A stretch of DNA of 64,000 nt from Rhizobium sp. FKY42 (lineage in GTDB: Bacteria > Pseudomonadota > Alphaproteobacteria > Rhizobiales > Rhizobiaceae). This document shows, one piece after another, positions 1 through 64,000 of this stretch (positions within the stretch are counted from its first letter, which is position 1; each line of letters starts with the position of its first letter). A program made the position numbers and the translations under genes. The stretch is from NCBI RefSeq assembly GCF_005222835.1, contig NZ_STGA01000044.1, positions 124,001-188,000 of the forward strand. Reading direction: 5' to 3'. Under the pieces are notes generated by a model. That model did not search any database. It was given only the letters and a program-made list of their open reading frames with translations, and was not told where the DNA came from.

Positions 1-168
1 CCTAAAGCGGAAGACCCGACAATGGAGGGCGCGTTCCAGAGAACAGCAACAACGGGTGCGTGCCTTCACTTCCGCACCGTTCTATCACCGGGAAGCGACG
101 CAACCCATGAGGATCATCTGCATCTCGACGTGCTAAGCCGGAAGGATCAATATCGGTATTGTCGCTAA
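1..168 (+). CDS. Extensin-like family protein, C-terminal end (partial)
   Basis: The first reading frame is open from the window edge to a TAA at 166-168 and gives the last 55 residues of a protein. The segment GACLHFRTVLSP, followed by H-x2-DHLHLD and a terminal YCR, matches the end of the extensin-like C-terminal family (usually '..HRDHFHLD..YCR'). In that family the His/Asp cluster is thought to bind a metal, as in D-Ala-D-Ala carboxypeptidase-like folds. The family is secreted or cell-wall associated in rhizobia. The start and most of the protein lie outside the window. It converges on the diguanylate cyclase gene with a 10-bp gap. The match is from pattern memory, not alignment. Confidence 0.72.
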   Translation, partial: PKAEDPTMEGAFQRTATTGACLHFRTVLSPGSDATHEDHLHLDVLSRKDQYRYCR

Positions 169-178
169 ACTTCTGTGC

Positions 179-1324
179 TCAGGCCGGAACCTTCGGTGCA
201 TCCGCGTTTCGGGGGTCGTGAAGCAGCGCACAGCCGCGGCCTGCACGTTTGGCGCGATAGAGTGCCTCGTCTGCTTCCACCATGGCGCGCTCAAGATCGA
301 CCGCTTTCGGATCGAACAGCGAAATGCCGATACTGACACCGACAGATGCCTGACCTGCGCATGTTACGCTCGGCATAGAAATCGTCTGAATGATCCGCGC
401 ACCAATGACAGCGGCTTCCTGCCGACTGTGACAGTCGACAAGCACGATGAACTCGTCTCCGCCCATACGACAGATGGATGCATTCGGGAGACAAATGGAA
501 AGACGTCGTGCCGACTGCCTGAGAATTTCATCGCCCACACCGTGCCCCAAGCGGTCGTTGACCTGTTTGAAGCCATCAAGATCAAGATATAGAAGAGCCT
601 TGGTCGTTGAGGTCTGCCGCATCGACTGCGCCTTTTCCGCAAGGCCTCGCCTGTTCAGAAGACCCGTGAGCGGATCCAGTAGCGATTGCGTTCGGCTCTC
701 GATTTCACCCGCAATTGCCCGGACAGTCGTTTCGCGCTGCTGGCGCATGATCCAGATGGCAATACCGATGAAACCAATGCCCTGAATGAGAATGAGCGGA
801 GTGAACTCGGGATGATGAATACAGAAAGGGATCTTGAACGATGTATCGATCAGGATCACCTGGGTCAGGGCCAGACGCGGCGCCGCATAATTGCGTGCAA
901 TGATGCCGGCACAAGACCCGAGGCCGGAAGCGATCACCACAATGAGCATCGGCGTATCATTGCTGAAGCCAAGGACAACCATAGTCGCAGCCATCATTGC
1001 TGCCCAGCCGATTCCGGAGATGACAACGAGATCGGCCGCGAATGTGCGCAGCGATTTTATGTTTGTCGCCGAAACGCGTACGATCCCAAAGGCAAGATCG
1101 AGAAGTGCGACACACACGAGAATGGGGTTCTCGATACGCGCATAGGCCAGCATGGTGATGAAGATGGAGTTGATAGAGCCGAGAATAGCCGGGAGAGTGG
1201 ACGACGCCAGCGTCGCGCAGAGCCTGCTGCGGGTTTCCTCCGAAATGTCGGAGCCCATGTCAGCGATCCAGTTCAGGATTGGCGTTCGGGGCTGCAACAG
1301 ATTAGGGTTATGCGATAGTGGCAT
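179..1324 (-). CDS. Membrane-anchored diguanylate cyclase (GGDEF)
   Basis: The 381-residue protein has about five hydrophobic segments in residues 43-194, then a complete GGDEF domain (about 215-370). DPLTGLLNRRG opens the domain and the active-site GGDEF is at 288-292 in RMGGDEFIVLV. GGDEF domains make the second messenger c-di-GMP from two GTP. The usual inhibitory RxxD site just before the motif is not visible, so product inhibition by this route is unlikely. There is no EAL domain. The membrane part is not a recognised sensor module such as MASE or CHASE. Its promoter should lie in the AT-rich stretch at 1325-1548. Function is well supported; the input signal is unknown. Confidence 0.9.
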   Translation of the reverse strand: MPLSHNPNLLQPRTPILNWIADMGSDISEETRSRLCATLASSTLPAILGSINSIFITMLAYARIENPILVCVALLDLAFGIVRVSATNIKSLRTFAADLVVISGIGWAAMMAATMVVLGFSNDTPMLIVVIASGLGSCAGIIARNYAAPRLALTQVILIDTSFKIPFCIHHPEFTPLILIQGIGFIGIAIWIMRQQRETTVRAIAGEIESRTQSLLDPLTGLLNRRGLAEKAQSMRQTSTTKALLYLDLDGFKQVNDRLGHGVGDEILRQSARRLSICLPNASICRMGGDEFIVLVDCHSRQEAAVIGARIIQTISMPSVTCAGQASVGVSIGISLFDPKAVDLERAMVEADEALYRAKRAGRGCALLHDPRNADAPKVPA

Positions 1325-1548
1325 GCCTTCACTCCATCAATAGCTCAAAGCATAGAGAGGAATTACTGAAGACAAGTTAGCAAACTTGCACAAATTTCTT
1401 GCCCGAACAGAACAGAAAACTATCGTGAATCATAAATTAATCTCGAAAATTCGCGTAAAAATCATTGGAATCCATATTATAACTATGATTAACAATCATA
1501 TTTGAGTGCTGACATCAAGCTACAGCTTTGGATGACTAATTCCTCATC

Positions 1549-3273
1549 CTAAAAAAGCCCTTCGATCTGCCCGAGTTCGTTCAAGGCAATTCGCTCTGCC
1601 GAAGGTGATCGAGGTAAACCGGGCATGGTTCGGATCTCGCCCGTGATGGCGACCACGAAGCCCGCGCCCGCCGAAAGCCTGACCTCCCTGATTGGCAGAC
1701 TATGTCCCGTCGGCGCTCCGAGCAGAGAGGGGTCACTGGAAAAGGAGTATTGCGTCTTGGCAATGCAAACCGGAAGACATCCATAACCCTGCGCTTCGAA
1801 AGCCAGCAACTGTTCAAGAACCGATGCGTCGGCAGTAACCCCGTCGGCGCGGTAGATCTCCCGCGCAACCCTCTCGATCTTCGCCAAGAGCGGCAGGTCA
1901 TCGCCATACAAGGGACGAAAGTCTGCTTCACCGGAATTCGCCAGTGCAGCCACCTTTTCAGCAAGTTCAGAAATGCCTGCAGACCCCTGCGCCCAATGAC
2001 GGCAAAGTACAGCATCGACACCCTGACCATTCGCGTAATCAACAATGGTCTGAACCTCTGCATCGGTATCAGACGAAAAATGATTGATGGCCACGATAAC
2101 GGGAACGCCGAACTTGCGGATGTTCTCGATATGACGACCAAGATTGACGCATCCCGCCCGAAGGGCGTCGACATCTTCGCGCCCAAGATCCGCCTTCGCA
2201 ACGCCGCCGTTCATCTTCAACGCACGAATAGTTGCGACCACCACGGCGGCCGCAGGCTGCAAACCTGCCTTTCTGCACTTGATGTCGAAAAATTTCTCTG
2301 CACCGAGGTCCGCGCCGAAGCCCGCTTCGGTCACAACAAAATCCGCGAGCCTCAAGGCAGCCTTTGTCGCCACGATGGAATTACAGCCGTGCGCAATGTT
2401 GGCAAATGGCCCGCCATGCACGAAAGCCGGATTGTTCTCCAGCGTCTGCACGAGATTGGGCTGCAAGGCATCTTTCAACAGCACGGCCATGGCACCGTCC
2501 GCCTTCAGATCCCGCGCGAAAATAGGCGTCTTGTCACGGCGATAGCCAACGATGATGGCGCCGAGACGCGCTTCCAGATCCGCAAGGTCTTCGGCAAGGC
2601 AAAGGATAGCCATGACTTCGGAGGCAACAGTGATGTCAAAACCGGTTTCACGCGGAAATCCGTTTGACACACCGCCGAGCGAACCGACGATCTCCCGGAG
2701 TGCCCGGTCGTTCATGTCGACCACACGCCGCCAGGCAATGCGCCGAAGATCAAAGTCGAGAGCGTTACCCCAGTAGATGTGGTTGTCGATCAGGGCGGCC
2801 AGCAGATTGTGTGCCGCGGTAATGGCGTGGAAATCACCCGTAAAGTGCAGGTTGATATCTTCCATGGGAACGACCTGCGCATAGCCACCTCCGGCAGCAC
2901 CCCCCTTAACTCCGAAGCAAGGCCCCAGCGACGGTTCGCGCAGGCATATCATGGCGCTCCTGCCTATCCGGTTCAGTCCATCGCCGAGACCCACAGTCGT
3001 CGTTGTTTTGCCTTCGCCAGCGGGCGTCGGATTGATCGCCGTTACCAGGATGAGCTTACCATCGGGTCTGTCACCAAGAGAGCGCAGAAAAGCTGCTGCC
3101 ACCTTTGCCTTGTCATGACCGTATGGAACCAGAGATTGGACCGGTATTCCAATCGCAGATCCAATCTCCGTGATCGGCTTCATGGCAGAGTTACGCGCAA
3201 TTTCGATGTCAGACGGCACGATCACACCAAGTCTCCGTTTCCGATGCGTTTCAATCTGCATAGCGCATTGCAT
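1549..3273 (-). CDS. fhs: Formate--tetrahydrofolate ligase
   Basis: Makes 10-formyl-tetrahydrofolate from formate, tetrahydrofolate and ATP in cytosolic one-carbon metabolism. The reading gives 574 residues, slightly longer than the usual ~557-560, and the nucleotide-binding motif [11 protein letters not shown] is at residues 83-93. The family core follows ([49 protein letters not shown]). The excess length is at the N-terminus, so the true start may be Met6 (3258) or a GTG near [10 protein letters not shown] (about residue 17); homologues usually begin just before an SDIEIA-like sequence. No other folate gene is adjacent. A short palindrome lies 32-45 bp upstream at 3305-3318. The enzyme call is secure; the exact start is not. 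Confidence 0.95.
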
Positions 3274-3721
3274 CGCTGGCGCCTACCAGTGCCGGGATGC
3301 CACTCAAAACGAGTTTTGTTCGCGTAGAGGATGATCTGATCCAAAGGGTAGACAGTGACGCCGTTCTCATAGACAATTACTTGTGCGCTCAATACTTTTT
3401 GCTCCACTGATCAAAATTTATTGAATTTTTCGTCGTAACTCTTCCCGTGTTTACAGAACCCTCACCAGATTGTATCAGCAAGACCCATGCAATCTCGAAA
3501 AATGAGAGCAAGGATTGGACAACGGCCATCGTGTCGAGCAAATACTCATCCAACCGAGACCAATTGCATCGAATTGATACAGGCGGGCTCCAGGTTAAAT
3601 CGTATTGACTCAGTCGAACCCCAGTATAGATGTGAAAATGCGAAAATAACGTTGGCAAGGTTTTACGGTTCGGCTATCGTCGACCCATTGCAGTTTAGCG
3701 CAGGCAAACGATCGGGAATTC
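3274..3721. other. Intergenic region between divergent fhs and luxR-type gene
   Basis: This 448-bp stretch should hold both divergent promoters. It is AT-richer than its surroundings. A short palindrome, CAAAAC-GA-GTTTTG, lies at 3305-3318 near the fhs start. I see no convincing lux box, riboswitch, tRNA or conserved ORF here. Confidence 0.6.
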
Positions 3722-4447
3722 ATGATTACGCTTGAACGGCATTCGCTTTTGAGTCGGGAAATTTCTACGGCGGATTCACGCGCGGCGGTCGTGGCTGTTC
3801 TGGCGAAACTTGCAAAACAATTTGGCTTCAAATACTTCGCGCTCATGAGCGCGCCTGCGGCGTCGGACTCTCTACTGGAACCACTTATCGTAGAGGCGAA
3901 TGTCCCTCGCGCCTACCTTCGCGACTTCGACCGTCTGAGGCTGCTCACTGCTTGCCCGCTGGTCCCGCTGTTGAAGAACATGGCTCTTCCGCTGTGCTGG
4001 AGTTATGAAGAGCAGTATGATGACGGTTGGCCGCTGGATTTTCCGGAACCGTTTCGACGCCTTGCGAAAACCTACGGCATGACCACCGGCGTCGCCATGC
4101 CTTTCAGTTCGTCAGATGGATCCATGTTCGTCATGCGCCTCGACGGAGACCGTCCGGTTCTGACCCTGCCTCAACTCAATGAGGTTGGAATGCTGATGCT
4201 TCAATGTTTCAGGGTCTTCGATCGCGTGCGCCGCACGGAACCGCCACCGAAAAGCATTCTGACGGCCCGCGAACTGGAGGTGCTGAAATGGACCTCACAG
4301 GGGAAGACGTCGTCCGAAATTGGTGACATTCTTTCCTTGTCCGATCATACCGTTAATGCGTATCTGAATAAGGCAATCAAGAAACTGGATTGTGTAAATC
4401 GAACCCAACTGGTAGCAAAAGCTATCCGCCTACGTTTAATCACCTAA
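3722..4447 (+). CDS. LuxR-family transcriptional regulator (solo)
   Basis: The 241-residue protein has an N-terminal segment resembling an autoinducer-binding domain (about 15-165) and a C-terminal LuxR-type helix-turn-helix (about 180-241). The HTH shows LTARELEVLKW, GKTSSEIGDILSLSDHTVNAYL and a final KLDCVNRTQLVAKAI, which is the classical GerE pattern. Such proteins bind DNA as dimers and often sense acyl-homoserine lactones or other small ligands. No luxI-type synthase is in the window, so it is a solo regulator here and the ligand is unknown. The PAS gene starts 20 bp after its stop, which suggests co-transcription. Confidence 0.88.
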   Translation: MITLERHSLLSREISTADSRAAVVAVLAKLAKQFGFKYFALMSAPAASDSLLEPLIVEANVPRAYLRDFDRLRLLTACPLVPLLKNMALPLCWSYEEQYDDGWPLDFPEPFRRLAKTYGMTTGVAMPFSSSDGSMFVMRLDGDRPVLTLPQLNEVGMLMLQCFRVFDRVRRTEPPPKSILTARELEVLKWTSQGKTSSEIGDILSLSDHTVNAYLNKAIKKLDCVNRTQLVAKAIRLRLIT

Positions 4448-4467
4448 CAACGGGGCGTATTAGATAA

Positions 4468-4956
4468 GTGTCAATAAGGGTTCGACCATTGCTGTCAAAA
4501 TCCGGATCCATTGCTGGAAAGATCGACACGCTGCAGGACTTCGGTTTGTCGACAGACGAATTCTTTGAAATTTTTTCTACCTTCAATCTTGTAGGTTTAT
4601 GGCGTCTCGACCTGGATAGCGGTCACACATTTTGCAGCGCCACCTACAGCAAACTTTACGGCATCAGGCATACGGATGGTCCCATCAACATGATGGATAT
4701 CATTGCCCGTATTCACCCGGATGATCTGAGCAGCGTCATGGAGAGCCACGAGGTTGCCTCTGCCCATCCCATGGCTTATCAAAAGATCCACCGCATTTCA
4801 TCGGACAGGATCACCTACCGATACGTCTGCTCGATTGGTCGCTTTCGCACAAAGCCCGGCACCAGCGGCGAAATCGTCGGTATTGCCTTCGAGGTGCCGC
4901 CCCATCGGTGCGACTTCCGTTATGAAACAGACAGTACCGCCGACCTGAAGCTCTGA
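4468..4956 (+). CDS. Small single-domain PAS protein
   Basis: The 162-residue protein starts at a GTG 20 bp after the LuxR-family gene. Residues about 45-150 look like a PAS_3-type fold: NLVGLWRLDLDSG, then a C-terminal beta-hairpin with YRYVCSIGRF and EIVGIAFEV. The HPDD motif (IHPDDLSSV) typical of this PAS subclass is present. There is no output domain (no HTH, kinase or GGDEF), so it may bind a ligand and act through protein contacts, perhaps with the upstream regulator; that is inference. The first ~25 residues are variable and the start could be further downstream. Confidence 0.7.
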   Translation: MSIRVRPLLSKSGSIAGKIDTLQDFGLSTDEFFEIFSTFNLVGLWRLDLDSGHTFCSATYSKLYGIRHTDGPINMMDIIARIHPDDLSSVMESHEVASAHPMAYQKIHRISSDRITYRYVCSIGRFRTKPGTSGEIVGIAFEVPPHRCDFRYETDSTADLKL

Positions 4957-5018
4957 ACCTGGGTTCAGATTGGCGTATCCTTAATGCAGATTCAGCCCTG
5001 AATCCCGACGGCAAACGC

Positions 5019-6179
5019 CTATCGATCGAGAATGGCTCTGATCTCCACGAGATTGGAACGCGTGCGCAAGGTGTAGAAACCGATCGTCGCCAGATGTGAC
5101 GGCATGATCAACCCATCTTCCGCACCGTTGGAAATGATCAAAGGACGAATCTTCAGGGCACCGCGGAACTGTTCCAGTGTATCGTTCCAGATCGAACCCA
5201 GATTGCGCTCACGAATGACTTGATTGAAGTCGGCACCCGCCGCACTCATGATGGCATAGTAGCCATAGAGCTGGCCATAGGCGAACCAGAACCGGTCGTC
5301 TGCCCGCGCGTCAAACCATCCGCCATTGTAGTTTTCAGAACGCTCCCGCAGGATCGCGGAGGTTGACCCCAGGTCGTTTGCAATCCGGTCTACGAACTGG
5401 ACCAGATTGTCGGCGCGGCCATCGAAAACGGCATTGCAGGCGGCCAGATCGCCGTTGAACTTGCGAAGACTGTCAATGGCTGCACGATAATAGCTGGGGG
5501 TCGGCGTTTTGAATCCAAACGGCTGGAGACCGAAGTACCAGGAATATTCGTCGAACTGAAGGTTACCGCGCGCATCCTGCAGGTTTCCGTTTATCCCGGA
5601 TGTGCCGCGCACGCGGCCCAGCGAATCGACCAGTTCGACGGCGGTGCGGCGAACGGTCTGGTTCACGCCGCGCTGGAACGCAGCCTTGTTGTCGAGAAAC
5701 GGTGTACGATCCCAATCGAGCCCGAAGAACCCGAGCCGGTACATCAGCATGGACGAGATCCATGCGTTCTGGTTCACGTTGGTATCCGTCAGATCGGCTG
5801 CAACTTCCACAATGCCGGACGGCTGGCATTGACGCGGCTGAGCGGGAGCAGGAGACGTAGCAGCGGTCGTCGGCTGGCTGGCTGGCTGCACTGAAGAGGG
5901 CAGTTCCTGTCCGGCTCCCACATTGCGTGTCTGGAACGTGTAGCGATCAACGAAATTCGGATCAAAGCCGCTCCACATCTGCGTCTGCCATACGAAATAG
6001 CCATACAGACCAACGAAGAGAACAAGGAAAGCGGCGAGCGGCAGCTTGATCAGCAGATTGCGTTGCCGGTACCAGCCGTGCGCAGCCATGATCGGCCACA
6101 AAAGCCATGCGCCAAAGAGCTTCACGCCTCGCATAATGGTTTCCTCTGAGCGTCGCAAAAAGGCTGAAAATGCACTCAT
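5019..6179 (-). CDS. DUF2333 family inner-membrane protein
   Basis: The 386-residue protein has one N-terminal membrane helix (about 45-67, KLPLAAFLVLFVGLYGYFVW), a Pro/Ala/Thr-rich linker (about 92-117) and a large domain that should be periplasmic. The sequence after the linker (IVEVAADLTDTNVNQNAW, SMLMYRLGFFGLDWDRTPFLDN) is typical of DUF2333, which is conserved in Alphaproteobacteria and some Gammaproteobacteria; its function is unknown. The start could be Met1 or Met16 (MRGVKLFGAW). It lies 38 bp after the gene at 6218-7009 on the same strand, probably in one operon. Confidence 0.8.
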   Translation of the reverse strand: MSAFSAFLRRSEETIMRGVKLFGAWLLWPIMAAHGWYRQRNLLIKLPLAAFLVLFVGLYGYFVWQTQMWSGFDPNFVDRYTFQTRNVGAGQELPSSVQPASQPTTAATSPAPAQPRQCQPSGIVEVAADLTDTNVNQNAWISSMLMYRLGFFGLDWDRTPFLDNKAAFQRGVNQTVRRTAVELVDSLGRVRGTSGINGNLQDARGNLQFDEYSWYFGLQPFGFKTPTPSYYRAAIDSLRKFNGDLAACNAVFDGRADNLVQFVDRIANDLGSTSAILRERSENYNGGWFDARADDRFWFAYGQLYGYYAIMSAAGADFNQVIRERNLGSIWNDTLEQFRGALKIRPLIISNGAEDGLIMPSHLATIGFYTLRTRSNLVEIRAILDR

Positions 6180-6217
6180 GCCCGATGGCTCTCCTGTCGT
6201 TTTCGTTCAGGTAAGCA

Positions 6218-7009
6218 TCAATGGCCCGCTTGTCGAGTGGTTGACAGCTTGCGTTGAAACGCTTCGTCGAGAACTGCCCTGCGGTGAGCGATGCCCCGAA
6301 CCGACAAAAGCCCCCTCTCCGCTCGCTGGCGCAAGGTATCGAAATGCGGTAGCGCGAAGTCGGACCGTGCATGTCGACCGGCTTCCAGCGATGTCAGGGC
6401 AAGGATATTTGCTTCCGAATCCACAAGGATCTTGTTGTAGAAAAGGTTGGCGCTTGCCGTCATGTCGATCACGCCGTCGACCAGATCCTGCAGCACGTCG
6501 ATACGTACTGAAATAGCAGCGGCCGGATCACCCTTGCCGACAGGGATCGACTGCAGTTGCGTGAACCGCTCTTCCAGCTCCTGTTCCAGCAGGATCAGTT
6601 GTCGCTGCAGGAATTCACGATGATGTATGATCAAGACAAGAAGCCGGTGACTTTCGGCAAGCCCATCCAGGAGAACTTTCGCCGTCTCCTGATCGCTGTG
6701 CTGGCGCTGCTGCAGTCGCGAGCGAAGCCATCTTTTGACAAGATCTCCGGTCGCCGATGGTCTGCGTCCTGATGCGTCATCAATGGCAAGCGCGGTTTGA
6801 CGGGCGATCTGTTGTGCAAGACGCGCAAGATGGCTTTCGATCCAGCGCCATTCCAGCAGACATATATCAACCTGTTCCAGTGCTGCAGGGTCCAGCGCTT
6901 CCGCTGCCAATTGCTGCACCGCCGTTTCCAGCCCTTCGCGAAGCGAAAGCATGCGCCGTTCCAGAGGGTCCGGCGCAATGGGCTCAGCTTTCTGCATTGG
7001 CGTTTCCAT
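6218..7009 (-). CDS. Predicted coiled-coil hypothetical protein upstream of the DUF2333 gene
   Basis: The 263-residue soluble protein is mostly charged helix, with Gln/Arg/Leu-rich stretches (about 85-150) that look coiled-coil. I find no signal peptide, membrane segment or catalytic motif and do not recognise a family. Its close spacing with the DUF2333 gene suggests the two products work together, perhaps at the inner membrane; this rests only on position. The start at 7009 (METPMQKAEP) is one of two nearby Met codons; the second is Met5. Confidence 0.65.
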   Translation of the reverse strand: METPMQKAEPIAPDPLERRMLSLREGLETAVQQLAAEALDPAALEQVDICLLEWRWIESHLARLAQQIARQTALAIDDASGRRPSATGDLVKRWLRSRLQQRQHSDQETAKVLLDGLAESHRLLVLIIHHREFLQRQLILLEQELEERFTQLQSIPVGKGDPAAAISVRIDVLQDLVDGVIDMTASANLFYNKILVDSEANILALTSLEAGRHARSDFALPHFDTLRQRAERGLLSVRGIAHRRAVLDEAFQRKLSTTRQAGH

Positions 7010-7090
7010 ACTGACTCCAGCAGACCACTCACATGCTGAAGTTTTTTACAGAGAGCTCGGCCTGACACAAGACGGCGGTGCGCTGTAAAT

Positions 7091-7543
7091 TTAGAAGCCG
7101 AGCGTCTTCAGTTCGGCATCCAGCCTGTCTCGTGTCTTTTTCGCCATCTTGGCGGCCTTCACCGTCTCAATGTTGGCAGGCTTTTCCCCGGCCACGATGA
7201 GCGCAACCATGCCCATTCCCCAGTGTGGCGTGCACTTGATGACATAAGCACCTTCCTTGTCGATCTTGAGAACCAGCTCCTGGTTCATCTTGCCCTTGGT
7301 TTCCTCGACACCCTCGGGAAGCAATTCCTTGACTGTCGCCGCATCATGCCCCTTGTCGACGGGTACAAACTTCACGGTGTCGCCCACGGCAACCTTCACC
7401 GCAGCGGGTTCGAACACCATGGCCTCGCCATCAGCCCCCTTGTTCAACATCTTGATTTCGTGCTCGGCGGCCTGCGCCGTTCCTGCAATCAGGGCTGCGA
7501 ATACAAGTGCTGTGGCGGCAAGACTTCTGTTGAAACTGGTCAT
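7091..7543 (-). CDS. Pseudoazurin (periplasmic blue copper protein)
   Basis: Pseudoazurins carry electrons in the periplasm, typically to copper nitrite reductase or cytochrome peroxidases. The ATG at 7543 was chosen because it follows a good ribosome site and gives a clean signal peptide (MTSFNRSLAATALVFAALI..AQA). The frame extends upstream to 7669, but that extension is not needed. The 150-residue product has the cupredoxin copper ligands: His in VDKGHDAATV, then Cys, His and Met in CTPHWGMGM. The C-terminal helix is Lys-rich, as usual in this family. No denitrification gene is nearby. The FNR/FixK box at 7625-7638 points to induction when oxygen is low. Confidence 0.92.
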   Translation of the reverse strand: MTSFNRSLAATALVFAALIAGTAQAAEHEIKMLNKGADGEAMVFEPAAVKVAVGDTVKFVPVDKGHDAATVKELLPEGVEETKGKMNQELVLKIDKEGAYVIKCTPHWGMGMVALIVAGEKPANIETVKAAKMAKKTRDRLDAELKTLGF

Positions 7544-7624
7544 GATCGTTTCCTGTTTATCCGGCGGAGCAATTCCGCCTCTGAATTTCAGGAGAACCAA
7601 ATACGCTGGCGTCAAAAACTCTCC

Positions 7625-7638
7625 TTGATCAAGATCAA
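7625..7638. promoter_or_regulatory. FNR/FixK-type operator upstream of pseudoazurin
   Basis: TTGATCAAGATCAA is an exact match to the TTGAT-N4-ATCAA consensus of Crp/Fnr-family regulators (FnrN, FixK, NnrR). It lies 82 bp upstream of the pseudoazurin ATG and 116 bp upstream of choX. The distance to the azurin start suits an activator site near -41 with a short leader. Which of the family proteins binds it cannot be told from the box. Confidence 0.8.
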
Positions 7639-7753
7639 TCGCGCTCCGCTGCAATTGTCGCAAATCCACCGCCTTTTCCGGCGCGTTTGGGCAAGCTTGC
7701 TTGCGTAGGTCAGATATTGATAATGCTGGGGAACCAAAAAACGGAGCAGTTCA

Positions 7754-8704
7754 ATGCACGCAAAAACCTCGCTGAAACTCTCGCTATCTGTCAGCCTTCT
7801 GATAGCGGTATCCGGTCAGGCGCTCGCCGCCGAACCTGCAAGCTGCAGCTCCGTTCGATTTTCGGACGTCGGCTGGACGGACATAACCGCCACGACCGCA
7901 ACCGCATCGGTGATCCTGGAAGCGCTCGGCTACAAGCCGCAGGTTCAGGTTCTGTCCGTGCCGGTCACCTATCAGTCACTCAAGAACAAGGATATCGACG
8001 TTTTCCTCGGCAACTGGATGCCGACGCAGGAAAACGATGTTCGGCCCTTCCTGAATGACAAATCTGTTGAGTCCTTCGGTCCCAACCTTGAAGGCGCGAA
8101 ATACACCCTTGCAACCAACGCCAAGGGTGCTGAACTCGGTATCAAGGACTTCAAGGACATCGCGAAATTCAGCAAGGAACTGGGCGGCAAGATTTATGGC
8201 ATCGAGCCCGGTAATGATGGTAACCGCCTGATCCTCGACATGATCGCCAAGAATACTTTCGGCCTCAAATCCTTCGAGGTCGTGGAATCCTCCGAACAGG
8301 GCATGCTGGCGCAGGTCGCCCGCGCCGACCGCTCCAAGGAGCCCGTTGTTTTCCTCGGATGGGAGCCGCATCCGATGAACGCGAATTTCAAGCTCACCTA
8401 TCTGATCGGCGGCGATGATGTGTTCGGCCCGAACCTCGGCGGCGCGACGATCTTCACCAACACACGCGCAGGCTATACCAAGGAATGCCCCAATGTGGGC
8501 AGGTTCATCACCAATCTGAAGTTCAGCCTGGCCATGGAAAACGAAATCATGGGCGGCATTCTCAACGATGCGCTCGAGCCGCAGGCGGCTGCCAGGAAAT
8601 GGCTCAAGGCGAATGGCAAGGCCGTTGAGCCTTGGCTGGCCGGTGTGACGACCGTGGATGGCAAGGAAGGCTTAGCTGCGGTCAAGGCCAAGCTCGGCCT
8701 CTGA
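7754..8704 (+). CDS. choX: Choline ABC transporter, periplasmic binding protein
   Basis: The 316-residue protein has a signal peptide (about 1-25, ending ALAAEP) and matches the ChoX/ProX-type glycine betaine/choline-binding fold: RFSDVGWTDITATTATASVILEALGY, then DVFLGNWMPTQ. ChoX in S. meliloti binds choline with high affinity; Trp and Asp residues form an aromatic cage, and the expected Trp-rich segments (GNWMP, FLGWEPHPMN) are present. It is the first gene of choX-choW-choV. A strong hairpin follows the stop, as is common after binding-protein genes expressed above their permeases. ATG 7754 has a good ribosome site (GGAG). Confidence 0.93.
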   Translation: MHAKTSLKLSLSVSLLIAVSGQALAAEPASCSSVRFSDVGWTDITATTATASVILEALGYKPQVQVLSVPVTYQSLKNKDIDVFLGNWMPTQENDVRPFLNDKSVESFGPNLEGAKYTLATNAKGAELGIKDFKDIAKFSKELGGKIYGIEPGNDGNRLILDMIAKNTFGLKSFEVVESSEQGMLAQVARADRSKEPVVFLGWEPHPMNANFKLTYLIGGDDVFGPNLGGATIFTNTRAGYTKECPNVGRFITNLKFSLAMENEIMGGILNDALEPQAAARKWLKANGKAVEPWLAGVTTVDGKEGLAAVKAKLGL

Positions 8705-8721
8705 TACGGCCTACCAAAGTC

Positions 8722-8742
8722 AGGCGGCCCGGTGGGCCGCCT
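8722..8742 (+). terminator. Stable hairpin between choX and choW
   Basis: A perfect 9-bp GC stem (AGGCGGCCC / GGGCCGCCT) with a 3-base GGT loop lies 18 bp after the choX stop and ahead of choW. No T-tract follows, so partial termination or protection of the choX mRNA 3' end is more likely than full termination. Confidence 0.65.
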
Positions 8743-8860
8743 CGCATGCTTCTGGCATTTCCGCGCTGGGCTCTCCTGCCCGGCCGGCTTCATCGCCGGG
8801 TTTAGCGCCTCCCAGGCGTCTTGCCCTTTCGTCGTGACGACTCAACACGGGAAGAAGCCT

Positions 8861-9706
8861 TTGGAATTCCTGACTGAACACCGTATTCCTATTGGAATGT
8901 GGGCCAAGAAATTCGTAGACTGGCTGACACAGAACGGCGCCTGGTTCTTCGACCAGCTCTCTGCCCTCCTCTCCAAAGTTATCAACGCTCTTCTGTTTCT
9001 GCTGCAATGGCCGCATGCGCTGGTGATTGTGGCGCTGATGACAGGCCTGTCCTTCTATCTGCGCAGGTCAATTGGCCTTGCACTGTTTACCTGTCTCGGG
9101 CTCCTGCTGATCATCAATCAGGGCTACTGGAAGGAAACGACCGAAACACTCGCGCTGGTTCTGGCTGCCACGGCCGTCAGTATGGCGATCGGCATTCCGC
9201 TTGGCATCGCTGCTGCACGCAGGCCATGGCTCTATGAATTCATGCGTCCGATTCTGGATCTGATGCAGACCATTCCCACCTTCGTCTATCTGATTCCAGC
9301 CCTCATCCTGTTCGGGCTCGGAATGGTGCCCGGGCTGATCGCCACCGTCATATTTGCGGTTCCCGCTCCTATCCGCCTGACCCGGCTCGGAATCGTCTCA
9401 ACGCCGGGAGCGTTGACGGAAGCAGCCATTGCCTTCGGTGCCACGCCTTCTCAGGTCTTGCGCAAGGTGGAACTGCCCTTCGCCATGCCGCAGATCATGG
9501 CTGGCCTGACCCAGACCATCATGCTCTCGCTGTCCATGGTGGTGATTGCGGCTCTGGTCGGCGCCAATGGTCTCGGCGTTCCGGTCGTCAGGGCTCTCAA
9601 CACCGTCAACATCGCACGTGGCTTTGAGGCCGGGCTCTGTATCGTCATTCTCGCCATCATTCTGGACCGTATGTTCCGCACCGATACCGATGGAGAAGGC
9701 GCATGA
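8861..9706 (+). CDS. choW: Choline ABC transporter, permease
   Basis: I place the start at a TTG (8861) preceded by GGGAAG, which gives 281 residues. The N-terminus EFLTEHRIPIG matches this permease family (ProW-like, '..W/FLT..KIPIG..'). The frame is open further upstream to 8732, but that part overlaps the choX-choW hairpin and has no family resemblance. ATG 8897 is an alternative. The product has about six membrane helices and the ABC permease EAA-like loop (GALTEAAIAFGATPSQVLRKVELPFAMPQ; shown as GATPSQVLRKVELP). It forms the transmembrane part of the choline importer with ChoV and ChoX. Its stop overlaps the choV start by 4 bp. Confidence 0.9.
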   Translation: MEFLTEHRIPIGMWAKKFVDWLTQNGAWFFDQLSALLSKVINALLFLLQWPHALVIVALMTGLSFYLRRSIGLALFTCLGLLLIINQGYWKETTETLALVLAATAVSMAIGIPLGIAAARRPWLYEFMRPILDLMQTIPTFVYLIPALILFGLGMVPGLIATVIFAVPAPIRLTRLGIVSTPGALTEAAIAFGATPSQVLRKVELPFAMPQIMAGLTQTIMLSLSMVVIAALVGANGLGVPVVRALNTVNIARGFEAGLCIVILAIILDRMFRTDTDGEGA

Positions 9707-10761
9707 GCGACGCAATCATATTCGGCGCTGTCGACATCGTCTTCGGCGATCGCTGGCAACAGGCGCTGTCTCTCGTCGACGAGGGAAAGACACGCGACCA
9801 GATCAGCGCGGAAACCGGTCAGGTTCTGGGGGTTGCCAACGCATCGCTCACCATTCGCGAGGGCGAGATCCTGGTGCTGATGGGGCTGTCGGGTTCCGGA
9901 AAATCGACACTTCTTCGGGCAGTAAACGGTCTGGCGCCGGTGGTCCGCGGCAGCGTGACCGTGATGAACGACAAGGGAAGCGTAGACCCCTATCGCTGTT
10001 CCGCCAAGGCGCTGCGGGATCTGCGCATGAACACGGTCTCCATGGTGTTCCAGCAGTTTGGCCTGCTTCCGTGGCGAACCGTTGCAGACAATGTCGGATT
10101 TGGTCTGGAACTCGCGGGCGTCGGGGAAGCAGAACGCAAGCGCCGGGTGGCCGAACAACTGGAACTGGTCAATCTTGCCAAATGGGCGGGCCGCAAGGTG
10201 GGAGAACTGTCCGGCGGCATGCAGCAACGCGTCGGTCTGGCCCGCGCCTTTGCCACAGGTGCACCGATCCTGCTGATGGACGAGCCGTTCTCGGCACTTG
10301 ATCCTCTCATCCGCACCCGGCTGCAGGATGAGCTTCTGGAGTTTCAGGCGAGACTGAAGAAAACGATCCTGTTCGTCAGCCACGACCTCGATGAAGCCTT
10401 TCGCATCGGCAATCGCATCGCGATCATGGAAGGTGGTCGCATCATCCAGTGCGGCACGCCGCAGGAGATCGTCAGGGCGCCCGCGGACCAGTATGTTGCC
10501 GATTTCGTTCAGAACATGAATCCGATTTCGATGCTGACGGCGGCCGACATCATGCGGCCAGGCACGCAGGGACCATCTCAGTCGCTGCCGATCACCGGAA
10601 CGACGAGGCCGGCAACACCGCTCGTCGATATTCTCGATGCGCTGGCGCGACAGCCAGGCGTGATCGGCGTGATAGACAATGGTGAAATCATCGGCTCCAT
10701 TTCCGCAGACGAGGTGATCACGGGGCTTACTCGCCACCGCCGCAGGGAGGCGCTGTCATGA
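9703..10761 (+). CDS. choV: Choline ABC transporter, ATP-binding protein
   Basis: The 352-residue protein is a ProV/OpuAA-type ATPase. Walker A is GLSGSGKST (about residues 64-72), the signature is LSGGMQQRV, Walker B is ILLMDEPFSALD, and the switch His is in FVSHDLDEAF. The N-terminal ~50 residues (IVFGDRWQQALSLVDEGKTR) are the family's extension. After the ATPase, residues about 290-345 (ADIMRPGTQ ... PGVIGVIDNGEIIG) look like a shortened CBS-type regulatory region. It is translationally coupled to choW (ATGA overlap) and to the HugZ-like gene downstream. Confidence 0.93.
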   Translation: MSDAIIFGAVDIVFGDRWQQALSLVDEGKTRDQISAETGQVLGVANASLTIREGEILVLMGLSGSGKSTLLRAVNGLAPVVRGSVTVMNDKGSVDPYRCSAKALRDLRMNTVSMVFQQFGLLPWRTVADNVGFGLELAGVGEAERKRRVAEQLELVNLAKWAGRKVGELSGGMQQRVGLARAFATGAPILLMDEPFSALDPLIRTRLQDELLEFQARLKKTILFVSHDLDEAFRIGNRIAIMEGGRIIQCGTPQEIVRAPADQYVADFVQNMNPISMLTAADIMRPGTQGPSQSLPITGTTRPATPLVDILDALARQPGVIGVIDNGEIIGSISADEVITGLTRHRRREALS

Positions 10762-11252
10762 ACGAAAAAACCTCCGTCCTGCGCCCGACAGATGACGAGG
10801 CGCGCCAACTGGCGCGTCGGCTCATTTCAGAGGCACCCCATGTGGCGCTTTCCGTTCTGGAGCCGACAACGGGCTGGCCCAGCATCAGTCGTACGATCAT
10901 TGCTCTCGATGAAGACGGCGTGCCTTTCATTCTCGTCTCCGCACTCGCAGCCCACACCGGTGCATTGAAGACAGATGGGCGCTGCTCGTTTCTGGCAGGG
11001 GAACCTGGCAGGGGGGACCCACTCGCCCACCCTCGCCTCAGCGTCCAGGCTCAGGCCCAGCAAATTGCGCGTGAGCACCCGTATTTTTCCGCGTTGCGAG
11101 ATCGCTTTCTCAACCGCCATCCGAAGGCCCAACTCTATATCGACCTTCCCGATTTCTGCTTTTTTCGCCTGATGCCGCAATCAGGCTCCTTAAATGGCGG
11201 TTTCGGGAAAGCTTTCCGCCTCGAAGGTCAGGATTTAGTAGGCAGAGCATAG
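10758..11252 (+). CDS. HugZ-like / pyridoxamine 5'-phosphate oxidase-fold protein
   Basis: The 164-residue protein has a split-barrel FMN-binding fold of the HugZ/PNPOx-like type: ARRLISEAPHVALSVLEP, SRTIIALDEDGVPFILVSALAAHT, and the C-terminal YIDLPDFCFFRLMPQSG...GFGKAF that resembles heme-utilisation HugZ proteins. HugZ proteins bind or degrade heme, while related proteins are flavin or F420 enzymes; which applies here is unknown. The C-terminal GGFGKAF resembles the HugZ heme-contact region. Its ATG overlaps the choV stop, so it is made with the choline importer, but a choline-related role is only a guess from position. Confidence 0.8.
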   Translation: MNEKTSVLRPTDDEARQLARRLISEAPHVALSVLEPTTGWPSISRTIIALDEDGVPFILVSALAAHTGALKTDGRCSFLAGEPGRGDPLAHPRLSVQAQAQQIAREHPYFSALRDRFLNRHPKAQLYIDLPDFCFFRLMPQSGSLNGGFGKAFRLEGQDLVGRA

Positions 11253-11276
11253 ACCGGGCTACAGGCAGGGTTGCGC

Positions 11277-11298
11277 AAGAAATCATGGATGATTTCTT
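11277..11298. repeat. Perfect 22-bp palindrome after the HugZ-like gene
   Basis: Two 10-bp arms (AAGAAATCAT and ATGATTTCTT) flank a GG centre, 24 bp after the HugZ-like stop. It may be a weak terminator of the cho operon or an operator. AT-rich arms and no following T-tract leave the role open. Confidence 0.55.
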
Positions 11299-11506
11299 CG
11301 GTCGAAAAAAGATTCACATGAAAAACACCTTCCTAAATTAGGTTCTCCTTCTGGTTGTGTATTTATCACTTTTTCAGCATAGTCGACAATGATCAAACAC
11401 TTAGATTTAACGTTTTATCTTGCCAGTTAAGCGATTAAATAGTTGATTCGCCTAAAATGTCATACTTATCAGGACCTACCAGTAGGTGTGCACTCGATAC
11501 GTAGAA

Positions 11507-11522
11507 TTTAGGGATATACAAT
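11507..11522 (+). promoter_or_regulatory. Possible NolR-type half-site
   Basis: TTTAG, nine bases, then AT fits the (A/T)TTAG-N9-A(T/A) motif described for NolR. It lies 89 bp upstream of the nolR-like start, as expected for autoregulation. The motif is short and will occur by chance, so this is only a candidate. Confidence 0.3.
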
Positions 11523-11547
11523 GGGTGCCTGAAGTTGGTATTTTATA

Positions 11548-11586
11548 GTTACATTGTTATCTCGCATTAGGAGATAACAACGTAAC
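11548..11586 (+). repeat. Large inverted repeat in the nolR leader
   Basis: Two 16-base arms (GTTACATTGTTATCTC and GAGATAACAACGTAAC) pair at 15 of 16 positions around a 7-base loop (GCATTAG). The right arm ends 24 bp before the ATG of the nolR-like gene. It could be a leader RNA hairpin that controls translation or a two-fold operator for a dimeric regulator such as NolR itself. Confidence 0.7.
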
Positions 11587-11610
11587 TGGGGAAGACTTGA
11601 GGGAACAAGA

Positions 11611-11922
11611 ATGATGTCACTGTCAGAGAATTCCGCCGCGGCTGCAAACCTGCTGTCTGCTATGGCAAATCCCAAGCGACTGATGATCCTGTGCTGCCTT
11701 GTAAAGGGCGAAGTTGCTGTCGGCGCATTGGCAACCAAGGTTGGCTTGAGCCAGTCGGCGCTGTCTCAGCATCTCTCCAAGCTTCGCGCACAGAAGCTGG
11801 TCAACACCCGCCGTGATGCGCAGACGATTTACTATTCGAGTTCTGCTGAGTCGGTGATGAAGGTTCTGGAGACCCTCGAGTCGCTGTACACCGAAGCTGA
11901 ACCGGCGAAATCAGCTGCCTGA
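11611..11922 (+). CDS. nolR: ArsR/SmtB-type regulator, NolR homologue
   Basis: The 103-residue winged-helix protein closely follows S. meliloti NolR through its core: SAMANPKRLMIL, VGALATKVGLSQSALSQHLS, KLRAQKLVNTRRDAQTIYYSSS. NolR is a global repressor that controls nodulation genes, growth and conjugation in rhizobia; it needs no metal, and the Cys/His metal sites of other ArsR proteins are absent here as well. The protein is slightly shorter than NolR (about 120) at both ends. The start is at one of two adjacent ATGs (11611 or 11614) after GAGGGAACAAG. In an organism without nod genes it would be a growth or surface regulator. Confidence 0.85.
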   Translation: MMSLSENSAAAANLLSAMANPKRLMILCCLVKGEVAVGALATKVGLSQSALSQHLSKLRAQKLVNTRRDAQTIYYSSSAESVMKVLETLESLYTEAEPAKSAA

Positions 11923-12229
11923 TTTTTTTTGAGCGGCAATGACAGCGCTGACATCGGGGGATGTCGGCGTGGTGGGACGCGTACAGCGTCCCGCTCTTGC
12001 AGCCAACATGGCTACAAGATTCCTGAACGTCAAGATTGTACCGGGTGGATTGGCACAATCGCAGCTTCCTGCGATAGCTCGACGCCTCGAGCGCCACGTC
12101 CATGCGTTCATTCCGCCAGGTCTTGCTTGACCATTGAACAGCGATTGTTAACCTCCTCTTCCAGCCCGACCTGTCATAGGTCAGGTCGGGAATGGCCTCC
12201 CCGGAATTGCTGGGGCCATGGAGATCCTC
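11923..12229. other. Intergenic region before the aminotransferase
   Basis: This 307-bp stretch has short open frames on both strands but none with a recognisable product. A stable hairpin (12165-12190) lies just before the aminotransferase start. No other feature stands out. Confidence 0.55.
12165..12190 (+). repeat. 9-bp stem hairpin upstream of the aminotransferase
   Basis: CCCGACCTG and CAGGTCGGG pair perfectly around an 8-base loop. There is no T-tract. It may end read-through from the nolR-like gene or lie in the aminotransferase leader; it sits 40 bp before the ATG. Confidence 0.5.
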
Positions 12230-13558
12230 ATGTCAAATCGCCTCAACACTGTGCCGAACGACCTGCGGGCGTTCTGGATGCCATTTACCGCAAACCGCCA
12301 ATTCAAGAAGGCACCTCGCCTTTTCGTCAGTGCCAAGGATATGCACTACACAACGCATGATGGCAGGCAGGTACTCGATGCGACGGCAGGTCTCTGGTGT
12401 GTGAATGCGGGCCATTGCCGCCCAAAGATCACCGAAGCGATTCGGGAGCAGGCTGGCGAACTCGACTACGCGCCAGCGTTCCAATTGGGGCATCCCAAGG
12501 CGTTCGAACTTGCCAATCGCCTTGTCGATATCGCACCCGAAGGTCTGGATCATGTGCTCTATACCAATTCCGGTTCCGAATCGGTCGATACGGCGCTGAA
12601 AGTTGCCATTGCCTATCATCGTGCCAAGGGGAACGGCGCCCGTTTCCGACTGATTGGCCGCGAGCGCGGCTACCATGGCGTCAACTTCGGCGGCATTTCC
12701 GTCGGTGGCATTGTCGCCAACCGCAAGATGTTCGGCACGCTGCTAACCGGCGTCGACCATATGCCGCACACGCATCTGCCGGGCAAGAATGCCTTCACCC
12801 GTGGCGAACCGGAACATGGCGGCGATCTTGCGGCAGAACTGGAACGCATTGTGACGTTGCATGACGCATCAACCGTTGCGGCTGTGATCGTCGAACCCGT
12901 GGCCGGTTCTACCGGTGTGCTGATCCCGCCGAAGGGATACTTGCAGAAACTTCGCGAGATCTGCACCAAGCACGGCATCCTCCTGATATTCGATGAGGTC
13001 ATCACCGGTTATGGCCGCCTCGGCGCACCCTTCGCGTCGCAATATTTCGACGTGAAGCCGGACATTATGGTCACCGCCAAGGGCCTGACCAACGGCGTCA
13101 TTCCAATGGGCGCTGTCTTCGTGACCGCCGAAATTCACGATGCCTTCATGAATGGGCCGGAACATCTGATCGAGTTTTTCCACGGCTACACCTATTCCGG
13201 TAACCCGATTGCCTCTGCCGCAGCGCTCGCCACGCTCGATACCTACAAGGAAGAAGGCCTGCTGACCCGTGCGCAAGAGATGGCCTCCTACTGGGAGGAC
13301 GGACTGCACTCGTTGAAGGACTGCAAGAACGTTATCGATATTCGCAACATCGGATTGATCGGCGCCATCGAACTCGACCCCATTGCCGGAGAGCCGACCA
13401 AGCGCGCCTTCAACGCGTTCCTGGCGGCCTATGAGGATGGCCTGTTGATCCGCACGACGGGAGACATCATCGCCATGTCGCCGCCGTTGATCATAGAGAA
13501 ACATCACATGGACGAAATCTTCGGCAAGCTGCGGACGATCCTGAACAACAATATTTGA
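12230..13558 (+). CDS. Omega-amino acid (beta-alanine)--pyruvate aminotransferase
   Basis: The 442-residue class-III PLP aminotransferase begins at ATG 12230 after GGAG; the in-frame ATG at 12218 overlaps that ribosome site. The DLRAFWMPFTANRQFKKAPR start and LFVSAKDMHYTTHDG match omega-amino acid:pyruvate aminotransferases. The PLP Lys is in MVTAKGLTNGVIPMGAV, and the cofactor Asp is in LLIFDEVITGYGR. Enzymes of this group move the amino group of beta-alanine or similar omega-amines to pyruvate, giving malonate semialdehyde and alanine. The gene stands alone, so the natural amine cannot be told from context. A strong hairpin follows. Confidence 0.88.
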   Translation: MSNRLNTVPNDLRAFWMPFTANRQFKKAPRLFVSAKDMHYTTHDGRQVLDATAGLWCVNAGHCRPKITEAIREQAGELDYAPAFQLGHPKAFELANRLVDIAPEGLDHVLYTNSGSESVDTALKVAIAYHRAKGNGARFRLIGRERGYHGVNFGGISVGGIVANRKMFGTLLTGVDHMPHTHLPGKNAFTRGEPEHGGDLAAELERIVTLHDASTVAAVIVEPVAGSTGVLIPPKGYLQKLREICTKHGILLIFDEVITGYGRLGAPFASQYFDVKPDIMVTAKGLTNGVIPMGAVFVTAEIHDAFMNGPEHLIEFFHGYTYSGNPIASAAALATLDTYKEEGLLTRAQEMASYWEDGLHSLKDCKNVIDIRNIGLIGAIELDPIAGEPTKRAFNAFLAAYEDGLLIRTTGDIIAMSPPLIIEKHHMDEIFGKLRTILNNNI

Positions 13559-13566
13559 CAAGGCAT

Positions 13567-13593
13567 GCGGGCGGAGGCAAATCCTCCGCCCGC
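13567..13593. terminator. Terminator-like hairpin after the aminotransferase
   Basis: A perfect 11-bp GC-rich stem (GCGGGCGGAGG / CCTCCGCCCGC) with a CAAAT loop begins 8 bp after the aminotransferase stop. It lies between convergent genes (aminotransferase and corA remnant) and may serve both strands. No clear T-tract follows on either strand. Confidence 0.6.
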
Positions 13594-13600
13594 CAAAATG

Positions 13601-13889
13601 TCACAACCAGCCGCGCCGCTTGAAATACAGAAATGGCAGCGCTGCTGGCAGGATCATCAGGACGACGGCCCAGGGATAAGCCAACTGCCAATGCAGTTCG
13701 GGCATGGCCTGAAAGTTCATGCCATAGACGGATACAACCAGCGTAGGCGGCAAGAACACGACGGACGCGACCGTGAAGATCTTGATGATCTGGCTCCGCT
13801 CCAGATTGATAAGCCCCAAGGTTGCGTCCAGCAGAAAAGTGATCACGCAGGACAAGGCGATCTGTGTCACGCTCGTAGATACGCAGCAT
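13601..13889 (-). pseudogene. corA: corA magnesium transporter remnant with internal deletion
   Basis: Residues read from about 13850 down to 13601 are the CorA C-terminus: [39 protein letters not shown], the pore motif YGMNF, a second membrane helix and a basic end (YFKRRGWL). In a different frame just upstream, ATG 13889 begins [14 protein letters not shown], which looks like a CorA N-terminus and has a good ribosome site (AAGGAG, 8 bp). The two parts are out of frame and together total about 96 codons, against ~320 for CorA. So a deletion of roughly 690 bp seems to have joined the first ~16 codons to the last ~85. The N-terminal identification is weaker than the C-terminal one. Confidence 0.75.
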
Positions 13890-14094
13890 GGGCATGCTCC
13901 TTCGCAGGCTTGATCTTGCCTGCAGGGAACAGAAACGCTATCCGACAGGCAGGAAAAATGATGTCGATAGTCGGCTGTCGGGGTCCATTTTCGGGTTCCT
14001 GGAATGAGATGAAGAACTCATCACGATCCCTCACATGCGCCCGAACTGGTCGCAGTTCAAAACGCTTTCGACCCTGACATCGGAAGGGAGTGCC

Positions 14095-14403
14095 GTGAAA
14101 CGCTTCAAGCACCTGACCTTTTTCGTCCTGCCTTTCCTATTGATGGAAACTGGAACCGCATGGACGATCGATTGGGGCAATGCAGGCCGCGGCACAGAGG
14201 GAAAGCCGGTGCCAGGCCAGGCGATGTCACCGCCTCCAATAAATGAACCGAGCTTGCCCGATGGCAGCTTCAATTGCGACACGGTGACCCGGATGTCCTG
14301 GGAGCAAAGCCGCGCGCTTGAAAACACCGGCACCGGCCCCCGGCAGGTCAGGCGCTGTAGCCGCGACGGATTGAGCATTGAGGTGACACCGCCCTCCAAT
14401 TGA
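14095..14403 (+). CDS. Small secreted hypothetical protein
   Basis: A GTG at 14095 with a strong ribosome site (GGAAGGGAG, 4 bp) starts a 102-residue protein. Residues 1-21 (KRFKHLTFFVLPFLLMETGTAW) form a signal peptide; here the predicted cut is after about residue 22. The mature part is Pro/Gly-rich with two Cys (FNCDTVTRMSW and RRCSRDGLS) that could form one disulphide. I do not recognise a family. The frame is open a further 60 bases upstream, but that ATG has no ribosome site. Confidence 0.6.
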   Translation: MKRFKHLTFFVLPFLLMETGTAWTIDWGNAGRGTEGKPVPGQAMSPPPINEPSLPDGSFNCDTVTRMSWEQSRALENTGTGPRQVRRCSRDGLSIEVTPPSN

Positions 14404-14707
14404 TCAAGGCATAAAAATTCGAGTTTTCTAAATCAACCGAAAGCAAGCTTCATCGGTGAACTCTGGCGAGCCTGAAGCCTACGCAGCAGGCAAATGCGCA
14501 TTTTCTACGCAGAAATTGATATTTTCTTGCTTTCGATCCTCCGAATTTCTACAGAAGGTTGCCGCCTGAAAGCCAAAAATGGCTCGGGTGAAAGACTGCA
14601 CTTCCACTCGTATTGGCGCCGGAGGACCGCCCCTTCGGGACACGAGCGCCGGAAGAGCGCGGTCGCCAGATGGGCCACACATTGGCTCGACCCAAGGAGA
14701 AGAACTG
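14404..14707. other. Intergenic region upstream of the livK-like gene
   Basis: This 304-bp stretch is AT-rich in its first half and probably holds the promoter of the binding-protein gene. The livK-like frame is open upstream to 14579 but that extension lacks a ribosome site and family resemblance. I see no other gene. Confidence 0.55.
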
Positions 14708-15814
14708 ATGAACCTCAAGACCCTGCTGACCGCAACGACGGCAGCCTGCCTTCTGATGGCTTCTACTGCCCGCGCCGACATCGTGATCGGCCTCATTGCG
14801 CCAGTCACCGGCCCCGTCGCAGCCTATGGTAACCAGGTAAAGAACGGCGCAGAAACCGCTGTCGCGGAAATCAACAAGAAGGGCGGCATTCTGGGAGAAA
14901 AGGTCGTCCTCAAGGTCGCCGACGATGCGGGCGAGCCAAAGCAGGGCGTATCGGCAGCCAACCAGCTGATCGGTGAAGGCATTCGCTTCGTCGTCGGCCC
15001 GGTCACCTCCGGTGTGGCCATGCCCGCCTCTGATGCGCTGGCCGAGAACGGCATTCTCATGGTCACCCCGACAGCAACTACACCTGCCCTGACGAGCCGC
15101 GGCCTGACCACGGTGCTACGCACTTGCGGACGCGACGACCAGCAGGCGGAAGTTGCGGCCAATTATGTGCTGAAGAGTCTGAAGGACAAGCGCATTGCCA
15201 TCATCAACGACAAGGGTGCCTATGGCAAAGGTCTGGCGGACGCCTTCAAGGCAACGCTCAACAAGGGTGGCGTCAAAGAAGTCATCAACGACGCCATCAC
15301 TCCCGGCGACAAGGATTTCAGCGCGTTGACGACCCGCCTGAAGGCTGAAAATGTCGACGTCATCTATTTTGGCGGCTACCATCCGGAAGGTGGTCTTCTG
15401 GCCCGCCAGCTGGCCGACCTCGGCATCAAGCCGCTGATCATCGGCGGTGACGGCCTTTCCAACACGGAATATTGGAGCATCGGCAATAAGGCTGCAGCTG
15501 GCACCATGTTCACCAACGCTTCCGATGCGTCCAAGAGCCCGAACTCCAAGGCTGCTACCGAAGCGCTTGCCGCACGCCAGATCCCGGCAGAAGCCTTTAC
15601 CCTAAATGCCTATGCAGCTGTGGAGGTCCTCAAGGCAGGCATAGAAAAGGCCAAGGCCAAAGAAGACGCCCAAGCCGTTGCCAAGGCCCTCAAGTCTGGT
15701 GAAAAGATCACGACCGCAATTGGCGACCTCACCTATGGCGAGACCGGCGATCTGACCTCCCAGACTTTCGATCTTTTCAAATGGGAAGACGGAAAGATCG
15801 TTGCCGCCAAGTAA
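14708..15814 (+). CDS. Branched-chain amino acid ABC transporter, periplasmic binding protein (LivK/BraC-like)
   Basis: ATG 14708 follows AAGGAGA and gives 368 residues with a signal peptide ([23 protein letters not shown]). The mature protein opens [19 protein letters not shown] and shows the LivK/BraC pattern: [46 protein letters not shown]. These proteins bind Leu, Ile, Val or other amino acids in the periplasm and deliver them to LivHMGF. No liv permease or ATPase gene is adjacent, so it must use components encoded elsewhere. A stable hairpin follows the stop, probably a terminator. Confidence 0.9.
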
Positions 15815-15821
15815 GTTTGAA

Positions 15822-15847
15822 GACGGGGCGGCTCCGGCCGCCCTGTC
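15822..15847 (+). terminator. Terminator-like hairpin after the livK-like gene
   Basis: GACGGGGCGGC pairs with GCCGCCCTGTC (11 bp, one G-U) around a TCCG tetraloop, 7 bp after the stop. No T-tract follows, so it may mainly protect the mRNA end. Confidence 0.6.
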
Positions 15848-15938
15848 CCAGCCATGCCTGAGCCATCGATTCTCATCGCAATTATCGTGAATCGGCTATA
15901 GTCTCCTTGCACTGCAAGAAGACCAGGAGACAGCGAAA

Positions 15939-17630
15939 ATGCGCCTTGAAACCTACATCGATCAGGGAACAGGGCGGGAGCCCGCCGATATCGTTTTGAA
16001 GGGCGGCCACTTTTTCGATCTCGTCACCGGCGAACTCGTGCAGTCGGATATCGCGATTTGCGGTGATCGCATCGTCGGCACAGGTGAGGCCTATCGGGGA
16101 AAGACGGAAATCGATATCTCCGGCCAGATCGTGGTGCCGGGCTTCATCGATACCCATCTCCATATCGAAAGCTCGCTGGTCACGCCGCATGAATTTGATC
16201 GCTGCGTTCTGCCCTATGGCGTAACCACCGCGATTTGCGATCCCCATGAGATTGCCAATGTCATCGGCACCGAAGGCATCCAGTTCTTTCTCGATTCCTC
16301 GCTTGAGACAATCATGGATATCCGTGTCCAGCTTTCCTCCTGCGTGCCAGCCACACATCTGGAGACCGCAGGCGCCGATCTTCCCATCGAGCGCCTCCTG
16401 CCCTTTCGCCATCATCCGAAGGTCATCGGGCTCGCGGAATTCATGAACTTCCCCGGCGTGATCCATAAGGACCCGGTCTGCATGGCAAAGCTTGAGGCGT
16501 TTCAGGGCGGCCATATCGATGGTCACGCCCCGCTCCTGTCCGGCCTTGGCCTGAACGGCTACCTGTCGGCGGGCATTCGCACGGAACACGAATGCACGAC
16601 GGCCGAAGAAGCCTTGGAAAAGATCCGCAAGGGCATGCACATTCTGGTGCGCGAAGGCTCGGTATCCAAGGATCTTCATGCGCTGATGCCCATCATCACG
16701 GAGCGCCTGTCGCCCCACCTGGCGCTGTGCACGGATGATCGCAACCCGCTGGATATCGCCGAGGAAGGCCACCTGGATTTTATCATCCGCACGGCCATTG
16801 CCCACGGTGTCGAACCGCTCGCCGTCTACCGCGCAGCCTCCATCTCCGCTGCACGCGCCTTCGGCCTGAAGGACCGCGGATTGATCGCACCCGGCTGGCG
16901 TGCAGACCTTGTGGTGGTCGATAACTTGGCCAACTGCAAGGCGCAGATGGTTTTTTCGGCTGGCAGACTCGTGAACGACGATTTGTTCGCAACCCGCAAG
17001 CCGGTTGCGCCTGTGGGCTTGGATAGCGTCAAGGCGCGAATCGTGAAGGCGGCGGATTTCTCCGTTCCCGCACGGCAGGAGGAGCAGCCGGTCATCGGCG
17101 TCCTACCGGGCAAGATCATCACTGAGCATCGGCGCTTCCGCCTGCCCTCCTCCGGCAATCAGAGCACGGTGGATCTCGCCAACGATATCATCCGTGTTGC
17201 CGTCATCGAGCGGCATGGCAAGAATGGCAACCACGCCAACGGTTTCGTGCAGGGCTTCGGCCTGAAGAAGGGTGCCATCGCCTCAACCGTCGGGCATGAC
17301 AGCCACAATATCTGCGTCGTCGGCGTATCCGAGGAAGACATGGCGCTTGCCGCCAACCGTCTGGGAGAAATCCGCGGCGGCTTCGTCGTGGTGGAAGACG
17401 GCAAGGTGACGGGCGAAATCGCCCTCCCCGTGGCGGGCCTCATGAGCCTTGAACCCTACGAGACGGTTCGCGACATTCTTCATGAACTGAGAAAGGCTGC
17501 CTATGCCCTTGGCACGACCCTGACGGAGCCCTTCCTTCAGGTCGCGTTCCTGCCGCTGCCGGTGATCCCGCACCTGAAGATATCGGACAAAGGCATGGTG
17601 GATGTCGACAAATTTGCCCTGATCGGCTGA
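15939..17630 (+). CDS. ade: Adenine deaminase
   Basis: Hydrolyses adenine to hypoxanthine and ammonia, feeding adenine into the xanthine dehydrogenase step encoded later in the window. The 563-residue protein matches the amidohydrolase-type Ade family in length. Metal-site motifs are visible: [15 protein letters not shown] (about 68-82), [26 protein letters not shown], and [22 protein letters not shown]-type sequence in the C-terminal domain (given here as [12 protein letters not shown]). The late [11 protein letters not shown] segment is typical. The ATG has a good site (CAGGAGA). It stands alone, about 22 kb from the other purine genes. Confidence 0.93.
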
Positions 17631-17632
17631 GG

Positions 17633-19432
17633 CTATTTCCGCTCACCGACTGGTGTCAAAGCGGATGCTGCAGAATGGGCCACGGATGTGGCAGTCGCAC
17701 GAATGGTGCTGGCAATGGTTTCCACACGGCCAATCTGCTGACGGAACTCTTCCAGTGCCCTGCCCCGCAGTGTCGTGCCCGCTGGCATCTCCACCTTGGT
17801 GGGATCCTTGTAGGTATCGCCGACGCGCAGTTCGTAATAGAGATGCGGTCCAGTGGACAGCCCGGTCGAACCCACATAGGCGATGACCTGCCCCTGTGCC
17901 ACGTGATCGCCCACCGTCAGCCCCTTCGGCGTACCCTCGATGTGGGCATAGGTCGTGGTATATCCGCCATCATGCTGGATGCGGATGTATTTTCCGTATC
18001 CGCCTTCGGAACCGATCTTCACCACAACACCATCACCCGCCGCAACGATCGGCGAGCCCATGGGCGCACGATAATCGACACCGTTGTGGAATTTGCGGGT
18101 TCTGAGGATTGGGTGCACGCGCCAGCCGAAACCGTCGCCCAATTGACCGGCGGAGACGGGCTTGTGCATCAGCGTCTTCGAGACCGAGTGTCCCGCATCG
18201 TCGAAAAATTCCGGTTTTCCGCTATCGGAAACGTAGCGATAAAAACGGCGATCCCTGCCTTTGCCCTTCAGCGTCACGGAAACCAGCTCCTGCTCGCCCC
18301 GCTCTGCTGTGCGGAATACGAAATCCAGTTGCGGTACGTCGGCCGTTTTGGACCAGTGAATGCCATTGGCGCGCAACAGCTGGACGATCTGCAGACTGAC
18401 CTTCACTGGCACGTTTCTGCGCGCCAGATGCTCGATAAGCTTCGGATAATCGGCTGCAGCATCCTGCAATGCGGCGATATCCTTCGGCACGGCCTGCGCA
18501 GGCCCGGAACGCGCCTCTGCCGCCGGATGCGCCAGCGCTTCGGCCACCATGCGGTCATAGGGCCGGTGATCGGTTACCAGCTGAAAGTGGCCATCATCGC
18601 AGCGTGCCAGAAGACGTTCCCGACCATCTGCCGCCACATGACGCGCAAACAGGATTTCCGAAAGCCCAGGCCGGGCAGGACGTTGACCGATGATCAGGTC
18701 GAGCTGTTCGCCCTTGCGGACGATATCGGCACCCAAACCAAAGGCGAGCTGGGCAAAATCCTGCTCGGAAACTCCGATGACACCTTTGATATCGCGAAGC
18801 CGTTCCGGCTGGACCGGCAGGGAGACAACCCGCCTGACAGGCATCGCCTCCTGCGCGGGGGTCACCGTCACATTGGACTGGTCAGCGAAACGTACCGCCT
18901 TTGTTGCATCCGCAGCATAGCCGAGCCCGGAATGGCGCAACAATTGCCGGGCATCCAGCGCATCCTTGAGAACCAGATCGAACGAGCTTGCACTCGAATC
19001 TGCCCCCTGCGCAACCACCGGAGTGCTGGAGGTCGACGAACTCGGCGCATTTTCATTCAGATCGAGAGAAATATCGAAATAAGAGGTCTGTGAGATCGAA
19101 CCGTCTCCCATCCGCTCCACAAGATCGAGCGTTTCCGACCGTCCGGTTCGGGGCATCCACAGCCGAGCCTTCTTCGGGCTGGCAACAGACTGCCTCCGTG
19201 TACGAGCCAGCACAACGGGCTTTTTCTGCTCTGGCCCTATGGGAGAAGCGACATCCGAAAGCGGTTCGAGGAGGGCGGTTGAGCTGAGGGTTACGAGAAG
19301 AATAGCGGCGATGGCACATCCGCTGCTTCGCATCCAGAACCGTCGGGTTTTCAGTCGAGAGGAGCCGGGGGAAAGGTCATGGCTGACGCAACTCTCATCG
19401 CGCACAGCAACTGTGCTTCCCCTCGCACCCAT
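17633..19432 (-). CDS. M23-family (LytM-like) peptidase with substituted zinc ligand
   Basis: The 599-residue protein (ATG 19432) has one membrane helix near residues 34-56, a Ser/Ala-rich linker, a LysM-like or helper region (about 210-265) and a C-terminal LytM/M23 domain. M23 enzymes cut peptidoglycan cross-bridges. The expected H-x3-D is present (H449, D453 in HNGVDYRAP), as is the third His (H497 in TYAHI). The last motif reads GPHLYYEL, so the usual H-x-H has become H530-x-Y532, replacing the final zinc ligand. The protein may be an activator or scaffold like EnvC rather than an active enzyme; some rhizobial relatives may share this. An upstream TTG at 19456 is less likely as start. Confidence 0.85.
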   Translation of the reverse strand: MGARGSTVAVRDESCVSHDLSPGSSRLKTRRFWMRSSGCAIAAILLVTLSSTALLEPLSDVASPIGPEQKKPVVLARTRRQSVASPKKARLWMPRTGRSETLDLVERMGDGSISQTSYFDISLDLNENAPSSSTSSTPVVAQGADSSASSFDLVLKDALDARQLLRHSGLGYAADATKAVRFADQSNVTVTPAQEAMPVRRVVSLPVQPERLRDIKGVIGVSEQDFAQLAFGLGADIVRKGEQLDLIIGQRPARPGLSEILFARHVAADGRERLLARCDDGHFQLVTDHRPYDRMVAEALAHPAAEARSGPAQAVPKDIAALQDAAADYPKLIEHLARRNVPVKVSLQIVQLLRANGIHWSKTADVPQLDFVFRTAERGEQELVSVTLKGKGRDRRFYRYVSDSGKPEFFDDAGHSVSKTLMHKPVSAGQLGDGFGWRVHPILRTRKFHNGVDYRAPMGSPIVAAGDGVVVKIGSEGGYGKYIRIQHDGGYTTTYAHIEGTPKGLTVGDHVAQGQVIAYVGSTGLSTGPHLYYELRVGDTYKDPTKVEMPAGTTLRGRALEEFRQQIGRVETIASTIRATATSVAHSAASALTPVGERK

Positions 19433-19461
19433 GTGAAATGATCCCGCCGCCGTCAAAAGTT

Positions 19462-19523
19462 AGAGCGGGGTTCGATCTGATTGGATCAATTCTGTTGGCC
19501 CAAACCGGGTCGAACCCCGCTCT
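19462..19523 (-). terminator. Large inverted repeat between the M23 gene and a small upstream ORF
   Basis: Two perfect 14-bp arms (AGAGCGGGGTTCGA and TCGAACCCCGCTCT) are separated by 34 bases. Read on the minus strand the second arm is followed by AACTTTTG, so it could end transcription of the small gene at 19590-19727 before the M23 gene. The large loop is unusual for an intrinsic terminator. Confidence 0.5.
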
Positions 19524-19589
19524 GAGCAGACGTTATCATTCCACATGGCGAAAATGTGTCGGACCTGGATTTTGAACAGGAGATCGCGC

Positions 19590-19727
19590 TCATCCATTTA
19601 GAAAGCGTCGACGAAGCTCCTCATCCCGCCGCCGCTCGACGGATCTGCGATACCGCACCATGAACTGCTCGACATGCTCTTGAACCCAGACAAGTGGGCT
19701 TTCGAGTAACCGCTGGAAGTTGTGCAT
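19590..19727 (-). CDS. Small basic 45-residue protein
   Basis: ATG 19727 has an excellent ribosome site (AAAGGAGACGGAG). The 45-residue product starts MHNFQRLLESPLVWVQEHV and ends in an Arg-rich helix (RYRRSVERRRDEELRRRF). It is amphipathic and could bind nucleic acid, membrane or a partner. It resembles the small Arg-rich proteins common in rhizobia (DUF1127-like in composition) but I cannot assign a family. The strong ribosome site is the main reason to call it. Confidence 0.6.
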   Translation of the reverse strand: MHNFQRLLESPLVWVQEHVEQFMVRYRRSVERRRDEELRRRFLNG

Positions 19728-19941
19728 CTCCGTCTCCTTTCTTTGGATTGTTTGCTGTGTGTCTGCACTTTGCTTATGCCAGACCAAGACAGGAATCCGG
19801 TAGATCGTTCCTCCGACATGATTGCACAAAAATCCGAAAGGCCAGATTTGTAAAATTCCGAGATCGCGCATATGTGGAAGGAAAGCGTGAGAAATCCGCG
19901 ATTAAATCTCAAAGATTCAAGGTATATTCGAGGTGATACAA

Positions 19942-20859
19942 ATGCATCAACTTCAAACCCTTGCCGATATCATTGCACGACACACCGAGAATGACGGAGT
20001 TTTTGCAACCGAAATTCCTCGTTTGAGCCTTGTGCGCATGTCCAAGCGCACAGAACCTATGCAGGGTGTCCAGCACCCTTCACTGTGTCTGATCGCGCAA
20101 GGCACCAAGCAGGTGCTGCTGGCGGATGAAGTGTTTGAATATGGCCCGGCACGTCACCTCATTGCCTCGGCAGACCTGCCCATCACCGGCCAGGTGATTG
20201 AGGCGAGCCCGCAAGAGCCCTATCTCAGCATCAAGCTCGATCTGGATCTGTCGGTGCTGGGCGCGATGATGATCGAAATGCCACCCGCGCCTGAAGCCTT
20301 CACCACCGCTAAAACCTGTGGCAAGGCAATTTGTCTGAGCCGAACCGATCCGCAATTGCTGGAGGCTGCCGTGCGCCTTCTGCGTTTGCTCGACACGCCG
20401 GAAGACATTCCGTTTCTGGCTCCGCTTGCCGAGAAGGAATTGTTGTACCGCCTGATGCGCGGGGACCAGGCGAAGAAGCTTCATCGCATGCTGATGCCGG
20501 AAAGCCGCTTGCAACAGGTGAACCGCGCGATTGCATGGATACGGCAAAACTACGCAAAGCCCTTCAGCGTAGACCGCGTGGCGCAGGAAGCGCGCATGAG
20601 CACATCTTCCCTGCATGAGCATTTCAAGGAAGTGACCGCCATGAGCCCGCTGCAATATCAGAAGCAGCTCCGGCTTCAGGAGGCACGGCGGCTGATCCTG
20701 TCGGAGGCGCTGGACGCGGCAAGTGCGGCCCACCGCGTGGGCTATGACAGCCCATCGCAGTTCAGCCGAGAATATCGTCGCCTGTTCGGAGCGCCGCCGA
20801 TACAGGACGTATCCCGCCTGAAGACGGAGCCGGCGAGTTTTGCGCCGGCATCCGCATAA
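19942..20859 (+). CDS. AraC-family transcriptional regulator with cupin-type N-terminal domain
   Basis: The 305-residue protein has an AraC_N-type effector domain (about 15-170: HPSLCLIAQGTKQVLLADEVFEYGP, ISADLPITGQV-like) and two AraC HTH motifs near residues 200-295: FSVDRVAQEARMSTSSLHEHF and ASAAHRVGYDSPSQFSREYRRLF. The start ATG 19942 follows GAGG; an in-frame GTG at 19933 is possible. Genes of this class often control a nearby oxidoreductase, but here the downstream neighbour is convergent (alpha-glucosidase), so the target is unknown. Confidence 0.9.
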   Translation: MHQLQTLADIIARHTENDGVFATEIPRLSLVRMSKRTEPMQGVQHPSLCLIAQGTKQVLLADEVFEYGPARHLIASADLPITGQVIEASPQEPYLSIKLDLDLSVLGAMMIEMPPAPEAFTTAKTCGKAICLSRTDPQLLEAAVRLLRLLDTPEDIPFLAPLAEKELLYRLMRGDQAKKLHRMLMPESRLQQVNRAIAWIRQNYAKPFSVDRVAQEARMSTSSLHEHFKEVTAMSPLQYQKQLRLQEARRLILSEALDAASAAHRVGYDSPSQFSREYRRLFGAPPIQDVSRLKTEPASFAPASA

Positions 20860-20868
20860 TTTTAACCG

Positions 20869-22518
20869 TCACAGCCTGGCGCAGAAGGCACCCAAAGCGC
20901 CAAGCCGCACCACCTTCTCTTCCAGTGCCGGGGCAAAACCTGGCATCGCAAGCGGGGTCGCAGATGCAAACTGTGCAGGCAACAGGAAGTCCTGCACTGA
21001 GCGCGTCAGGTTGAACACGAAGAGCAATCGCTCATTGCCCTTCTCGCGTACAAAAGCCAGAAGATCGGCCTGCGTATCGAGGAAGGTCAGGTCACCGTCG
21101 TGAAGGCTTGCATGCGCTTTACGAAACGCCAGCGTCTGCCGATAGTGGTGGAGGACGGAATTGGCATCCGTTTCCTGCGCATCCACGGCTAGTTTCGCAT
21201 GGGCGGGCGGCACGGGAAGCCAGGTCTTAGCCCCCGGAGAGAAACCGCCATGCGGTGCATTGGCTTCCCAGACCATGGGCGTGCGGCATCCGTCACGACC
21301 CTTGAAGGCGGGCCAGAAACGAATGCCGTAAGGGTCCCGCAGATCCTCGAAGGCCAGTTCCGCCTCTTCAAGACCAAGCTCCTCGCCCTGATACAGGCAG
21401 ATGGATCCGCGAAGGCTTGCAAGCACGCTGATGGCGAGCTTTGCGATGCGCTCCCGCTCATCCGGCGCTTCCATGAAGCGCGTCACATGACGGATCACAT
21501 CATGGTTGGAAAAGGCCCAGCAGACCCAGCCATCGGTCACGATCTCCTGGCATTTTGATACGACACTGCGGATGTGATCTGCCGTGAAGCGCGGGCTTAA
21601 GAGATCGAACGTGTAGCACATGTGCAGCTTGTCATTGCCGCTCGTGTAGATCGACAGCGTGGAAAGCGAACGGTCGCCATCGCCGACTTCACCCACGGTG
21701 GTGCGGCAATCATATTCATCGAGAAGAGAGCGAAGCTTTTTCAGGAACTCGATATTTTCCGGCTGGCTCTTGTCGTAGAGATGGTTCTGCATCGAGTAGG
21801 GGTTGGTATCGGTCTCCAGACCCGTCGAATCTGGATGGTAGACCATGGGCGGATTATTCCGCAGCTGCTTGTCGTGGAAGTAATAGTTCACGGTATCCAG
21901 ACGGAAGCCATGAACGCCGCGATCCAGCCAGAACTTCACTGTGGAGAGAACCGCCCTCTGCACATCAGGATTGTGGAAGTTCAAATCCGGCTGCGAGATC
22001 AGGAAATTGTGCATGTAATATTGCTTGCGCACACCATCCCATTCCCAGCCCGGACCGCCGAATATCGACAGCCAGTTGTTGGGCGCCGTTCCATCCGGTT
22101 TCGGATCGGCCCAGATGTACCAGTCCGCGCGGGGATTGGTTCTGCTCGCCCGGCTCTCGATGAACCAGGGGTGCTGGTCGGACGTGTGCGAAATCACCTG
22201 ATCGATGATGACCTTCAACCCCAGTCTTTCGCACTCGGTCATCATCTCGTCGAAGTCTGACAATGTGCCGAACATCGGATCGACATTGCAGTAATCGGAA
22301 ACGTCATAGCCCATGTCGGCCATGGGAGACGTGAAGAATGGCGACAGCCAGATTGCATCCACGCCGAGCGAGGCAATGTAAGGCAGGCGTTGCGTTATCC
22401 CTTTGATATCGCCGATGCCATCACCGGTCGTATCCTGGAATGACCGTGGATAGACCTGATAGATAACTGCGCCGCGCCACCAGTCGGGATCGCCCTTGCG
22501 TGCCGTTACTGTCGTCAT
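20869..22518 (-). CDS. GH13 alpha-glucosidase (AglA-type)
   Basis: The 549-residue protein is a full GH13 enzyme with no signal peptide, so it acts in the cytoplasm on imported alpha-glucosides such as maltose or sucrose. The opening DPDWWRGAVIYQVYPRSFQDTTGDGIGDIKG matches the oligo-1,6/alpha-glucosidase group (quoted in short: WWRGAVIYQVYPRSF). The catalytic set is present: nucleophile Asp in GFRLDTVN, acid/base Glu in TVGEVGD, and third Asp in AFSNHD. Length and sequence fit rhizobial AglA. No agl transport genes are next to it. The ribosome site AAGGAGA is good. Confidence 0.92.
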   Translation of the reverse strand: MTTVTARKGDPDWWRGAVIYQVYPRSFQDTTGDGIGDIKGITQRLPYIASLGVDAIWLSPFFTSPMADMGYDVSDYCNVDPMFGTLSDFDEMMTECERLGLKVIIDQVISHTSDQHPWFIESRASRTNPRADWYIWADPKPDGTAPNNWLSIFGGPGWEWDGVRKQYYMHNFLISQPDLNFHNPDVQRAVLSTVKFWLDRGVHGFRLDTVNYYFHDKQLRNNPPMVYHPDSTGLETDTNPYSMQNHLYDKSQPENIEFLKKLRSLLDEYDCRTTVGEVGDGDRSLSTLSIYTSGNDKLHMCYTFDLLSPRFTADHIRSVVSKCQEIVTDGWVCWAFSNHDVIRHVTRFMEAPDERERIAKLAISVLASLRGSICLYQGEELGLEEAELAFEDLRDPYGIRFWPAFKGRDGCRTPMVWEANAPHGGFSPGAKTWLPVPPAHAKLAVDAQETDANSVLHHYRQTLAFRKAHASLHDGDLTFLDTQADLLAFVREKGNERLLFVFNLTRSVQDFLLPAQFASATPLAMPGFAPALEEKVVRLGALGAFCARL

Positions 22519-22699
22519 GCCTGCTCGTCTCCTTCAATCGTTTCGTCTCGTCAACAAACTAGCCAGACTGCATGAAAAGACAAAGGCAAAGCGGTGGATG
22601 TTTGGCATCAATTTGAAAAAGCGAACCGATCAGATCATTCGCGACTTGTCATACAGCTTTCTCCGTCCTATTCCCGGATGAACGGGTGGAGACGGCAAG

Positions 22700-23611
22700 A
22701 TGACGAAGCGGGTTCTTTCGATCGGCGAGTGCATGGTGGAACTCTCGCAGGCAGGCCAAGGCCTGCTGCGCAAGGGCTTTGCAGGGGATACGTTCAATAC
22801 TGCCTGGTATCTGCGCGCCGTGCTGTCTACAGACTGGCAGGTAGATTACCTGACCGCTCTCGGCGATGATCCGCTGTCTGAAGAACTGCTGGCCTTCATG
22901 CAGAAAGCCGGGATAGGCACAGGCCTCATTCGCCGTATTCCAGGCAAGACACCCGGTCTCTACCTCATTTCGCTGAAGGACGGCGAACGCACCTTCAGCT
23001 ACTGGCGCGATACCTCAGCCGCCCGTCAGCTTGCCGATGATGCCGACCATCTGCGCAAGGCGATTGAAAGCGCTGATGTGCTCTATTTCTCCGGCATCAC
23101 GCTCGCTATCCTTTCTCCCCATGCGGCAGACACGCTGCTGTCTGAACTGCGCCGCGCGAAAGCGGTGGGCAAACATGTGATCTTCGACCCCAATATTCGG
23201 CCTCGTTTGTGGAGCGAAAAGCAGCGCATGCTGGACACGATTACGGCCGGTGCCGCAGCCTCAACAATCGTGCTGCCAAGCTTTGATGATGAGGAAACGC
23301 ATTTCGGCGATGCCAATGTGGCCGAAACAATCGAACGCTACCAAGCAGCCGGCGTGCAGCGCGTTGTCGTCAAGAACGGCTCGCAAGGAGCCACGGTTGC
23401 CGAAGGCTCTCAGCGCACTTTCGTACCTGCCGTGCCGCCGGAAAGACTGGTGGATACGACCAGTGCCGGCGATAGCTTCAACGGCGGCTTCATTGGAAAA
23501 CTTCTGGATGGCGCACCGGCCGCGGAAGCGGCAGCGCGCGGCGCGGCAGTGGCATCCGTGGTGATTGCCCATCACGGCGCCCTGATCGAGCCCGCACTCC
23601 TCCCCTCCTGA
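22700..23611 (+). CDS. kdgK: PfkB-family sugar kinase, probable 2-keto-3-deoxygluconate kinase
   Basis: The 303-residue ribokinase-fold protein shows the early GECMVELSQ segment, the GDTFNTAWYL motif and the late catalytic signature DTTSAGDSFNGGF with the base Asp. This arrangement fits KdgK, which phosphorylates 2-keto-3-deoxygluconate to KDPG for the Entner-Doudoroff route. PfkB kinases are hard to separate by sequence, so another sugar acid is possible. It stands apart from kdgA or uronate genes. The stop is 5 bp before the PHO box that precedes the next gene. Confidence 0.8.
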   Translation: MTKRVLSIGECMVELSQAGQGLLRKGFAGDTFNTAWYLRAVLSTDWQVDYLTALGDDPLSEELLAFMQKAGIGTGLIRRIPGKTPGLYLISLKDGERTFSYWRDTSAARQLADDADHLRKAIESADVLYFSGITLAILSPHAADTLLSELRRAKAVGKHVIFDPNIRPRLWSEKQRMLDTITAGAAASTIVLPSFDDEETHFGDANVAETIERYQAAGVQRVVVKNGSQGATVAEGSQRTFVPAVPPERLVDTTSAGDSFNGGFIGKLLDGAPAAEAAARGAAVASVVIAHHGALIEPALLPS

Positions 23612-23616
23612 AACCC

Positions 23617-23634
23617 GTGACATCACACTGTAAC
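23617..23634 (+). promoter_or_regulatory. PHO box upstream of the Agt-like gene
   Basis: GTGACAT-CACA-CTGTAAC matches the two-repeat PhoB consensus CTGTCAT-N4-CTGT(A/C)A(C/T) at 5 of 7 and 7 of 7 repeat positions with correct 4-bp spacing. It starts 5 bp after the kinase stop and ends 85 bp before the glycosyltransferase ATG. This fits induction under phosphate limitation. Confidence 0.7.
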
Positions 23635-23719
23635 AGAACGCGCCGATAGAAAAGGTCGTCAGGCCATTGCGGCGCGGGTCGAGCGCGTCTGCTGACCGCC
23701 TGAATCAAGGGGCGCGAGC

Positions 23720-24769
23720 ATGACCAGGATCACCATCGTCACCGATGCATGGTACCCGCAGATCAACGGCGTGGTTCGCTCCATCGAAAACACCAACCGC
23801 GAACTGGAACGAATGGGCGTTGAGGTCTCCATGATCACGCCGCAGGGGTTTTCCAGCATACCCTGCCCCACCTATCCGGAAATCCGGCTGTCCGTCGCAA
23901 CCTATGCATCTGTCGCCCGCGCGATCGAAGCCTTCGGGCCGTGTTCGGTTCACATCGCCACCGAAGGGCCGCTGGGCCTGCTCGCCAGACGCTGGTGCCT
24001 GAAGAACAACATGCCCTTTTCCACCAGCTATCACACCCGTTTTCCGGAATATGTCGCCGCCCGCTTCCCCATTCCGATCTGCTGGCTGCGCGCTTTCGCT
24101 CGCTGGTTTCACAATGCGGGCAATGGCTGCATGGTTGCCACGGCAAGTCTGGAACGCGAACTCTCCAAATTGGGCCTTCGCAATCTGCGCCGCTGGAGCC
24201 GAGGCATCGATCAATCGCTATTCCGGCCAATGCCGCAGGAAGTGGAACCCTTCGGCCTTGCGCGCCCCATCTTCATGACGGTTAGCCGCCTCGCGGTCGA
24301 AAAGAACATCTCCGCCTTTCTCAGCCTTGATTTGCCGGGCTCGAAAGTGGTGGTGGGAGACGGGCCGGAACGCGCAAATCTTGAGCGACGATTCCCAAAC
24401 GTACACTTTACCGGCATGAAAACCGGCGAGGATCTGGCGCGGGCCTACGCGCAGGCCGATGTCTTCGTCTTCCCGTCCCTTACCGACACCTTCGGCAATA
24501 CCATTCTGGAGGCTCTCGCCAGCGGCGTGCCAGTGGCAGCCTATCCGGTGACTGGACCAATCGATATCATAGAGGATGGCAGCGGCGCAGGCGCCCTCAA
24601 TGAGGACTTGCAGGCTGCCTGCCTCGCTGCCTTGTCCTGTTCGCGTAACGATGCACGTCGTCTTGCGGAACACTATTCATGGCAGGCAGCCACCCGGCAG
24701 TTTCTGGAAAACGTGCTGTCCGCCTGCCGCACGGAGAAGCTGCGCTACCTCTCGCAGGATCCGCTTTAA
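23720..24769 (+). CDS. agt: GT4 glycosyltransferase, probable glycosyl/glucuronosyl diacylglycerol synthase (Agt-like)
   Basis: The 349-residue GT-B fold protein begins ITIVTDAWYPQINGVVRSIEN and has GT4 signatures in its C-terminal half: ARPIFMTVSRLAVEKN, then VFVFPSLTDTFGNTILEALASG (read as FPSLTDTFGNTILEA), where the second Glu of E-x7-E contacts the sugar nucleotide. The start, length and N-terminal sequence resemble Agrobacterium Agt, which makes glucosyl- and glucuronosyl-diacylglycerol that replace phospholipids when phosphate is scarce. The PHO box 85 bp upstream supports this. The alternative is a general MgtA/PimB-like mannosyltransferase. There is no plcP phospholipase gene beside it. 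Confidence 0.75.
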   Translation: MTRITIVTDAWYPQINGVVRSIENTNRELERMGVEVSMITPQGFSSIPCPTYPEIRLSVATYASVARAIEAFGPCSVHIATEGPLGLLARRWCLKNNMPFSTSYHTRFPEYVAARFPIPICWLRAFARWFHNAGNGCMVATASLERELSKLGLRNLRRWSRGIDQSLFRPMPQEVEPFGLARPIFMTVSRLAVEKNISAFLSLDLPGSKVVVGDGPERANLERRFPNVHFTGMKTGEDLARAYAQADVFVFPSLTDTFGNTILEALASGVPVAAYPVTGPIDIIEDGSGAGALNEDLQAACLAALSCSRNDARRLAEHYSWQAATRQFLENVLSACRTEKLRYLSQDPL

Positions 24770-24942
24770 CACCGAGATGGAAGACGCCGCTCGGAACCGG
24801 CCTCCTATCAGCGTCGCTGAAGACCTGACGAGTAATTCTGAAACAGACCTGTTTTTGCCAATGGGACCGTTGCCGAACGCGAAGTTTGGCCTATCGTCGC
24901 CTCGGATTAGGGACATGGATCTTCAGGAAAGAGCTTGCCAAC

Positions 24943-26205
24943 ATGGCGCTGAAACAATCGCTGACTACCCTCAAAGGCGCCGGCCTCATGCTCAACATCG
25001 TGATCGGAGCCGGCCTACTGGCGCTGCCGGGAATGGTTGTGCGCGAGGCCGGTCTCCAGGCGATCTGGGCATGGGGGCTGTGTGCGCTTGTGAGTGTGCC
25101 CCTGCTGCTTGTCTTCATCATCATGGGCATGCGCTTTCCTGACGCGGGGGGAATCACGCATTTCGCCAAGCTCGCCTTTGGCCGGAAGGCCTATGCAATT
25201 GCTTCAGTCATCCTGCTCGGCACCTTCCCGTTCGGCATGCCTGCTATTGCCCTGACGGGAGGTCACTATCTGACGGAAGCCTTCGGCGGAACGCCCACAC
25301 TCTACGCAGCAGGACTGATTGTCGCCGCTGCGGCGTCTCATATTCTGTCCACCGAAATGGCTGCCCGCCTATCTGCCGCCATCGCATCCATCGTACTTGT
25401 CAGCCTGCTGGGCCTGATGGTCGTTGGCCTTGCCACGGTCGACTGGTCAGTCGGCACCCGTCATGTCGCCAGCATCGCGGAGCTGGACGCAAAAATCGTT
25501 CTTGCGCCTTTCATGATGATCTTCTTCGCCTTTACCGGCTGGGAGCTGGCGGCGGGGCTTTCGGAAGAGTTCAAGAACCCGGCCCGTGATTTCCCTCGGG
25601 CCATGTTCCTGTCCTTTGTCGCCGCCTGTATTCTCTATTTCGGCATGGCACTGACAGCGCAGAGCATTGTCATAACCGGCTCTTATGAAGCTGCCTTTTC
25701 CTCCCTCCTTGCCCATGCGGTCGGCGAAAACGGACGTATTGTCATGGGATTGCTGGCGGCAACGATCATCTATGCCAACCTGATGGGGTGCATCTGGGCC
25801 GTTTCGCGAATGGTCTATGCGCTTAGTCGCGAAGGACTGCTACCGGTACGATTACAGACGACGCCAAAGGGCGTTCCGCTGTCCTCCGTTCTCATCATCT
25901 GTATGGTGCTTCTCTGCGTCGTGGGCGCAGATGCTGCCGGACTCTTGCATCTGGGGCTGATGCTCGAACTGGCCGCGCAGAACTTCCTGCTGCTCTACGG
26001 AGTCAGCGGCTTGGCACTCATCAAGCTCTCAAGCCGTCTTTTCGATCGGCTTGCGGCGCTGCTGACAGTGGGCCTCGTTCTCGTTTTGATGATTGTACAG
26101 GGCCAATCGCTCTTCTACCCGCTCGGGCTGGCGCTGGCCGGTATCGTGCTGGAACGGCTGAGCTCCAGTCGCCCGATCTTGCGCCAAACCATGCCTGCGG
26201 AGTAA
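24943..26205 (+). CDS. APC-superfamily amino acid permease/exporter (YjeH-like)
   Basis: I place the start at ATG 24943, giving 420 residues with about 12 membrane helices. The sequence LKGAGLMLNIVIGAGLLALPG and the pattern FPDAGGITHFAKLAFG fit E. coli YjeH, an exporter of Met and branched-chain amino acids. The frame is open upstream to 24886 but the extra 19 residues are unlike the family. Transport direction and substrate are inferred from that resemblance only. It is separated by 173 bp from the upstream glycosyltransferase and converges on der. Confidence 0.75.
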   Translation: MALKQSLTTLKGAGLMLNIVIGAGLLALPGMVVREAGLQAIWAWGLCALVSVPLLLVFIIMGMRFPDAGGITHFAKLAFGRKAYAIASVILLGTFPFGMPAIALTGGHYLTEAFGGTPTLYAAGLIVAAAASHILSTEMAARLSAAIASIVLVSLLGLMVVGLATVDWSVGTRHVASIAELDAKIVLAPFMMIFFAFTGWELAAGLSEEFKNPARDFPRAMFLSFVAACILYFGMALTAQSIVITGSYEAAFSSLLAHAVGENGRIVMGLLAATIIYANLMGCIWAVSRMVYALSREGLLPVRLQTTPKGVPLSSVLIICMVLLCVVGADAAGLLHLGLMLELAAQNFLLLYGVSGLALIKLSSRLFDRLAALLTVGLVLVLMIVQGQSLFYPLGLALAGIVLERLSSSRPILRQTMPAE

Positions 26206-26250
26206 GGGCCGAACGCCCTCACGACAATAGCATCGTTGAAAAACCTCGGT

Positions 26251-27687
26251 TCAGCGTTTCTTGCGCTTGTGCTCGTACGGGTTTTCCGCTGACTTGAAGT
26301 GAATGCGGATCGGCACACCCGGCATCTGGAAGTCTGCGCGCAGACCGTTGATCAGGTAGCGGACATAGGATTCCGGCAAGGCGTCTGAACGAGTGCAGGA
26401 AATCATGAAGGCAGGCGGACGAGCCTTGACCTGCGTCATGTATTTCAGGCGAATGCGGCGCCCGGAAACAGCCGGTGGCGGATGCTGGATCTGCGAGCTT
26501 TCCAGCCAGCGGTTCAGCCTTGCGGTCGAGATACGCTTGTTCCAGACCATGTCGGTGTCGATGATGTTCTGCATCAACTTGTCGAGGCCGTAGCCGGTCT
26601 GTCCGGAAATCGGCACGGCGCGGATGCCGCGTGCCTGTGGAAGCAAACGCTCTGTCTTCTCGCGCAGGTCTGTCAGGAACGCCTGCGGATCTTCGACGAG
26701 ATCCCACTTGTTGAAGGCAAGCACCGCGGCACGACCTTCGCGCAGCACCAGATCGACAATCTGCAGATCCTGCTTCTCGAATGGGATCGTTGCATCGAAA
26801 ACGATAACGACGGTTTCAGCAAAACGGATGGCGCGCAGCGCATCGGCAACCGAAAGCTTTTCCAGCTTTTCCTGAACGCGCGCCTTGCGGCGCATGCCGG
26901 CCGTGTCGAACATCTTGATCGTACGACCGCGCCAATCCCATTCAACGGAGATGGAATCGCGTGTAATGCCGGCTTCCGGTCCTGTCAAAAGACGGTCTTC
27001 ACCCAGAAAGCGATTAATCAGCGTGGATTTTCCGGCATTAGGACGACCGACGATTGCAACCCGCAGCGGCTTTGTATCGTCATAGGCGGGTTCGAAATCC
27101 TCGCCCTCGTCACCCTCGCCTGCAAAGTTGGCAGACGAAACATCGACATCCGTCTCTGCTTCGTCATCCTCGTCTTCGCCGAATGCCTTTTCCGGCCCCA
27201 GCGCCTCAACGATAGCGTCGCGCAGATCGATCATGCCCTGCCCGTGTTCTGCCGAAATCGGAACAGGTTCGCCGAGGCCGAGCGTATAGGCATCGTAAAA
27301 GCCGCTATCTGAACCGCGTGCTTCCGACTTGTTGGCGACCAACACGACCGGTTTGCCACGACGACGCAGCATTTCACCCAAAGTCTTGTCGAGCGGCGTC
27401 AGGCCCGTCTTGGCGTCGACCACGAACAGCGAAAGATCGGCCTCGTCGATTGCCGCTTCGGTCTGGGCGCGCATGCGTCCTTCGAGCGTATCGGGTCCAG
27501 CCTCTTCGAGACCTGCCGTATCGATGATGCGGAAGCGCAGATCCACAAGCTTTGCGTCACCAGGGCGACGGTCGCGCGTTACACCGGGCGTATCATCAAC
27601 CAGCGCCAGCTTCTTACCAACCAAGCGGTTGAACAAGGTGGATTTTCCAACATTGGGACGCCCGACAATGGCGACGGTAAAGCTCAT
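26251..27687 (-). CDS. der: Ribosome-associated GTPase Der (EngA)
   Basis: The 478-residue protein has two tandem GTPase domains, unique to Der, and a C-terminal KH-like domain. P-loops are GRPNVGKST near residue 8 and GRPNAGKST near residue 211; each domain has NKxD (VANKSE-type NKS in the first, FNKWD in the second) and DTAG or DTPG. An acidic linker (about 170-205, [15 protein letters not shown]) separates the domains. Der acts in maturation of the 50S ribosomal subunit and is essential. The KH-like end finishes in HKRKKR. The YfgM-like gene lies 33 bp upstream on the same strand. Confidence 0.97.
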
Positions 27688-27720
27688 TTCAGGTTCCCTT
27701 TCCGGGCCTTCTCAAGTCTA

Positions 27721-28401
27721 TCAGGATTTCGCAGCCGGCGGCGCGGAGGATAACAGTGTATCCAGCAGAATCTGTGCACGGTTGGCAATGTTGCGCGGCG
27801 CCTGCGCGTCGTTCGCAATATCTTCCAACCACTGCTTGGCCTTGGCAGTATCGCCAGCCTTCATGGCAGCAAGACCCAGCACTTCCCGCGCGGAGTTCCG
27901 CAGCGCGTGGCTGCCCGTCGCCATGGGCTCAACTTCCGCGGCAACCTGCGCATAGGTGCTGGTATCCACCATCAGATAGGCCGCGCGCATCTTGGCGATG
28001 TCACGCAAGACGGCAGGGATAGCGCTGTCGGCAGCCACCTGCTGGAAGGCCTTGATGGCACCTGCCGCATCACCCTTCTGGGAAAGAAGCGTGGCGGCGC
28101 GCATGCGGGCCAACATCGGATAGGCACCAGAGCCATCCTTCTCAAGCTTTTCAAGCGCGGCAATGGCCTCGTCCGTCTTGTTCTGCTTGGCAAGGTTCAG
28201 CGCTGCCAGAAACTGATCACCATATTGCGATGCGTTGTTCGAGTGCCAATACTCATAACCGCGATAACCCGCGGTGCCGAGAACGATCAACGCAGCGCCC
28301 GCAATGATGAAGGGACGATAGGCACGCCAGACCCTGCTGATCTGCTCCGAGCGCAGTTCCTCATTCACTTCGCGGATAAAGCTGTCGTTCTCGTGTGCCA
28401 T
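27721..28401 (-). CDS. YfgM-like membrane tetratricopeptide protein
   Basis: ATG 28401 (ribosome site GGAGCAAGG) gives 226 residues: a soluble N-terminus, one membrane helix (about 26-46, PFIIAGAALIVLGTAGYRGYEYW, quoted as AALIVLGTAG) and TPR-like helical repeats (about 60-200). This matches the DUF2133/TPR_21 family that includes E. coli YfgM, which sits at the Sec translocon with PpiD and assists secreted proteins. In many bacteria the gene precedes der, as here. The frame is open upstream to 28464 but that start lacks support. The fit is good. Confidence 0.85.
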   Translation of the reverse strand: MAHENDSFIREVNEELRSEQISRVWRAYRPFIIAGAALIVLGTAGYRGYEYWHSNNASQYGDQFLAALNLAKQNKTDEAIAALEKLEKDGSGAYPMLARMRAATLLSQKGDAAGAIKAFQQVAADSAIPAVLRDIAKMRAAYLMVDTSTYAQVAAEVEPMATGSHALRNSAREVLGLAAMKAGDTAKAKQWLEDIANDAQAPRNIANRAQILLDTLLSSAPPAAKS

Positions 28402-28687
28402 ACCTTGCTCCGGCCAAATGATGGCCCATAATCTCGAAAGCCTGCCTTCTAACCTATTTTTCACAGGATGTAAGGGCGTAGATGCCGCAAAGCGCCATGG
28501 TTTTGCGCTGAATACGGAGAATTCATCAACTTCGTAAACGGCGCTCGGAGAGAAAATCCGCCATCAGCGCTCGTGGCCCGCAATCTCTCTTCAATCATTT
28601 CAGTCTACGAAGCATTACGAACTCTCCCCGACTTTGCCGCATTCCGAACGCAGGAAAGCGGGCTGATTCTTGCCACAGGTTTCTACA

Positions 28688-29671
28688 GTGCGTTTTTTTG
28701 GCCCTGCCCTTCTCACATTCCTTATCGCAATTCCGGGCAACACCCTTGCACAGGACAAACCGAAACAGCTGGTGATGATCTCGTTCGATGGCGCCGGAAA
28801 CAATGCGCTGTGGGAGCGCAGCCGCGCACTTGGCAAACGGGTCAACGCGCATTTCACCTACTTCCTCTCCTGCACGCTTGTGATCGACCGCGCCCGTGCC
28901 AGAACCTATCAGGGGCCGGGACAGAGGCCCGGAAAATCCAACATCGGTTTTGCCCAGACGAAGGATGAGGCGCTCACCCGTCTCGATCACGTCTGGAACG
29001 CCCGGCAGGAAGGCCACGAGATTGCAAGCCATACCTGCGGCCATTTCGATGGGCGCGAATGGAGCAAGGCCGATTGGCAGCAGGAAATGCGCAGCTTCCG
29101 CTCGCTTTTGGGGTCAGCCTGGGCCGATCTCGGTGCGCCGGATAAAGAGCCCGCAGGCTGGCGGGATTTTGTCAAGAACGGCATCAAGGGCTTCCGCGCG
29201 CCCTATCTTTCCACCAGCGAGGCACTGACAGAGGCCGAGCGAGAGGAAGGCTTCACCTATGATGGCAGCGGCATCAGCAAGGGTCCGATGCTGCCAACGC
29301 GCGAAAACGGCGTGCTGATGTTCGGACTGCCGCTCATCCCGGAAGGACCGGAACGGCGCAACATCATCGCCATGGATTATAATCTTTTTATCCGTCATTC
29401 AGCTGGTGTGGAAAATCCCAGCCGCTCGCCGGAGTTCGAGGAACGCAGCTATGCGGCCTTTCGTGCCGCTTTTGATCGGCAATATTCCGGCGATCGTATC
29501 CCGCTTCAGCTCGGTTTTCATTTCGTGGAGATGAATGGCGGCGCCTATTGGCGGGCCATGGAACGTCTGGCGACCGAGGTCTGCCAGATGCAGGATGTCG
29601 CCTGTGTGACCTATGGAGAGGCCATGCAGGCGCTTGGCACGCGAAACGCGCAAAACCCTTCAACGCTCTGA
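28688..29671 (+). CDS. Secreted polysaccharide deacetylase-family protein
   Basis: A GTG at 28688 (AGG 8 bp upstream) gives 327 residues with a signal peptide (RFFGPALLTFLIAIPGNTLA); a TTG at 28670 is the alternative start. The NodB-type fold is recognisable: SFDGAGNNALWE early, and the metal pair in ASHTCGHFDG. The usual TFDDG motif is changed to SFDGAG, so one of the two Asp residues is lost. Such proteins remove acetyl groups from chitin-like or peptidoglycan sugars, or are related but inactive. It resembles a conserved alphaproteobacterial group without known substrate. It is convergent with bacA. Confidence 0.75.
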   Translation: MRFFGPALLTFLIAIPGNTLAQDKPKQLVMISFDGAGNNALWERSRALGKRVNAHFTYFLSCTLVIDRARARTYQGPGQRPGKSNIGFAQTKDEALTRLDHVWNARQEGHEIASHTCGHFDGREWSKADWQQEMRSFRSLLGSAWADLGAPDKEPAGWRDFVKNGIKGFRAPYLSTSEALTEAEREEGFTYDGSGISKGPMLPTRENGVLMFGLPLIPEGPERRNIIAMDYNLFIRHSAGVENPSRSPEFEERSYAAFRAAFDRQYSGDRIPLQLGFHFVEMNGGAYWRAMERLATEVCQMQDVACVTYGEAMQALGTRNAQNPSTL

Positions 29672-29679
29672 ACGGAAAA

Positions 29680-29703
29680 GGCCACCCGGTTTCCCGCGTG
29701 GCC
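29680..29703 (-). terminator. Intrinsic terminator of bacA
   Basis: GGCCAC and GTGGCC pair in a stem with imperfect inner pairing; on the minus strand it is followed directly by TTTT. It sits between the convergent deacetylase and bacA genes, 10 bp past the bacA stop. Confidence 0.55.
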
Positions 29704-29713
29704 CCCCTCTTCT

Positions 29714-30991
29714 TCAGGTCGGCTTGTTGGCCGCCATCTCGCCATCGCTATCTTCGCGGGCGAGATAACGCTGGTCGATCTCCGGCAAGGGCTCACCATC
29801 AATTGCAGCTTCGAAGGCCTTCAGGCGCTTATGGATGGAAAGAAGCTCGATAATCGTTGTCCAGGAATTGACGAGATACTGGAACGAATTGCTCACCTGT
29901 CCAAAAGCGGTGGCGATCTGCTGGTAGATACCGTAGGTAATCTTGCCCGCAACAATGGTCGGCACCAGCATTAACAGCAGGAAAATGGCATCCGCCTGAA
30001 TGTAGAAATAGCGGAACATGTTGAAGTAGAGATAATGCCAATACATGCGGAAATAGTTCTTCCGCACATTGCCAAACAGTTCCCGCACAGCGATGGGTTG
30101 CGCCCGCTCGGCGTGGTCCTCACCATAGACCAGTTCCTTACGGTAAGCGGCCTCAACGCGCTGATTGCGGAAGTGAAGCCCCGGTAACTTTATACCGACC
30201 AGAGCAAGCAGAATTGTGCCGAACACCGGCCAGATAATGGCGAGCCACATCAGCGCATGGGGCAGTTCCCCGATAATCGGAAGCTCGGAGACATAGCTCG
30301 ACAAACCGTAGAGGATCGGCAGGAAAACCACGAGTGTCATGACGGAATTGATCAACGAGATTCCCAACCCCTCCAGGGTGGCTGAGAAGCGCATCGTATC
30401 TTCCTGAACACGCTGCGATGCACCTTCAATGTGGCGCAACTGCTCCCACTTCGACATGTAGTAATTGTTCATGGCCGTGCGCCAGCGGAAGATATAATGG
30501 CTGGTGAAGAAGTCTGTCAGAATGGAAACGCCCATCGACAGAAAGGCAATCTGGGCGAAAACAATCTGCAGTTCATAAAAATCCCAGGTGGTGATGCCTG
30601 GCTTTTGCGACAGCGCGTTCTGCAGAAGATCACCAAAAGGCCGACGGAAATTGTTGATGACGACCGATATCTGCACACTGAAATAGGTCACGGCAATGAT
30701 CAGCAGGCTTCCCCAGATCGACCACCATTTCCACAGATGATCTTTGGCGATCACCGTCCAGGTCGCGCCGAATGCCAGCAGACACAGCGCAAAATAGCCG
30801 TAGAACCAAACGTTTGGCGGAAAGGCGAAATAGCTGAGATCGTAAGGTTCAGGCGTTCCGTCCGGCACGGTAAAGCCAAGCCTTGCACCCAGGCCGTCCA
30901 CGAAGAAATACCAGGCCAGAACACAGACCAGCGACCAGACGACCCCGGAGGCGAAGTAGAATTTCGGTTTGGGAAAAAACGAGTGAAACAC
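29714..30991 (-). CDS. bacA: Peptide transporter BacA/SbmA
   Basis: A GTG at 30991 after AAGGAAA starts a 425-residue protein beginning FHSFFPKPKFYF, close to BacA of S. meliloti (FQSFFPQPK). SHYIFRWRTAMN, LRHIEGASQRVQEDTMRFS and the SbmA/BacA fold follow; the family exports/imports microcin- and bacteriocin-like peptides and NCR peptides, and in rhizobia and Brucella it is needed for chronic infection. It is a proton-driven homodimer with eight helices. The frame stays open upstream to 31690, but that 233-codon extension is antisense to the MFS gene and is not used. Confidence 0.92.
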   Translation of the reverse strand: MFHSFFPKPKFYFASGVVWSLVCVLAWYFFVDGLGARLGFTVPDGTPEPYDLSYFAFPPNVWFYGYFALCLLAFGATWTVIAKDHLWKWWSIWGSLLIIAVTYFSVQISVVINNFRRPFGDLLQNALSQKPGITTWDFYELQIVFAQIAFLSMGVSILTDFFTSHYIFRWRTAMNNYYMSKWEQLRHIEGASQRVQEDTMRFSATLEGLGISLINSVMTLVVFLPILYGLSSYVSELPIIGELPHALMWLAIIWPVFGTILLALVGIKLPGLHFRNQRVEAAYRKELVYGEDHAERAQPIAVRELFGNVRKNYFRMYWHYLYFNMFRYFYIQADAIFLLLMLVPTIVAGKITYGIYQQIATAFGQVSNSFQYLVNSWTTIIELLSIHKRLKAFEAAIDGEPLPEIDQRYLAREDSDGEMAANKPT

Positions 30992-31125
30992 GGAAGCGAG
31001 TTTCCTTGTACTGCGCCGGAAACGGCCGCATGAGATTGATTTGTGCGCGAAACTAGGACAGTTCATGCAACGCAGCAATGCCGCAGCCGTTATCTTACGC
31101 ATTTGTAAGGCGGATAGCGGTTTGC

Positions 31126-32310
31126 CTATCTGCCACGCAGCGGCTCGAACGGGCGCACGACCGGCAAAGCAAGGACGAAGGCGACCAACAGCACAAGGGC
31201 GGCGATCACCGACGCCAGCGTGAAACTGCCGCTCCATTCCGTTGCCCATCCGGCAATCAGAGGCCCGAATATCTGACCGACGCCAAAGGCCGCCGTCATC
31301 AGCGCCAGCGCCCGGCGCGGGCTTTCCGGCGCAAGCCTGCGGACAATTTGCAAGCCGTGCGAGGTGACCGTCATGAAGGTCAAGCCCAGCAACACACCTC
31401 CCGAAAGAATGCCAATCATAGGTGGCAGCCAGACGGAGCCGAGAACGCCAGCAGCTGTTAGAATGAGGCAGACCAGATAACTGCGTACAAGGCCAAAACG
31501 GTCCGCGAAGGGCTGCCAGAGAAACAATGATATGGCTGCAGTTCCTCCAGTGATGAACCATGTTCCCGTTTCTACGATCGGTCCGGCATTGGCCGCCCGC
31601 GCAATGGCCACCAGAAATGTTGCCGTCACCACGTAGCCGAAACCAAACAGACCATAGGAAATCGTCAGCAGCACCAGCGGACGATCCCACCGCATGGGAG
31701 GCTCCGCTTGAGCGCTATGCGCGGCAACCGGCTGCGGCAGCAATTTCGATACGATCAGCAGAACCAGCAGCACGACCAGCGCACCGCAGATCCAGTTTAC
31801 CCGCCAGCCATCGGCAGCGTTGCCTAGCATAAGGTGTACGAGAAATGCCAGAATGGACGAAGCTGCGATACCCGCCCCCACGCCCCCAAAATGCAGCGCG
31901 CCAACACTTGCTCGCCCCTGCCCGTGGGCAAGAACAATCGATGAGGTGAAAATCATGGCGAATGCGCTGGCAAGTCCGGCGCAAAACCGGATCAGGACAA
32001 AGGCTGGAAGCCAGATCGTCGTTGCCATGGCAACCAGCAGCAGCGCTGTTGCCAACAGTCCGCCAAGCGCAAGCCTCCGCTCAAAACCCGTTGCCCAGCC
32101 TTGCGAGGCCAGCAGCGCACCGGCCAGATAACCGGCGAAGTTCCCTGCCGCAATGAGACCGGCATCCGCGGCAGATAGCGGAATGCCGCTCATCATGCCC
32201 GGCAGGACCGGCGTGTAGAAAAATCGACCGAAGCCCATCGCCGTCGCCATGGCCAATCCACCGGCAACACCAATTCTCAGTGCAGAAGTCGGTCTCTGTG
32301 TCCTGCTCAT
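31126..32310 (-). CDS. YbfB/YjiJ-family MFS transporter
   Basis: The 394-residue protein has 12 predicted membrane helices. GVAGGLAMATAMGFGRFFYTPVLP and the mid-protein ALHFGGVGAGIAASS are typical of the YbfB/YjiJ subgroup of the major facilitator superfamily, which in several bacteria exports small molecules but is mostly uncharacterised. ATG 32310 follows GAGGGG. The gene lies on the same strand as bacA; 134 bp separate them. Substrate unknown. Confidence 0.82.
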   Translation of the reverse strand: MSRTQRPTSALRIGVAGGLAMATAMGFGRFFYTPVLPGMMSGIPLSAADAGLIAAGNFAGYLAGALLASQGWATGFERRLALGGLLATALLLVAMATTIWLPAFVLIRFCAGLASAFAMIFTSSIVLAHGQGRASVGALHFGGVGAGIAASSILAFLVHLMLGNAADGWRVNWICGALVVLLVLLIVSKLLPQPVAAHSAQAEPPMRWDRPLVLLTISYGLFGFGYVVTATFLVAIARAANAGPIVETGTWFITGGTAAISLFLWQPFADRFGLVRSYLVCLILTAAGVLGSVWLPPMIGILSGGVLLGLTFMTVTSHGLQIVRRLAPESPRRALALMTAAFGVGQIFGPLIAGWATEWSGSFTLASVIAALVLLVAFVLALPVVRPFEPLRGR

Positions 32311-32415
32311 GCCCCTCTATGGCAGGCGCTGCCATAGACCACAATCAAAGATAGGATATGACAAGCATCAACATTCTTGATGCTTCACAAATCAGAGATG
32401 AAGGAGCTTCGAAGC

Positions 32416-33183
32416 CTATTCCGCGAGGGTAAGGATCAGCGGGCCATTCCGCGTCACCACAATCGTATGCTCGAACTGCACGGTCGGTGCGCGCGGATCG
32501 CCGTAAAGCGTCCAGGGGTCGCCATTGCCGCCGTCTTCGGCCCAGGTTGCGCCCAGCGACAGAAAGGGCTCGACAGTGAAGACAAGCCCCTCCTCCATGG
32601 TTCGCGTCTCGTCCGGATCCGGCCACGTTGGGAGTTCAGAGGGCTCCTCATGCAGCGAACGGCCAACGCCATGGCTGGCAAGATTGGTAATCAGCGTATA
32701 GCGGTTCTTCTTGGCAAAAGCACCGATGGCGTTGCCGATGCCTGCCATGGGCTTGCCGGTCTTCACCTGCTGCAGACCGGTCCACAGTGCCCGGCGACCG
32801 TCACGCACCAGCTTTTCGATCTCGCGCTTCACCGGCGGCACGGCGAAGGAAGATCCTGTATCGCCGAAGAACCCGTCCTTCACGGCAGAAACATCGATAT
32901 TGACGAGATCACCCGCTTGAATGACGCGGTCACCGGGAATGCCGTGAGCAACCTCTTCATTGACGCTGATGCAGGTGGCACCCGGAAACTGGTAGCAGAA
33001 TTCCGGTGCCGATTGTGCTCCGTTCTCTTCCAGAAGCCGGCGCCCAATGTCGTCCAGTTCTTTTGTGGTGATGCCGGGCTCCAGCGATTTGCCCATCAGC
33101 TCTACAGCTCGGGCGCACAACCGCCCGATGGCCTTCAGCTTGTCCAATTCGTCTTCGCTGGAAACAATCATCGCATCATCCAT
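32416..33183 (-). CDS. map: Type I methionine aminopeptidase
   Basis: Removes the N-terminal Met from new proteins in the cytosol. The 255-residue length is usual for type Ia. All five metal ligands are visible: Asp in VNIDVSAV, Asp in FFGDTGSS, His in ASHGVGRSLH, Glu in FTVEPFL and Glu in VQFEHT. It lacks the longer N-terminal zinc-finger region of eukaryotic type I. The LLM oxidoreductase gene ends 7 bp upstream, so the two are probably co-transcribed. Rhizobia often have more than one map gene, so this may be a second copy. Confidence 0.93.
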   Translation of the reverse strand: MDDAMIVSSEDELDKLKAIGRLCARAVELMGKSLEPGITTKELDDIGRRLLEENGAQSAPEFCYQFPGATCISVNEEVAHGIPGDRVIQAGDLVNIDVSAVKDGFFGDTGSSFAVPPVKREIEKLVRDGRRALWTGLQQVKTGKPMAGIGNAIGAFAKKNRYTLITNLASHGVGRSLHEEPSELPTWPDPDETRTMEEGLVFTVEPFLSLGATWAEDGGNGDPWTLYGDPRAPTVQFEHTIVVTRNGPLILTLAE

Positions 33184-33190
33184 AAACCGC

Positions 33191-34255
33191 TCAGGCGGCG
33201 GGTTTCGCCCCTTCCGGTTGCGAGGTCAATTCTTTTCTGACCAGAGGCGCAACCTTCGTGCCGAAGAGTTCGATGCCCCGCATGATCTGATGATGCGGCA
33301 TCAGGCCGATTGCCATCTGCAGCAGAAAGCGGTCATTGCCGAACACACGATGCGCGGCCACGATCTTCTCCGCGACGAGTTCGGGATCGCCCACGAACAG
33401 GTTGCCGGGGGCTGATCGGGCACGATCGAACTGTGCGCGGTTGGTGGGTGGCCAGCCACGCTCCCGCCCGATGCGATCCATGACCGCCGCCTGCGGCCCG
33501 TAGAACTGGTCGGCTGCAGCTTCCGTCGTATCGGCAATGAAGCCATGAACATTGATGCTGGTCTTCAGCTTTGCCGGATCCTGACCTGCACGCCGCGCTG
33601 CCTCGCGATACAACTCAAAGAAGGGCGCAAAGCGCGCATACTCTCCGCCGATAATCGCAACGGCCAGCGGAAGCCCCATCGCGCCAGCCCGCGCCACGCT
33701 TTGCGGCGTGCCACCGACAGCGATCCAGATCGGCAACTTCTCCTGAAGCGGACGCGGATAGACACCGCGATTGTTGATTGGCGCGCGCAATTCGCCGGAC
33801 CAGTTGACGATCTCCTGGTCGCGGAGCGTCAGCAGCATGTCCAGCTTTTCGGAAAACAAATGGTCGTAATCGTTGAGGTCATAGCCGAAAAGCGGATAGG
33901 ATTCGATGAAGGAACCCCGACCGGCCATGATCTCGGCCCGTCCACCCGACAGAAGATCCACCGTTGCGAATTGCTGAAAGACACGGATCGGATCATCCGA
34001 GCTGAGAACCGAGACGGCACTGGTCAACCGTATGGTCTTAGTCTTGACCGCCGCCGCCGCCAGTACAGTAGACGGAGACGAAACAGCATAATCCGGACGA
34101 TGGTGTTCACCGAGCCCGAACACATCCAGCCCAACCTGATCAGCAAGCTCGATTTCTTCCAACAGATGCTTCAGCCGTAGCGCCGCATCGGGTCCGCGTT
34201 TTCCTGTCGCGGCGTTGGGGTCAACATCCGCAAACGTGTAAAGGCCAAGCTCCAT
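33191..34255 (-). CDS. LLM-class flavin-dependent oxidoreductase
   Basis: The 354-residue protein is a luciferase-like flavin-dependent monooxygenase (TIM barrel using FMN). ATG 34255 (site GGAGTG) begins [46 protein letters not shown] is typical of this class (quoted as [19 protein letters not shown]). The frame extends 7 residues further up. These enzymes oxidise varied organic substrates, and sequence alone does not tell which. Its stop is 7 bp before the map start. Confidence 0.85.
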
Positions 34256-34565
34256 GGCGGTCACTCCTTCTTTCATACCATCTCATTAGGCACCCGGCAG
34301 TCTCGATGAAACAGGAAAAATTAGAAGGTAGCCTTCTATAATCTGGATGGAATAGACCCGCTAATATGAATCTCACTTCAATATCTTGGATACATTCGCT
34401 TACAGATGTCTTGAGCAGCAACGTAGCCGTCCGACCATAGATTAAGATAATACTAAAATATGTATCATCGATACTTATTCACAATTCTGCGCTGTATCCG
34501 GATTGATCAGCAACAGGATTTTGCATAAATCATGAATATATGAGTCATATTTCAGGCGGAGTTCT
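34256..34565. other. Intergenic region between the LLM oxidoreductase and the TonB receptor
   Basis: This 310-bp AT-rich stretch should hold promoters for both divergent genes. The only site I can name is a TGA-N9-TCA sequence at 34533-34547. Small hairpins occur at 34326-34338 but look incidental. Confidence 0.6.
34533..34547 (+). promoter_or_regulatory. Possible RirA iron-responsive (IRO) box
   Basis: TGA-N9-TCA (TGAATATATGAGTCA) fits the IRO box bound by RirA, the iron regulator of rhizobia. It lies 18 bp before the ATG of the TonB receptor, where repression of an iron-uptake gene would be expected. The motif is short, so the position adds most of the support. Confidence 0.45.
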
Positions 34566-36812
34566 ATGAAGTTGCGTTGGATTGCCGACGGTGTTTCGAG
34601 TTTGCGGATCATCAGAACGGGTTGCCGGGTTGCCGGTGCGACAGCCATTGTTTCGTTTGTGGCAAGCGGCCCGGCGGCCGCACAGGACGCTTCAGAAGAG
34701 ATTGTGCTCGACAAGGTTCTGGTTCTGTCAGCAGAACAGCAGCTAAAGCAGATGCCAGGCGTTTCGACAATCACGGCAGATGATCTGAAAAAGACGCCGG
34801 TCGTCAATGACATCTCCGAGATTATCCGCAAAATGCCGGGCGCAAACCTGACGGGGACAAGCGCTTCCGGCCAGCGCGGCAATCAGCGGCAGATCGATCT
34901 GCGCGGCATGGGCCCTGAGAACACGCTCATTCTGATTGATGGCAAGCCGGTTCTCTCCCGCAACTCCGTACGCATGGGGCGCGGAGGGGAGCGCGATTCC
35001 CGCGGCGACAGCAACTGGGTTCCACCGGAAGCCATCGAGCGGATCGAAGTCATCCGGGGGCCGGCAGCCGCGCGCTATGGTTCTGGGGCCGCAGGTGGCG
35101 TGGTCAACATCATCACCAAACGTCCGGAAAAGCTTTCGGGTAGCGTCACGGTCTTTGGCAACATGCCGCAGAGTTCCAAGGAAGGACGCACGGCAAGAAC
35201 CAATGTGGTGGTCGGGGGACCGGTGACCGATGTCATGTCGTTCCAGTTCATGGGTAATTACAACCGCACCGGCAACGACGCCTTTGACATTAACGCCAGT
35301 GGCAATTCCAGCAATCAGACCTATCCGGCTGCGGGCCGCGAGGGCGTAACCAATCGGGATCTGCGCGGGATACTGACCATCGAACCGACGGACGATCACG
35401 CCATAGATCTTGAGGCATCTTACAGCCGGCAGGGCAACCTGTTCGCAGGCGACTCCCAGAATGCCGCGACGGGCGCCAGCATTGATCGACTGAGGTCTCT
35501 GGTGGGTAAGGAAACCAACAAGCTGGAGCGAACGACCCTGTCCGCAACACATCGAGGTACTTACGATTTCGGCGAGTCCAACAGCTACATTCAATGGGAA
35601 CGCACGCTGAATACGCGTCTTCTGGAAGGTTTGACTGGCGCCGGTGAAGGGACCATCTCCAGTGATCTGACCTATGGAACGATCGACCTCGATATTCTGT
35701 CAGCAAAGAGCGAGTGGGTCCTGCCGTTCGAAGCCCTGTTTGAGCAGAAACTGACCCTGGGAACCGAGTTTCGTGGCGAATGGATGCACGATGCCGTGTC
35801 CATAGGTCAGGCGGTCACCGGCAACGTGGTGCTTCCGGGCGTAGCCTCGAATCCGTCAGCCAGAGATCCGGACATCGATACATGGCTTGTCGGGCTCTAT
35901 GCGGAAGACAATATCCTGATTACCGACAAGCTGACCCTCACTCCCGGCTTGCGCTTCGATCATCACAGCGAATTCGGCGGCAATTTGAGCCCCAGCCTCA
36001 ACGCCTCCTATGCCCTGACAGAAACGATCTCGCTCAAGGCGGGGATCGCGCGGGCCTTCAAGGCGCCCAATCTCTATCAGCTCAATCCCAATTACATCAT
36101 GTTCTCGAACGGCAACGGCTGCGCCGCTGTCAACGGCGTCACCCGCTCATGCTACGTCATGGGCAATAGCGATCTTCAGCCGGAAACCAGCATCAACAAG
36201 GAAATTGGCATAAGCTATCATGATGATGCCGGATGGAGCGCCGGGATCACCTATTTCCATAACGATTACAAGGACCGCATTTCCACGGGCCTCACCCCGG
36301 TTTCGGGCACTGGCTCCAGCACCGTCAATGTATTCCGTTGGGAGAACGTCCCCGAAGCGGTGGTCTCCGGTCTCGAGGGCCATCTCTCGGTTCCGATCCG
36401 GGACGACTTGACCTGGGCGACGAACTTCACCTCGATGCTGGAATCGAAGAACAAGAGCAATGGCCAGCCTCTGTCTCTCGTTCCCGACTACACCATCAAT
36501 ACATCGCTGGAATGGAAGGCGCACGAGAACGTCAGCCTGATCCTGTCGGCAACCCACTACGGCGAAACACCCTCGCCCACCATTCGTGCATACAATGGAA
36601 CCGCGGTCGAAAATCCGCAGGCTCGCAAGCCCTATACGCTGGTCAATGTCGGTATGAACTATCAGATCAACGAGACCTACCGACTGGCGGCAGGCGTCAA
36701 CAATATCTTCAATCAACAGGTTCTGCGTGAAGGTAGCGGCAACAATGCTGGCGCCAACACCTATAACGAGCCGGGGCGCGCTTTCTACGTTTCTCTCTCG
36801 GCAAGCTTTTGA
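34566..36812 (+). CDS. TonB-dependent ferric siderophore receptor (FepA/PfeA-like)
   Basis: The 748-residue protein has a signal peptide (about 1-40, ending PAAAQDA), a plug domain and a 22-strand barrel ending in F (SLSASF). The plug closely follows enterobactin receptors: DLRGMGPENTLILIDGKPVL, NSVRMGRGGERDSRGDSNW, IEVIRGPAAARYGSGAAGG. FepA/PfeA/BfeA-type receptors take up ferric catecholate siderophores, and similarity this strong in the plug supports a catecholate substrate. No siderophore synthesis or ABC genes are nearby. The possible RirA box ahead of it points to iron repression. Confidence 0.88.
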   Translation: MKLRWIADGVSSLRIIRTGCRVAGATAIVSFVASGPAAAQDASEEIVLDKVLVLSAEQQLKQMPGVSTITADDLKKTPVVNDISEIIRKMPGANLTGTSASGQRGNQRQIDLRGMGPENTLILIDGKPVLSRNSVRMGRGGERDSRGDSNWVPPEAIERIEVIRGPAAARYGSGAAGGVVNIITKRPEKLSGSVTVFGNMPQSSKEGRTARTNVVVGGPVTDVMSFQFMGNYNRTGNDAFDINASGNSSNQTYPAAGREGVTNRDLRGILTIEPTDDHAIDLEASYSRQGNLFAGDSQNAATGASIDRLRSLVGKETNKLERTTLSATHRGTYDFGESNSYIQWERTLNTRLLEGLTGAGEGTISSDLTYGTIDLDILSAKSEWVLPFEALFEQKLTLGTEFRGEWMHDAVSIGQAVTGNVVLPGVASNPSARDPDIDTWLVGLYAEDNILITDKLTLTPGLRFDHHSEFGGNLSPSLNASYALTETISLKAGIARAFKAPNLYQLNPNYIMFSNGNGCAAVNGVTRSCYVMGNSDLQPETSINKEIGISYHDDAGWSAGITYFHNDYKDRISTGLTPVSGTGSSTVNVFRWENVPEAVVSGLEGHLSVPIRDDLTWATNFTSMLESKNKSNGQPLSLVPDYTINTSLEWKAHENVSLILSATHYGETPSPTIRAYNGTAVENPQARKPYTLVNVGMNYQINETYRLAAGVNNIFNQQVLREGSGNNAGANTYNEPGRAFYVSLSASF

Positions 36813-36833
36813 TTGGGCTGAGCAAACAACCAT

Positions 36834-36867
36834 CCGTGCAGGGGGCAAGCAAGTTTCCCCTGCACGG
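36834..36867. terminator. Bidirectional terminator hairpin between the receptor and the metallo-hydrolase
   Basis: CCGTGCAGGGG and CCCCTGCACGG form a perfect 11-bp stem around a 12-base loop, between the convergent receptor and metallo-hydrolase genes. It begins 21 bp after the receptor stop. Confidence 0.65.
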
Positions 36868-36875
36868 AAATTCCA

Positions 36876-37895
36876 TTATGGTGTCTTCTGACGATCTCCG
36901 GCCTTGATGCTCTCGGCCTGCGCCAGCGCACAGTCAGTCAGAAGCTGGAAAGCCCCAAGCGCATCGCGCCCTGAAACAAATGGATGCGGCTGGCCACTCT
37001 TTCGAGCTGAAAGCTGCTCCATGCTTTCCAATGCGCCATCGCGCGCCGGGTGGTTAGACATGAAGATGTCGACCGACTGTTTCTCGGCGATGTCCCGGAA
37101 ACGCGAGGCAGACGCAGCATAGGCGCGCATTCTCGCTTCGTTGGGACCGAAGTTCAGCCCGGTGCCGCCCCAAAGTGCGACCATGTGCGTCTCCGCTCCA
37201 TCCTGGACCGGGAAGATAATCGATACCGTCCCTGGTGTGTGTCCGGGCGTGACATAAAGCTGAACGGTCGTATCACCAAGGGTCAGGCGCTCGCCGTCCT
37301 TGATGGAAACATCCCGCTTTGGCGGCACGCCCCAGCGAGGATTGGAAAACTGAAGCTCCGGTTTTTCCAGTTCCTGCCAGTCTTCCTCGCTCATCACGAC
37401 CTTGGGCTTGTAAGTCTCAACCAGATATTTCTGGCCGCCATAGTGATCACCATGACTGTGTGTGATGATCAAATACCGGATCTCGCCTGGATCGAGCCCC
37501 AGCTTGCGCAAACCGCCTTCAATGAACTGCTGTGATTCCTTGTCGTTGTTCAAGGCATCGATCACAATCAACCCTTCAGATGTCCGAAGGACCCAGCTGG
37601 CAACGCCACGCGTACCGAGGAAAAAGAGATTATCGAAGACTTTTTGCGGCTCGATAATCGCTGCGGCAGCCCGCTGTTCGCGCTCCTGTTGGGTCGGTTG
37701 CGGACGCTGCTGCGCGTTCTGAGGACGCCGTCCGGCCGTCAGCAAAGGACGCGAAAGATCACAGATATCCGCCAGCCCAGGATAGCGGATCCCCGCTTCA
37801 AGACCTCTCTGCACCAAGGCTTCCGGTGTGAGAGCGTTGGCCGCGGCAGGTTGTGACAAGCTCAATATAAGCAGCGGCAGTACAGATTTTTTCAT
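36876..37895 (-). CDS. Secreted subclass B3-type metallo-beta-lactamase-fold hydrolase
   Basis: The 339-residue protein has a signal peptide (MKKSVLPLLILSLSQPAAA) and an unusually long N-terminal region with a Gln/Pro/Arg-rich stretch (about 56-80). The MBL zinc motif is HSHGDH at 146-151, followed by PGHTPG and a late His (SNHPARDG). These fit the B3 pattern, in which real beta-lactamases and related phosphodiesterases, lactonases and quinone-like hydrolases occur. I cannot decide whether it destroys beta-lactams. It is convergent with the TonB receptor and shares no operon. Confidence 0.75.
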   Translation of the reverse strand: MKKSVLPLLILSLSQPAAANALTPEALVQRGLEAGIRYPGLADICDLSRPLLTAGRRPQNAQQRPQPTQQEREQRAAAAIIEPQKVFDNLFFLGTRGVASWVLRTSEGLIVIDALNNDKESQQFIEGGLRKLGLDPGEIRYLIITHSHGDHYGGQKYLVETYKPKVVMSEEDWQELEKPELQFSNPRWGVPPKRDVSIKDGERLTLGDTTVQLYVTPGHTPGTVSIIFPVQDGAETHMVALWGGTGLNFGPNEARMRAYAASASRFRDIAEKQSVDIFMSNHPARDGALESMEQLSARKSGQPHPFVSGRDALGAFQLLTDCALAQAESIKAGDRQKTP

Positions 37896-38183
37896 TGAGC
37901 ATCCTTGAACTTACTCTTCGACCGAATCTTGCAGAGATACAATCGAAACACGAAACATGACTATCATCATCCAGTAATATGTCAAAGCGCACAGTATGTT
38001 TGAGCGCAGGATCAAGCACTGCACTGCACGGCGCCATCAACCCTTCGTGAGCCGTTTCGGGAAAGGGTTGATCCGATCGTTAACCATTCGCTAACTCTCT
38101 GGCGGTTCAATCGCACGCTGTCACGCCAAGGCGGAGGCTACCCGTTTTGGCTGTATTTTCACTGTACCCATCAGGAGAGTTCG

Positions 38184-38681
38184 ATGTCCCCAAAGACATA
38201 CGCCCTAGCCGCTACCATCGCCTTGCTGTCTACCTCCGCCTTTGCCGCTCAGCCAAACCGGATCAAGCAGTTCGATGCCTGGGGGGTGTATTCTTATGGC
38301 GCGGGCGGGACAAAGAATTGCTACGTCCTCTCGGTGCCCGTCGAACAGCGCCCGACCAATGTCAGTCACGGCGACAACTTTTTCCTCGTGGCGCCACAGG
38401 CCGGACAGTCGGGCATGATGCCGCAGGCCATCATGGGCTATGACCTGAAGGAGGGCTCGAAGCTGACGGTCACCATTGGCAGCGACACCTTCACAATGCT
38501 TCCCAAGGAGAAAGCGGCTTGGGTGCGTGATCCTCAGAGAGAGCCGGCCCTGGTAGCCGCCATGCAGAGCGGCAGCGACATGACTGTCCAGGCCACATCA
38601 GCACGCGGCACAGATACCAGCTATACCTATTCGCTGAAGGGTGTATCGGCAGCGCTGGGCGCCGTCAGAAATTGCCGCTGA
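38184..38681 (+). CDS. IalB-family (invasion-associated locus B) secreted protein
   Basis: The 165-residue protein has a signal peptide (MSPKTYALAATIALLSTSAFA) and the mature pattern of the IalB family: FDAWGVYSYGAGGTKNCYVLS, a middle VTIGSDTFTMLPKEKAAWVRD and a late Cys (RNC at the C-terminus), giving a likely disulphide between the two Cys. IalB was described in Bartonella as affecting erythrocyte invasion; in free-living rhizobia its function is unknown. ATG follows GGAGAG. The gene stands alone before bdhA. Confidence 0.85.
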   Translation: MSPKTYALAATIALLSTSAFAAQPNRIKQFDAWGVYSYGAGGTKNCYVLSVPVEQRPTNVSHGDNFFLVAPQAGQSGMMPQAIMGYDLKEGSKLTVTIGSDTFTMLPKEKAAWVRDPQREPALVAAMQSGSDMTVQATSARGTDTSYTYSLKGVSAALGAVRNCR

Positions 38682-38788
38682 AGCACGGCTGACCCAATCG
38701 GTCACACGACGGCGTTGCCAGCCGTGCCGCTTTAGGCATACCTTCCTGTCATGCACTGCAACAAAGCCGTGAGACAGGGAGATAGAGC

Positions 38789-39565
38789 ATGGCCAGAAGC
38801 GTCGTCGTAACCGGATCCACCAGTGGCATCGGGCTGGGAATCGCCCGCGCCTTCGCAGGCGAAGGCGCAAATGTGATCATCAACGGTTTCGGCAAGGCTG
38901 AAGACATCGAGGCCGCTCGCGCTGAACTTGATTCGCTCTCTACTGGCCGCGTTCTCTACCACGGCGCAGACATGACCAAGCCGGATGAGATTGCGGACCT
39001 TATTGAAACGGCGGCCCGTGAGTTCGGAACTATCGATGTACTGGTCAACAATGCCGGGATCCAGCATGTGTCGAAAATTGAGGATTTTCCGATCGAAAAG
39101 TGGGATCAGCTGATCGCGATCCTGCTGTCTTCCGCCTTCCACACCATGCGCAACACCATTCCTTTGATGAAACAGGCGGGTAAGGGGCGCATTATCAATG
39201 TAGCATCTGCGCACGGACTTGTTGCATCCCCGTTCAAATCTGCTTATGTGGCAGCTAAGCACGGCGTTTTGGGTCTCACCAAAACCGCTGCACTGGAATT
39301 GGCCGAAAGCGGCATTACAGTGAACGCCATCTGCCCCGGCTACGTGCTGACGCCTCTCGTGGAGAAACAGATCCCCGACACGGCGCGCGAACGTGGTATC
39401 TCGGAAGAGGCGGTCAAGACGGACGTCATGCTCCGTTTGCAGGCGACGAAGGAATTCGTCTCCATCGAGGAAGTGGCAGCAACCGCCATCTTTCTTGCCA
39501 GCGACGCAGCACGACAGATTACCGGCACACACATCTCCATCGATGGCGGTTGGACCGCCCAATAA
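38789..39565 (+). CDS. bdhA: 3-hydroxybutyrate dehydrogenase
   Basis: The 258-residue short-chain dehydrogenase has the NAD site TGSTSGIG (about 8-15), NNAG, and the catalytic Ser, Tyr and Lys in NVASAHGLVASPFKSAYVAAKHG (quoted in short as SAYVAAK). The family pattern ERGISEEAVKTDVML and the end ISIDGGWTAQ fit BdhA, which interconverts 3-hydroxybutyrate and acetoacetate when polyhydroxybutyrate is used. In S. meliloti bdhA is followed by xdhA and xdhB, exactly the order here; the xdhA start is 21 bp after the stop. This conserved pairing of PHB and purine genes is known but unexplained. Confidence 0.92.
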   Translation: MARSVVVTGSTSGIGLGIARAFAGEGANVIINGFGKAEDIEAARAELDSLSTGRVLYHGADMTKPDEIADLIETAAREFGTIDVLVNNAGIQHVSKIEDFPIEKWDQLIAILLSSAFHTMRNTIPLMKQAGKGRIINVASAHGLVASPFKSAYVAAKHGVLGLTKTAALELAESGITVNAICPGYVLTPLVEKQIPDTARERGISEEAVKTDVMLRLQATKEFVSIEEVAATAIFLASDAARQITGTHISIDGGWTAQ

Positions 39566-39586
39566 ACCGTTCATAAGGGAACAGGC

Positions 39587-41059
39587 ATGACATCAGCCAT
39601 CCGCTTCATTCTCAATGACGAAGAGATTTCGTTGAGCGATTTCGCACCTACGGAAACGCTTCTGGATTATCTGAGGCTGAGGCGGCGGCTGACCGGCAGC
39701 AAGGAAGGCTGCGCCGAAGGCGATTGCGGCGCATGTACCGTTCTAGTAGGCCGGTTGATCGGTGGTGCCCTGCGTTACGAGAGCGTCAATGCCTGCATCC
39801 GCTTCGTCGGTTCGCTGCACGGCACCCATGTGGTGACAGTGGAGCATCTGGCAGGCAAAGATGGCAAACTGCACCCGGTGCAGCAGGCCATGGTCGATTG
39901 CCATGGTTCGCAATGCGGCTTCTGTACGCCGGGCTTTGTGATGTCGCTCTACGGCCTCTGGATGACGACGGAGAACCCGACACGGGCTGAGATCGAAACG
40001 GCCCTTCAGGGCAATCTCTGTCGTTGCACAGGCTATGAGCCCATCGTGAAGGCTGCAGAACAGGTAGCTTCTCAACGACCGAGCGCCCTGTTTGATCCCA
40101 TTGAGCGGGATCGCGCCGAGATCATGGCCAAGCTCTGGACGATCCGTTCCTCCAGCGACACCATTCGCATCTCGAAAGGCAACACACAGGCCATCATTCC
40201 CGGCACATTGGCCAGCCTGGCCGAGGTGCTGAATGAGCATCCCGGCGCAACCATCGTCGCGGGCGCAACCGATGTGGGCCTCTGGGTGACGAAGCAGATG
40301 CGGCCAATCAACCCGGTCGTCTTCATCAACCACCTGACGGATCTGCAAACCATCACCGAAGATGAAAGCGGCATCGTGATCGGCGCAGGCGTGACCTATT
40401 CCCAGGCCTTCGAGGTGCTGGAAAGCCATTATCCGGCACTCGGACGCCTGATCGACCGTATCGGCGGCCAGCAGGTGCGTAATATGGGGACAATTGGTGG
40501 CAACATTGCCAATGGCTCGCCCATTGGCGACACACCTCCCGCCCTCATCGCTCTCGGCGCTGAACTGACACTGCGCTCTGCCTCCGGTTCGCGCTCCATG
40601 CCGCTGGAGCAGTATTTCATCGACTATGGCAAGCAGGATCGGCAGCCCGGCGAATTCGTCGAGAAATTCACGGTTCCGCTACCGGATGAAGAAGCCTTTT
40701 ACGCCGTCTACAAGATTTCCAAGCGGCGGGACGAGGATATCTCCGCCCTCTGCGGTGCCTTCTACCTCAAGCTGGATAGCGAGGGCTGCGTGGAAACCTG
40801 CCGCATCGCCTTTGGTGGAATGGCCGGCACACCCAAGCGCGCGACACATGTCGAGAATGGACTGGCGGGCAAGCCGTGGAGCTGGAACACGGTCGCTTCC
40901 GTGCGTGACCTTTTCGATGAAGATTATACACCGCTCACCGATTGGCGGGCGACAGCCGAGTATCGTGCGCTGACAGCCAAGAATCTGCTGACGCGCTTCT
41001 TCCTGGAAACCGCTGGCCAACCCCAGGAACTCGCTCGCTTCGAGCCAGAGGAGGCTTGA
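39587..41059 (+). CDS. xdhA: Xanthine dehydrogenase small subunit (FAD/2Fe-2S)
   Basis: The 490-residue subunit has an N-terminal 2Fe-2S domain (CAEGDCGACTV near 50-60), a second cluster domain (CGFCTPG and NLCRCTGYEPI, about 105-150) and a FAD-binding domain (about 190-370) with GATDVGLWVT. It carries electrons from the molybdenum site in XdhB to NAD+. Its stop is 3 bp before the xdhB start, so the two are strongly coupled. Length is normal for bacterial XdhA. Confidence 0.93.
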   Translation: MTSAIRFILNDEEISLSDFAPTETLLDYLRLRRRLTGSKEGCAEGDCGACTVLVGRLIGGALRYESVNACIRFVGSLHGTHVVTVEHLAGKDGKLHPVQQAMVDCHGSQCGFCTPGFVMSLYGLWMTTENPTRAEIETALQGNLCRCTGYEPIVKAAEQVASQRPSALFDPIERDRAEIMAKLWTIRSSSDTIRISKGNTQAIIPGTLASLAEVLNEHPGATIVAGATDVGLWVTKQMRPINPVVFINHLTDLQTITEDESGIVIGAGVTYSQAFEVLESHYPALGRLIDRIGGQQVRNMGTIGGNIANGSPIGDTPPALIALGAELTLRSASGSRSMPLEQYFIDYGKQDRQPGEFVEKFTVPLPDEEAFYAVYKISKRRDEDISALCGAFYLKLDSEGCVETCRIAFGGMAGTPKRATHVENGLAGKPWSWNTVASVRDLFDEDYTPLTDWRATAEYRALTAKNLLTRFFLETAGQPQELARFEPEEA

Positions 41060-41062
41060 TCC

Positions 41063-43399
41063 ATGGATACCACCACCTTCGAAGCCAAGAACACCATCAA
41101 CGGCCCGATGCACACTTCGCTGCGCCATGATTCCGCGCACAAGCATGTTACGGGCACAGCCGAATACATTGACGATATTCCCGAACCCGCAGGCACACTG
41201 CATGCAGCATTGGGTATGGCCGACCGTGCCCATGCTGAAATCCTGTCCATTGATCTCGCTGCGGTCAAAACTGCTCCGGGTGTGGTAACGGTTCTGACGG
41301 CGGAAGACATTCCCGGCGTCAACGATGTATCCTCCAACGGCAGCGGCGACGAGGCACTGTTGGCGACGGACAAGATCGAATTCCACGGCCAGCCCATCTT
41401 CATCGTGATCGGAGAAACCCGAGAGCAGGCTCGTCGTGCAGCGCGGCTTGCGAAAATCGAGTATCGCGACCTGCCGCACTGGACCGATATCGACAGCGCT
41501 CTGGAAAATGACGCACCGCTTGTGGTCAAACCCATGACTCTGAGACGGGGCGAGCCGGAAACGGAAATCGAAAAGGCGCCGCTTCGCGTTCAGGGCCAGA
41601 TGTATATCGGCGGCCAGGAACATTTCTATCTGGAAAGCCAGATCGCGATGGCCATTCCGGGTGAAGACGAGGATATTCTCGTCTGGTCCTCCACCCAGCA
41701 TCCGAGTGAAGTGCAGCACATGGTGGCGCATGTTCTGGGCTGCGCCAACAATGCGGTTGAGGTGAAGACGCGCCGCATGGGCGGCGGTTTCGGCGGCAAG
41801 GAAACGCAGGGCGCGCATTTCGCCTGCCTGGCAGCGGTCGCCGCGAAGAAGCTGAACCGCGCCGTCAAATTCCGTCCCGACCGGGATGAGGACATGATGG
41901 TGACCGGCAAGCGCCACGACTTCCGCGTTGATTACGACGTCGCCTTCGATGAGGAAGGCCGCATCCATGCGGTGGACGCCACCTATGCGGCACGCTGCGG
42001 TTTCTCTTCGGATCTTTCTGGCCCCGTGACCGATCGCGCGCTTTTCCATGCGGATTCCAGCTATTTCTATCCGCATGTGCATCTGACATCGAAGCCGCTG
42101 AAGACACACACCTGCTCCAACACCGCCTTCCGCGGCTTTGGCGGCCCGCAAGGCATGGTGGGCGGTGAGCGTATCATCGAGGAAATCGCCTATGCAGTCG
42201 GCAAGGATCCGCTGGATGTTCGCAAGCTGAACTTTTACGGTGAGCCCGGCTCTGGCCGCACGCTGACGCCCTATCATCAGGAGGTGGAAGACAACATCAT
42301 CCTGAAGCTCGTGGAAGAACTGGAGGCCTCCAGCGATTACCGTGCGCGACGTCAGGCCATTGTCGAATTCAACGAAAACAGCCCTGTCATCCGCAAGGGC
42401 ATTGCCCTGACGCCGGTCAAGTTCGGCATCTCCTTCACCATGACCGCCTACAATCAGGCAGGCGCGCTGGTCCACATTTATCAGGATGGCTCCATCCACC
42501 TGAACCATGGTGGCACCGAAATGGGCCAGGGGCTTTATACCAAGGTGGCGCAGGTGGTGGCCGATACGTTCAACGTCGATATCGACCGCGTGAAGATCAC
42601 CGCCACGACCACGGGCAAGGTGCCGAATACATCCGCCACCGCCGCCTCTTCCGGCTCGGATCTGAACGGCATGGCAGCCTATGATGCAGCGCGCCAGATC
42701 AAGGAACGGCTGATTGATTTCGCCTGCCGCCAGTGGAAGGTCGAGAAGGATCAGGTCGAATTCCTTCCCAATCGCGTACGGGTGGGCGAGGACATTGTGC
42801 CTTTCGATACTCTGGTGCGCGCAGCCTATTACGACCGCGTGCAGCTTTCGGCCGCCGGCTTCTACAAGACGCCGAAGATCCACTGGGATCGCGCGGCGGG
42901 CAAAGGGCGTCCCTTCTACTACTTCGCCTATGGCGCGGCCTGTTCCGAGGTGTCCATTGATACGCTGACCGGCGAATATCTGGTGGACAGAACCGATATC
43001 CTCCACGATGTCGGTAAGTCGCTGAACCCGGTGATCGATATCGGCCAGGTGGAAGGCGCCTTCGTGCAGGGCATGGGCTGGCTGACGACGGAGGAATTGT
43101 GGTGGGACAAAAAGGGCCGCCTGCGCACGCATGCGCCCTCCACCTACAAGATCCCTCTCGCCTCCGACCGCCCGAAGATCTTCAACGTCAAGCTGGCGGA
43201 ATGGTCTGAGAACAAGGAAGCCACCATCGGACGCTCCAAGGCAGTTGGCGAACCCCCTTTCATGCTGGGTATCTCGGTGCTTGAGGCGCTCTCGATGGCC
43301 GTTGCCTCGATCGCGGATTACAGCGTATGCCCGCGGCTCGATGCACCCGCCACGCCCGAACGGGTTCTGATGGCCGTGGAGCGGTTGAAGGCGATGTGA
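41063..43399 (+). CDS. xdhB: Xanthine dehydrogenase molybdenum subunit
   Basis: The 778-residue subunit holds the molybdopterin site that oxidises hypoxanthine to xanthine and xanthine to urate. Family motifs are RMGGGFGGKETQ (Gln/Phe region), SNTAFRGFGGPQGM, and HLNHGGTEMGQGL, with the catalytic Glu expected in the last third (KAVGEPPFMLG). Start ATG 41063 follows GGAGG. Length matches XdhB. It forms a heterotetramer with XdhA and needs XdhC for insertion of the sulfurated cofactor; xdhC follows after a repeat and a broken gene. Confidence 0.93.
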   Translation: MDTTTFEAKNTINGPMHTSLRHDSAHKHVTGTAEYIDDIPEPAGTLHAALGMADRAHAEILSIDLAAVKTAPGVVTVLTAEDIPGVNDVSSNGSGDEALLATDKIEFHGQPIFIVIGETREQARRAARLAKIEYRDLPHWTDIDSALENDAPLVVKPMTLRRGEPETEIEKAPLRVQGQMYIGGQEHFYLESQIAMAIPGEDEDILVWSSTQHPSEVQHMVAHVLGCANNAVEVKTRRMGGGFGGKETQGAHFACLAAVAAKKLNRAVKFRPDRDEDMMVTGKRHDFRVDYDVAFDEEGRIHAVDATYAARCGFSSDLSGPVTDRALFHADSSYFYPHVHLTSKPLKTHTCSNTAFRGFGGPQGMVGGERIIEEIAYAVGKDPLDVRKLNFYGEPGSGRTLTPYHQEVEDNIILKLVEELEASSDYRARRQAIVEFNENSPVIRKGIALTPVKFGISFTMTAYNQAGALVHIYQDGSIHLNHGGTEMGQGLYTKVAQVVADTFNVDIDRVKITATTTGKVPNTSATAASSGSDLNGMAAYDAARQIKERLIDFACRQWKVEKDQVEFLPNRVRVGEDIVPFDTLVRAAYYDRVQLSAAGFYKTPKIHWDRAAGKGRPFYYFAYGAACSEVSIDTLTGEYLVDRTDILHDVGKSLNPVIDIGQVEGAFVQGMGWLTTEELWWDKKGRLRTHAPSTYKIPLASDRPKIFNVKLAEWSENKEATIGRSKAVGEPPFMLGISVLEALSMAVASIADYSVCPRLDAPATPERVLMAVERLKAM

Positions 43400-43410
43400 C
43401 GGGATCAGCC

Positions 43411-43789
43411 ATGCCGCATTTCGAGGTTCCGGTTCGCAATCGTCAAAATGCACGACGCATGCGTCGGGCGCTGACTGAACCGGAACTGAAATTCTGGAAC
43501 GCTGTGCGCGCGCACCGATTGATGGGCTTAAGCTTTCGGCGACAGATGCCGATTAACGGCTATATTGCAGATTTTGCATGCCCCCAAGCACAAGCTGATT
43601 ATTGAAATCGATGGTGCCACACATTCGATGGATCAACAGATTGCACGAGATGAACGCCGGGATTTAGAACTGTCGGCGCTCGGATGGCAGGTAATCCGCT
43701 TCACCAATGATGAAGTGCTCAATCAAACAGATGATGTTTGCACGCATATACTGAAGGTTATCGGGATTGATCACTTTGATGAATCGTAG
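43411..43789 (+). pseudogene. DUF559-family endonuclease-like gene, frameshifted
   Basis: Two overlapping frames together give a normal DUF559 protein: ATG 43411 begins MPHFEVPVRNRQNARRMRRAL and runs through LTEPELKFWNAVRAHRL and GLSFRRQMPINGYIADFACP, then continues in another frame as HKLIIEIDGATHSMDQQIA...DERRDLELSALGWQVIRFTNDEV. The switch lies in the C5 run at 43581-43585; one C fewer would restore the frame. DUF559 has a nuclease-like core (E-x-D-G in EIDGATH). It is either a real mutation or a base-call error in the homopolymer. It lies 11 bp after xdhB, inside the operon. Confidence 0.8.
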
Positions 43790-43807
43790 CGTCGAAGTCG
43801 GAGCTTT

Positions 43808-44002
43808 ACCCCCCTCTGTCCTGCCGGACATCTCCCCCTCAAGGGGGGAGATCAGCAGAACGGTTGCCCGCTCGCTCCTACAGCAATGCCAAGCGAAGGT
43901 TTCAACATCACAAAACAGCCAGAAGACTAGATGTGAACGGGAGGGCGCCCCAAGTCGATCTCCCCCCTTGAGGGGGAGATGTCCGGCAGGACAGAGGGGG
44001 GT
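43808..44002. repeat. Palindromic intergenic element with perfect 46-bp inverted repeats
   Basis: The 46-bp arms at 43808-43853 and 43957-44002 are exact reverse complements, and each arm can fold internally (a CCCCC.. / GGGGG hairpin in the middle). The spacer is 103 bp. This fits the mosaic intergenic repeats of rhizobia (RIME or related), which I recognise by style rather than by alignment. It sits in the xdh operon between the broken DUF559 gene and xdhC. Any transcript would fold into a very long hairpin. Confidence 0.85.
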
Positions 44003-44047
44003 GCAGTCTGCCTCAAGCTCACGAGGGACGCAGGGAAGTGAACCTAG

Positions 44048-44857
44048 ATGAGCAGCTTATCGATATTCCTCAGCCGTAACCCCAACGCCGTTCTTGTGAC
44101 CGTTGCCAGCGCGAAGGGCTCGACGCCGCGGGAGGAAGGCGCGTTCATGCTGGTCTCCGAGGCGGAATGCTTCGGCACCATCGGCGGCGGGCAGCTGGAA
44201 TTCATGGCCATCGACAATGCACGCGCCCTCCTCACCGGCAGCGGCCTGCCGCAGATGGATGTGCCTCTCGGGCCGGAAATCGGTCAATGCTGCGGCGGCC
44301 GCACCCTGCTCTCCTTCCAGAATATGACGCCACAGCTGGCAGCTGACCTTGAGTCACGGTTTGCCGCAGAGTCAGGCGCCAACCCGCAGGTCCTGCTGTT
44401 CGGCGCGGGGCATGTGGGAAAGGCACTTGCCCTTGCTCTCTCGCCCCTGCCCTTTCAGGTAACGGTCGTGGAGACACGCGCCGAAGCGCTGGAGGAACTT
44501 CCGCCGAACATATCATCCAGACACATGGCCATGCCGGAATCCTTGATCAAAGATCTACCAGCAGGCACCGCCGTGATCATCCTCACCCATGATCACGCGC
44601 TGGATTTCCTCATCGCAAAGGAAGCCCTTGCCCGTAATGATCTGGCCTATGTTGGCATGATCGGCTCATCCACCAAAAGGGCGACCTTCAAAAGCTGGCT
44701 GCAGCGCGAGACAGACGGCACCGTGTCAGCCGAAAAACTGGTCCTCCCCATCGGCGGCACGATGGTCCGCGACAAGCGCCCGGCGGTGATTGCGGCGCTG
44801 GTGGCCGCGGAACTGCTGGAGACCTATGGGCGCCGTACCACAGACCTCGGCTTATAA
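44048..44857 (+). CDS. xdhC: Xanthine dehydrogenase accessory protein XdhC
   Basis: XdhC binds molybdenum cofactor and presents it, sulfurated, to xanthine dehydrogenase. The 269-residue protein has the family's two parts: an N-terminal region with GSTPREEGAFMLV and GTIGGGQLEF (about 20-55) and a Rossmann-like C-terminal domain with LLFGAGHVGKALA (about 115-127) and VGMIGSSTKRATFKSWL. The conserved QCCGG near 78-82 is the cofactor-associated Cys pair. It ends overlapping the minus-strand small gene at 44852-45073. Confidence 0.9.
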   Translation: MSSLSIFLSRNPNAVLVTVASAKGSTPREEGAFMLVSEAECFGTIGGGQLEFMAIDNARALLTGSGLPQMDVPLGPEIGQCCGGRTLLSFQNMTPQLAADLESRFAAESGANPQVLLFGAGHVGKALALALSPLPFQVTVVETRAEALEELPPNISSRHMAMPESLIKDLPAGTAVIILTHDHALDFLIAKEALARNDLAYVGMIGSSTKRATFKSWLQRETDGTVSAEKLVLPIGGTMVRDKRPAVIAALVAAELLETYGRRTTDLGL

Positions 44858-45073
44858 AGGCGGCAGCCTGCGCTCAACGATGCGCTTCCATAAATCCCCG
44901 CGTAGTCGATCGGAACGGAGATCTCCTACACTGATCGCGAGATCCTGCTGTAGCTCGTCAGGCACCGATTCCATCTCCTCCGAGGGCAAGCGCAACAGCC
45001 TGCCCATGAGATGCGTGCACCAATTCCGGAACGCAGTTTTGCGCCGGGCAGAACCAAAGGTCCAGACCGCCAT
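44852..45073 (-). CDS. Small basic protein with DUF1127-like segment
   Basis: The ATG at 45073 has a good ribosome site (GGAGG, 7 bp) and starts a 73-residue protein (MAVWTFGSARRKTAFRNW). The part SVPDELQQDLAISVGDLRSD resembles the short helix-turn of DUF1127/YjiS proteins ('L.D..L.DIG......DL'). Those small Arg-rich proteins affect motility, RNA and phosphate responses in Agrobacterium. The stop overlaps the end of xdhC by 6 bp. The assignment is tentative. Confidence 0.5.
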   Translation of the reverse strand: MAVWTFGSARRKTAFRNWCTHLMGRLLRLPSEEMESVPDELQQDLAISVGDLRSDRLRGDLWKRIVERRLPPL

Positions 45074-45200
45074 GATGGCCTCCAACACTAGATTTTTTCA
45101 TGTCTGGCTCGACAAATGAGCCCATATCCGATGACATACCACCCGTTTCCTGCGCTCTACCAATTCAATCTGACGAGCGATCCAGAAAGAGAACTTATCG

Positions 45201-46157
45201 ATGAAACTGTCGCGACAATTGCCGCTCAATGCGCTGCGCGTCTTCGAGGCGGTCGCACGCTGTGGCAGCTTCACGAAGGCTGGTGCAGAACTGGGCATGA
45301 CCCAGACCGCTGTGAGCTATCAGATAAAACTGCTGGAAGATCATCTCGAGCGGGCCGTTTTCGTGCGGGAGGCACGCGGCATATCGCTGACGGCGACCGG
45401 TGAACTTCTGATCCCGAAGGTGACGGATGCGTTTTCAATGCTGTCCGAAGCAATAGCCGACGCGAAGCACGAGGCAGAAGGCGTGCTGGAAATCCGCTCT
45501 ACGCCAACCTTCGCCTCCCATTGGCTCGCCCGCCATATCGGGTCGTTTCAACTTTCCCATCCCGGTCTGGCGGTTCGCATCATGCGTGCAGAGAAACCGG
45601 TCGATTTTAGAACTGACAATGCCGATGTGTTCATTTGGCGGGGTGACATCCCTCCCGCAGATGCGGAGGCGCTTGAGCTTTTTCGTATTCACTTCGCACC
45701 AATGCTCAGTCCACGATTGGCGGAAAGCATTGGCGGCTTGCAGAACCCATCCGACCTTCTGAGATTACCACTGATCATTGGCGGTGGAACGTGGTGGCAG
45801 GCCTGGTTCAGGAAAGTGGGCGTAGAAAATCCAGAGACTAACATGACCACCATCGACACTTTTGGCGCTCTGGATCTCGAAGGCAATGCCGCGATAGCAG
45901 GCAATGGTGTCGCGCTGCTGAGCCCGTTCTTCCACCGTGAGGAACTTGACGCTGGCAGACTTATCGCACCCTTCGACACCTACATGCTCGATAACCTGAA
46001 ATACTGGCTCATCTATCCCAAAAACCGCCGCAGATTGGCGAAGATTCAGGCCTTTCGCGAGTGGCTGCCGAAGAAGCTGGCAAACGACCTGAGACTGCTG
46101 CCGCAGGAGCTTTCACCAAACGCGAGCATCCTGCCCCCTGAAAATTGCGCCCCGTAG
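45201..46157 (+). CDS. LysR-family (GcvA-like) regulator, candidate purine regulator
   Basis: The 318-residue protein has a LysR HTH at residues 8-65 (LPLNALRVFEAVARCGSFTKAGAEL, quoted as RVFEAVARCGSFT; then TQTAVSYQIKLLEDHL) and a substrate-binding domain (about 95-300) of the GcvA type (FRTDNADVFIWRGD). LysR proteins of this branch usually regulate adjacent metabolic genes; here these are xdhABC on one side and puuD-guaD on the other. It is transcribed in the same direction as both. ATG 45201 follows AGAGAAC. Which purine acts as effector cannot be inferred. Confidence 0.85.
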   Translation: MKLSRQLPLNALRVFEAVARCGSFTKAGAELGMTQTAVSYQIKLLEDHLERAVFVREARGISLTATGELLIPKVTDAFSMLSEAIADAKHEAEGVLEIRSTPTFASHWLARHIGSFQLSHPGLAVRIMRAEKPVDFRTDNADVFIWRGDIPPADAEALELFRIHFAPMLSPRLAESIGGLQNPSDLLRLPLIIGGGTWWQAWFRKVGVENPETNMTTIDTFGALDLEGNAAIAGNGVALLSPFFHREELDAGRLIAPFDTYMLDNLKYWLIYPKNRRRLAKIQAFREWLPKKLANDLRLLPQELSPNASILPPENCAP

Positions 46158-46270
46158 CAGCCGCGAATACAAACAAAGCTGAATATCTGCTGCAATGCAC
46201 CCTTTCCGCTTTCCTTCGTTTCAGAATTTTCGCAAAGTATCATGTCGGGGAATGAATCGGGAAAACCGAA

Positions 46271-47515
46271 ATGTATGAATATGCCATAGCCTGGGAATGG
46301 CTGAGTTTCGCCGTGCGCTGGCTGCACGTTATCACCGCAATCGCGTGGATTGGCTCATCCTTCTATTTCATCGCGCTGGATCTCGGGCTGGTGAAGCGGC
46401 CGCATCTGCCGCCGGGAGCCTATGGCGAAGAATGGCAGGTGCATGGCGGCGGCTTTTATCACATACAGAAATATCTGGTGGCACCCGCGCAGATGCCCGA
46501 ACACCTGACATGGTTCAAATGGGAAAGCTACGTCACCTGGCTCTCCGGCTTTGCCATGCTGTGCGTGGTCTATTACGGCGGAGCGGATCTCTTCCTCATC
46601 AATCACGAGGTTCTGCCGCTTGCACCATGGCAGGCGATCCTGTTGTCGCTGGCCTCGCTCTCCATCGGCTGGCTTATTTATGACCTGCTCTGCAAATCTC
46701 CGATTGGCGAGAATACCTGGGGGTTGATGGCAATTCTCTATGTGGTGCTGGTCGCCATGGCCTGGGGCTATACGCAGATCTTTACCGGTCGCGCTGCCTT
46801 CCTGCATCTTGGTGCCTTCACCGCCACCATCATGTCGGCCAACGTCTTTTTCATCATCATCCCGAACCAGAAGATCGTGGTCGCGGATCTGATTGCTGGC
46901 CGCACGCCGGACCCGAAATATGGCCGCATCGCCAAGCAGCGCTCGCTGCACAACAACTATCTCACCCTGCCCGTCATCTTCTTCATGCTGTCGAACCATT
47001 ATCCGCTGGCCTTCGGCACGCAGTTCAGCTGGGTTATTGCGGCTCTGGTGTTTCTGATGGGCGTCACCATCCGGCACTGGTTCAACACCACCCACGCCCG
47101 CAAGGGAAAGCCAACCTGGACATGGCTCGTCACGGTGCTTCTCTTCATCCTCATCATGTGGCTTTCCACTGTGCCGAAGGTGCTGACGGGTGAGAAGCAG
47201 GCGGCGGTGCTTTCCCCCACGCAGCAGCAATTCGTGGCCGATGCGCATTTCGGGAAGGCCAAGGAAATCGTGCAGGGCCGCTGTTCCATGTGCCATGCGG
47301 CAGAACCGGTCTGGGAAGGCATTCGCTTTGCGCCCAAGGATGTGAAGTTCGAAACAGACGCCGAAATCGCCCGCCACGCGCACGAGATCTATATTCAGGC
47401 CGGACGCAGCCACGCTATGCCGCCGGGAAACGTGACAGAAATTTCGCCTGAGGAGCGCAAGCTGCTGACGGCCTGGTACGAAAGCGCCGTGAAGGGCGCC
47501 GGAGCAACACAATAA
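46271..47515 (+). CDS. puuD: Urate oxidase PuuD (membrane-bound, cytochrome c-linked)
   Basis: The 414-residue protein has about eight to nine hydrophobic segments (HVITAIAWIGSSFYFIALDLG, quoted as AIAWIGSSFYF, and others) and a C-terminal cytochrome c domain with heme site CSMCH at 338-342 and Met ligand near AMPPGN (about 382). This is PuuD, which converts urate to 5-hydroxyisourate and passes electrons to the respiratory chain rather than making H2O2. The gene precedes guaD by 1 bp and is probably co-transcribed with it. Confidence 0.92.
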   Translation: MYEYAIAWEWLSFAVRWLHVITAIAWIGSSFYFIALDLGLVKRPHLPPGAYGEEWQVHGGGFYHIQKYLVAPAQMPEHLTWFKWESYVTWLSGFAMLCVVYYGGADLFLINHEVLPLAPWQAILLSLASLSIGWLIYDLLCKSPIGENTWGLMAILYVVLVAMAWGYTQIFTGRAAFLHLGAFTATIMSANVFFIIIPNQKIVVADLIAGRTPDPKYGRIAKQRSLHNNYLTLPVIFFMLSNHYPLAFGTQFSWVIAALVFLMGVTIRHWFNTTHARKGKPTWTWLVTVLLFILIMWLSTVPKVLTGEKQAAVLSPTQQQFVADAHFGKAKEIVQGRCSMCHAAEPVWEGIRFAPKDVKFETDAEIARHAHEIYIQAGRSHAMPPGNVTEISPEERKLLTAWYESAVKGAGATQ

Positions 47516-47516
47516 G

Positions 47517-48824
47517 ATGACATCTACTCTTCTTCGCGGACGCCTGTTTTCCTTTCACCGCGCGCCGGAAAGCCTCACCGACGCGGCAAGCTATCTCTAT
47601 GAGGAAGATGGCGGCCTTCTGGTGCAGGACGGACGCATCGCGAAGGTGGGCAGCTATACGCAGGTAAGGGCTGCTGCACCGGAAGGCGTGGAGGAAGTGG
47701 ACCATCGACCGCATCTCATCCTGCCGGGCCTTATCGATACTCATGTGCACTTTCCGCAGATGCAGGTGATTGCCTCCTACGCCGCCAACCTGCTGGAATG
47801 GCTGAACACCTATACCTTCCCCGAAGAATGCCGTTTTGTGGAAACGGCCCATGCTGAACGCATCGCCATGCATTTCTATGATGAGTTTCTTCGGCAGGGC
47901 ACCACCACCGCCGTTGCCTATTGCTCTGTCCATAAAGCTTCGGCCGATGCCTTCTTCGGTGAGGCCATGAAGCGCAACATGCTGATGGTTGGCGGCAAGG
48001 TGATGATGGATCGCCATGCGCCGCAAGGTCTTCTGGATACGCCGCAGCTTGGCTATGACGAGACCCGCGCCGTGATTGAGCAATGGCATGGCAAGGGACG
48101 CAACCATGTGGCGATCACGCCGCGCTTTGCCATCACCTCGACACCGGAACAGATGAGCGCAGCCCAGGCGCTGGCGACAGAATTCCCGGATCTGCATATC
48201 CAGACGCATCTGTCCGAGAACCATGACGAGATCCGTTTTACCTGCGAGCTCTACCCGGACGCGACCGATTACACCGATATTTATGCCCGCTATGGCCTGC
48301 TGGGCAATAAGACACTGCTCGGCCATGCCATCCATCTGTCGGAACGCGAGGCGGATGTGCTGTCGGAGACCGGATCCATTGCGGTGCACTGCCCCACTTC
48401 AAACCTCTTCCTCGGTTCCGGTCTCTTCCCGCTGAAGGCAATAAGACGCCGGGAAAAGCCTGTGCGCGTGGGCGTGGCAACGGATATTGGCGGTGGCTCC
48501 AGCTACTCCATGTTCAAGACCATGGATGAGGCCTACAAGATCCAGCAATTGCTAGGCGAGCGGCTGAACCCGCTGGAGAGCTTCTACCTGATGACGCGCG
48601 GCAACGCGGAAGCGCTTTCGCTGGTAGACCGGATCGGCACGCTGGGGGAAGGCACCGATGCCGATGTCGTGGTGCTGAACGCCTCTGCAACGCCTGCCAT
48701 GCGGCTGCGTATGGAAACCGTCAGCACTCTGCACGAAGAGCTGTTCCTGCTACAAACGCTGGGCGACGACCGTGCAGTGGTGGAAACCTATGTGGCCGGA
48801 AAAGCGATGAAACCTCGGAGTTAG
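47517..48824 (+). CDS. guaD: Guanine deaminase
   Basis: Converts guanine to xanthine and ammonia. The 435-residue amidohydrolase has the metal motif GLIDTHVHFPQ (about 76-86), SNLFLGSGLFPL (His/Asp-binding region with CPTSN) and ATDIGGGSSYSM near 320; LSENHDEIRF also fits GuaD. Start ATG 47517 is 1 bp after the puuD stop. The family's length and order of motifs agree. Product xanthine is the substrate of XdhAB in the same cluster. Confidence 0.92.
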   Translation: MTSTLLRGRLFSFHRAPESLTDAASYLYEEDGGLLVQDGRIAKVGSYTQVRAAAPEGVEEVDHRPHLILPGLIDTHVHFPQMQVIASYAANLLEWLNTYTFPEECRFVETAHAERIAMHFYDEFLRQGTTTAVAYCSVHKASADAFFGEAMKRNMLMVGGKVMMDRHAPQGLLDTPQLGYDETRAVIEQWHGKGRNHVAITPRFAITSTPEQMSAAQALATEFPDLHIQTHLSENHDEIRFTCELYPDATDYTDIYARYGLLGNKTLLGHAIHLSEREADVLSETGSIAVHCPTSNLFLGSGLFPLKAIRRREKPVRVGVATDIGGGSSYSMFKTMDEAYKIQQLLGERLNPLESFYLMTRGNAEALSLVDRIGTLGEGTDADVVVLNASATPAMRLRMETVSTLHEELFLLQTLGDDRAVVETYVAGKAMKPRS

Positions 48825-48884
48825 GTAAGCAGCAAAGGCCTCCCAAATCATACTTTTTGCTTCCTTCAGACCGCGCTTATGCTA

Positions 48885-48897
48885 GTTGTTGAACAAC
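48885..48897. promoter_or_regulatory. 13-bp palindrome upstream of lldD
   Basis: GTTGTT-G-AACAAC is a perfect palindrome with a one-base centre, 22 bp before the lldD ATG. It could be an operator for a dimeric regulator (for example LldR/GntR type), but no regulator gene is nearby and I do not recognise the exact site. Confidence 0.35.
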
Positions 48898-48919
48898 CAT
48901 CTGGAGGAAATGAAGACCT

Positions 48920-50065
48920 ATGACTGCCCCGCTGACGATTGCCGATCTAAAGGCGCTTGCGCGCCGCCGCGTGCCGAAAATGTTCTTTGAATACGCGGAT
49001 AGCGGCTCCTGGACGGAAGGCACCTATCGGGCAAACGAAGACGACTTCGCAGCCATCAAGCTGCGTCAGCGTGTCATGGTCGACATGACCAACCGGTCAT
49101 TGAAGAGCACCATGATCGGTCATGACGTCGCCATGCCGGTGGCTCTGGCGCCGACGGGCTTCACCGGCATGCAGCATGCGGATGGTGAAATGCTAGCGGC
49201 GAAAGCGGCGGAAGAATTCGGCGTTCCCTTCACACTGTCAACCATGAGCATCTGCTCGATCGAGGATGTGGCCTCCGTTACGACCAAGCCGTTCTGGTTC
49301 CAGCTCTATGTGATGCGGGATCGTGATTTCGTCCAGAACCTGATCGATCGTGCAAAGAAAGCCGGTTGCTCGGCACTGGTCGTGACCGCCGATCTGCAGA
49401 TCCTTGGCCAACGCCACAAGGATCTTCACAATGGGCTTTCGGCACCGCCGAAATTCACGCCCAAGCACGTATGGCAGATGGCAACGCGCCCGCAATGGTG
49501 CCTTGGCATGCTGGGCACGAAGCGCCGCACCTTCGGCAACATCGTCGGCCATGCCAAGAATGTATCCGATCTCTCGTCACTCGGGTCCTGGACGGCGGAA
49601 CAGTTCGATCCGCGTCTTTCCTGGAAAGACATCGAGTGGATCAAGCAGCAGTGGGGCGGCAAGCTCATCATCAAGGGCGTTCTGGATGAGGAAGACGCCC
49701 GCGCCGCCGCCGATACCGGAGCGGACGCCATCATCGTTTCAAATCACGGCGGCCGCCAGTTGGATGGCGCGCCATCCTCCATCAGCATGCTGCCGAAGAT
49801 CGTGGCTGCCGTGGGCGATCGTATCGAAATTCATGTCGATGGCGGTATTCGGTCTGGCCAGGATGTGCTGAAGGCGGTGGCTCTCGGCGCGCGCGGCACC
49901 TATATCGGTCGCCCCTTCCTCTATGGTCTCGGTGCCATGGGTAAAGAAGGGGTCGATCTTGCTCTGAGCATCATTCGCAAGGAACTGGATGTCACCATGG
50001 CGCTCTGCGGCAAGCGCGATATTCAGGCGGTCGATCGCAGCATATTGGCTCACAACCCTTATTGA
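48920..50065 (+). CDS. lldD: L-lactate dehydrogenase (FMN-dependent, LldD-type)
   Basis: The 381-residue alpha-hydroxy-acid oxidase has the FMN barrel: RRVPKMFFEYADSGSWTEGTYRAN (quoted as FFEYADSGSW), SIEDVASVTTKPFWFQLYV, and the catalytic His/Arg region VSNHGGRQLDGAPSS. The FMN-phosphate segment HVDGGIRSGQDVLKAVALGA is intact. It oxidises L-lactate to pyruvate at the membrane surface. Related enzymes use glycolate or mandelate, but this length and N-terminus fit LldD. It is not linked to the purine genes by spacing. Confidence 0.9.
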   Translation: MTAPLTIADLKALARRRVPKMFFEYADSGSWTEGTYRANEDDFAAIKLRQRVMVDMTNRSLKSTMIGHDVAMPVALAPTGFTGMQHADGEMLAAKAAEEFGVPFTLSTMSICSIEDVASVTTKPFWFQLYVMRDRDFVQNLIDRAKKAGCSALVVTADLQILGQRHKDLHNGLSAPPKFTPKHVWQMATRPQWCLGMLGTKRRTFGNIVGHAKNVSDLSSLGSWTAEQFDPRLSWKDIEWIKQQWGGKLIIKGVLDEEDARAAADTGADAIIVSNHGGRQLDGAPSSISMLPKIVAAVGDRIEIHVDGGIRSGQDVLKAVALGARGTYIGRPFLYGLGAMGKEGVDLALSIIRKELDVTMALCGKRDIQAVDRSILAHNPY

Positions 50066-50129
50066 GATTAATGCCCCCCGCATTCAACTGATCGCATGGC
50101 GGAATGCGGGGATGCCAGTTTCAACTCAA

Positions 50130-50804
50130 TTACTTGGACGCCGTGTCCGCAACGCGTGCGTCCTCGATAACATACTTGATAAGACCCTTCTCCCGGATCT
50201 GACGGAAGAGGATGTAATGTTGCGGGAACGCTCCGCCGGTTGCGGCGTCCTTCTGACCAACCCAGGACGATGCAACATCCGGTCCCGCCACATCGGCGGT
50301 GAAGACATTGCCATCATGCGCCCCCACAAGCGTATAGGGCGCTGCGCTCGGCATGCGTGCCACGAAGGTTGCGGCCAGATCACTCTGCATGTAGCCAGAC
50401 AGTTGCAACATCGTGTCCGGAGAATGCGGAAACGCAACACCGTTGTTGGACGTGCTGTTGTGCCAGTAGCAAAGCGGCATCAGATAGCAATCGCCGCCCG
50501 TGGTCACTGAACCATCGCTGTTCGGTGTCATGTGGCCACCGACACTGAAATTCGGATGCGATGACGTTCCCGTCGGCAAAGGCGATGTCGCATAGCAGTG
50601 ATCGTTGGAATTGGTGCCAATTCCATTGTTGATCAGCAGCTGTTTCCACGTCACCCCATTGATTTTGGGATCAGGGGTACTCCCTACGACGTTATAAAGA
50701 TCACCTGTATAGATGACCACAGTCGCGGATGTGGATTCGATAATGACGCCCGAGTGGCGTTGCGCGAATTCAGCCAGCGCCTGAGCAACTGAAATATCTT
50801 CCAT
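50130..50804 (-). CDS. Uncharacterised protein with HNH-like His/Cys core
   Basis: ATG 50804 has an unusually clear ribosome site (GGGGGA) and gives 224 residues with no signal peptide. I do not know the family. The central part has spaced His and Cys residues: C70, H83, H91, C106, C112, H115-N116, in the short segments GGHMTPN, GGDCYLM and PLCYWHN. The order GGH...C..PLC..HN resembles treble-clef HNH nucleases, where 'GH' and 'PLC..HN' frame the metal. No close relative comes to mind; an enzyme or a zinc-dependent structural domain are both possible. It sits alone between lldD and the metallophosphoesterase. Confidence 0.6.
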   Translation of the reverse strand: MEDISVAQALAEFAQRHSGVIIESTSATVVIYTGDLYNVVGSTPDPKINGVTWKQLLINNGIGTNSNDHCYATSPLPTGTSSHPNFSVGGHMTPNSDGSVTTGGDCYLMPLCYWHNSTSNNGVAFPHSPDTMLQLSGYMQSDLAATFVARMPSAAPYTLVGAHDGNVFTADVAGPDVASSWVGQKDAATGGAFPQHYILFRQIREKGLIKYVIEDARVADTASK

Positions 50805-50934
50805 GGAAAAATCCCCCATATAAAAAACCGCAGAATTACGACCTGCGGTTTTAAAAATATAGGGACACACCTAAGCGTACAATGCGTTGACCTTTGCACT
50901 GGTCACCGCTGCGTTTGCGCAAACCACTATTCGC

Positions 50935-51681
50935 TTACGAAAGCCAGCCGGTGGCGAGTGCAGCCGCCCATTCCGGACGACCGTTGGCCTCAGCAATCGC
51001 GGACTGGTGCAGATGATCATATGCAACGAGTCGAAAGGTAACGCTCCATTTTCCCTCCACCCGTTCACAGATTGCATAGGAGGCAAGCGGGGAACCGGTT
51101 TCCACCCGATGCGGCACGGGCTCCTCGTCGGAATAGGCGGGACAGCCAACGCTGCCGGGATTGACGATCAACCGCCCATTGGAAAGCATTACGGCGCGCG
51201 GCACATGCGAATGGCCACACAGGATCAGCGATTGGGAGATTCCATCGGCAAGCGCCTCGATATCCGCACGCGCTTTTTGATAGACGTATCCATCTCCGCT
51301 GACGGTCTGGAGCCAATAGGCATCATCCGCCTGCGGTGTGGCATGGCAGAGATAGACCTCGTTCTTCCAGACCAGCGATACCGGCAGACTGCGCAGCCAA
51401 TCCAGATGCTCGGGCGTCAGTTGCGCAAATGCTGCCGCATCGGACTGCCCCATGTCACTGACTGCCTGCTCGACCAGATATCGATCATGATTGCCTCGGA
51501 CTGTCGGCAGATCGAGAGAGAGCAGAAGGTCCGCGGTCTTTCCGGCGTCCAGCGGGCCGGAAAGACAATCACCGAGATTGACGATGGCGTTGGTGGGAAT
51601 ACCTTGCTGACCGATATCCGTGAGCACCGCCTCCAGCGCCGCACAGTTCCCGTGAATGTCGGCGATGGCGGCAAAGCGCAT
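50935..51681 (-). CDS. Metallophosphoesterase
   Basis: The 248-residue protein has the calcineurin-like metal motifs in order: ADIHGN (D-x-H), NLGDCLSGPL (GD), TVRGNHDRY (GNHD), then a late GHSHVPRAVM (GHxH). It belongs to the YfcE/MPE group that hydrolyses phosphomono- or diesters. Its start at 51681 is 1 bp after the uraH stop, so it is in the minus-strand purine operon, but no purine-related phosphodiester is known as substrate. It may only be co-transcribed. Confidence 0.85.
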   Translation of the reverse strand: MRFAAIADIHGNCAALEAVLTDIGQQGIPTNAIVNLGDCLSGPLDAGKTADLLLSLDLPTVRGNHDRYLVEQAVSDMGQSDAAAFAQLTPEHLDWLRSLPVSLVWKNEVYLCHATPQADDAYWLQTVSGDGYVYQKARADIEALADGISQSLILCGHSHVPRAVMLSNGRLIVNPGSVGCPAYSDEEPVPHRVETGSPLASYAICERVEGKWSVTFRLVAYDHLHQSAIAEANGRPEWAAALATGWLS

Positions 51682-51682
51682 G

Positions 51683-52039
51683 TCAGCTGCCTCGATAGGT
51701 TGAATAGCCGTAAGGCGAGATCAGCAGTGGCACATGGTAATGGCCACTTTCGTCCGCGATGCCGAAACGGATGGGAATGACATCCAGAAATGCGGGTTCC
51801 GCAAGGATGGCTCCGGAACGGCGCAGATAGTCACCGGCATGGAAGACAAGTTCATAGGTTCCCTTGCGGAACGTCTCGCCAACCAGAATCGGACCGCCAT
51901 CCACCCGCCCATCGGAATTGGTGATGACGGTCTTCAAATGGTGACGCGCCTCACCTTGCAGATGGAAAAGGTCGATCGTTAGACCTTCCGCCGGTTTGCC
52001 AAGGGCAGTATCAAGAACATGGGTGGTCAATCCGGTCAT
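51683..52039 (-). CDS. uraH: 5-Hydroxyisourate hydrolase
   Basis: The 118-residue transthyretin-like protein hydrolyses 5-hydroxyisourate (the PuuD product) to OHCU. The family marks are the N-terminal [17 protein letters not shown] with the catalytic His, and the C-terminal [18 protein letters not shown], where YRGS is diagnostic. The ATG overlaps the allA stop by 4 bp (ATGA). It acts in the cytosol. Confidence 0.95.
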
Positions 52040-52536
52040 AGGCTGGGCTCGCTGATGCTGTAGGGTTGATCAAAAAAGAACTCTTCCAGATTGTTGCCCG
52101 GCCCGTCGCGGTCAACGACCAGAAAATCGGAAACCTCACCGATCGTCATCAGCGGGTGATGCCACACATTGCGGCGATAGTTCACACCCTGGTCACCGTG
52201 CGCCAGAAACACCTGCGGCTCCCCCGGTCTGCCTTCATCATCCTCGGAGACGACGACGAGATAGGCACGACCATTCAAGGGTGAAAAGCTCTGGCTGCCG
52301 TACGGGTGGCGCTCCATCATCGTGAGCGTATACGGGAAGGGCCGAGGCTGGCCTCGGAAGATATTGATGATGACACGAGCGCCTTCCCCCGAAATGTCCG
52401 CTTCTGCCAGTGCATGAAACCGCTCCGTATTGCCACCATTGATGAACTTCATACGGGCGGGATCGGCCTCGATCACCTGACCGAAGGGCGCAAACGCGGC
52501 TTGAGTGAGCGGCTTGATGGGCAGGGTTCTGGACAT
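52036..52536 (-). CDS. allA: Ureidoglycolate lyase
   Basis: The 166-residue protein matches AllA in length and in [17 protein letters not shown] at the start and [28 protein letters not shown] near the end (quoted as [18 protein letters not shown]). The enzyme splits ureidoglycolate into glyoxylate and urea, the last step of the pathway seen here. Its stop overlaps the uraH start. The toxin-antitoxin pair lies directly upstream, with only 6 bp to the HEPN gene. Confidence 0.93.
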
Positions 52537-52542
52537 CTGGAA

Positions 52543-52911
52543 TTATTCACCTTGGGCATGGATATGGCGCAGAGCGCGAAGCTGGGCAAGGAGTTGGGGA
52601 ACGGTGCGGCTGGCAGCAACCCACAGCGCCTTGGGATCAAAATTCGAGAGATCCTGAAGTATGTGATTGCGAAGATCGACAAGTCCCGACAAGCCAAGAT
52701 CTGGATGGTCGGCCGCAAATTCCGGGTTCCGTTTGAGGATATCGGACGCCGCCCCTCCAATAATCATGAGATTCATGCTTATGGCACGCTGCTTGACGAT
52801 ATCGCTTCGAAAATCGTCCGCAGTCATATCGGCAATGAAGGCACCTGTGTCGACGCAAACCGGCGTCATCTGGTCAATCGTTTCCAGCAGACGCTCTTGA
52901 GCACGGCTCAT
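52543..52911 (-). CDS. HepT-type HEPN protein with degenerate active site
   Basis: The 122-residue helical protein is in a two-gene unit with the MntA-like nucleotidyltransferase and overlaps it by 4 bp. HepT toxins are HEPN RNases with the motif R-x4-H-x-Y, held inactive by MntA, which AMPylates the Tyr. Here the motif region reads LRNHILQDLSN: Arg81 is kept but His is Gln86 and Tyr is Leu88. The RNase centre and the AMPylation site are both lost. It is either an inactive relic or a divergent form with another role. The fold match (DUF86) is moderate. Confidence 0.7.
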   Translation of the reverse strand: MSRAQERLLETIDQMTPVCVDTGAFIADMTADDFRSDIVKQRAISMNLMIIGGAASDILKRNPEFAADHPDLGLSGLVDLRNHILQDLSNFDPKALWVAASRTVPQLLAQLRALRHIHAQGE

Positions 52912-53198
52912 ACCGCAACAGCCTCTGCCAGTACGCGATCCCGGACTCTCGGGCGAAGCCCCTTGCTGGTTGCAAGATCAACGCGCATCTGCAGCAGGTT
53001 CTCCAACTCGTGCTGAAGACCGCCAAGATCGAAAAGCGTGGTGTCCTCCAGTGTATCGACCAGAATATCCAGATCGCTGTCGTCGCGATCCTCACCGCGC
53101 GCAACAGAGCCGAAGATGCGAGGGTTCGCCAGCCGGTGGCGGGCGACGAGCGCCCGGATCGCCTCCCTGTTTTTCTCCAGCACTTCCGATGGGCGCAT
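52908..53198 (-). CDS. MntA-type nucleotidyltransferase antitoxin
   Basis: ATG 53198 (site AGGAG, 6 bp) gives 96 residues; an in-frame TTG at 53204 precedes it. The nucleotidyltransferase motif is intact: GSVARGEDRDDSDLDILVD, with GSVARG at 30-35 and the two metal Asp in SDLD at 41-44. MntA proteins transfer AMP to a HepT toxin's Tyr and thus neutralise it. The paired HEPN protein lacks that Tyr, so the antitoxin may have lost its substrate. The pair sits inside the purine operon between uraD and allA. Confidence 0.8.
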   Translation of the reverse strand: MRPSEVLEKNREAIRALVARHRLANPRIFGSVARGEDRDDSDLDILVDTLEDTTLFDLGGLQHELENLLQMRVDLATSKGLRPRVRDRVLAEAVAV

Positions 53199-53230
53199 GT
53201 TCAACTCCTGTCGACCATTCTACCCCATCC

Positions 53231-53728
53231 TCATGCGGAAGGCAGCATGCTTTCAAGCCGCAGGAGTGCGATACGCTCCACCTGCCCGCAAGCAGTCGAA
53301 AACTCTTCTTCCCGACTGTTGTTCACCCGCTTCTCGAAAGCAGACAGAATATCGTGCCTGTTCAACCCCTTGACCGCAATGATGAAGGGAAAACCGAATT
53401 TCTGCGTATAAGCGTCGTTCAGCTCGGTGAAGCGGGCATGCTCTTCCGGCGAAAGGCGATCCAGGCCAGCGCCTGCCTGTTCTTTCCGGCTGTCTTCGGT
53501 CAGCTCACCCGCAATCGCCAGCCTGCCCGCGAGATCCGGGTGGGCGCGCAGGACGCCTAACCGCTCATCCTCGGATGCTACGCGAAACACCGCCACCAGC
53601 GCCGCATGAACCCGCTGCGAATTCAGGGTGTCGCCCCGCACCAGATCATCGTCAAAGGCCCGTTCAGCGATGAAGGGTGAATGTTCGAAAACACCGCCAA
53701 AGCGGTCGACAAAGTCTTCCCGTGTCAT
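53231..53728 (-). CDS. uraD: OHCU decarboxylase
   Basis: The 165-residue protein starts at ATG 53728 (MTREDFVDRFGGVFEHSPF). It decarboxylates OHCU to S-allantoin; the conserved LRAHPDLAGRL with catalytic His, LSPEEHARFTELNDAY, and FGFPFIIAVKG motifs are all present. The frame is open further up to 53797, but that part overlaps puuE. The ATG lies 3 bp from the puuE stop. The mntA-hepT pair interrupts the cluster downstream. Confidence 0.93.
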   Translation of the reverse strand: MTREDFVDRFGGVFEHSPFIAERAFDDDLVRGDTLNSQRVHAALVAVFRVASEDERLGVLRAHPDLAGRLAIAGELTEDSRKEQAGAGLDRLSPEEHARFTELNDAYTQKFGFPFIIAVKGLNRHDILSAFEKRVNNSREEEFSTACGQVERIALLRLESMLPSA

Positions 53729-53730
53729 GA

Positions 53731-54654
53731 TCAGATCGTGTCCGGCTTGTGGTGCTCGTGCCAATGGCGGGCAATCTCTATCCGCTTCGGGATCCATACC
53801 TTCTTGTGTTCGAGCACATATTCCATGAAGCGCCTCAGCGCGGCGATACGGCCCGGACGACCGACAAGGCGGCAGTGCAGACCGACGGACATCATCTTGG
53901 GCGCGCCCTCCTTGCCTTCCTGATAGAGCGTGTCGAACGTGTCCTTCAGGTAAGTATAGAACTGGTCGCCCGAATTGAAACCCTGCGGCGTGGCAAACCG
54001 CATGTCATTGGCATCCAGCGTGTAGGGGATGATGAGGAAAGGTTTGCCATCCACGCCTTTCACCCAGAACGGCAGATCGTCCGCATAACTGTCGGAGGAA
54101 TAGAGGAAGCCGCCCTCCTCCTGCACCAGCCGCAACGTGTTGATGGAGGGCTTGCCCTGATACATCCCATACGGACGCTCACCAGCAACTTCGGTGTGAA
54201 GCCGCACCGCATCCAGAATGTGCTGGCGCTCCAGTTCTTCCGGATAGTCCTTGTATTCGTGCCAGCGATAGCCGTGGCTGGCGATTTCCCAACCTGCCTC
54301 GTTCATGGCAGCAACCGCATCCGGGTTGCGCATCATGGCAAGCGTCACGCCATAGACCGTGCAGGGAACTTTCAGCTCCGTGAACAGGCGGTGCAGACGC
54401 CAGAAGCCGGCACGCGAACCATATTCATAGATGCTTTCCATGTTGAGATTGCGTTGTCCCGGCCAGGCTGCCGCCCCAACAATTTCTGAGAGAAGATTTT
54501 CCGACGCCGGATCGCCATCCAGAATGCAACTTTCGCCGCCTTCCTCGTAATTGATCACGAACTGGACCGCGATGCGCGCGCCACCCGGCCATTTCGGGTC
54601 CGGAATATTGCGGCCATAGCCAATGAGATTGCGCGGGTAAGTGTCTGCCACCAT
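53731..54654 (-). CDS. puuE: Allantoinase PuuE (polysaccharide deacetylase fold)
   Basis: The 307-residue enzyme opens the ring of allantoin to allantoate. It is a NodB-like PuuE, distinct from the amidohydrolase AllB. QFVINYEEGGESCILDGDP, EIASHGYRWHEYKDYPEE and VGLHCRLVGRPGRI are typical. The early Asp and the H-x4-H pair that bind metal are seen (ASHGYRWHEY). Site AAGGTGA precedes ATG 54654. It is the first gene of the minus-strand purine operon. Confidence 0.93.
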   Translation of the reverse strand: MVADTYPRNLIGYGRNIPDPKWPGGARIAVQFVINYEEGGESCILDGDPASENLLSEIVGAAAWPGQRNLNMESIYEYGSRAGFWRLHRLFTELKVPCTVYGVTLAMMRNPDAVAAMNEAGWEIASHGYRWHEYKDYPEELERQHILDAVRLHTEVAGERPYGMYQGKPSINTLRLVQEEGGFLYSSDSYADDLPFWVKGVDGKPFLIIPYTLDANDMRFATPQGFNSGDQFYTYLKDTFDTLYQEGKEGAPKMMSVGLHCRLVGRPGRIAALRRFMEYVLEHKKVWIPKRIEIARHWHEHHKPDTI

Positions 54655-54753
54655 CGAAAATCACCTTCTCAAACAGGGTTTCGACGGTAGCACTCGCCAA
54701 TCAAATGTCGAGTGTTTCTAATGCATTGCACAAGACATTTTCAATTTGCCCTT

Positions 54754-55461
54754 TCAGGCAATCCGCCGCGCAGAGACACTGCCCAGAGGATGGAGCGAGT
54801 GTACCAGAAACGGCGCACCCGGTTCTGTCTCGACAAACAGCGCAAGATTGAACAGAACCTGCGGGCGCTGGAGAATGGGCTCGAAATAGCGCTTCAGCAC
54901 CTGTTCGAAGACCGGCATTTCCGCAGCCCCCACGGGGCCGGTCAGCGTCATGTGAAAACGGAACTCGTCCATCACATGCGGATGGCCAAACCGGTGCAGG
55001 TTGGAAAACTGCGATGCCGACAGGCGCTCCGTATCGACCCGATCCAGTTCCGCTTCCGAAAGCGGAGCCCGGAAAGAATCGAAATGCATCACGACGCTCG
55101 ATGCCAGATGGTTGAGGTCCGGGCATGGGCGATCGGGCACAAGCGCGAAACGGTTTCCAAGCCGCACAACTTCGAGACGCGGCAAAGGCACCGGCTGATG
55201 CTGACCCGTGAAATGCAGTAGGTGCCTGAGTAGCATGGGTTCGGTCATGCCATCGGCCAGCCGGAAGGGCGGCTTCAGCGTCGCGTGAAAGCCATAGCGA
55301 CGCGGCACCGCTGTGTTGAAGGCAATCTCGTGCAGGCCGAGTTCCCGGATGAACGGCAACTCCATGGCCTCACCGGAAAATGCATTTCGCCCAAGCCATT
55401 GCGATGCGGCAATGGTCAATGGATCTGCCGCCGTCGGCGTGAAATTAATGGCATACCGCAT
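54754..55461 (-). CDS. DUF1045 family protein (2H phosphoesterase-like)
   Basis: The 235-residue protein is a DUF1045 member, often annotated 'phosphonate metabolism protein'. Two H-x-T motifs typical of 2H phosphoesterases are present: FHATLKPP near residue 58 and FHMTLTGPV near residue 170. DUF1045 genes are frequent in phn clusters, but no phosphonate genes are near here. It may act on a 2',3'-cyclic or phosphodiester substrate; unproven. ATG 55461 follows GGAGG. Confidence 0.8.
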   Translation of the reverse strand: MRYAINFTPTAADPLTIAASQWLGRNAFSGEAMELPFIRELGLHEIAFNTAVPRRYGFHATLKPPFRLADGMTEPMLLRHLLHFTGQHQPVPLPRLEVVRLGNRFALVPDRPCPDLNHLASSVVMHFDSFRAPLSEAELDRVDTERLSASQFSNLHRFGHPHVMDEFRFHMTLTGPVGAAEMPVFEQVLKRYFEPILQRPQVLFNLALFVETEPGAPFLVHSLHPLGSVSARRIA

Positions 55462-55545
55462 CTGCTAACCTCCAAGGTCCCCCGACCTCGCCGAGCAGCA
55501 GATAGGTGATTCAGATGACAGCGTGACGACACGGATATGTCGACA

Positions 55546-56748
55546 TCATTCTGTCGATGCAACTTTCAGATGATGCGCCAGCAGGTAACTACCCGGAACC
55601 ACCATTGGCTGTCCTGCCATCCCGCGCAGAACCATATCCGCCAGACGATGGGCAATACCGAAGGAGACCTTGAAACCACCCGTCAGTGCGAAAACATTGG
55701 GCGCATCGGGATGCGGGCCGATCATCGGATCGCGGTCCACCGCCCTTGGCCGCAAGCCGGCCCACCGCTCCACCACTGGCGCCTCGGCAATCGCCGGACA
55801 TAGAGCCCGCGCCTTTTCGACAAGCGCGTCCAGCCGATGATCCGTGTCGAACGGCGCATCGAACTCTTCCTCGCTCGTACTTCCGATTGCGACCCTGCCA
55901 TCCTCGTGCGGCACCACATAGACACCGTTGAGATAAATGATCGGAGCGTCTGCCGGAACATCAACCTGCACCAAGGCCGCCTGCCCTTTCACGCCACGCC
56001 CCAACGGTCTGGAAAGCACCGGCCCCAGCCCATCCAGCAGAGCAAATGAACCGACGCCTGCCGCAACCACAGCCTGACCGAACAGGATATCCTCGCCATT
56101 CGACAGGACAGCTCGATCGGCGAGAAGCTTAGGCACGGCCTCACCATCCAGCCTGCTTACGGTCGGCAACTGGTCGCAGGCAGCCACGAGCGCGACGATC
56201 AGACTGCGCGGCGACACACGTCCTGCCAGACCATCCTCGATCAAACCGGCTGCACACATGTCCGGAGAAAGCCAATCTGGATCTGCAGGTGCATCCAGCA
56301 CCCGCCAGTCGAAACGCCTCTCGCCGTTCTGCCATCGAAGAACTGCATCCTCGCCATTGCGTTCTGCAATTTCTCGCAGATGCGGCTTGGGCAGCGGGAT
56401 CAGCCGCCCGCACCGGCTATAACCGCAGGAAAGGCCTGTTTCAGCCTCCAGCCGCGCTATCTCCTCTTCGAGTTGCACGAGCGCATCGAACTGAAACTGC
56501 TTCTTCTCATTCCATCGGTCAGGTGTGTGCGCCATCAGGGCACCGAGCAGGCCACCGCTTGCACCCGAGGCGGGCGCCTTTGCATCGACAAGCAGGGTCT
56601 TCACTCCAGCGCGGCCAGCCTTCAGCGCAAGCCACAGCCCCATGACACCTGCACCGATGACGAGAAGATCGACAGTGCGCCTTGCCGATACGGATTGACC
56701 GCCGGAGGGCAGCACATTATCCGCATGGGTCAGAAAAGGATGAACCAT
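55546..56748 (-). CDS. FAD-dependent oxidoreductase, MnmC2-like (DAO family)
   Basis: The 400-residue protein has an FAD dinucleotide site (LVIGAGVMGLWLALKAG, quoted as GAGVMGLWLALK) and a C-terminal GGFKVSFGIAHRLADM, the DAO-family end. It lies head to head with mnmD; in E. coli the same two activities are fused in MnmC, which finishes mnm5s2U at tRNA position 34. So it may be the oxidase half that removes the carboxymethyl group. Amino-acid oxidases such as ThiO look alike, so the tRNA role is inferred from position. Its start codon shares bases with the mnmD start. Confidence 0.75.
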   Translation of the reverse strand: MVHPFLTHADNVLPSGGQSVSARRTVDLLVIGAGVMGLWLALKAGRAGVKTLLVDAKAPASGASGGLLGALMAHTPDRWNEKKQFQFDALVQLEEEIARLEAETGLSCGYSRCGRLIPLPKPHLREIAERNGEDAVLRWQNGERRFDWRVLDAPADPDWLSPDMCAAGLIEDGLAGRVSPRSLIVALVAACDQLPTVSRLDGEAVPKLLADRAVLSNGEDILFGQAVVAAGVGSFALLDGLGPVLSRPLGRGVKGQAALVQVDVPADAPIIYLNGVYVVPHEDGRVAIGSTSEEEFDAPFDTDHRLDALVEKARALCPAIAEAPVVERWAGLRPRAVDRDPMIGPHPDAPNVFALTGGFKVSFGIAHRLADMVLRGMAGQPMVVPGSYLLAHHLKVASTE

Positions 56749-57472
56749 GACGGCTCCCGGACAGACTGAAAACGAGGCGGCACCGCTGGAATGGCGCGAG
56801 GGCGATATGCCCTATTCCACCCAGTTTGGCGATCACTTTTATTGTCAGACCGATGGCAGGCTCGAATGCAGCCACGTGTTTCTGGCTGGAAACGGTCTGC
56901 CGCAGCGCTGGCAGAGACCGGGCGAATTCCGCATCGGCGAACTCGGCTTCGGAACGGGCCTGAACTTTTGCGAGACATGGCGCCAGTGGCAGCAGACGGC
57001 ACCTTCAGAGGCAAGCCTGCATTTCACCTCTTTCGAACTGCTGCCGATGGCCGCAAACGAAATAGACCGCGCGCTTGCCCATTGGCCGGAGGTGGATGCT
57101 GAGCGCAAGGCACTCACCGCCCTCTGGCCGGAACAGCCCGAAGGCATCATCTCGCTGCGCCTGAACGACCGGGTTCGCCTCACTGTAGTCTGCGGCGAAG
57201 CGGGTTCAAACGTTCCCCGTTGGGATGGCGCGTTCGATGCATGGTTTCTGGATGGGTTCGCACCGTCCCGCAATCCGGCCATGTGGTCGCTGGAGCTTAT
57301 GACGGCAGTCTGTGAGAAAGCCGCCATGGACGGTACATTTGCCACTTATGCAGCGGCAGGCTTCGTGCGGAGAAACCTGCAGGCGGCAGGCTTTGTCGTG
57401 GAACGACGACCGGGTTTTGCGGGCAAGCGAGAAATGTTGTGTGGTATCAGGCCTTCACCCGATCCAGCATGA
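56747..57472 (+). CDS. mnmD: tRNA (5-methylaminomethyl-2-thiouridylate) methyltransferase
   Basis: The 241-residue protein is the methyltransferase half of MnmC. LEWREGDMPYSTQFGDHFYC, then LPQRWQRPGEFRIGELGFGTG with the SAM site GFGTGLNF, and later WFLDGFAPSRNPAMWS fit MnmD closely. It methylates nm5U to mnm5U in the tRNA wobble position. ATG 56747 has a strong site (AAAGGA). The ATG shares the CATG with the divergent FAD gene. Its stop abuts the stop of the hybrid kinase gene. Confidence 0.9.
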   Translation: MTAPGQTENEAAPLEWREGDMPYSTQFGDHFYCQTDGRLECSHVFLAGNGLPQRWQRPGEFRIGELGFGTGLNFCETWRQWQQTAPSEASLHFTSFELLPMAANEIDRALAHWPEVDAERKALTALWPEQPEGIISLRLNDRVRLTVVCGEAGSNVPRWDGAFDAWFLDGFAPSRNPAMWSLELMTAVCEKAAMDGTFATYAAAGFVRRNLQAAGFVVERRPGFAGKREMLCGIRPSPDPA

Positions 57473-60400
57473 TCAAACCTGAAAGGCGCCGTCGGCTTCC
57501 GAGTCCGGTGAATACCACTCACTGATCTTGGCGATCAGGATTTCCGGACTGATCGGCTTGGAGAGGTAGTCATCCATTCCCGCTGCCAGACAGAGATCAC
57601 GGTCGCTTTCCAGCGCATGGGCCGTCACGCCGATAATGGGGGTATGGCCACCGTCCGACCGCTCGATTTCCCGGATGCGGCGGGTTGCCTGATGTCCGTT
57701 CATCAGCGGCATCGAGACATCCATCAGGATGAGGCGCGGTCTTTCCTGCGTCCAGGCGGCAACGGCCTGCTCTCCATTTTCCACCATGCGGAAGCGCACG
57801 CCCATGGATTGCAGGATCTGGGTGAAAACAATCTGGTTAACCTCATTGTCTTCGGCCACGAGAACTTCAAGCCCTCTGGACGACCTACGAGCACCGTTGC
57901 CCTTCAGGACCGAACCAAGCAGCGCAGCACTGGCAACAGGCTTGACGGGCCTAGATGAAACTTGCCTTGCAGCCGCCGAAGCGTCGCTGTCTCGCCTGCC
58001 ATTTCGCACCACATCGACGAGCGTGGAGTGCAGCAACTGCCCGCGCGCCGGCTTCATGAGATGCGCCTGAAGGTTGAGACCTTCGTTGCCCACCTCTGCA
58101 TGCGCCGTGTCCATGGATGTCAGGAAAATGATCGGCAGATCGGCCAGCCGGGCATCTTTGCGAATGGCTGCTGCGACCGCAAGCCCGTTCATTTCAGGCA
58201 TCTGGTAATCGAGGATGAGGGCATCGACCCGTACACCAAACTGGTCCGCCGCCTTGAGAACGGCAAGCCCCTCCTCACCGCTGGCGGCCGCAACGCCGTC
58301 GAAGCCCCAGGATGCAAGTTGTTCGGAGAGGATCTGCCGATTGATGGGATTGTCGTCGATCACGAGAATTTTTGCGTTCTGCACGCTGGCTGGCGTGGTG
58401 AGTACCACAGCGCTTCCCGGTGCCGCGTCAAAGGGTAGAACGGCCGAAAAGATGGACCCCTGCCCGATCTTGCTCTCAACCCGGATCGTACCGCCGAAGA
58501 TTTCAACCAGACCGGCCGTGATGGACAGTCCCAGACCGGTTCCCTCGTGCCGTCGCGTTGATGAGCCGTCAACCTGTGAGAACTTCTCGAAGATCCGGTC
58601 CAGTTCGTCATCCGGAATGCCGATACCAGTATCCTCGATACTCAAGTGAAGAGAAACGCGGTTGTCTTCGCTCCACTCCGCATGGACATCCACCAGCACA
58701 TGCCCCTGCTCCGTAAACTTGATTGCATTGCCCAGCAGATTGGTGACGATCTGCCGGAAGCGCCCGGCATCGCCAAGCACGCGAAGGCCCCCACCGCTTG
58801 CCTTGACGATGAGCTCGATATCCTTTTCCGCCGCAGAGGAGGACAGAAGCGTTGCGACATCCTCCACGGCGTCGATGACATCGAACGGCACCTTGCGCAG
58901 CGTCATCTGCCCTGCATCGATCTTCGAGAAATCCAGGATATCGTTGATGATCGTCATCAGCGTCTTGCCCGATTTCACGATGATCTCGGTAAACGTCTTC
59001 TGCTTGGTATCGAGATTGGATTTGGAAAGCAGCTCAGCCATGCCAAGGACGCCATTCATCGGCGTGCGGATCTCATGGCTCATATTGGCGAGGAATTCCG
59101 ATTTCGCCTTGTCGGCAGCTTCCGCCCGCGCCAGCAGACGCTGAAGCTCCCGCTCGCGGTGGCGAATCTCGGTGACATCGGTGTAGACGGCGAGATACTG
59201 CTTCTCTCCGCTCTTCTTCATTTCGAGGTCGATGAAACGATCGCCACCGATACACATGGAGACTTTCGCACTTGCCCCGCCGACAGGCCCCTGCGCCCAC
59301 TCCAGCAACTGAAGGACCACCTTGTCGGCGTCTGGAATATTGCCTCGCTCGATCAGTCGCTGGTAAAGCGGTCGCCATTGCTTACCCACCTGAAGATCGT
59401 CCTCGGGAAGATCCAGAAGGCGGTGGACCGCATCATTGCAGAATGCGATGTCCTCGCCATGCATGATGAGAATGCCCTGCGACATGGCGCCAGTGGCATC
59501 GCGCATCATGTCCGCGTGTTTGTCTAGCGCCTCTCTTGCCTCCAGGGCTTCCTGCTCCCGGCGGCGGATTGCGGTGATATCCACACAGGTGAACAGGATC
59601 TTGTCGCCGCTCACATGCATCCGGTCCACAAGAATTCGACGACCATTGGGATTGGACAGTTCGAATTGCGGAATGGGACCGGGATGGCGCAGCATCTCCT
59701 TTCGTTGACGGATCAATGTCTCAACATCAACATTTTCGTGATCGTACATTCCCCGCGCGAAATTGAACCGCAGGAAGTCCTCATAGTGTTCGCCGGTCCA
59801 GTTGCGGAACTCGTCGCCGTCTGCCCGCCAGAACTCGTTCAAAGCATTGTTCACATATTCAAGGCGAAGATCGCTATCGAGGATAGCAATACCAACGGGA
59901 AGCGCCTCAAGAATGGCCTTCAGCTGCTCATGCAAATATTCGGCGCGACGCTGGGCATCCCTCACAAGGCTGACATCGGTCACCGAGCCGACAATGTAGG
60001 TTTCTCCCGAAGGCGAGGAAATGCGACCAAGTCGGGTGATGGCCGCCATGACGCGTCCATCCTGGAAAATGACATCCTCGTCTTTTTCGATCCGGCCGCC
60101 CTGTTGCAGCAACCTCTCGTTTTCCTCGCGGTAGAGCTCTGCCGCCTCAGGGAACATCTCCTCCTCGGTCTTGCCGATGAATTTTTGCCGGTCGCCTCCC
60201 AGCATTTCCTCATAGATACGGTTGACGTAGACGATGCGGCGGCGGCTATCCCGCAGAAACACGGCGACCGGTAGATCTTCAAAGGCAGCGCGGTAGATCT
60301 GGCTTTCTTCCACCTCACGCGCCAGGCGCATTTCCTGCACCTTCTGGTCTGTCACATCCTGCCGCAGCATGATCATCCAGCGATTGTCCAGCCGCTTGTT

Positions 60401-61132
60401 CACGCTGCGCAGCCAGCGGCCATCCGGCATCGGCTCCACGGCATGCCATTCCGGCCTGCGCAGAAGCTCAAGACGAGCCTCGACAGCCTCGTCGCCCATC
60501 AAGCTGGCTTCTGTGCCATAGTCGTCTACCGCCTCACCGGCGCGGAACGCATCTGCAACAATGTCGCAAAGCCTGCGTCCAATGGACAAAGGCGTATTGA
60601 GCGCCTCAAAGTGCAGGCGTATGTGTTCATTGAAAAAGACCAGCGTCTCGTTCTGGTCGTAGATCGCAATTCCGGCGTTGAGAAGATCGAGAGACGGTCC
60701 GAGGACGGCCAGATCCGACAGATCGTCGGGCAGGGTACGGCCATCCGGGACGAGCGGCGCCTTTGACGCTGCATACGGCAGATAGAGAACAAAAAGAAAA
60801 GCGCTGTCGTCATGTGACAGGAAACGTTCGATCTGGATGTCATAGAGCGGACGGCCGGAATTTTCCCTTTCGGTCGCGACTTCTTCCGTCCCGAAGACAA
60901 GAGCCCGCCTCTGCTTGTCTTCAAGCTCTGAAGTCTCAGTCAATCCACGGATATCCTCGGCGCGACGGCCCTTGAACAGGTGAAGCGGAATGCCGCAGAA
61001 GCTTGCATAGGCGTCATTGACCGCCACATAGCGCAGGCTGCCATCCTTGATGAAGGCAGGCGTCGTCAGATCGCCGATCCGGCGGCAGGCCTTCTCCAGT
61101 AAAGCGCTGTCGTTCTCCAACTCATCCCCCAC
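57473..61132 (-). CDS. Cytoplasmic hybrid sensor histidine kinase (five PAS, two REC domains)
   Basis: The 1219-residue protein has no membrane helix. About five PAS domains (15-110, 140-265, 285-400, 405-520 and 540-655) are followed by HisKA (FLANMSHEIRTPMNG near 675), an ATPase (NLLGNAIKFTEQG, DTGIGIPDDELDRIFEKFSQ, GTGLGLSI), and two receiver domains with Asp motifs ILDYQMPEMNG (about 990) and LMDVSMPLMNGH (about 1150). It should phosphorylate an Hpt or response regulator from a cytosolic signal such as redox, light or a ligand. The PAS residues do not tell which. No partner regulator is adjacent. It starts at 61132 and its 5' region runs to 61290. Confidence 0.92.
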   Translation of the reverse strand: MGDELENDSALLEKACRRIGDLTTPAFIKDGSLRYVAVNDAYASFCGIPLHLFKGRRAEDIRGLTETSELEDKQRRALVFGTEEVATERENSGRPLYDIQIERFLSHDDSAFLFVLYLPYAASKAPLVPDGRTLPDDLSDLAVLGPSLDLLNAGIAIYDQNETLVFFNEHIRLHFEALNTPLSIGRRLCDIVADAFRAGEAVDDYGTEASLMGDEAVEARLELLRRPEWHAVEPMPDGRWLRSVNKRLDNRWMIMLRQDVTDQKVQEMRLAREVEESQIYRAAFEDLPVAVFLRDSRRRIVYVNRIYEEMLGGDRQKFIGKTEEEMFPEAAELYREENERLLQQGGRIEKDEDVIFQDGRVMAAITRLGRISSPSGETYIVGSVTDVSLVRDAQRRAEYLHEQLKAILEALPVGIAILDSDLRLEYVNNALNEFWRADGDEFRNWTGEHYEDFLRFNFARGMYDHENVDVETLIRQRKEMLRHPGPIPQFELSNPNGRRILVDRMHVSGDKILFTCVDITAIRRREQEALEAREALDKHADMMRDATGAMSQGILIMHGEDIAFCNDAVHRLLDLPEDDLQVGKQWRPLYQRLIERGNIPDADKVVLQLLEWAQGPVGGASAKVSMCIGGDRFIDLEMKKSGEKQYLAVYTDVTEIRHRERELQRLLARAEAADKAKSEFLANMSHEIRTPMNGVLGMAELLSKSNLDTKQKTFTEIIVKSGKTLMTIINDILDFSKIDAGQMTLRKVPFDVIDAVEDVATLLSSSAAEKDIELIVKASGGGLRVLGDAGRFRQIVTNLLGNAIKFTEQGHVLVDVHAEWSEDNRVSLHLSIEDTGIGIPDDELDRIFEKFSQVDGSSTRRHEGTGLGLSITAGLVEIFGGTIRVESKIGQGSIFSAVLPFDAAPGSAVVLTTPASVQNAKILVIDDNPINRQILSEQLASWGFDGVAAASGEEGLAVLKAADQFGVRVDALILDYQMPEMNGLAVAAAIRKDARLADLPIIFLTSMDTAHAEVGNEGLNLQAHLMKPARGQLLHSTLVDVVRNGRRDSDASAAARQVSSRPVKPVASAALLGSVLKGNGARRSSRGLEVLVAEDNEVNQIVFTQILQSMGVRFRMVENGEQAVAAWTQERPRLILMDVSMPLMNGHQATRRIREIERSDGGHTPIIGVTAHALESDRDLCLAAGMDDYLSKPISPEILIAKISEWYSPDSEADGAFQV

Positions 61133-61289
61133 GAACCACGCAGAAGTACGGATCGATGATTCGCATGTTGCGCGGTTTCTTATGAATTGACACGGGTATA
61201 GTTAATCAACGCTTGATAAACCGGGACATAAGCCACAGGAATTCTGCATTTGAACCGGTGAGCGGACCCGAGAAGTATCGAACCCATCT

Positions 61290-61430
61290 TTATTGGCATT
61301 CACAGATTTGCCGCGCATCTGCCAAAGTCAGGCCATATTGCCAGCACTGCGAGCAGATTTGATCCATCAGAACAATTTCACGTTTCGTCTGGCTGAACGC
61401 CTGTTCAGACTTCTCCTGAGCCTTTTCCAT
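61290..61430 (-). CDS. Small Cys-rich 46-residue ORF
   Basis: A 46-residue frame (MEKAQEKSEQAFSQTKREIV...) has four Cys in its second half (ICSQCWQYGLTL and ICECQ), which could bind a metal. A modest ribosome site (AAAGGCGG) precedes it. It lies between the hybrid kinase and the glycine-zipper gene, antisense to nothing. I do not recognise it; it may be spurious. Confidence 0.35.
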   Translation of the reverse strand: MEKAQEKSEQAFSQTKREIVLMDQICSQCWQYGLTLADARQICECQ

Positions 61431-61491
61431 CAAACTGCCGCCTTTATATTTCACTCTCGGAATGTGCCCAGATGGGTGAAAGGAAAGATCC

Positions 61492-61827
61492 ATGTTCGCA
61501 TTGAGCAAAGTCATAACGTCCGGTCTGGCGGTTGCAACAGTGACAAGCGCGCTGGCGGTCACGGCGCCTGCGGCGGAAGCCCGGGACGATTTCGCGGCTG
61601 GCCTTGCCGGTGGCCTCGTCGGCGGCCTGATTGGCGGCGCCATTGCCTCGCAGCCTCGCGGTCCGGTTTACGAAGGCCCAGTTTACATCGATCCGCCGTC
61701 GCCGCCGCCGCGCCGCGTTTACTACGAGCGCACATATTATCGCCCGGCGCCTGCACCACGCTGCCATTATGAATGGCGCGAGAATGATTGGGGCGAGGCA
61801 TTCCGGGTGCGGGTGTGCCCTTACTAA
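61492..61827 (+). CDS. Small secreted glycine-zipper protein
   Basis: The 111-residue protein has a signal peptide (about 1-31, ending AEA), then a Gly-rich segment of glycine-zipper type (FAAGLAGGLVGGLIGGAIAS), a Pro-rich middle and a Tyr-rich stretch with one Cys pair (RCHYEW and RVCPY). This fits the small rhizobial outer-surface proteins of unknown function with a transmembrane-like zipper. ATG 61492 has an adequate site (AAGGAAAG). Downstream lies a long untranslated stretch before the helicase. Confidence 0.7.
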   Translation: MFALSKVITSGLAVATVTSALAVTAPAAEARDDFAAGLAGGLVGGLIGGAIASQPRGPVYEGPVYIDPPSPPPRRVYYERTYYRPAPAPRCHYEWRENDWGEAFRVRVCPY

Positions 61828-62173
61828 TTCCAAGTACCAATCCTGAGCCTGCTGGCTGTGCCGCTTGGCCTTGGAACGGATGATAATTGCGTGAGCCCGT
61901 GCCAATATGGCCGCGGGCTCTTGACTTTTTGTGTGCAAAGCAGCACATGCAGCCCAGCTTTCACCTTCCGGCCGCCGCGTGAGCTGGCCCTGCGACGAAA
62001 ATGGCTCGCGAAGAAGGCAAGCGCCACGAGTATTGGCCTTATTTGGCCAGCGCTGGAAAGCAGTTTCCACACACAAGTTCCCAATTCACGCGGGGTTCTT
62101 GACGCCAGATGAAACCGGTTCGGCATGGTGCCTGACCGGGCATCCTCGTTTGGCGCCCCGAAAGGTATTCGAC
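61828..62173. other. Gap between the glycine-zipper gene and the helicase
   Basis: This 346-bp stretch has no convincing gene. The helicase frame is open through part of it (from 61931) but without family resemblance. A long leader of the helicase mRNA is a reasonable guess, since cold-induced DEAD-box genes often have one; nothing in the sequence proves it. Confidence 0.5.
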
Positions 62174-63859
62174 TTGACGAATTTCCATGAGCTTGGTCTT
62201 TCCAAGCAGATCGTAGCCACTCTCTCCCAGCTGGGCTACGAAACGGCGACCCCAATCCAGGAGCAGGCGATCCCGCTTCTTCTCCAGGGCCGCGACATGA
62301 TTGGCCTTGCCCAGACAGGCACAGGCAAGACGGCAGCATTTGGTCTGCCGCTCATCGAGATGCTTTTGAAGGACGCAAAGCGCCCCGACAACCGTACCAC
62401 CCGCACGCTCATCCTGGCCCCGACCCGCGAACTCGTGAACCAGATCGCTGCAAATCTCAAAGCCTATGTTCGCGGCACGCCGCTCAAGATCAACTCCGTC
62501 GTTGGCGGCGCTTCGATCAACAAGCAGCAGCAGATGCTGGAAAAGGGCACCGATATCCTGGTTGCCACGCCTGGCCGTCTGCTCGACCTCGTCAGCCGCC
62601 GAGCCATTGGTTTGACGACCGTGCGTTATCTCGTGCTTGACGAAGCGGACCAGATGCTGGACCTCGGCTTCATCCACGATCTGCGCAAGATTTCCAAGAT
62701 GGTGCCGAACAAGCGCCAGACGCTGCTGTTCTCGGCCACTATGCCGAAGGCGATTGCCGATCTGGCAGGTGACTACCTCAAGGATCCGGTCAAGGTCGAG
62801 GTTACCCCTCCGGGCAAGGCTGCCGACAAGGTCGAGCAGTATGTCCACTTCGTGGCCGGCAAGAACGACAAGACCGTGCTTCTGAAGAACGCCCTTCTGG
62901 CGAATCCGGATGGCCGTTCCATGGTGTTCCTGCGCACCAAGCATGGCGCAGAAAAGCTTTCCAAGCACCTCGCAGATCAACAGTTTGCCGTTGCCTCGAT
63001 CCATGGCAACAAGAGCCAGGGCCAGCGCGAACGGGCATTGAAGGCCTTCCGCGATGGTGAGATCAAGGTGCTCGTAGCGACCGACGTGGCAGCCCGCGGC
63101 ATCGACATTCCCGGCGTTACGCACGTCTTCAACTATGACCTGCCGGAAGTGCCGGATGCCTATGTTCACCGCATTGGCCGCACCGCTCGTGCAGGCCGCG
63201 ATGGCATCGCGATTGCGTTCTGCGCACCGGATGAAACGCGTCTGTTGCGCGATATCGAGCGACTGATGAACATCGAAATCACCGTCTCATCGGGCCAGCG
63301 TCCAGCTGAAATGCGCAGCCCCGCGCGCCCGAGCAAGGCTCGCAATGGTGGGGGTCGTGATGGTGGCAATCGCGAAGGTGGCAATCGTGAAGATGGCAAT
63401 CGTGAAGGTGGCCAGCGTTCTGCAAACCGCAACCGCGGCGAAGCTCGTCCGGCACGCCGGCCCATCTTCGCTGATGGTGAGGCAGCACTGGAGCGCGGCG
63501 AAGGCCGTGGAAACAGCCGCCCTGCCCGCCAGCGTAACGAAGACTTCCGCGGCCAGCGTCGTGGTGAAGAAGCGCCGCGTTTAGAAGCAGACAATGATCT
63601 GGCCGCCACGACGGACTTCGGACAGGGCCGCAAGAAGCAGTTCGGCGGTCCGCAGGGCGAAGGTCGGCCTCATCGCGCCGATGGCCGTCCGCAGGGCCAT
63701 GGCAAGCGTGACCACGCAAGCCACGGCGCACACGAGCCGGGTGCAAAGCGCCCGCATCGTGGTGGACAGGGACGCCCCGGCCAGGCCAAGACCGGCGGCA
63801 ACGGTGGTCCTGTCAAGTTTGGTGGCGAAGGGCAGCAAAAGCGCCGCGATCGCGCCTGA
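62174..63859 (+). CDS. DEAD-box ATP-dependent RNA helicase (RhlE-like)
   Basis: I choose a TTG at 62174 (AAGG 9 bp upstream), because the family N-terminus (TNFHELGLSKQIV) begins here; the frame's 81 upstream codons are unlike any helicase. This gives 561 residues. Motifs appear in order: Q motif TPIQEQAIP, I AQTGTGKT, Ia PTRELV, II DEAD, III SAT, V ATDVAARGIDIPG, VI HRIGRTARAG. The tail after about residue 380 is Gly/Arg/Asn-rich, with repeats of the type GGNREGGNRE, as in RNA-chaperone tails. It should act in RNA folding or ribosome assembly, often cold-induced. A strong terminator follows. Confidence 0.92.
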   Translation: MTNFHELGLSKQIVATLSQLGYETATPIQEQAIPLLLQGRDMIGLAQTGTGKTAAFGLPLIEMLLKDAKRPDNRTTRTLILAPTRELVNQIAANLKAYVRGTPLKINSVVGGASINKQQQMLEKGTDILVATPGRLLDLVSRRAIGLTTVRYLVLDEADQMLDLGFIHDLRKISKMVPNKRQTLLFSATMPKAIADLAGDYLKDPVKVEVTPPGKAADKVEQYVHFVAGKNDKTVLLKNALLANPDGRSMVFLRTKHGAEKLSKHLADQQFAVASIHGNKSQGQRERALKAFRDGEIKVLVATDVAARGIDIPGVTHVFNYDLPEVPDAYVHRIGRTARAGRDGIAIAFCAPDETRLLRDIERLMNIEITVSSGQRPAEMRSPARPSKARNGGGRDGGNREGGNREDGNREGGQRSANRNRGEARPARRPIFADGEAALERGEGRGNSRPARQRNEDFRGQRRGEEAPRLEADNDLAATTDFGQGRKKQFGGPQGEGRPHRADGRPQGHGKRDHASHGAHEPGAKRPHRGGQGRPGQAKTGGNGGPVKFGGEGQQKRRDRA

Positions 63860-63885
63860 TCGATCACACATATCCTGATTTGAGG

Positions 63886-63914
63886 AACCCGCTCTCGGCA
63901 ACGAGGGCGGGTTT
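63886..63914 (+). terminator. Intrinsic terminator of the helicase gene
   Basis: AACCCGC and GCGGGTT form the outer stem, CTCG and CGAG the inner one, around a GCAA tetraloop; TTTT overlaps the end. It starts 27 bp after the helicase stop and could also serve the opposite-strand gene at 63922. Confidence 0.8.
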
Positions 63915-63921
63915 TGCCGTC

Positions 63922-64000
63922 TCAGGCGTCCGGATTGCGATTAACCAGATAGACGCCCGCCACCACGATCACTGTTCCAATCACCATCGGCACGGTTAGC
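63922..64000 (-). CDS. EamA/DMT-family transporter, C-terminal end (partial)
   Basis: The last 25 residues of a minus-strand gene fall in the window: VPMVIGTVIVVAGVYLVNRN plus a short tail. The end pattern (IG...I..GVYLVNR) is that of the last helix of EamA-type drug/metabolite transporters. The rest is beyond the window edge. The terminator at 63886-63914 lies just downstream of it. Confidence 0.5.
   Translation of the reverse strand, partial: LTVPMVIGTVIVVAGVYLVNRNPDA

Follow-up and report, generated by a model that had tools for sequence, protein, structure and literature searches.

The pair of genes considered here lies in the window (i.e., the whole stretch of 64,000 nucleotides that was analysed) between uraD and allA, in a same-strand cluster of ureide genes which also holds puuE, a hydroxyisourate hydrolase gene and a calcineurin-type phosphoesterase gene and which, by inference, is an operon (Table 1). 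The mntA-like and hepT-like genes overlap by 4 bp (ATGA); mntA begins 32 bp after the uraD stop (53231) and hepT ends 6 bp ahead of the allA ATG (52536). A preliminary description had the pair inserted between uraD and allA; its position, strand and both distances stand, but the term inserted does not, since such a pair is what normally occupies this site in the genus. Upstream of puuE, the gene of a DUF1045 protein (54754-55461, minus strand) can be found, which also adjoins puuE in R. leguminosarum pSK03 (L088). A promoter and terminator scan gave a signal at chance level, and an Rfam scan gave no match.

Table 1. Features at and around the mntA-hepT pair, numbered from the first nucleotide of the window.
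Feature	Position	Strand	Basis
hydroxyisourate hydrolase gene (homologue annotated uraH)	51683..52039	-	ORF, homologue annotation
allA, ureidoglycolate lyase, constant downstream neighbour	52036..52536	-	Pfam
hepT-like gene (predicted RNase-dead pseudo-HepT, 122 aa, no tyrosine)	52543..52911	-	ORF, Pfam, fold model
AAGGTGA in the hepT 3' end, candidate Shine-Dalgarno of allA, 10 nt before the allA ATG	52547..52553	-	
degenerate RX4HXY motif, R81 N H I L Q86 D L88	52648..52671	-	residue count, profile alignment
mntA-like gene (minimal nucleotidyltransferase antitoxin, 96 aa)	52908..53198	-	ORF, Pfam/NCBIfam/PADLOC scans
intact GSX10DXD motif of MntA, residues 30-44	53067..53111	-	sequence reading; motif definition from PMC7641770
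uraD, OHCU decarboxylase; likely ATG 53728, listed frame reaches 53797	53231..53728	-	Pfam
puuE, allantoinase (homologue annotated puuE)	53731..54654	-	ORF, homologue annotation

Families, motifs and predicted fold

The MntA-HepT organisation proposed in the preliminary description for the two overlapping genes is borne out by their Pfam matches, MntA to PF01909 (44.8 bits, cut-off 21) and HepT to the HepT-like family PF01934 (48.6 bits, cut-off 23.5); the neighbours match PF09349 and PF04115. Scores against the NCBIfam equivalogs lie below the cut-off of 60 bits, with 39.5 for MntA (NF047752) and 15.5 for HepT (NF047751, the window protein being scanned). Up to E 1, PF01934 is the only family matched by window HepT, and PF05168, the family of class II HEPN/MNT pairs, is not matched. 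Such class II pairs (PF05168/PF01909) also have an MNT motif beside a motif-less HEPN protein but, in sections of PMC7641770, PF05168 HEPNs keep a conserved Tyr, whereas the HEPN protein of the window belongs to PF01934, is nested in an RX4HXY family and has no Tyr.

In MntA, the published GSX10DXD motif is present as GS-x10-DLD, the antitoxin motif being intact as described earlier. Active HepT carries the motif RX4HXY, the Tyr of which is the AMP acceptor (PMC7641770, in part). Window HepT reads R81-x4-Q86-x-L88 at this place, and R81, Q86 and L88 align with R97, H102 and Y104 of Shewanella HepT (6m6u/5yep; profile alignment, E 0.004 and 1e-6), so that the replacement of both His and Tyr noticed beforehand holds by residue count and by alignment. 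The three nearest HepT homologues, found in other genomes and 53-64% identical, are also devoid of this His and Tyr; the loss is therefore not a sequencing error, and the idea that close homologues keep the motif while this copy is in error can be dismissed. All four members of this clade lack Tyr altogether, while at least one Tyr is found in every one of the 98 RX4HXY copies. AMPylation of window HepT at another Tyr, also envisaged earlier, is thus impossible.

The AlphaFold2 model of window HepT is a helical bundle (pLDDT 88.9, pTM 0.81), for which the best Foldseek matches in the PDB are the HEPN toxins 7ae2/7ae6/7ae8/7ae9 (E 0.006-0.03, probability 1.00; no match reaches E 0.001), followed by HepT structures such as 6m6u (E 0.24, probability 0.99); the HEPN helical-bundle fold is hence predicted to be kept. 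With the known type VII systems (MntA-HepT of Shewanella oneidensis, SO_3165/SO_3166; HEPN-MNT 7ae2-7ae9), the pair shares the adjacent genes, the Pfam families, GSX10DXD and the predicted HEPN fold, but it differs from them by having neither RX4HXY nor a Tyr to AMPylate and by scores below the equivalog cut-offs. Judging from its sequence, we infer that window HepT is not an RNase toxin, and the word disarmed, as used hereafter, denotes a prediction.

A resident locus with exchangeable alleles

A HepT relative was found in 56/57 genomes of the window's genus and in 147/148 genomes of a second genus of the family, 111 of these 147 being examined, which gives 167 genomes of two genera, one per species. 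The second genus is taken to be Rhizobium because the R. leguminosarum plasmid record L088 agrees with it in both arrangement and sequence type. In every locus examined (56 of the first genus, 111 of the second), allA directly follows the module, and uraD is found upstream of it in all of them except one locus at a contig end. In the exceptional genome of the first genus (G055), uraD and allA are about 95 bp apart with nothing between them, which indicates that the operon can manage without the module; for the second genus, the genome without a match is G455, an assembly of 82% completeness with no detectable AllA. AllA is also downstream in 10 further loci from six other genera of the family (618 bp away in L071). 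At the level of the order, relatives occur in 23/297 genomes, 5 within the window's family and 18 outside it, and AllA was not found within the 1.5 kb flanks of the order-level loci fetched from outside the family. The module does precede AllA in L207, a 'Rhizobiales bacterium' of which the family is not established. Relatives occur in 1416 plasmid records, all below 60% identity, and among the 40 plasmid matches listed only that of H1 overlaps an annotated ureidoglycolate lyase. Rows dropped before the counts were L010, L013, L017, L023, L025 and L029 (the longer L057-L062 from the same genomes being used instead), L063-L065 (duplicates of L089, L097 and L106) and the family matches without AllA, namely L073-L075, L078-L082 and L084-L086; loci from L199 onwards stand outside all counts.

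The module is a resident locus and not a chance insertion, and a type VII (MntA-HepT) locus has probably been located directly upstream of allA since before the two Rhizobiaceae genera diverged. HEPN/MNT genes in the uraD-allA operon of Rhizobiaceae were not described in the matches listed from the titles and abstract starts of openly licensed PMC papers. Seventeen loci of the two genera have an ORF of 340-341 aa between uraD and the module; an insert of about 1 kb with such an ORF, between uraD and the first module, was seen in L035, L142, L147 and 15 more loci and is absent from the window. The one ORF tested (L142:1086-2108) is an allantoicase by Pfam.

The module can be found in one or more copies and in various alleles. 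Two HepT copies occur in seven loci of the first genus and three in one, and two copies in 5/111 loci of the second. Before allA, L057 harbours three mntA-hepT pairs with differing HepT types, plus a truncated extra mntA, and in L159, L166, L173 and L192 two mntA genes are ahead of one hepT; the surplus antitoxin has no toxin of its own, which is what partial deletion of tandem modules would be expected to leave. In 44 single-pair loci of the window's genus, the mean protein identity is 0.78 for UraD, 0.71 for AllA and 0.45 for the HepT body, and HepT bodies are less than 50% identical in 51/83 locus pairs with close flanks and in 15/30 with very close flanks. MntA is more conserved in its N-terminal part (0.75) than in its C-terminal part (0.54), and it is the latter that varies most in step with the HepT type (Mantel r against HepT, 39 active pairs: 0.78 for the C-terminal part, 0.64 for the N-terminal part, 0.38 for UraD and 0.33 for AllA). 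Active RX4HXY alleles have been swapped between near-identical flanks; the window, L005 and L008 have the same flanks and three different alleles.

Regarding the window itself, its DNA compared with that of L008 is mostly 95-100% identical in mntA, 40-50% in hepT and 93% in the last 60 nt of hepT, and the HepT of L008 keeps RX4HXY and belongs to another type. In trees of 18 loci, MntA of the window clade, which comprises four species, falls with the type of L007/L008/L014/L016 (support 80/91), and its placement with L005/L006 is rejected (p-AU 1.9e-5). The HepT of the clade groups with L005/L006 (88/99.7; SH-aLRT 99 in a 148-row tree), its placement with the other allele type not being rejected (p-AU 0.093). 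MntA and HepT of the window thus seem to come from different allele types, for which the tree support is good, not decisive. Deletion or exchange may have brought together an antitoxin and a toxin from two different modules, and the toxin of a pair mismatched in this manner would have to be disarmed. The conserved, allele-swapping toxin-antitoxin locus, the recurrent disarming and the mismatch within the pair go beyond what the preliminary description foresaw.

Predicted disarming, antitoxin loss and selection

Among 190 full-length HepT copies (a count that excludes the short ORFs, two in L056 and one in L077), 98 have RX4HXY, all in loci with mntA, and no intact copy was found in a locus devoid of mntA, the 83 copies in such loci being all without the motif. 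When mntA is present, RX4HXY is kept in 98/107 copies, and the nine disarmed ones are the four of the window clade, L015 (in which the mntA motif is also broken), L059 copy 1, and L176, L181 and L184, which are placed among active relatives. As for the short ORFs, those of L056 are two hepT fragments of one broken gene and that of L077 is a 77-aa hepT frame, both loci being without mntA. An RX4HXY copy is held by 48/56 loci of the first genus and 28/111 of the second; a disarmed copy without mntA is the sole content of 3/56 and 80/111 loci, respectively. On a tree built with 8 of the 51 near-identical orphans (hepT without mntA) and with L056 excluded, at least six changes of motif state on well-supported branches and at least three changes of mntA presence can be counted, with three independent pairs, so that an association test is underpowered. 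Disarming, as predicted from the motif, recurs at the site and goes with antitoxin loss, and the window clade is the only well-supported disarmed clade of the tree still having mntA.

Of the 51 R. leguminosarum-type orphans, 50 are from as many of the 111 genomes and one is from the plasmid record L088; none of the R, H and Y is kept in them. A search for mntA remnants ahead of orphan hepT genes gave only weak matches (best E 0.05-0.35), from which no decay of mntA in place can be read. GSX10DXD is present in 112/115 MntA ORFs at the site, window included; several had been classed as broken with a strict regular expression, and the published motif clears all but three. In L012, and for one of the mntA genes of L198, mntA seems to be broken into two frames while the HepT has RX4HXY; assembly errors may account for this, or else these loci depart from the rule by which disarming of the toxin comes first.

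It can be asked whether window HepT is still a toxin, acting without RX4HXY by means of His83, a metal site or RNA binding and being neutralized by the binding of MntA. In sections of PMC11586414, E. coli is still arrested by the R98A and H103A mutants of a Legionella HEPN, which makes use of a Q44/E47 metal site, and some HEPN toxins without RX4HXY are mentioned in part of PMC3710099. MntA is intact and constrained, R81 and His83, two residues further, are invariant in 4/4 members of the clade, and the three nearest relatives keep Glu53, which is found in 90/98 active copies. However, the window protein has Gly at position 53, its MntA seems to be of another allele type, and the motif is missing too from all 83 copies of the mntA-less loci, which is what one would expect if toxicity depends on it. 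Such residual toxicity is consequently considered very unlikely.

Whether the ORF is under purifying selection, a question raised in the preliminary description, can be answered positively. For hepT of the window clade, omega, which rests on four divergent sequences, is 0.247 (lnL -1210.5 vs. -1243.9 at omega 1; 2 delta lnL 66.8), with 0.15 costing 8.1 and 0.35 costing 4.2 in 2 delta lnL, and with 0.244 and 0.275 obtained under the MG and F1X4 variants; for mntA of the same clade it is 0.084. In the 51 R. leguminosarum-type orphans, hepT has an omega of 0.087 (MG 0.085, F1X4 0.104; 0.06 costs 15.0 and 0.15 costs 36.8 in 2 delta lnL), to be compared with 0.102 for allA and 0.111 for uraD of the same loci. 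Orphans with His replaced by Gln or Glu (22 loci) give 0.268 (MG 0.209, F1X4 0.279) and a third orphan group (8 loci) 0.275. An omega of 1 is rejected in every group. The five active hepT types display 0.073-0.098, the omega of the window clade being 2.5-3.4 times as high, and allA and uraD of three disarmed groups 0.055-0.111; this within-locus comparison is the safer one since the deep active groups may be saturated at synonymous sites. On these estimates, purifying selection on window-clade hepT is relaxed but real.

A toxin pseudogene that decays slowly, MntA being a hitch-hiker refreshed by recombination, would be in line with this raised omega, with the dN/dS of the closest pair of the clade (L002-L003: 0.37 by NG86, 0.44 by ML) and with a pN/pS of 0.85 at codons 2-21, against 0.23-0.48 elsewhere in hepT. 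Nevertheless, decay is improbable considering that omega 1 is rejected, that the fold is predicted to be retained and that the hepT frames are open in 4/4 genomes of the clade, whereas all frames remained open in 0/200 runs of a rough neutral simulation for each disarmed group. Between the two outcomes initially proposed, a relic or a module with another function, the former is thus disfavoured by the omega of 0.247 and the open frames; the latter finds indirect support for the window copy and, with an omega of 0.087, strong support for the orphan HepT of the R. leguminosarum type.

The junction with allA brings in another explanation, in which the hepT frame is kept solely to couple the translation of allA by an embedded ribosome-binding site, the protein sequence being irrelevant. 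The last hepT ends at most 60 bp from allA in 177/178 loci, the terminal copies have a Gly-Glu C-terminus in 174/178 cases and a Shine-Dalgarno-like pattern in 143/178, and the commonest 3' ends of hepT in the 51 orphans have AAGGNGA just before allA. Orphan hepT starts with ATGA in 51/51 loci, with the uraD stop inside it in the 28 loci read, and from both junctions it is likely to be co-translated with the enzymes. Coupling alone would predict no amino-acid constraint, yet selection acts across the whole gene in the 51 orphans (pN/pS 0.08-0.29, strongest at codons 42-81). In addition, the Gly-Glu end is also kept by internal copies not adjoining allA (12/15; Shine-Dalgarno-like 9/15), and hepT is missing altogether from G055. 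It is therefore unlikely that hepT serves as a spacer only and, with an omega as low as those of allA and uraD, HepT of the 51 orphans is neither a relic nor a mere spacer.

Possible roles of the disarmed protein

The reason why chromosomes keep toxin-antitoxin genes is a long-standing question. At this single site, one finds pairs that are active and exchangeable, newly disarmed toxins whose antitoxin is intact, toxins disarmed long ago that still have an antitoxin (as in the window) or lack one, and a disarmed protein selected as strongly as its metabolic neighbours; having such stages side by side makes toxin domestication directly testable. The disarmed protein probably has a new job, seeing that its sequence is still carefully preserved in many Rhizobium species, and R. 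leguminosarum, a model symbiont, thereby gains a conserved operon protein.

The explanation that is favoured, with reasonable though not high confidence, is that the pair in the window is a disarmed allele of a type VII toxin-antitoxin locus which is resident at this site and recombines, and that the disarmed HEPN proteins of this locus are retained, with exaptation in Rhizobium. It starts from the observed occupancy of the same site, the shared loss of His and Tyr, the absence of any Tyr and the purifying selection on both genes. MntA would stay intact by being repeatedly exchanged with, or needed against, the active hepT alleles circulating at the site. For the MntA of the window, which has a low omega and for which no second HepT was found in the same genome (a single PF01934 match and a single MntA relative, at E 0.01), the favoured reason would be immunity against active alleles arriving by recombination. 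Retention of the hepT frame may have two causes, namely a non-catalytic role of the folded HEPN protein in the operon, through protein-protein contacts and not RNA cleavage, and the presence in the hepT 3' end of what is likely the ribosome-binding site of allA. In R. leguminosarum-type species, the process would be complete, with the antitoxin gone and the HEPN protein fixed under strong selection.

A bolder version of this exaptation, possible but tentative, is that toxins have been captured and domesticated by a metabolic operon more than once: in an exchangeable MntA-HepT cassette at the allA-proximal site of Rhizobiaceae, loss of the catalytic His would make the antitoxin dispensable, the protein could then become an acidic, protein-binding regulator or an assembly partner of ureide catabolism, and the window would be an intermediate with MntA as immunity. 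The mean net charge (K+R-D-E) is -5.2 for active copies, -6.2 for the window clade and -7.8, -7.8 and -9.8 for the orphan groups, and the more acidic charge of the orphans would point to a protein rather than an RNA partner. It can further be hypothesized that a non-catalytic acidic HEPN dimer controls the ureide operon in the manner of MtlR, through a partner such as a PTS phosphocarrier. MtlR, the mannitol operon repressor, belongs to a HEPN family of which a large fraction is probably inactive and, as described in part of PMC3710099, is an often motif-less HEPN protein encoded inside a catabolic operon, and it binds HPr through an acidic face (PMC6763467, in part), which would fit the orphans being more acidic than the active copies. 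This control mechanism is an analogy, however, and the charge shift is small in the window clade, so that it appears rather doubtful.

For the role of a disarmed HEPN protein in general, MtlR is the best precedent, though by analogy only; the locus of the window differs in that descent from a resident toxin is traceable at a single site. VBP, the VirD2-binding protein of Agrobacterium, likewise has a HEPN domain for dimerization and partner binding, but its NT and HEPN parts are fused in one chain and it acts in a different pathway (PMC3953389, in part). MtvT/MtvA, an inactive toxin-antitoxin pair with a regulatory role, is another case of an inactive toxin kept with its antitoxin, although that pair is of type II, plasmid-borne and promoter-binding (PMC11826091).

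Regarding defence, window HepT matches neither the PADLOC models nor, at E 0.01, phage records, whereas MntA matches PDC-S09 of PADLOC (E 2.6e-34), a candidate family only of anti-phage defence, so that an arms race with phages might lie behind the rapid turnover of active alleles.
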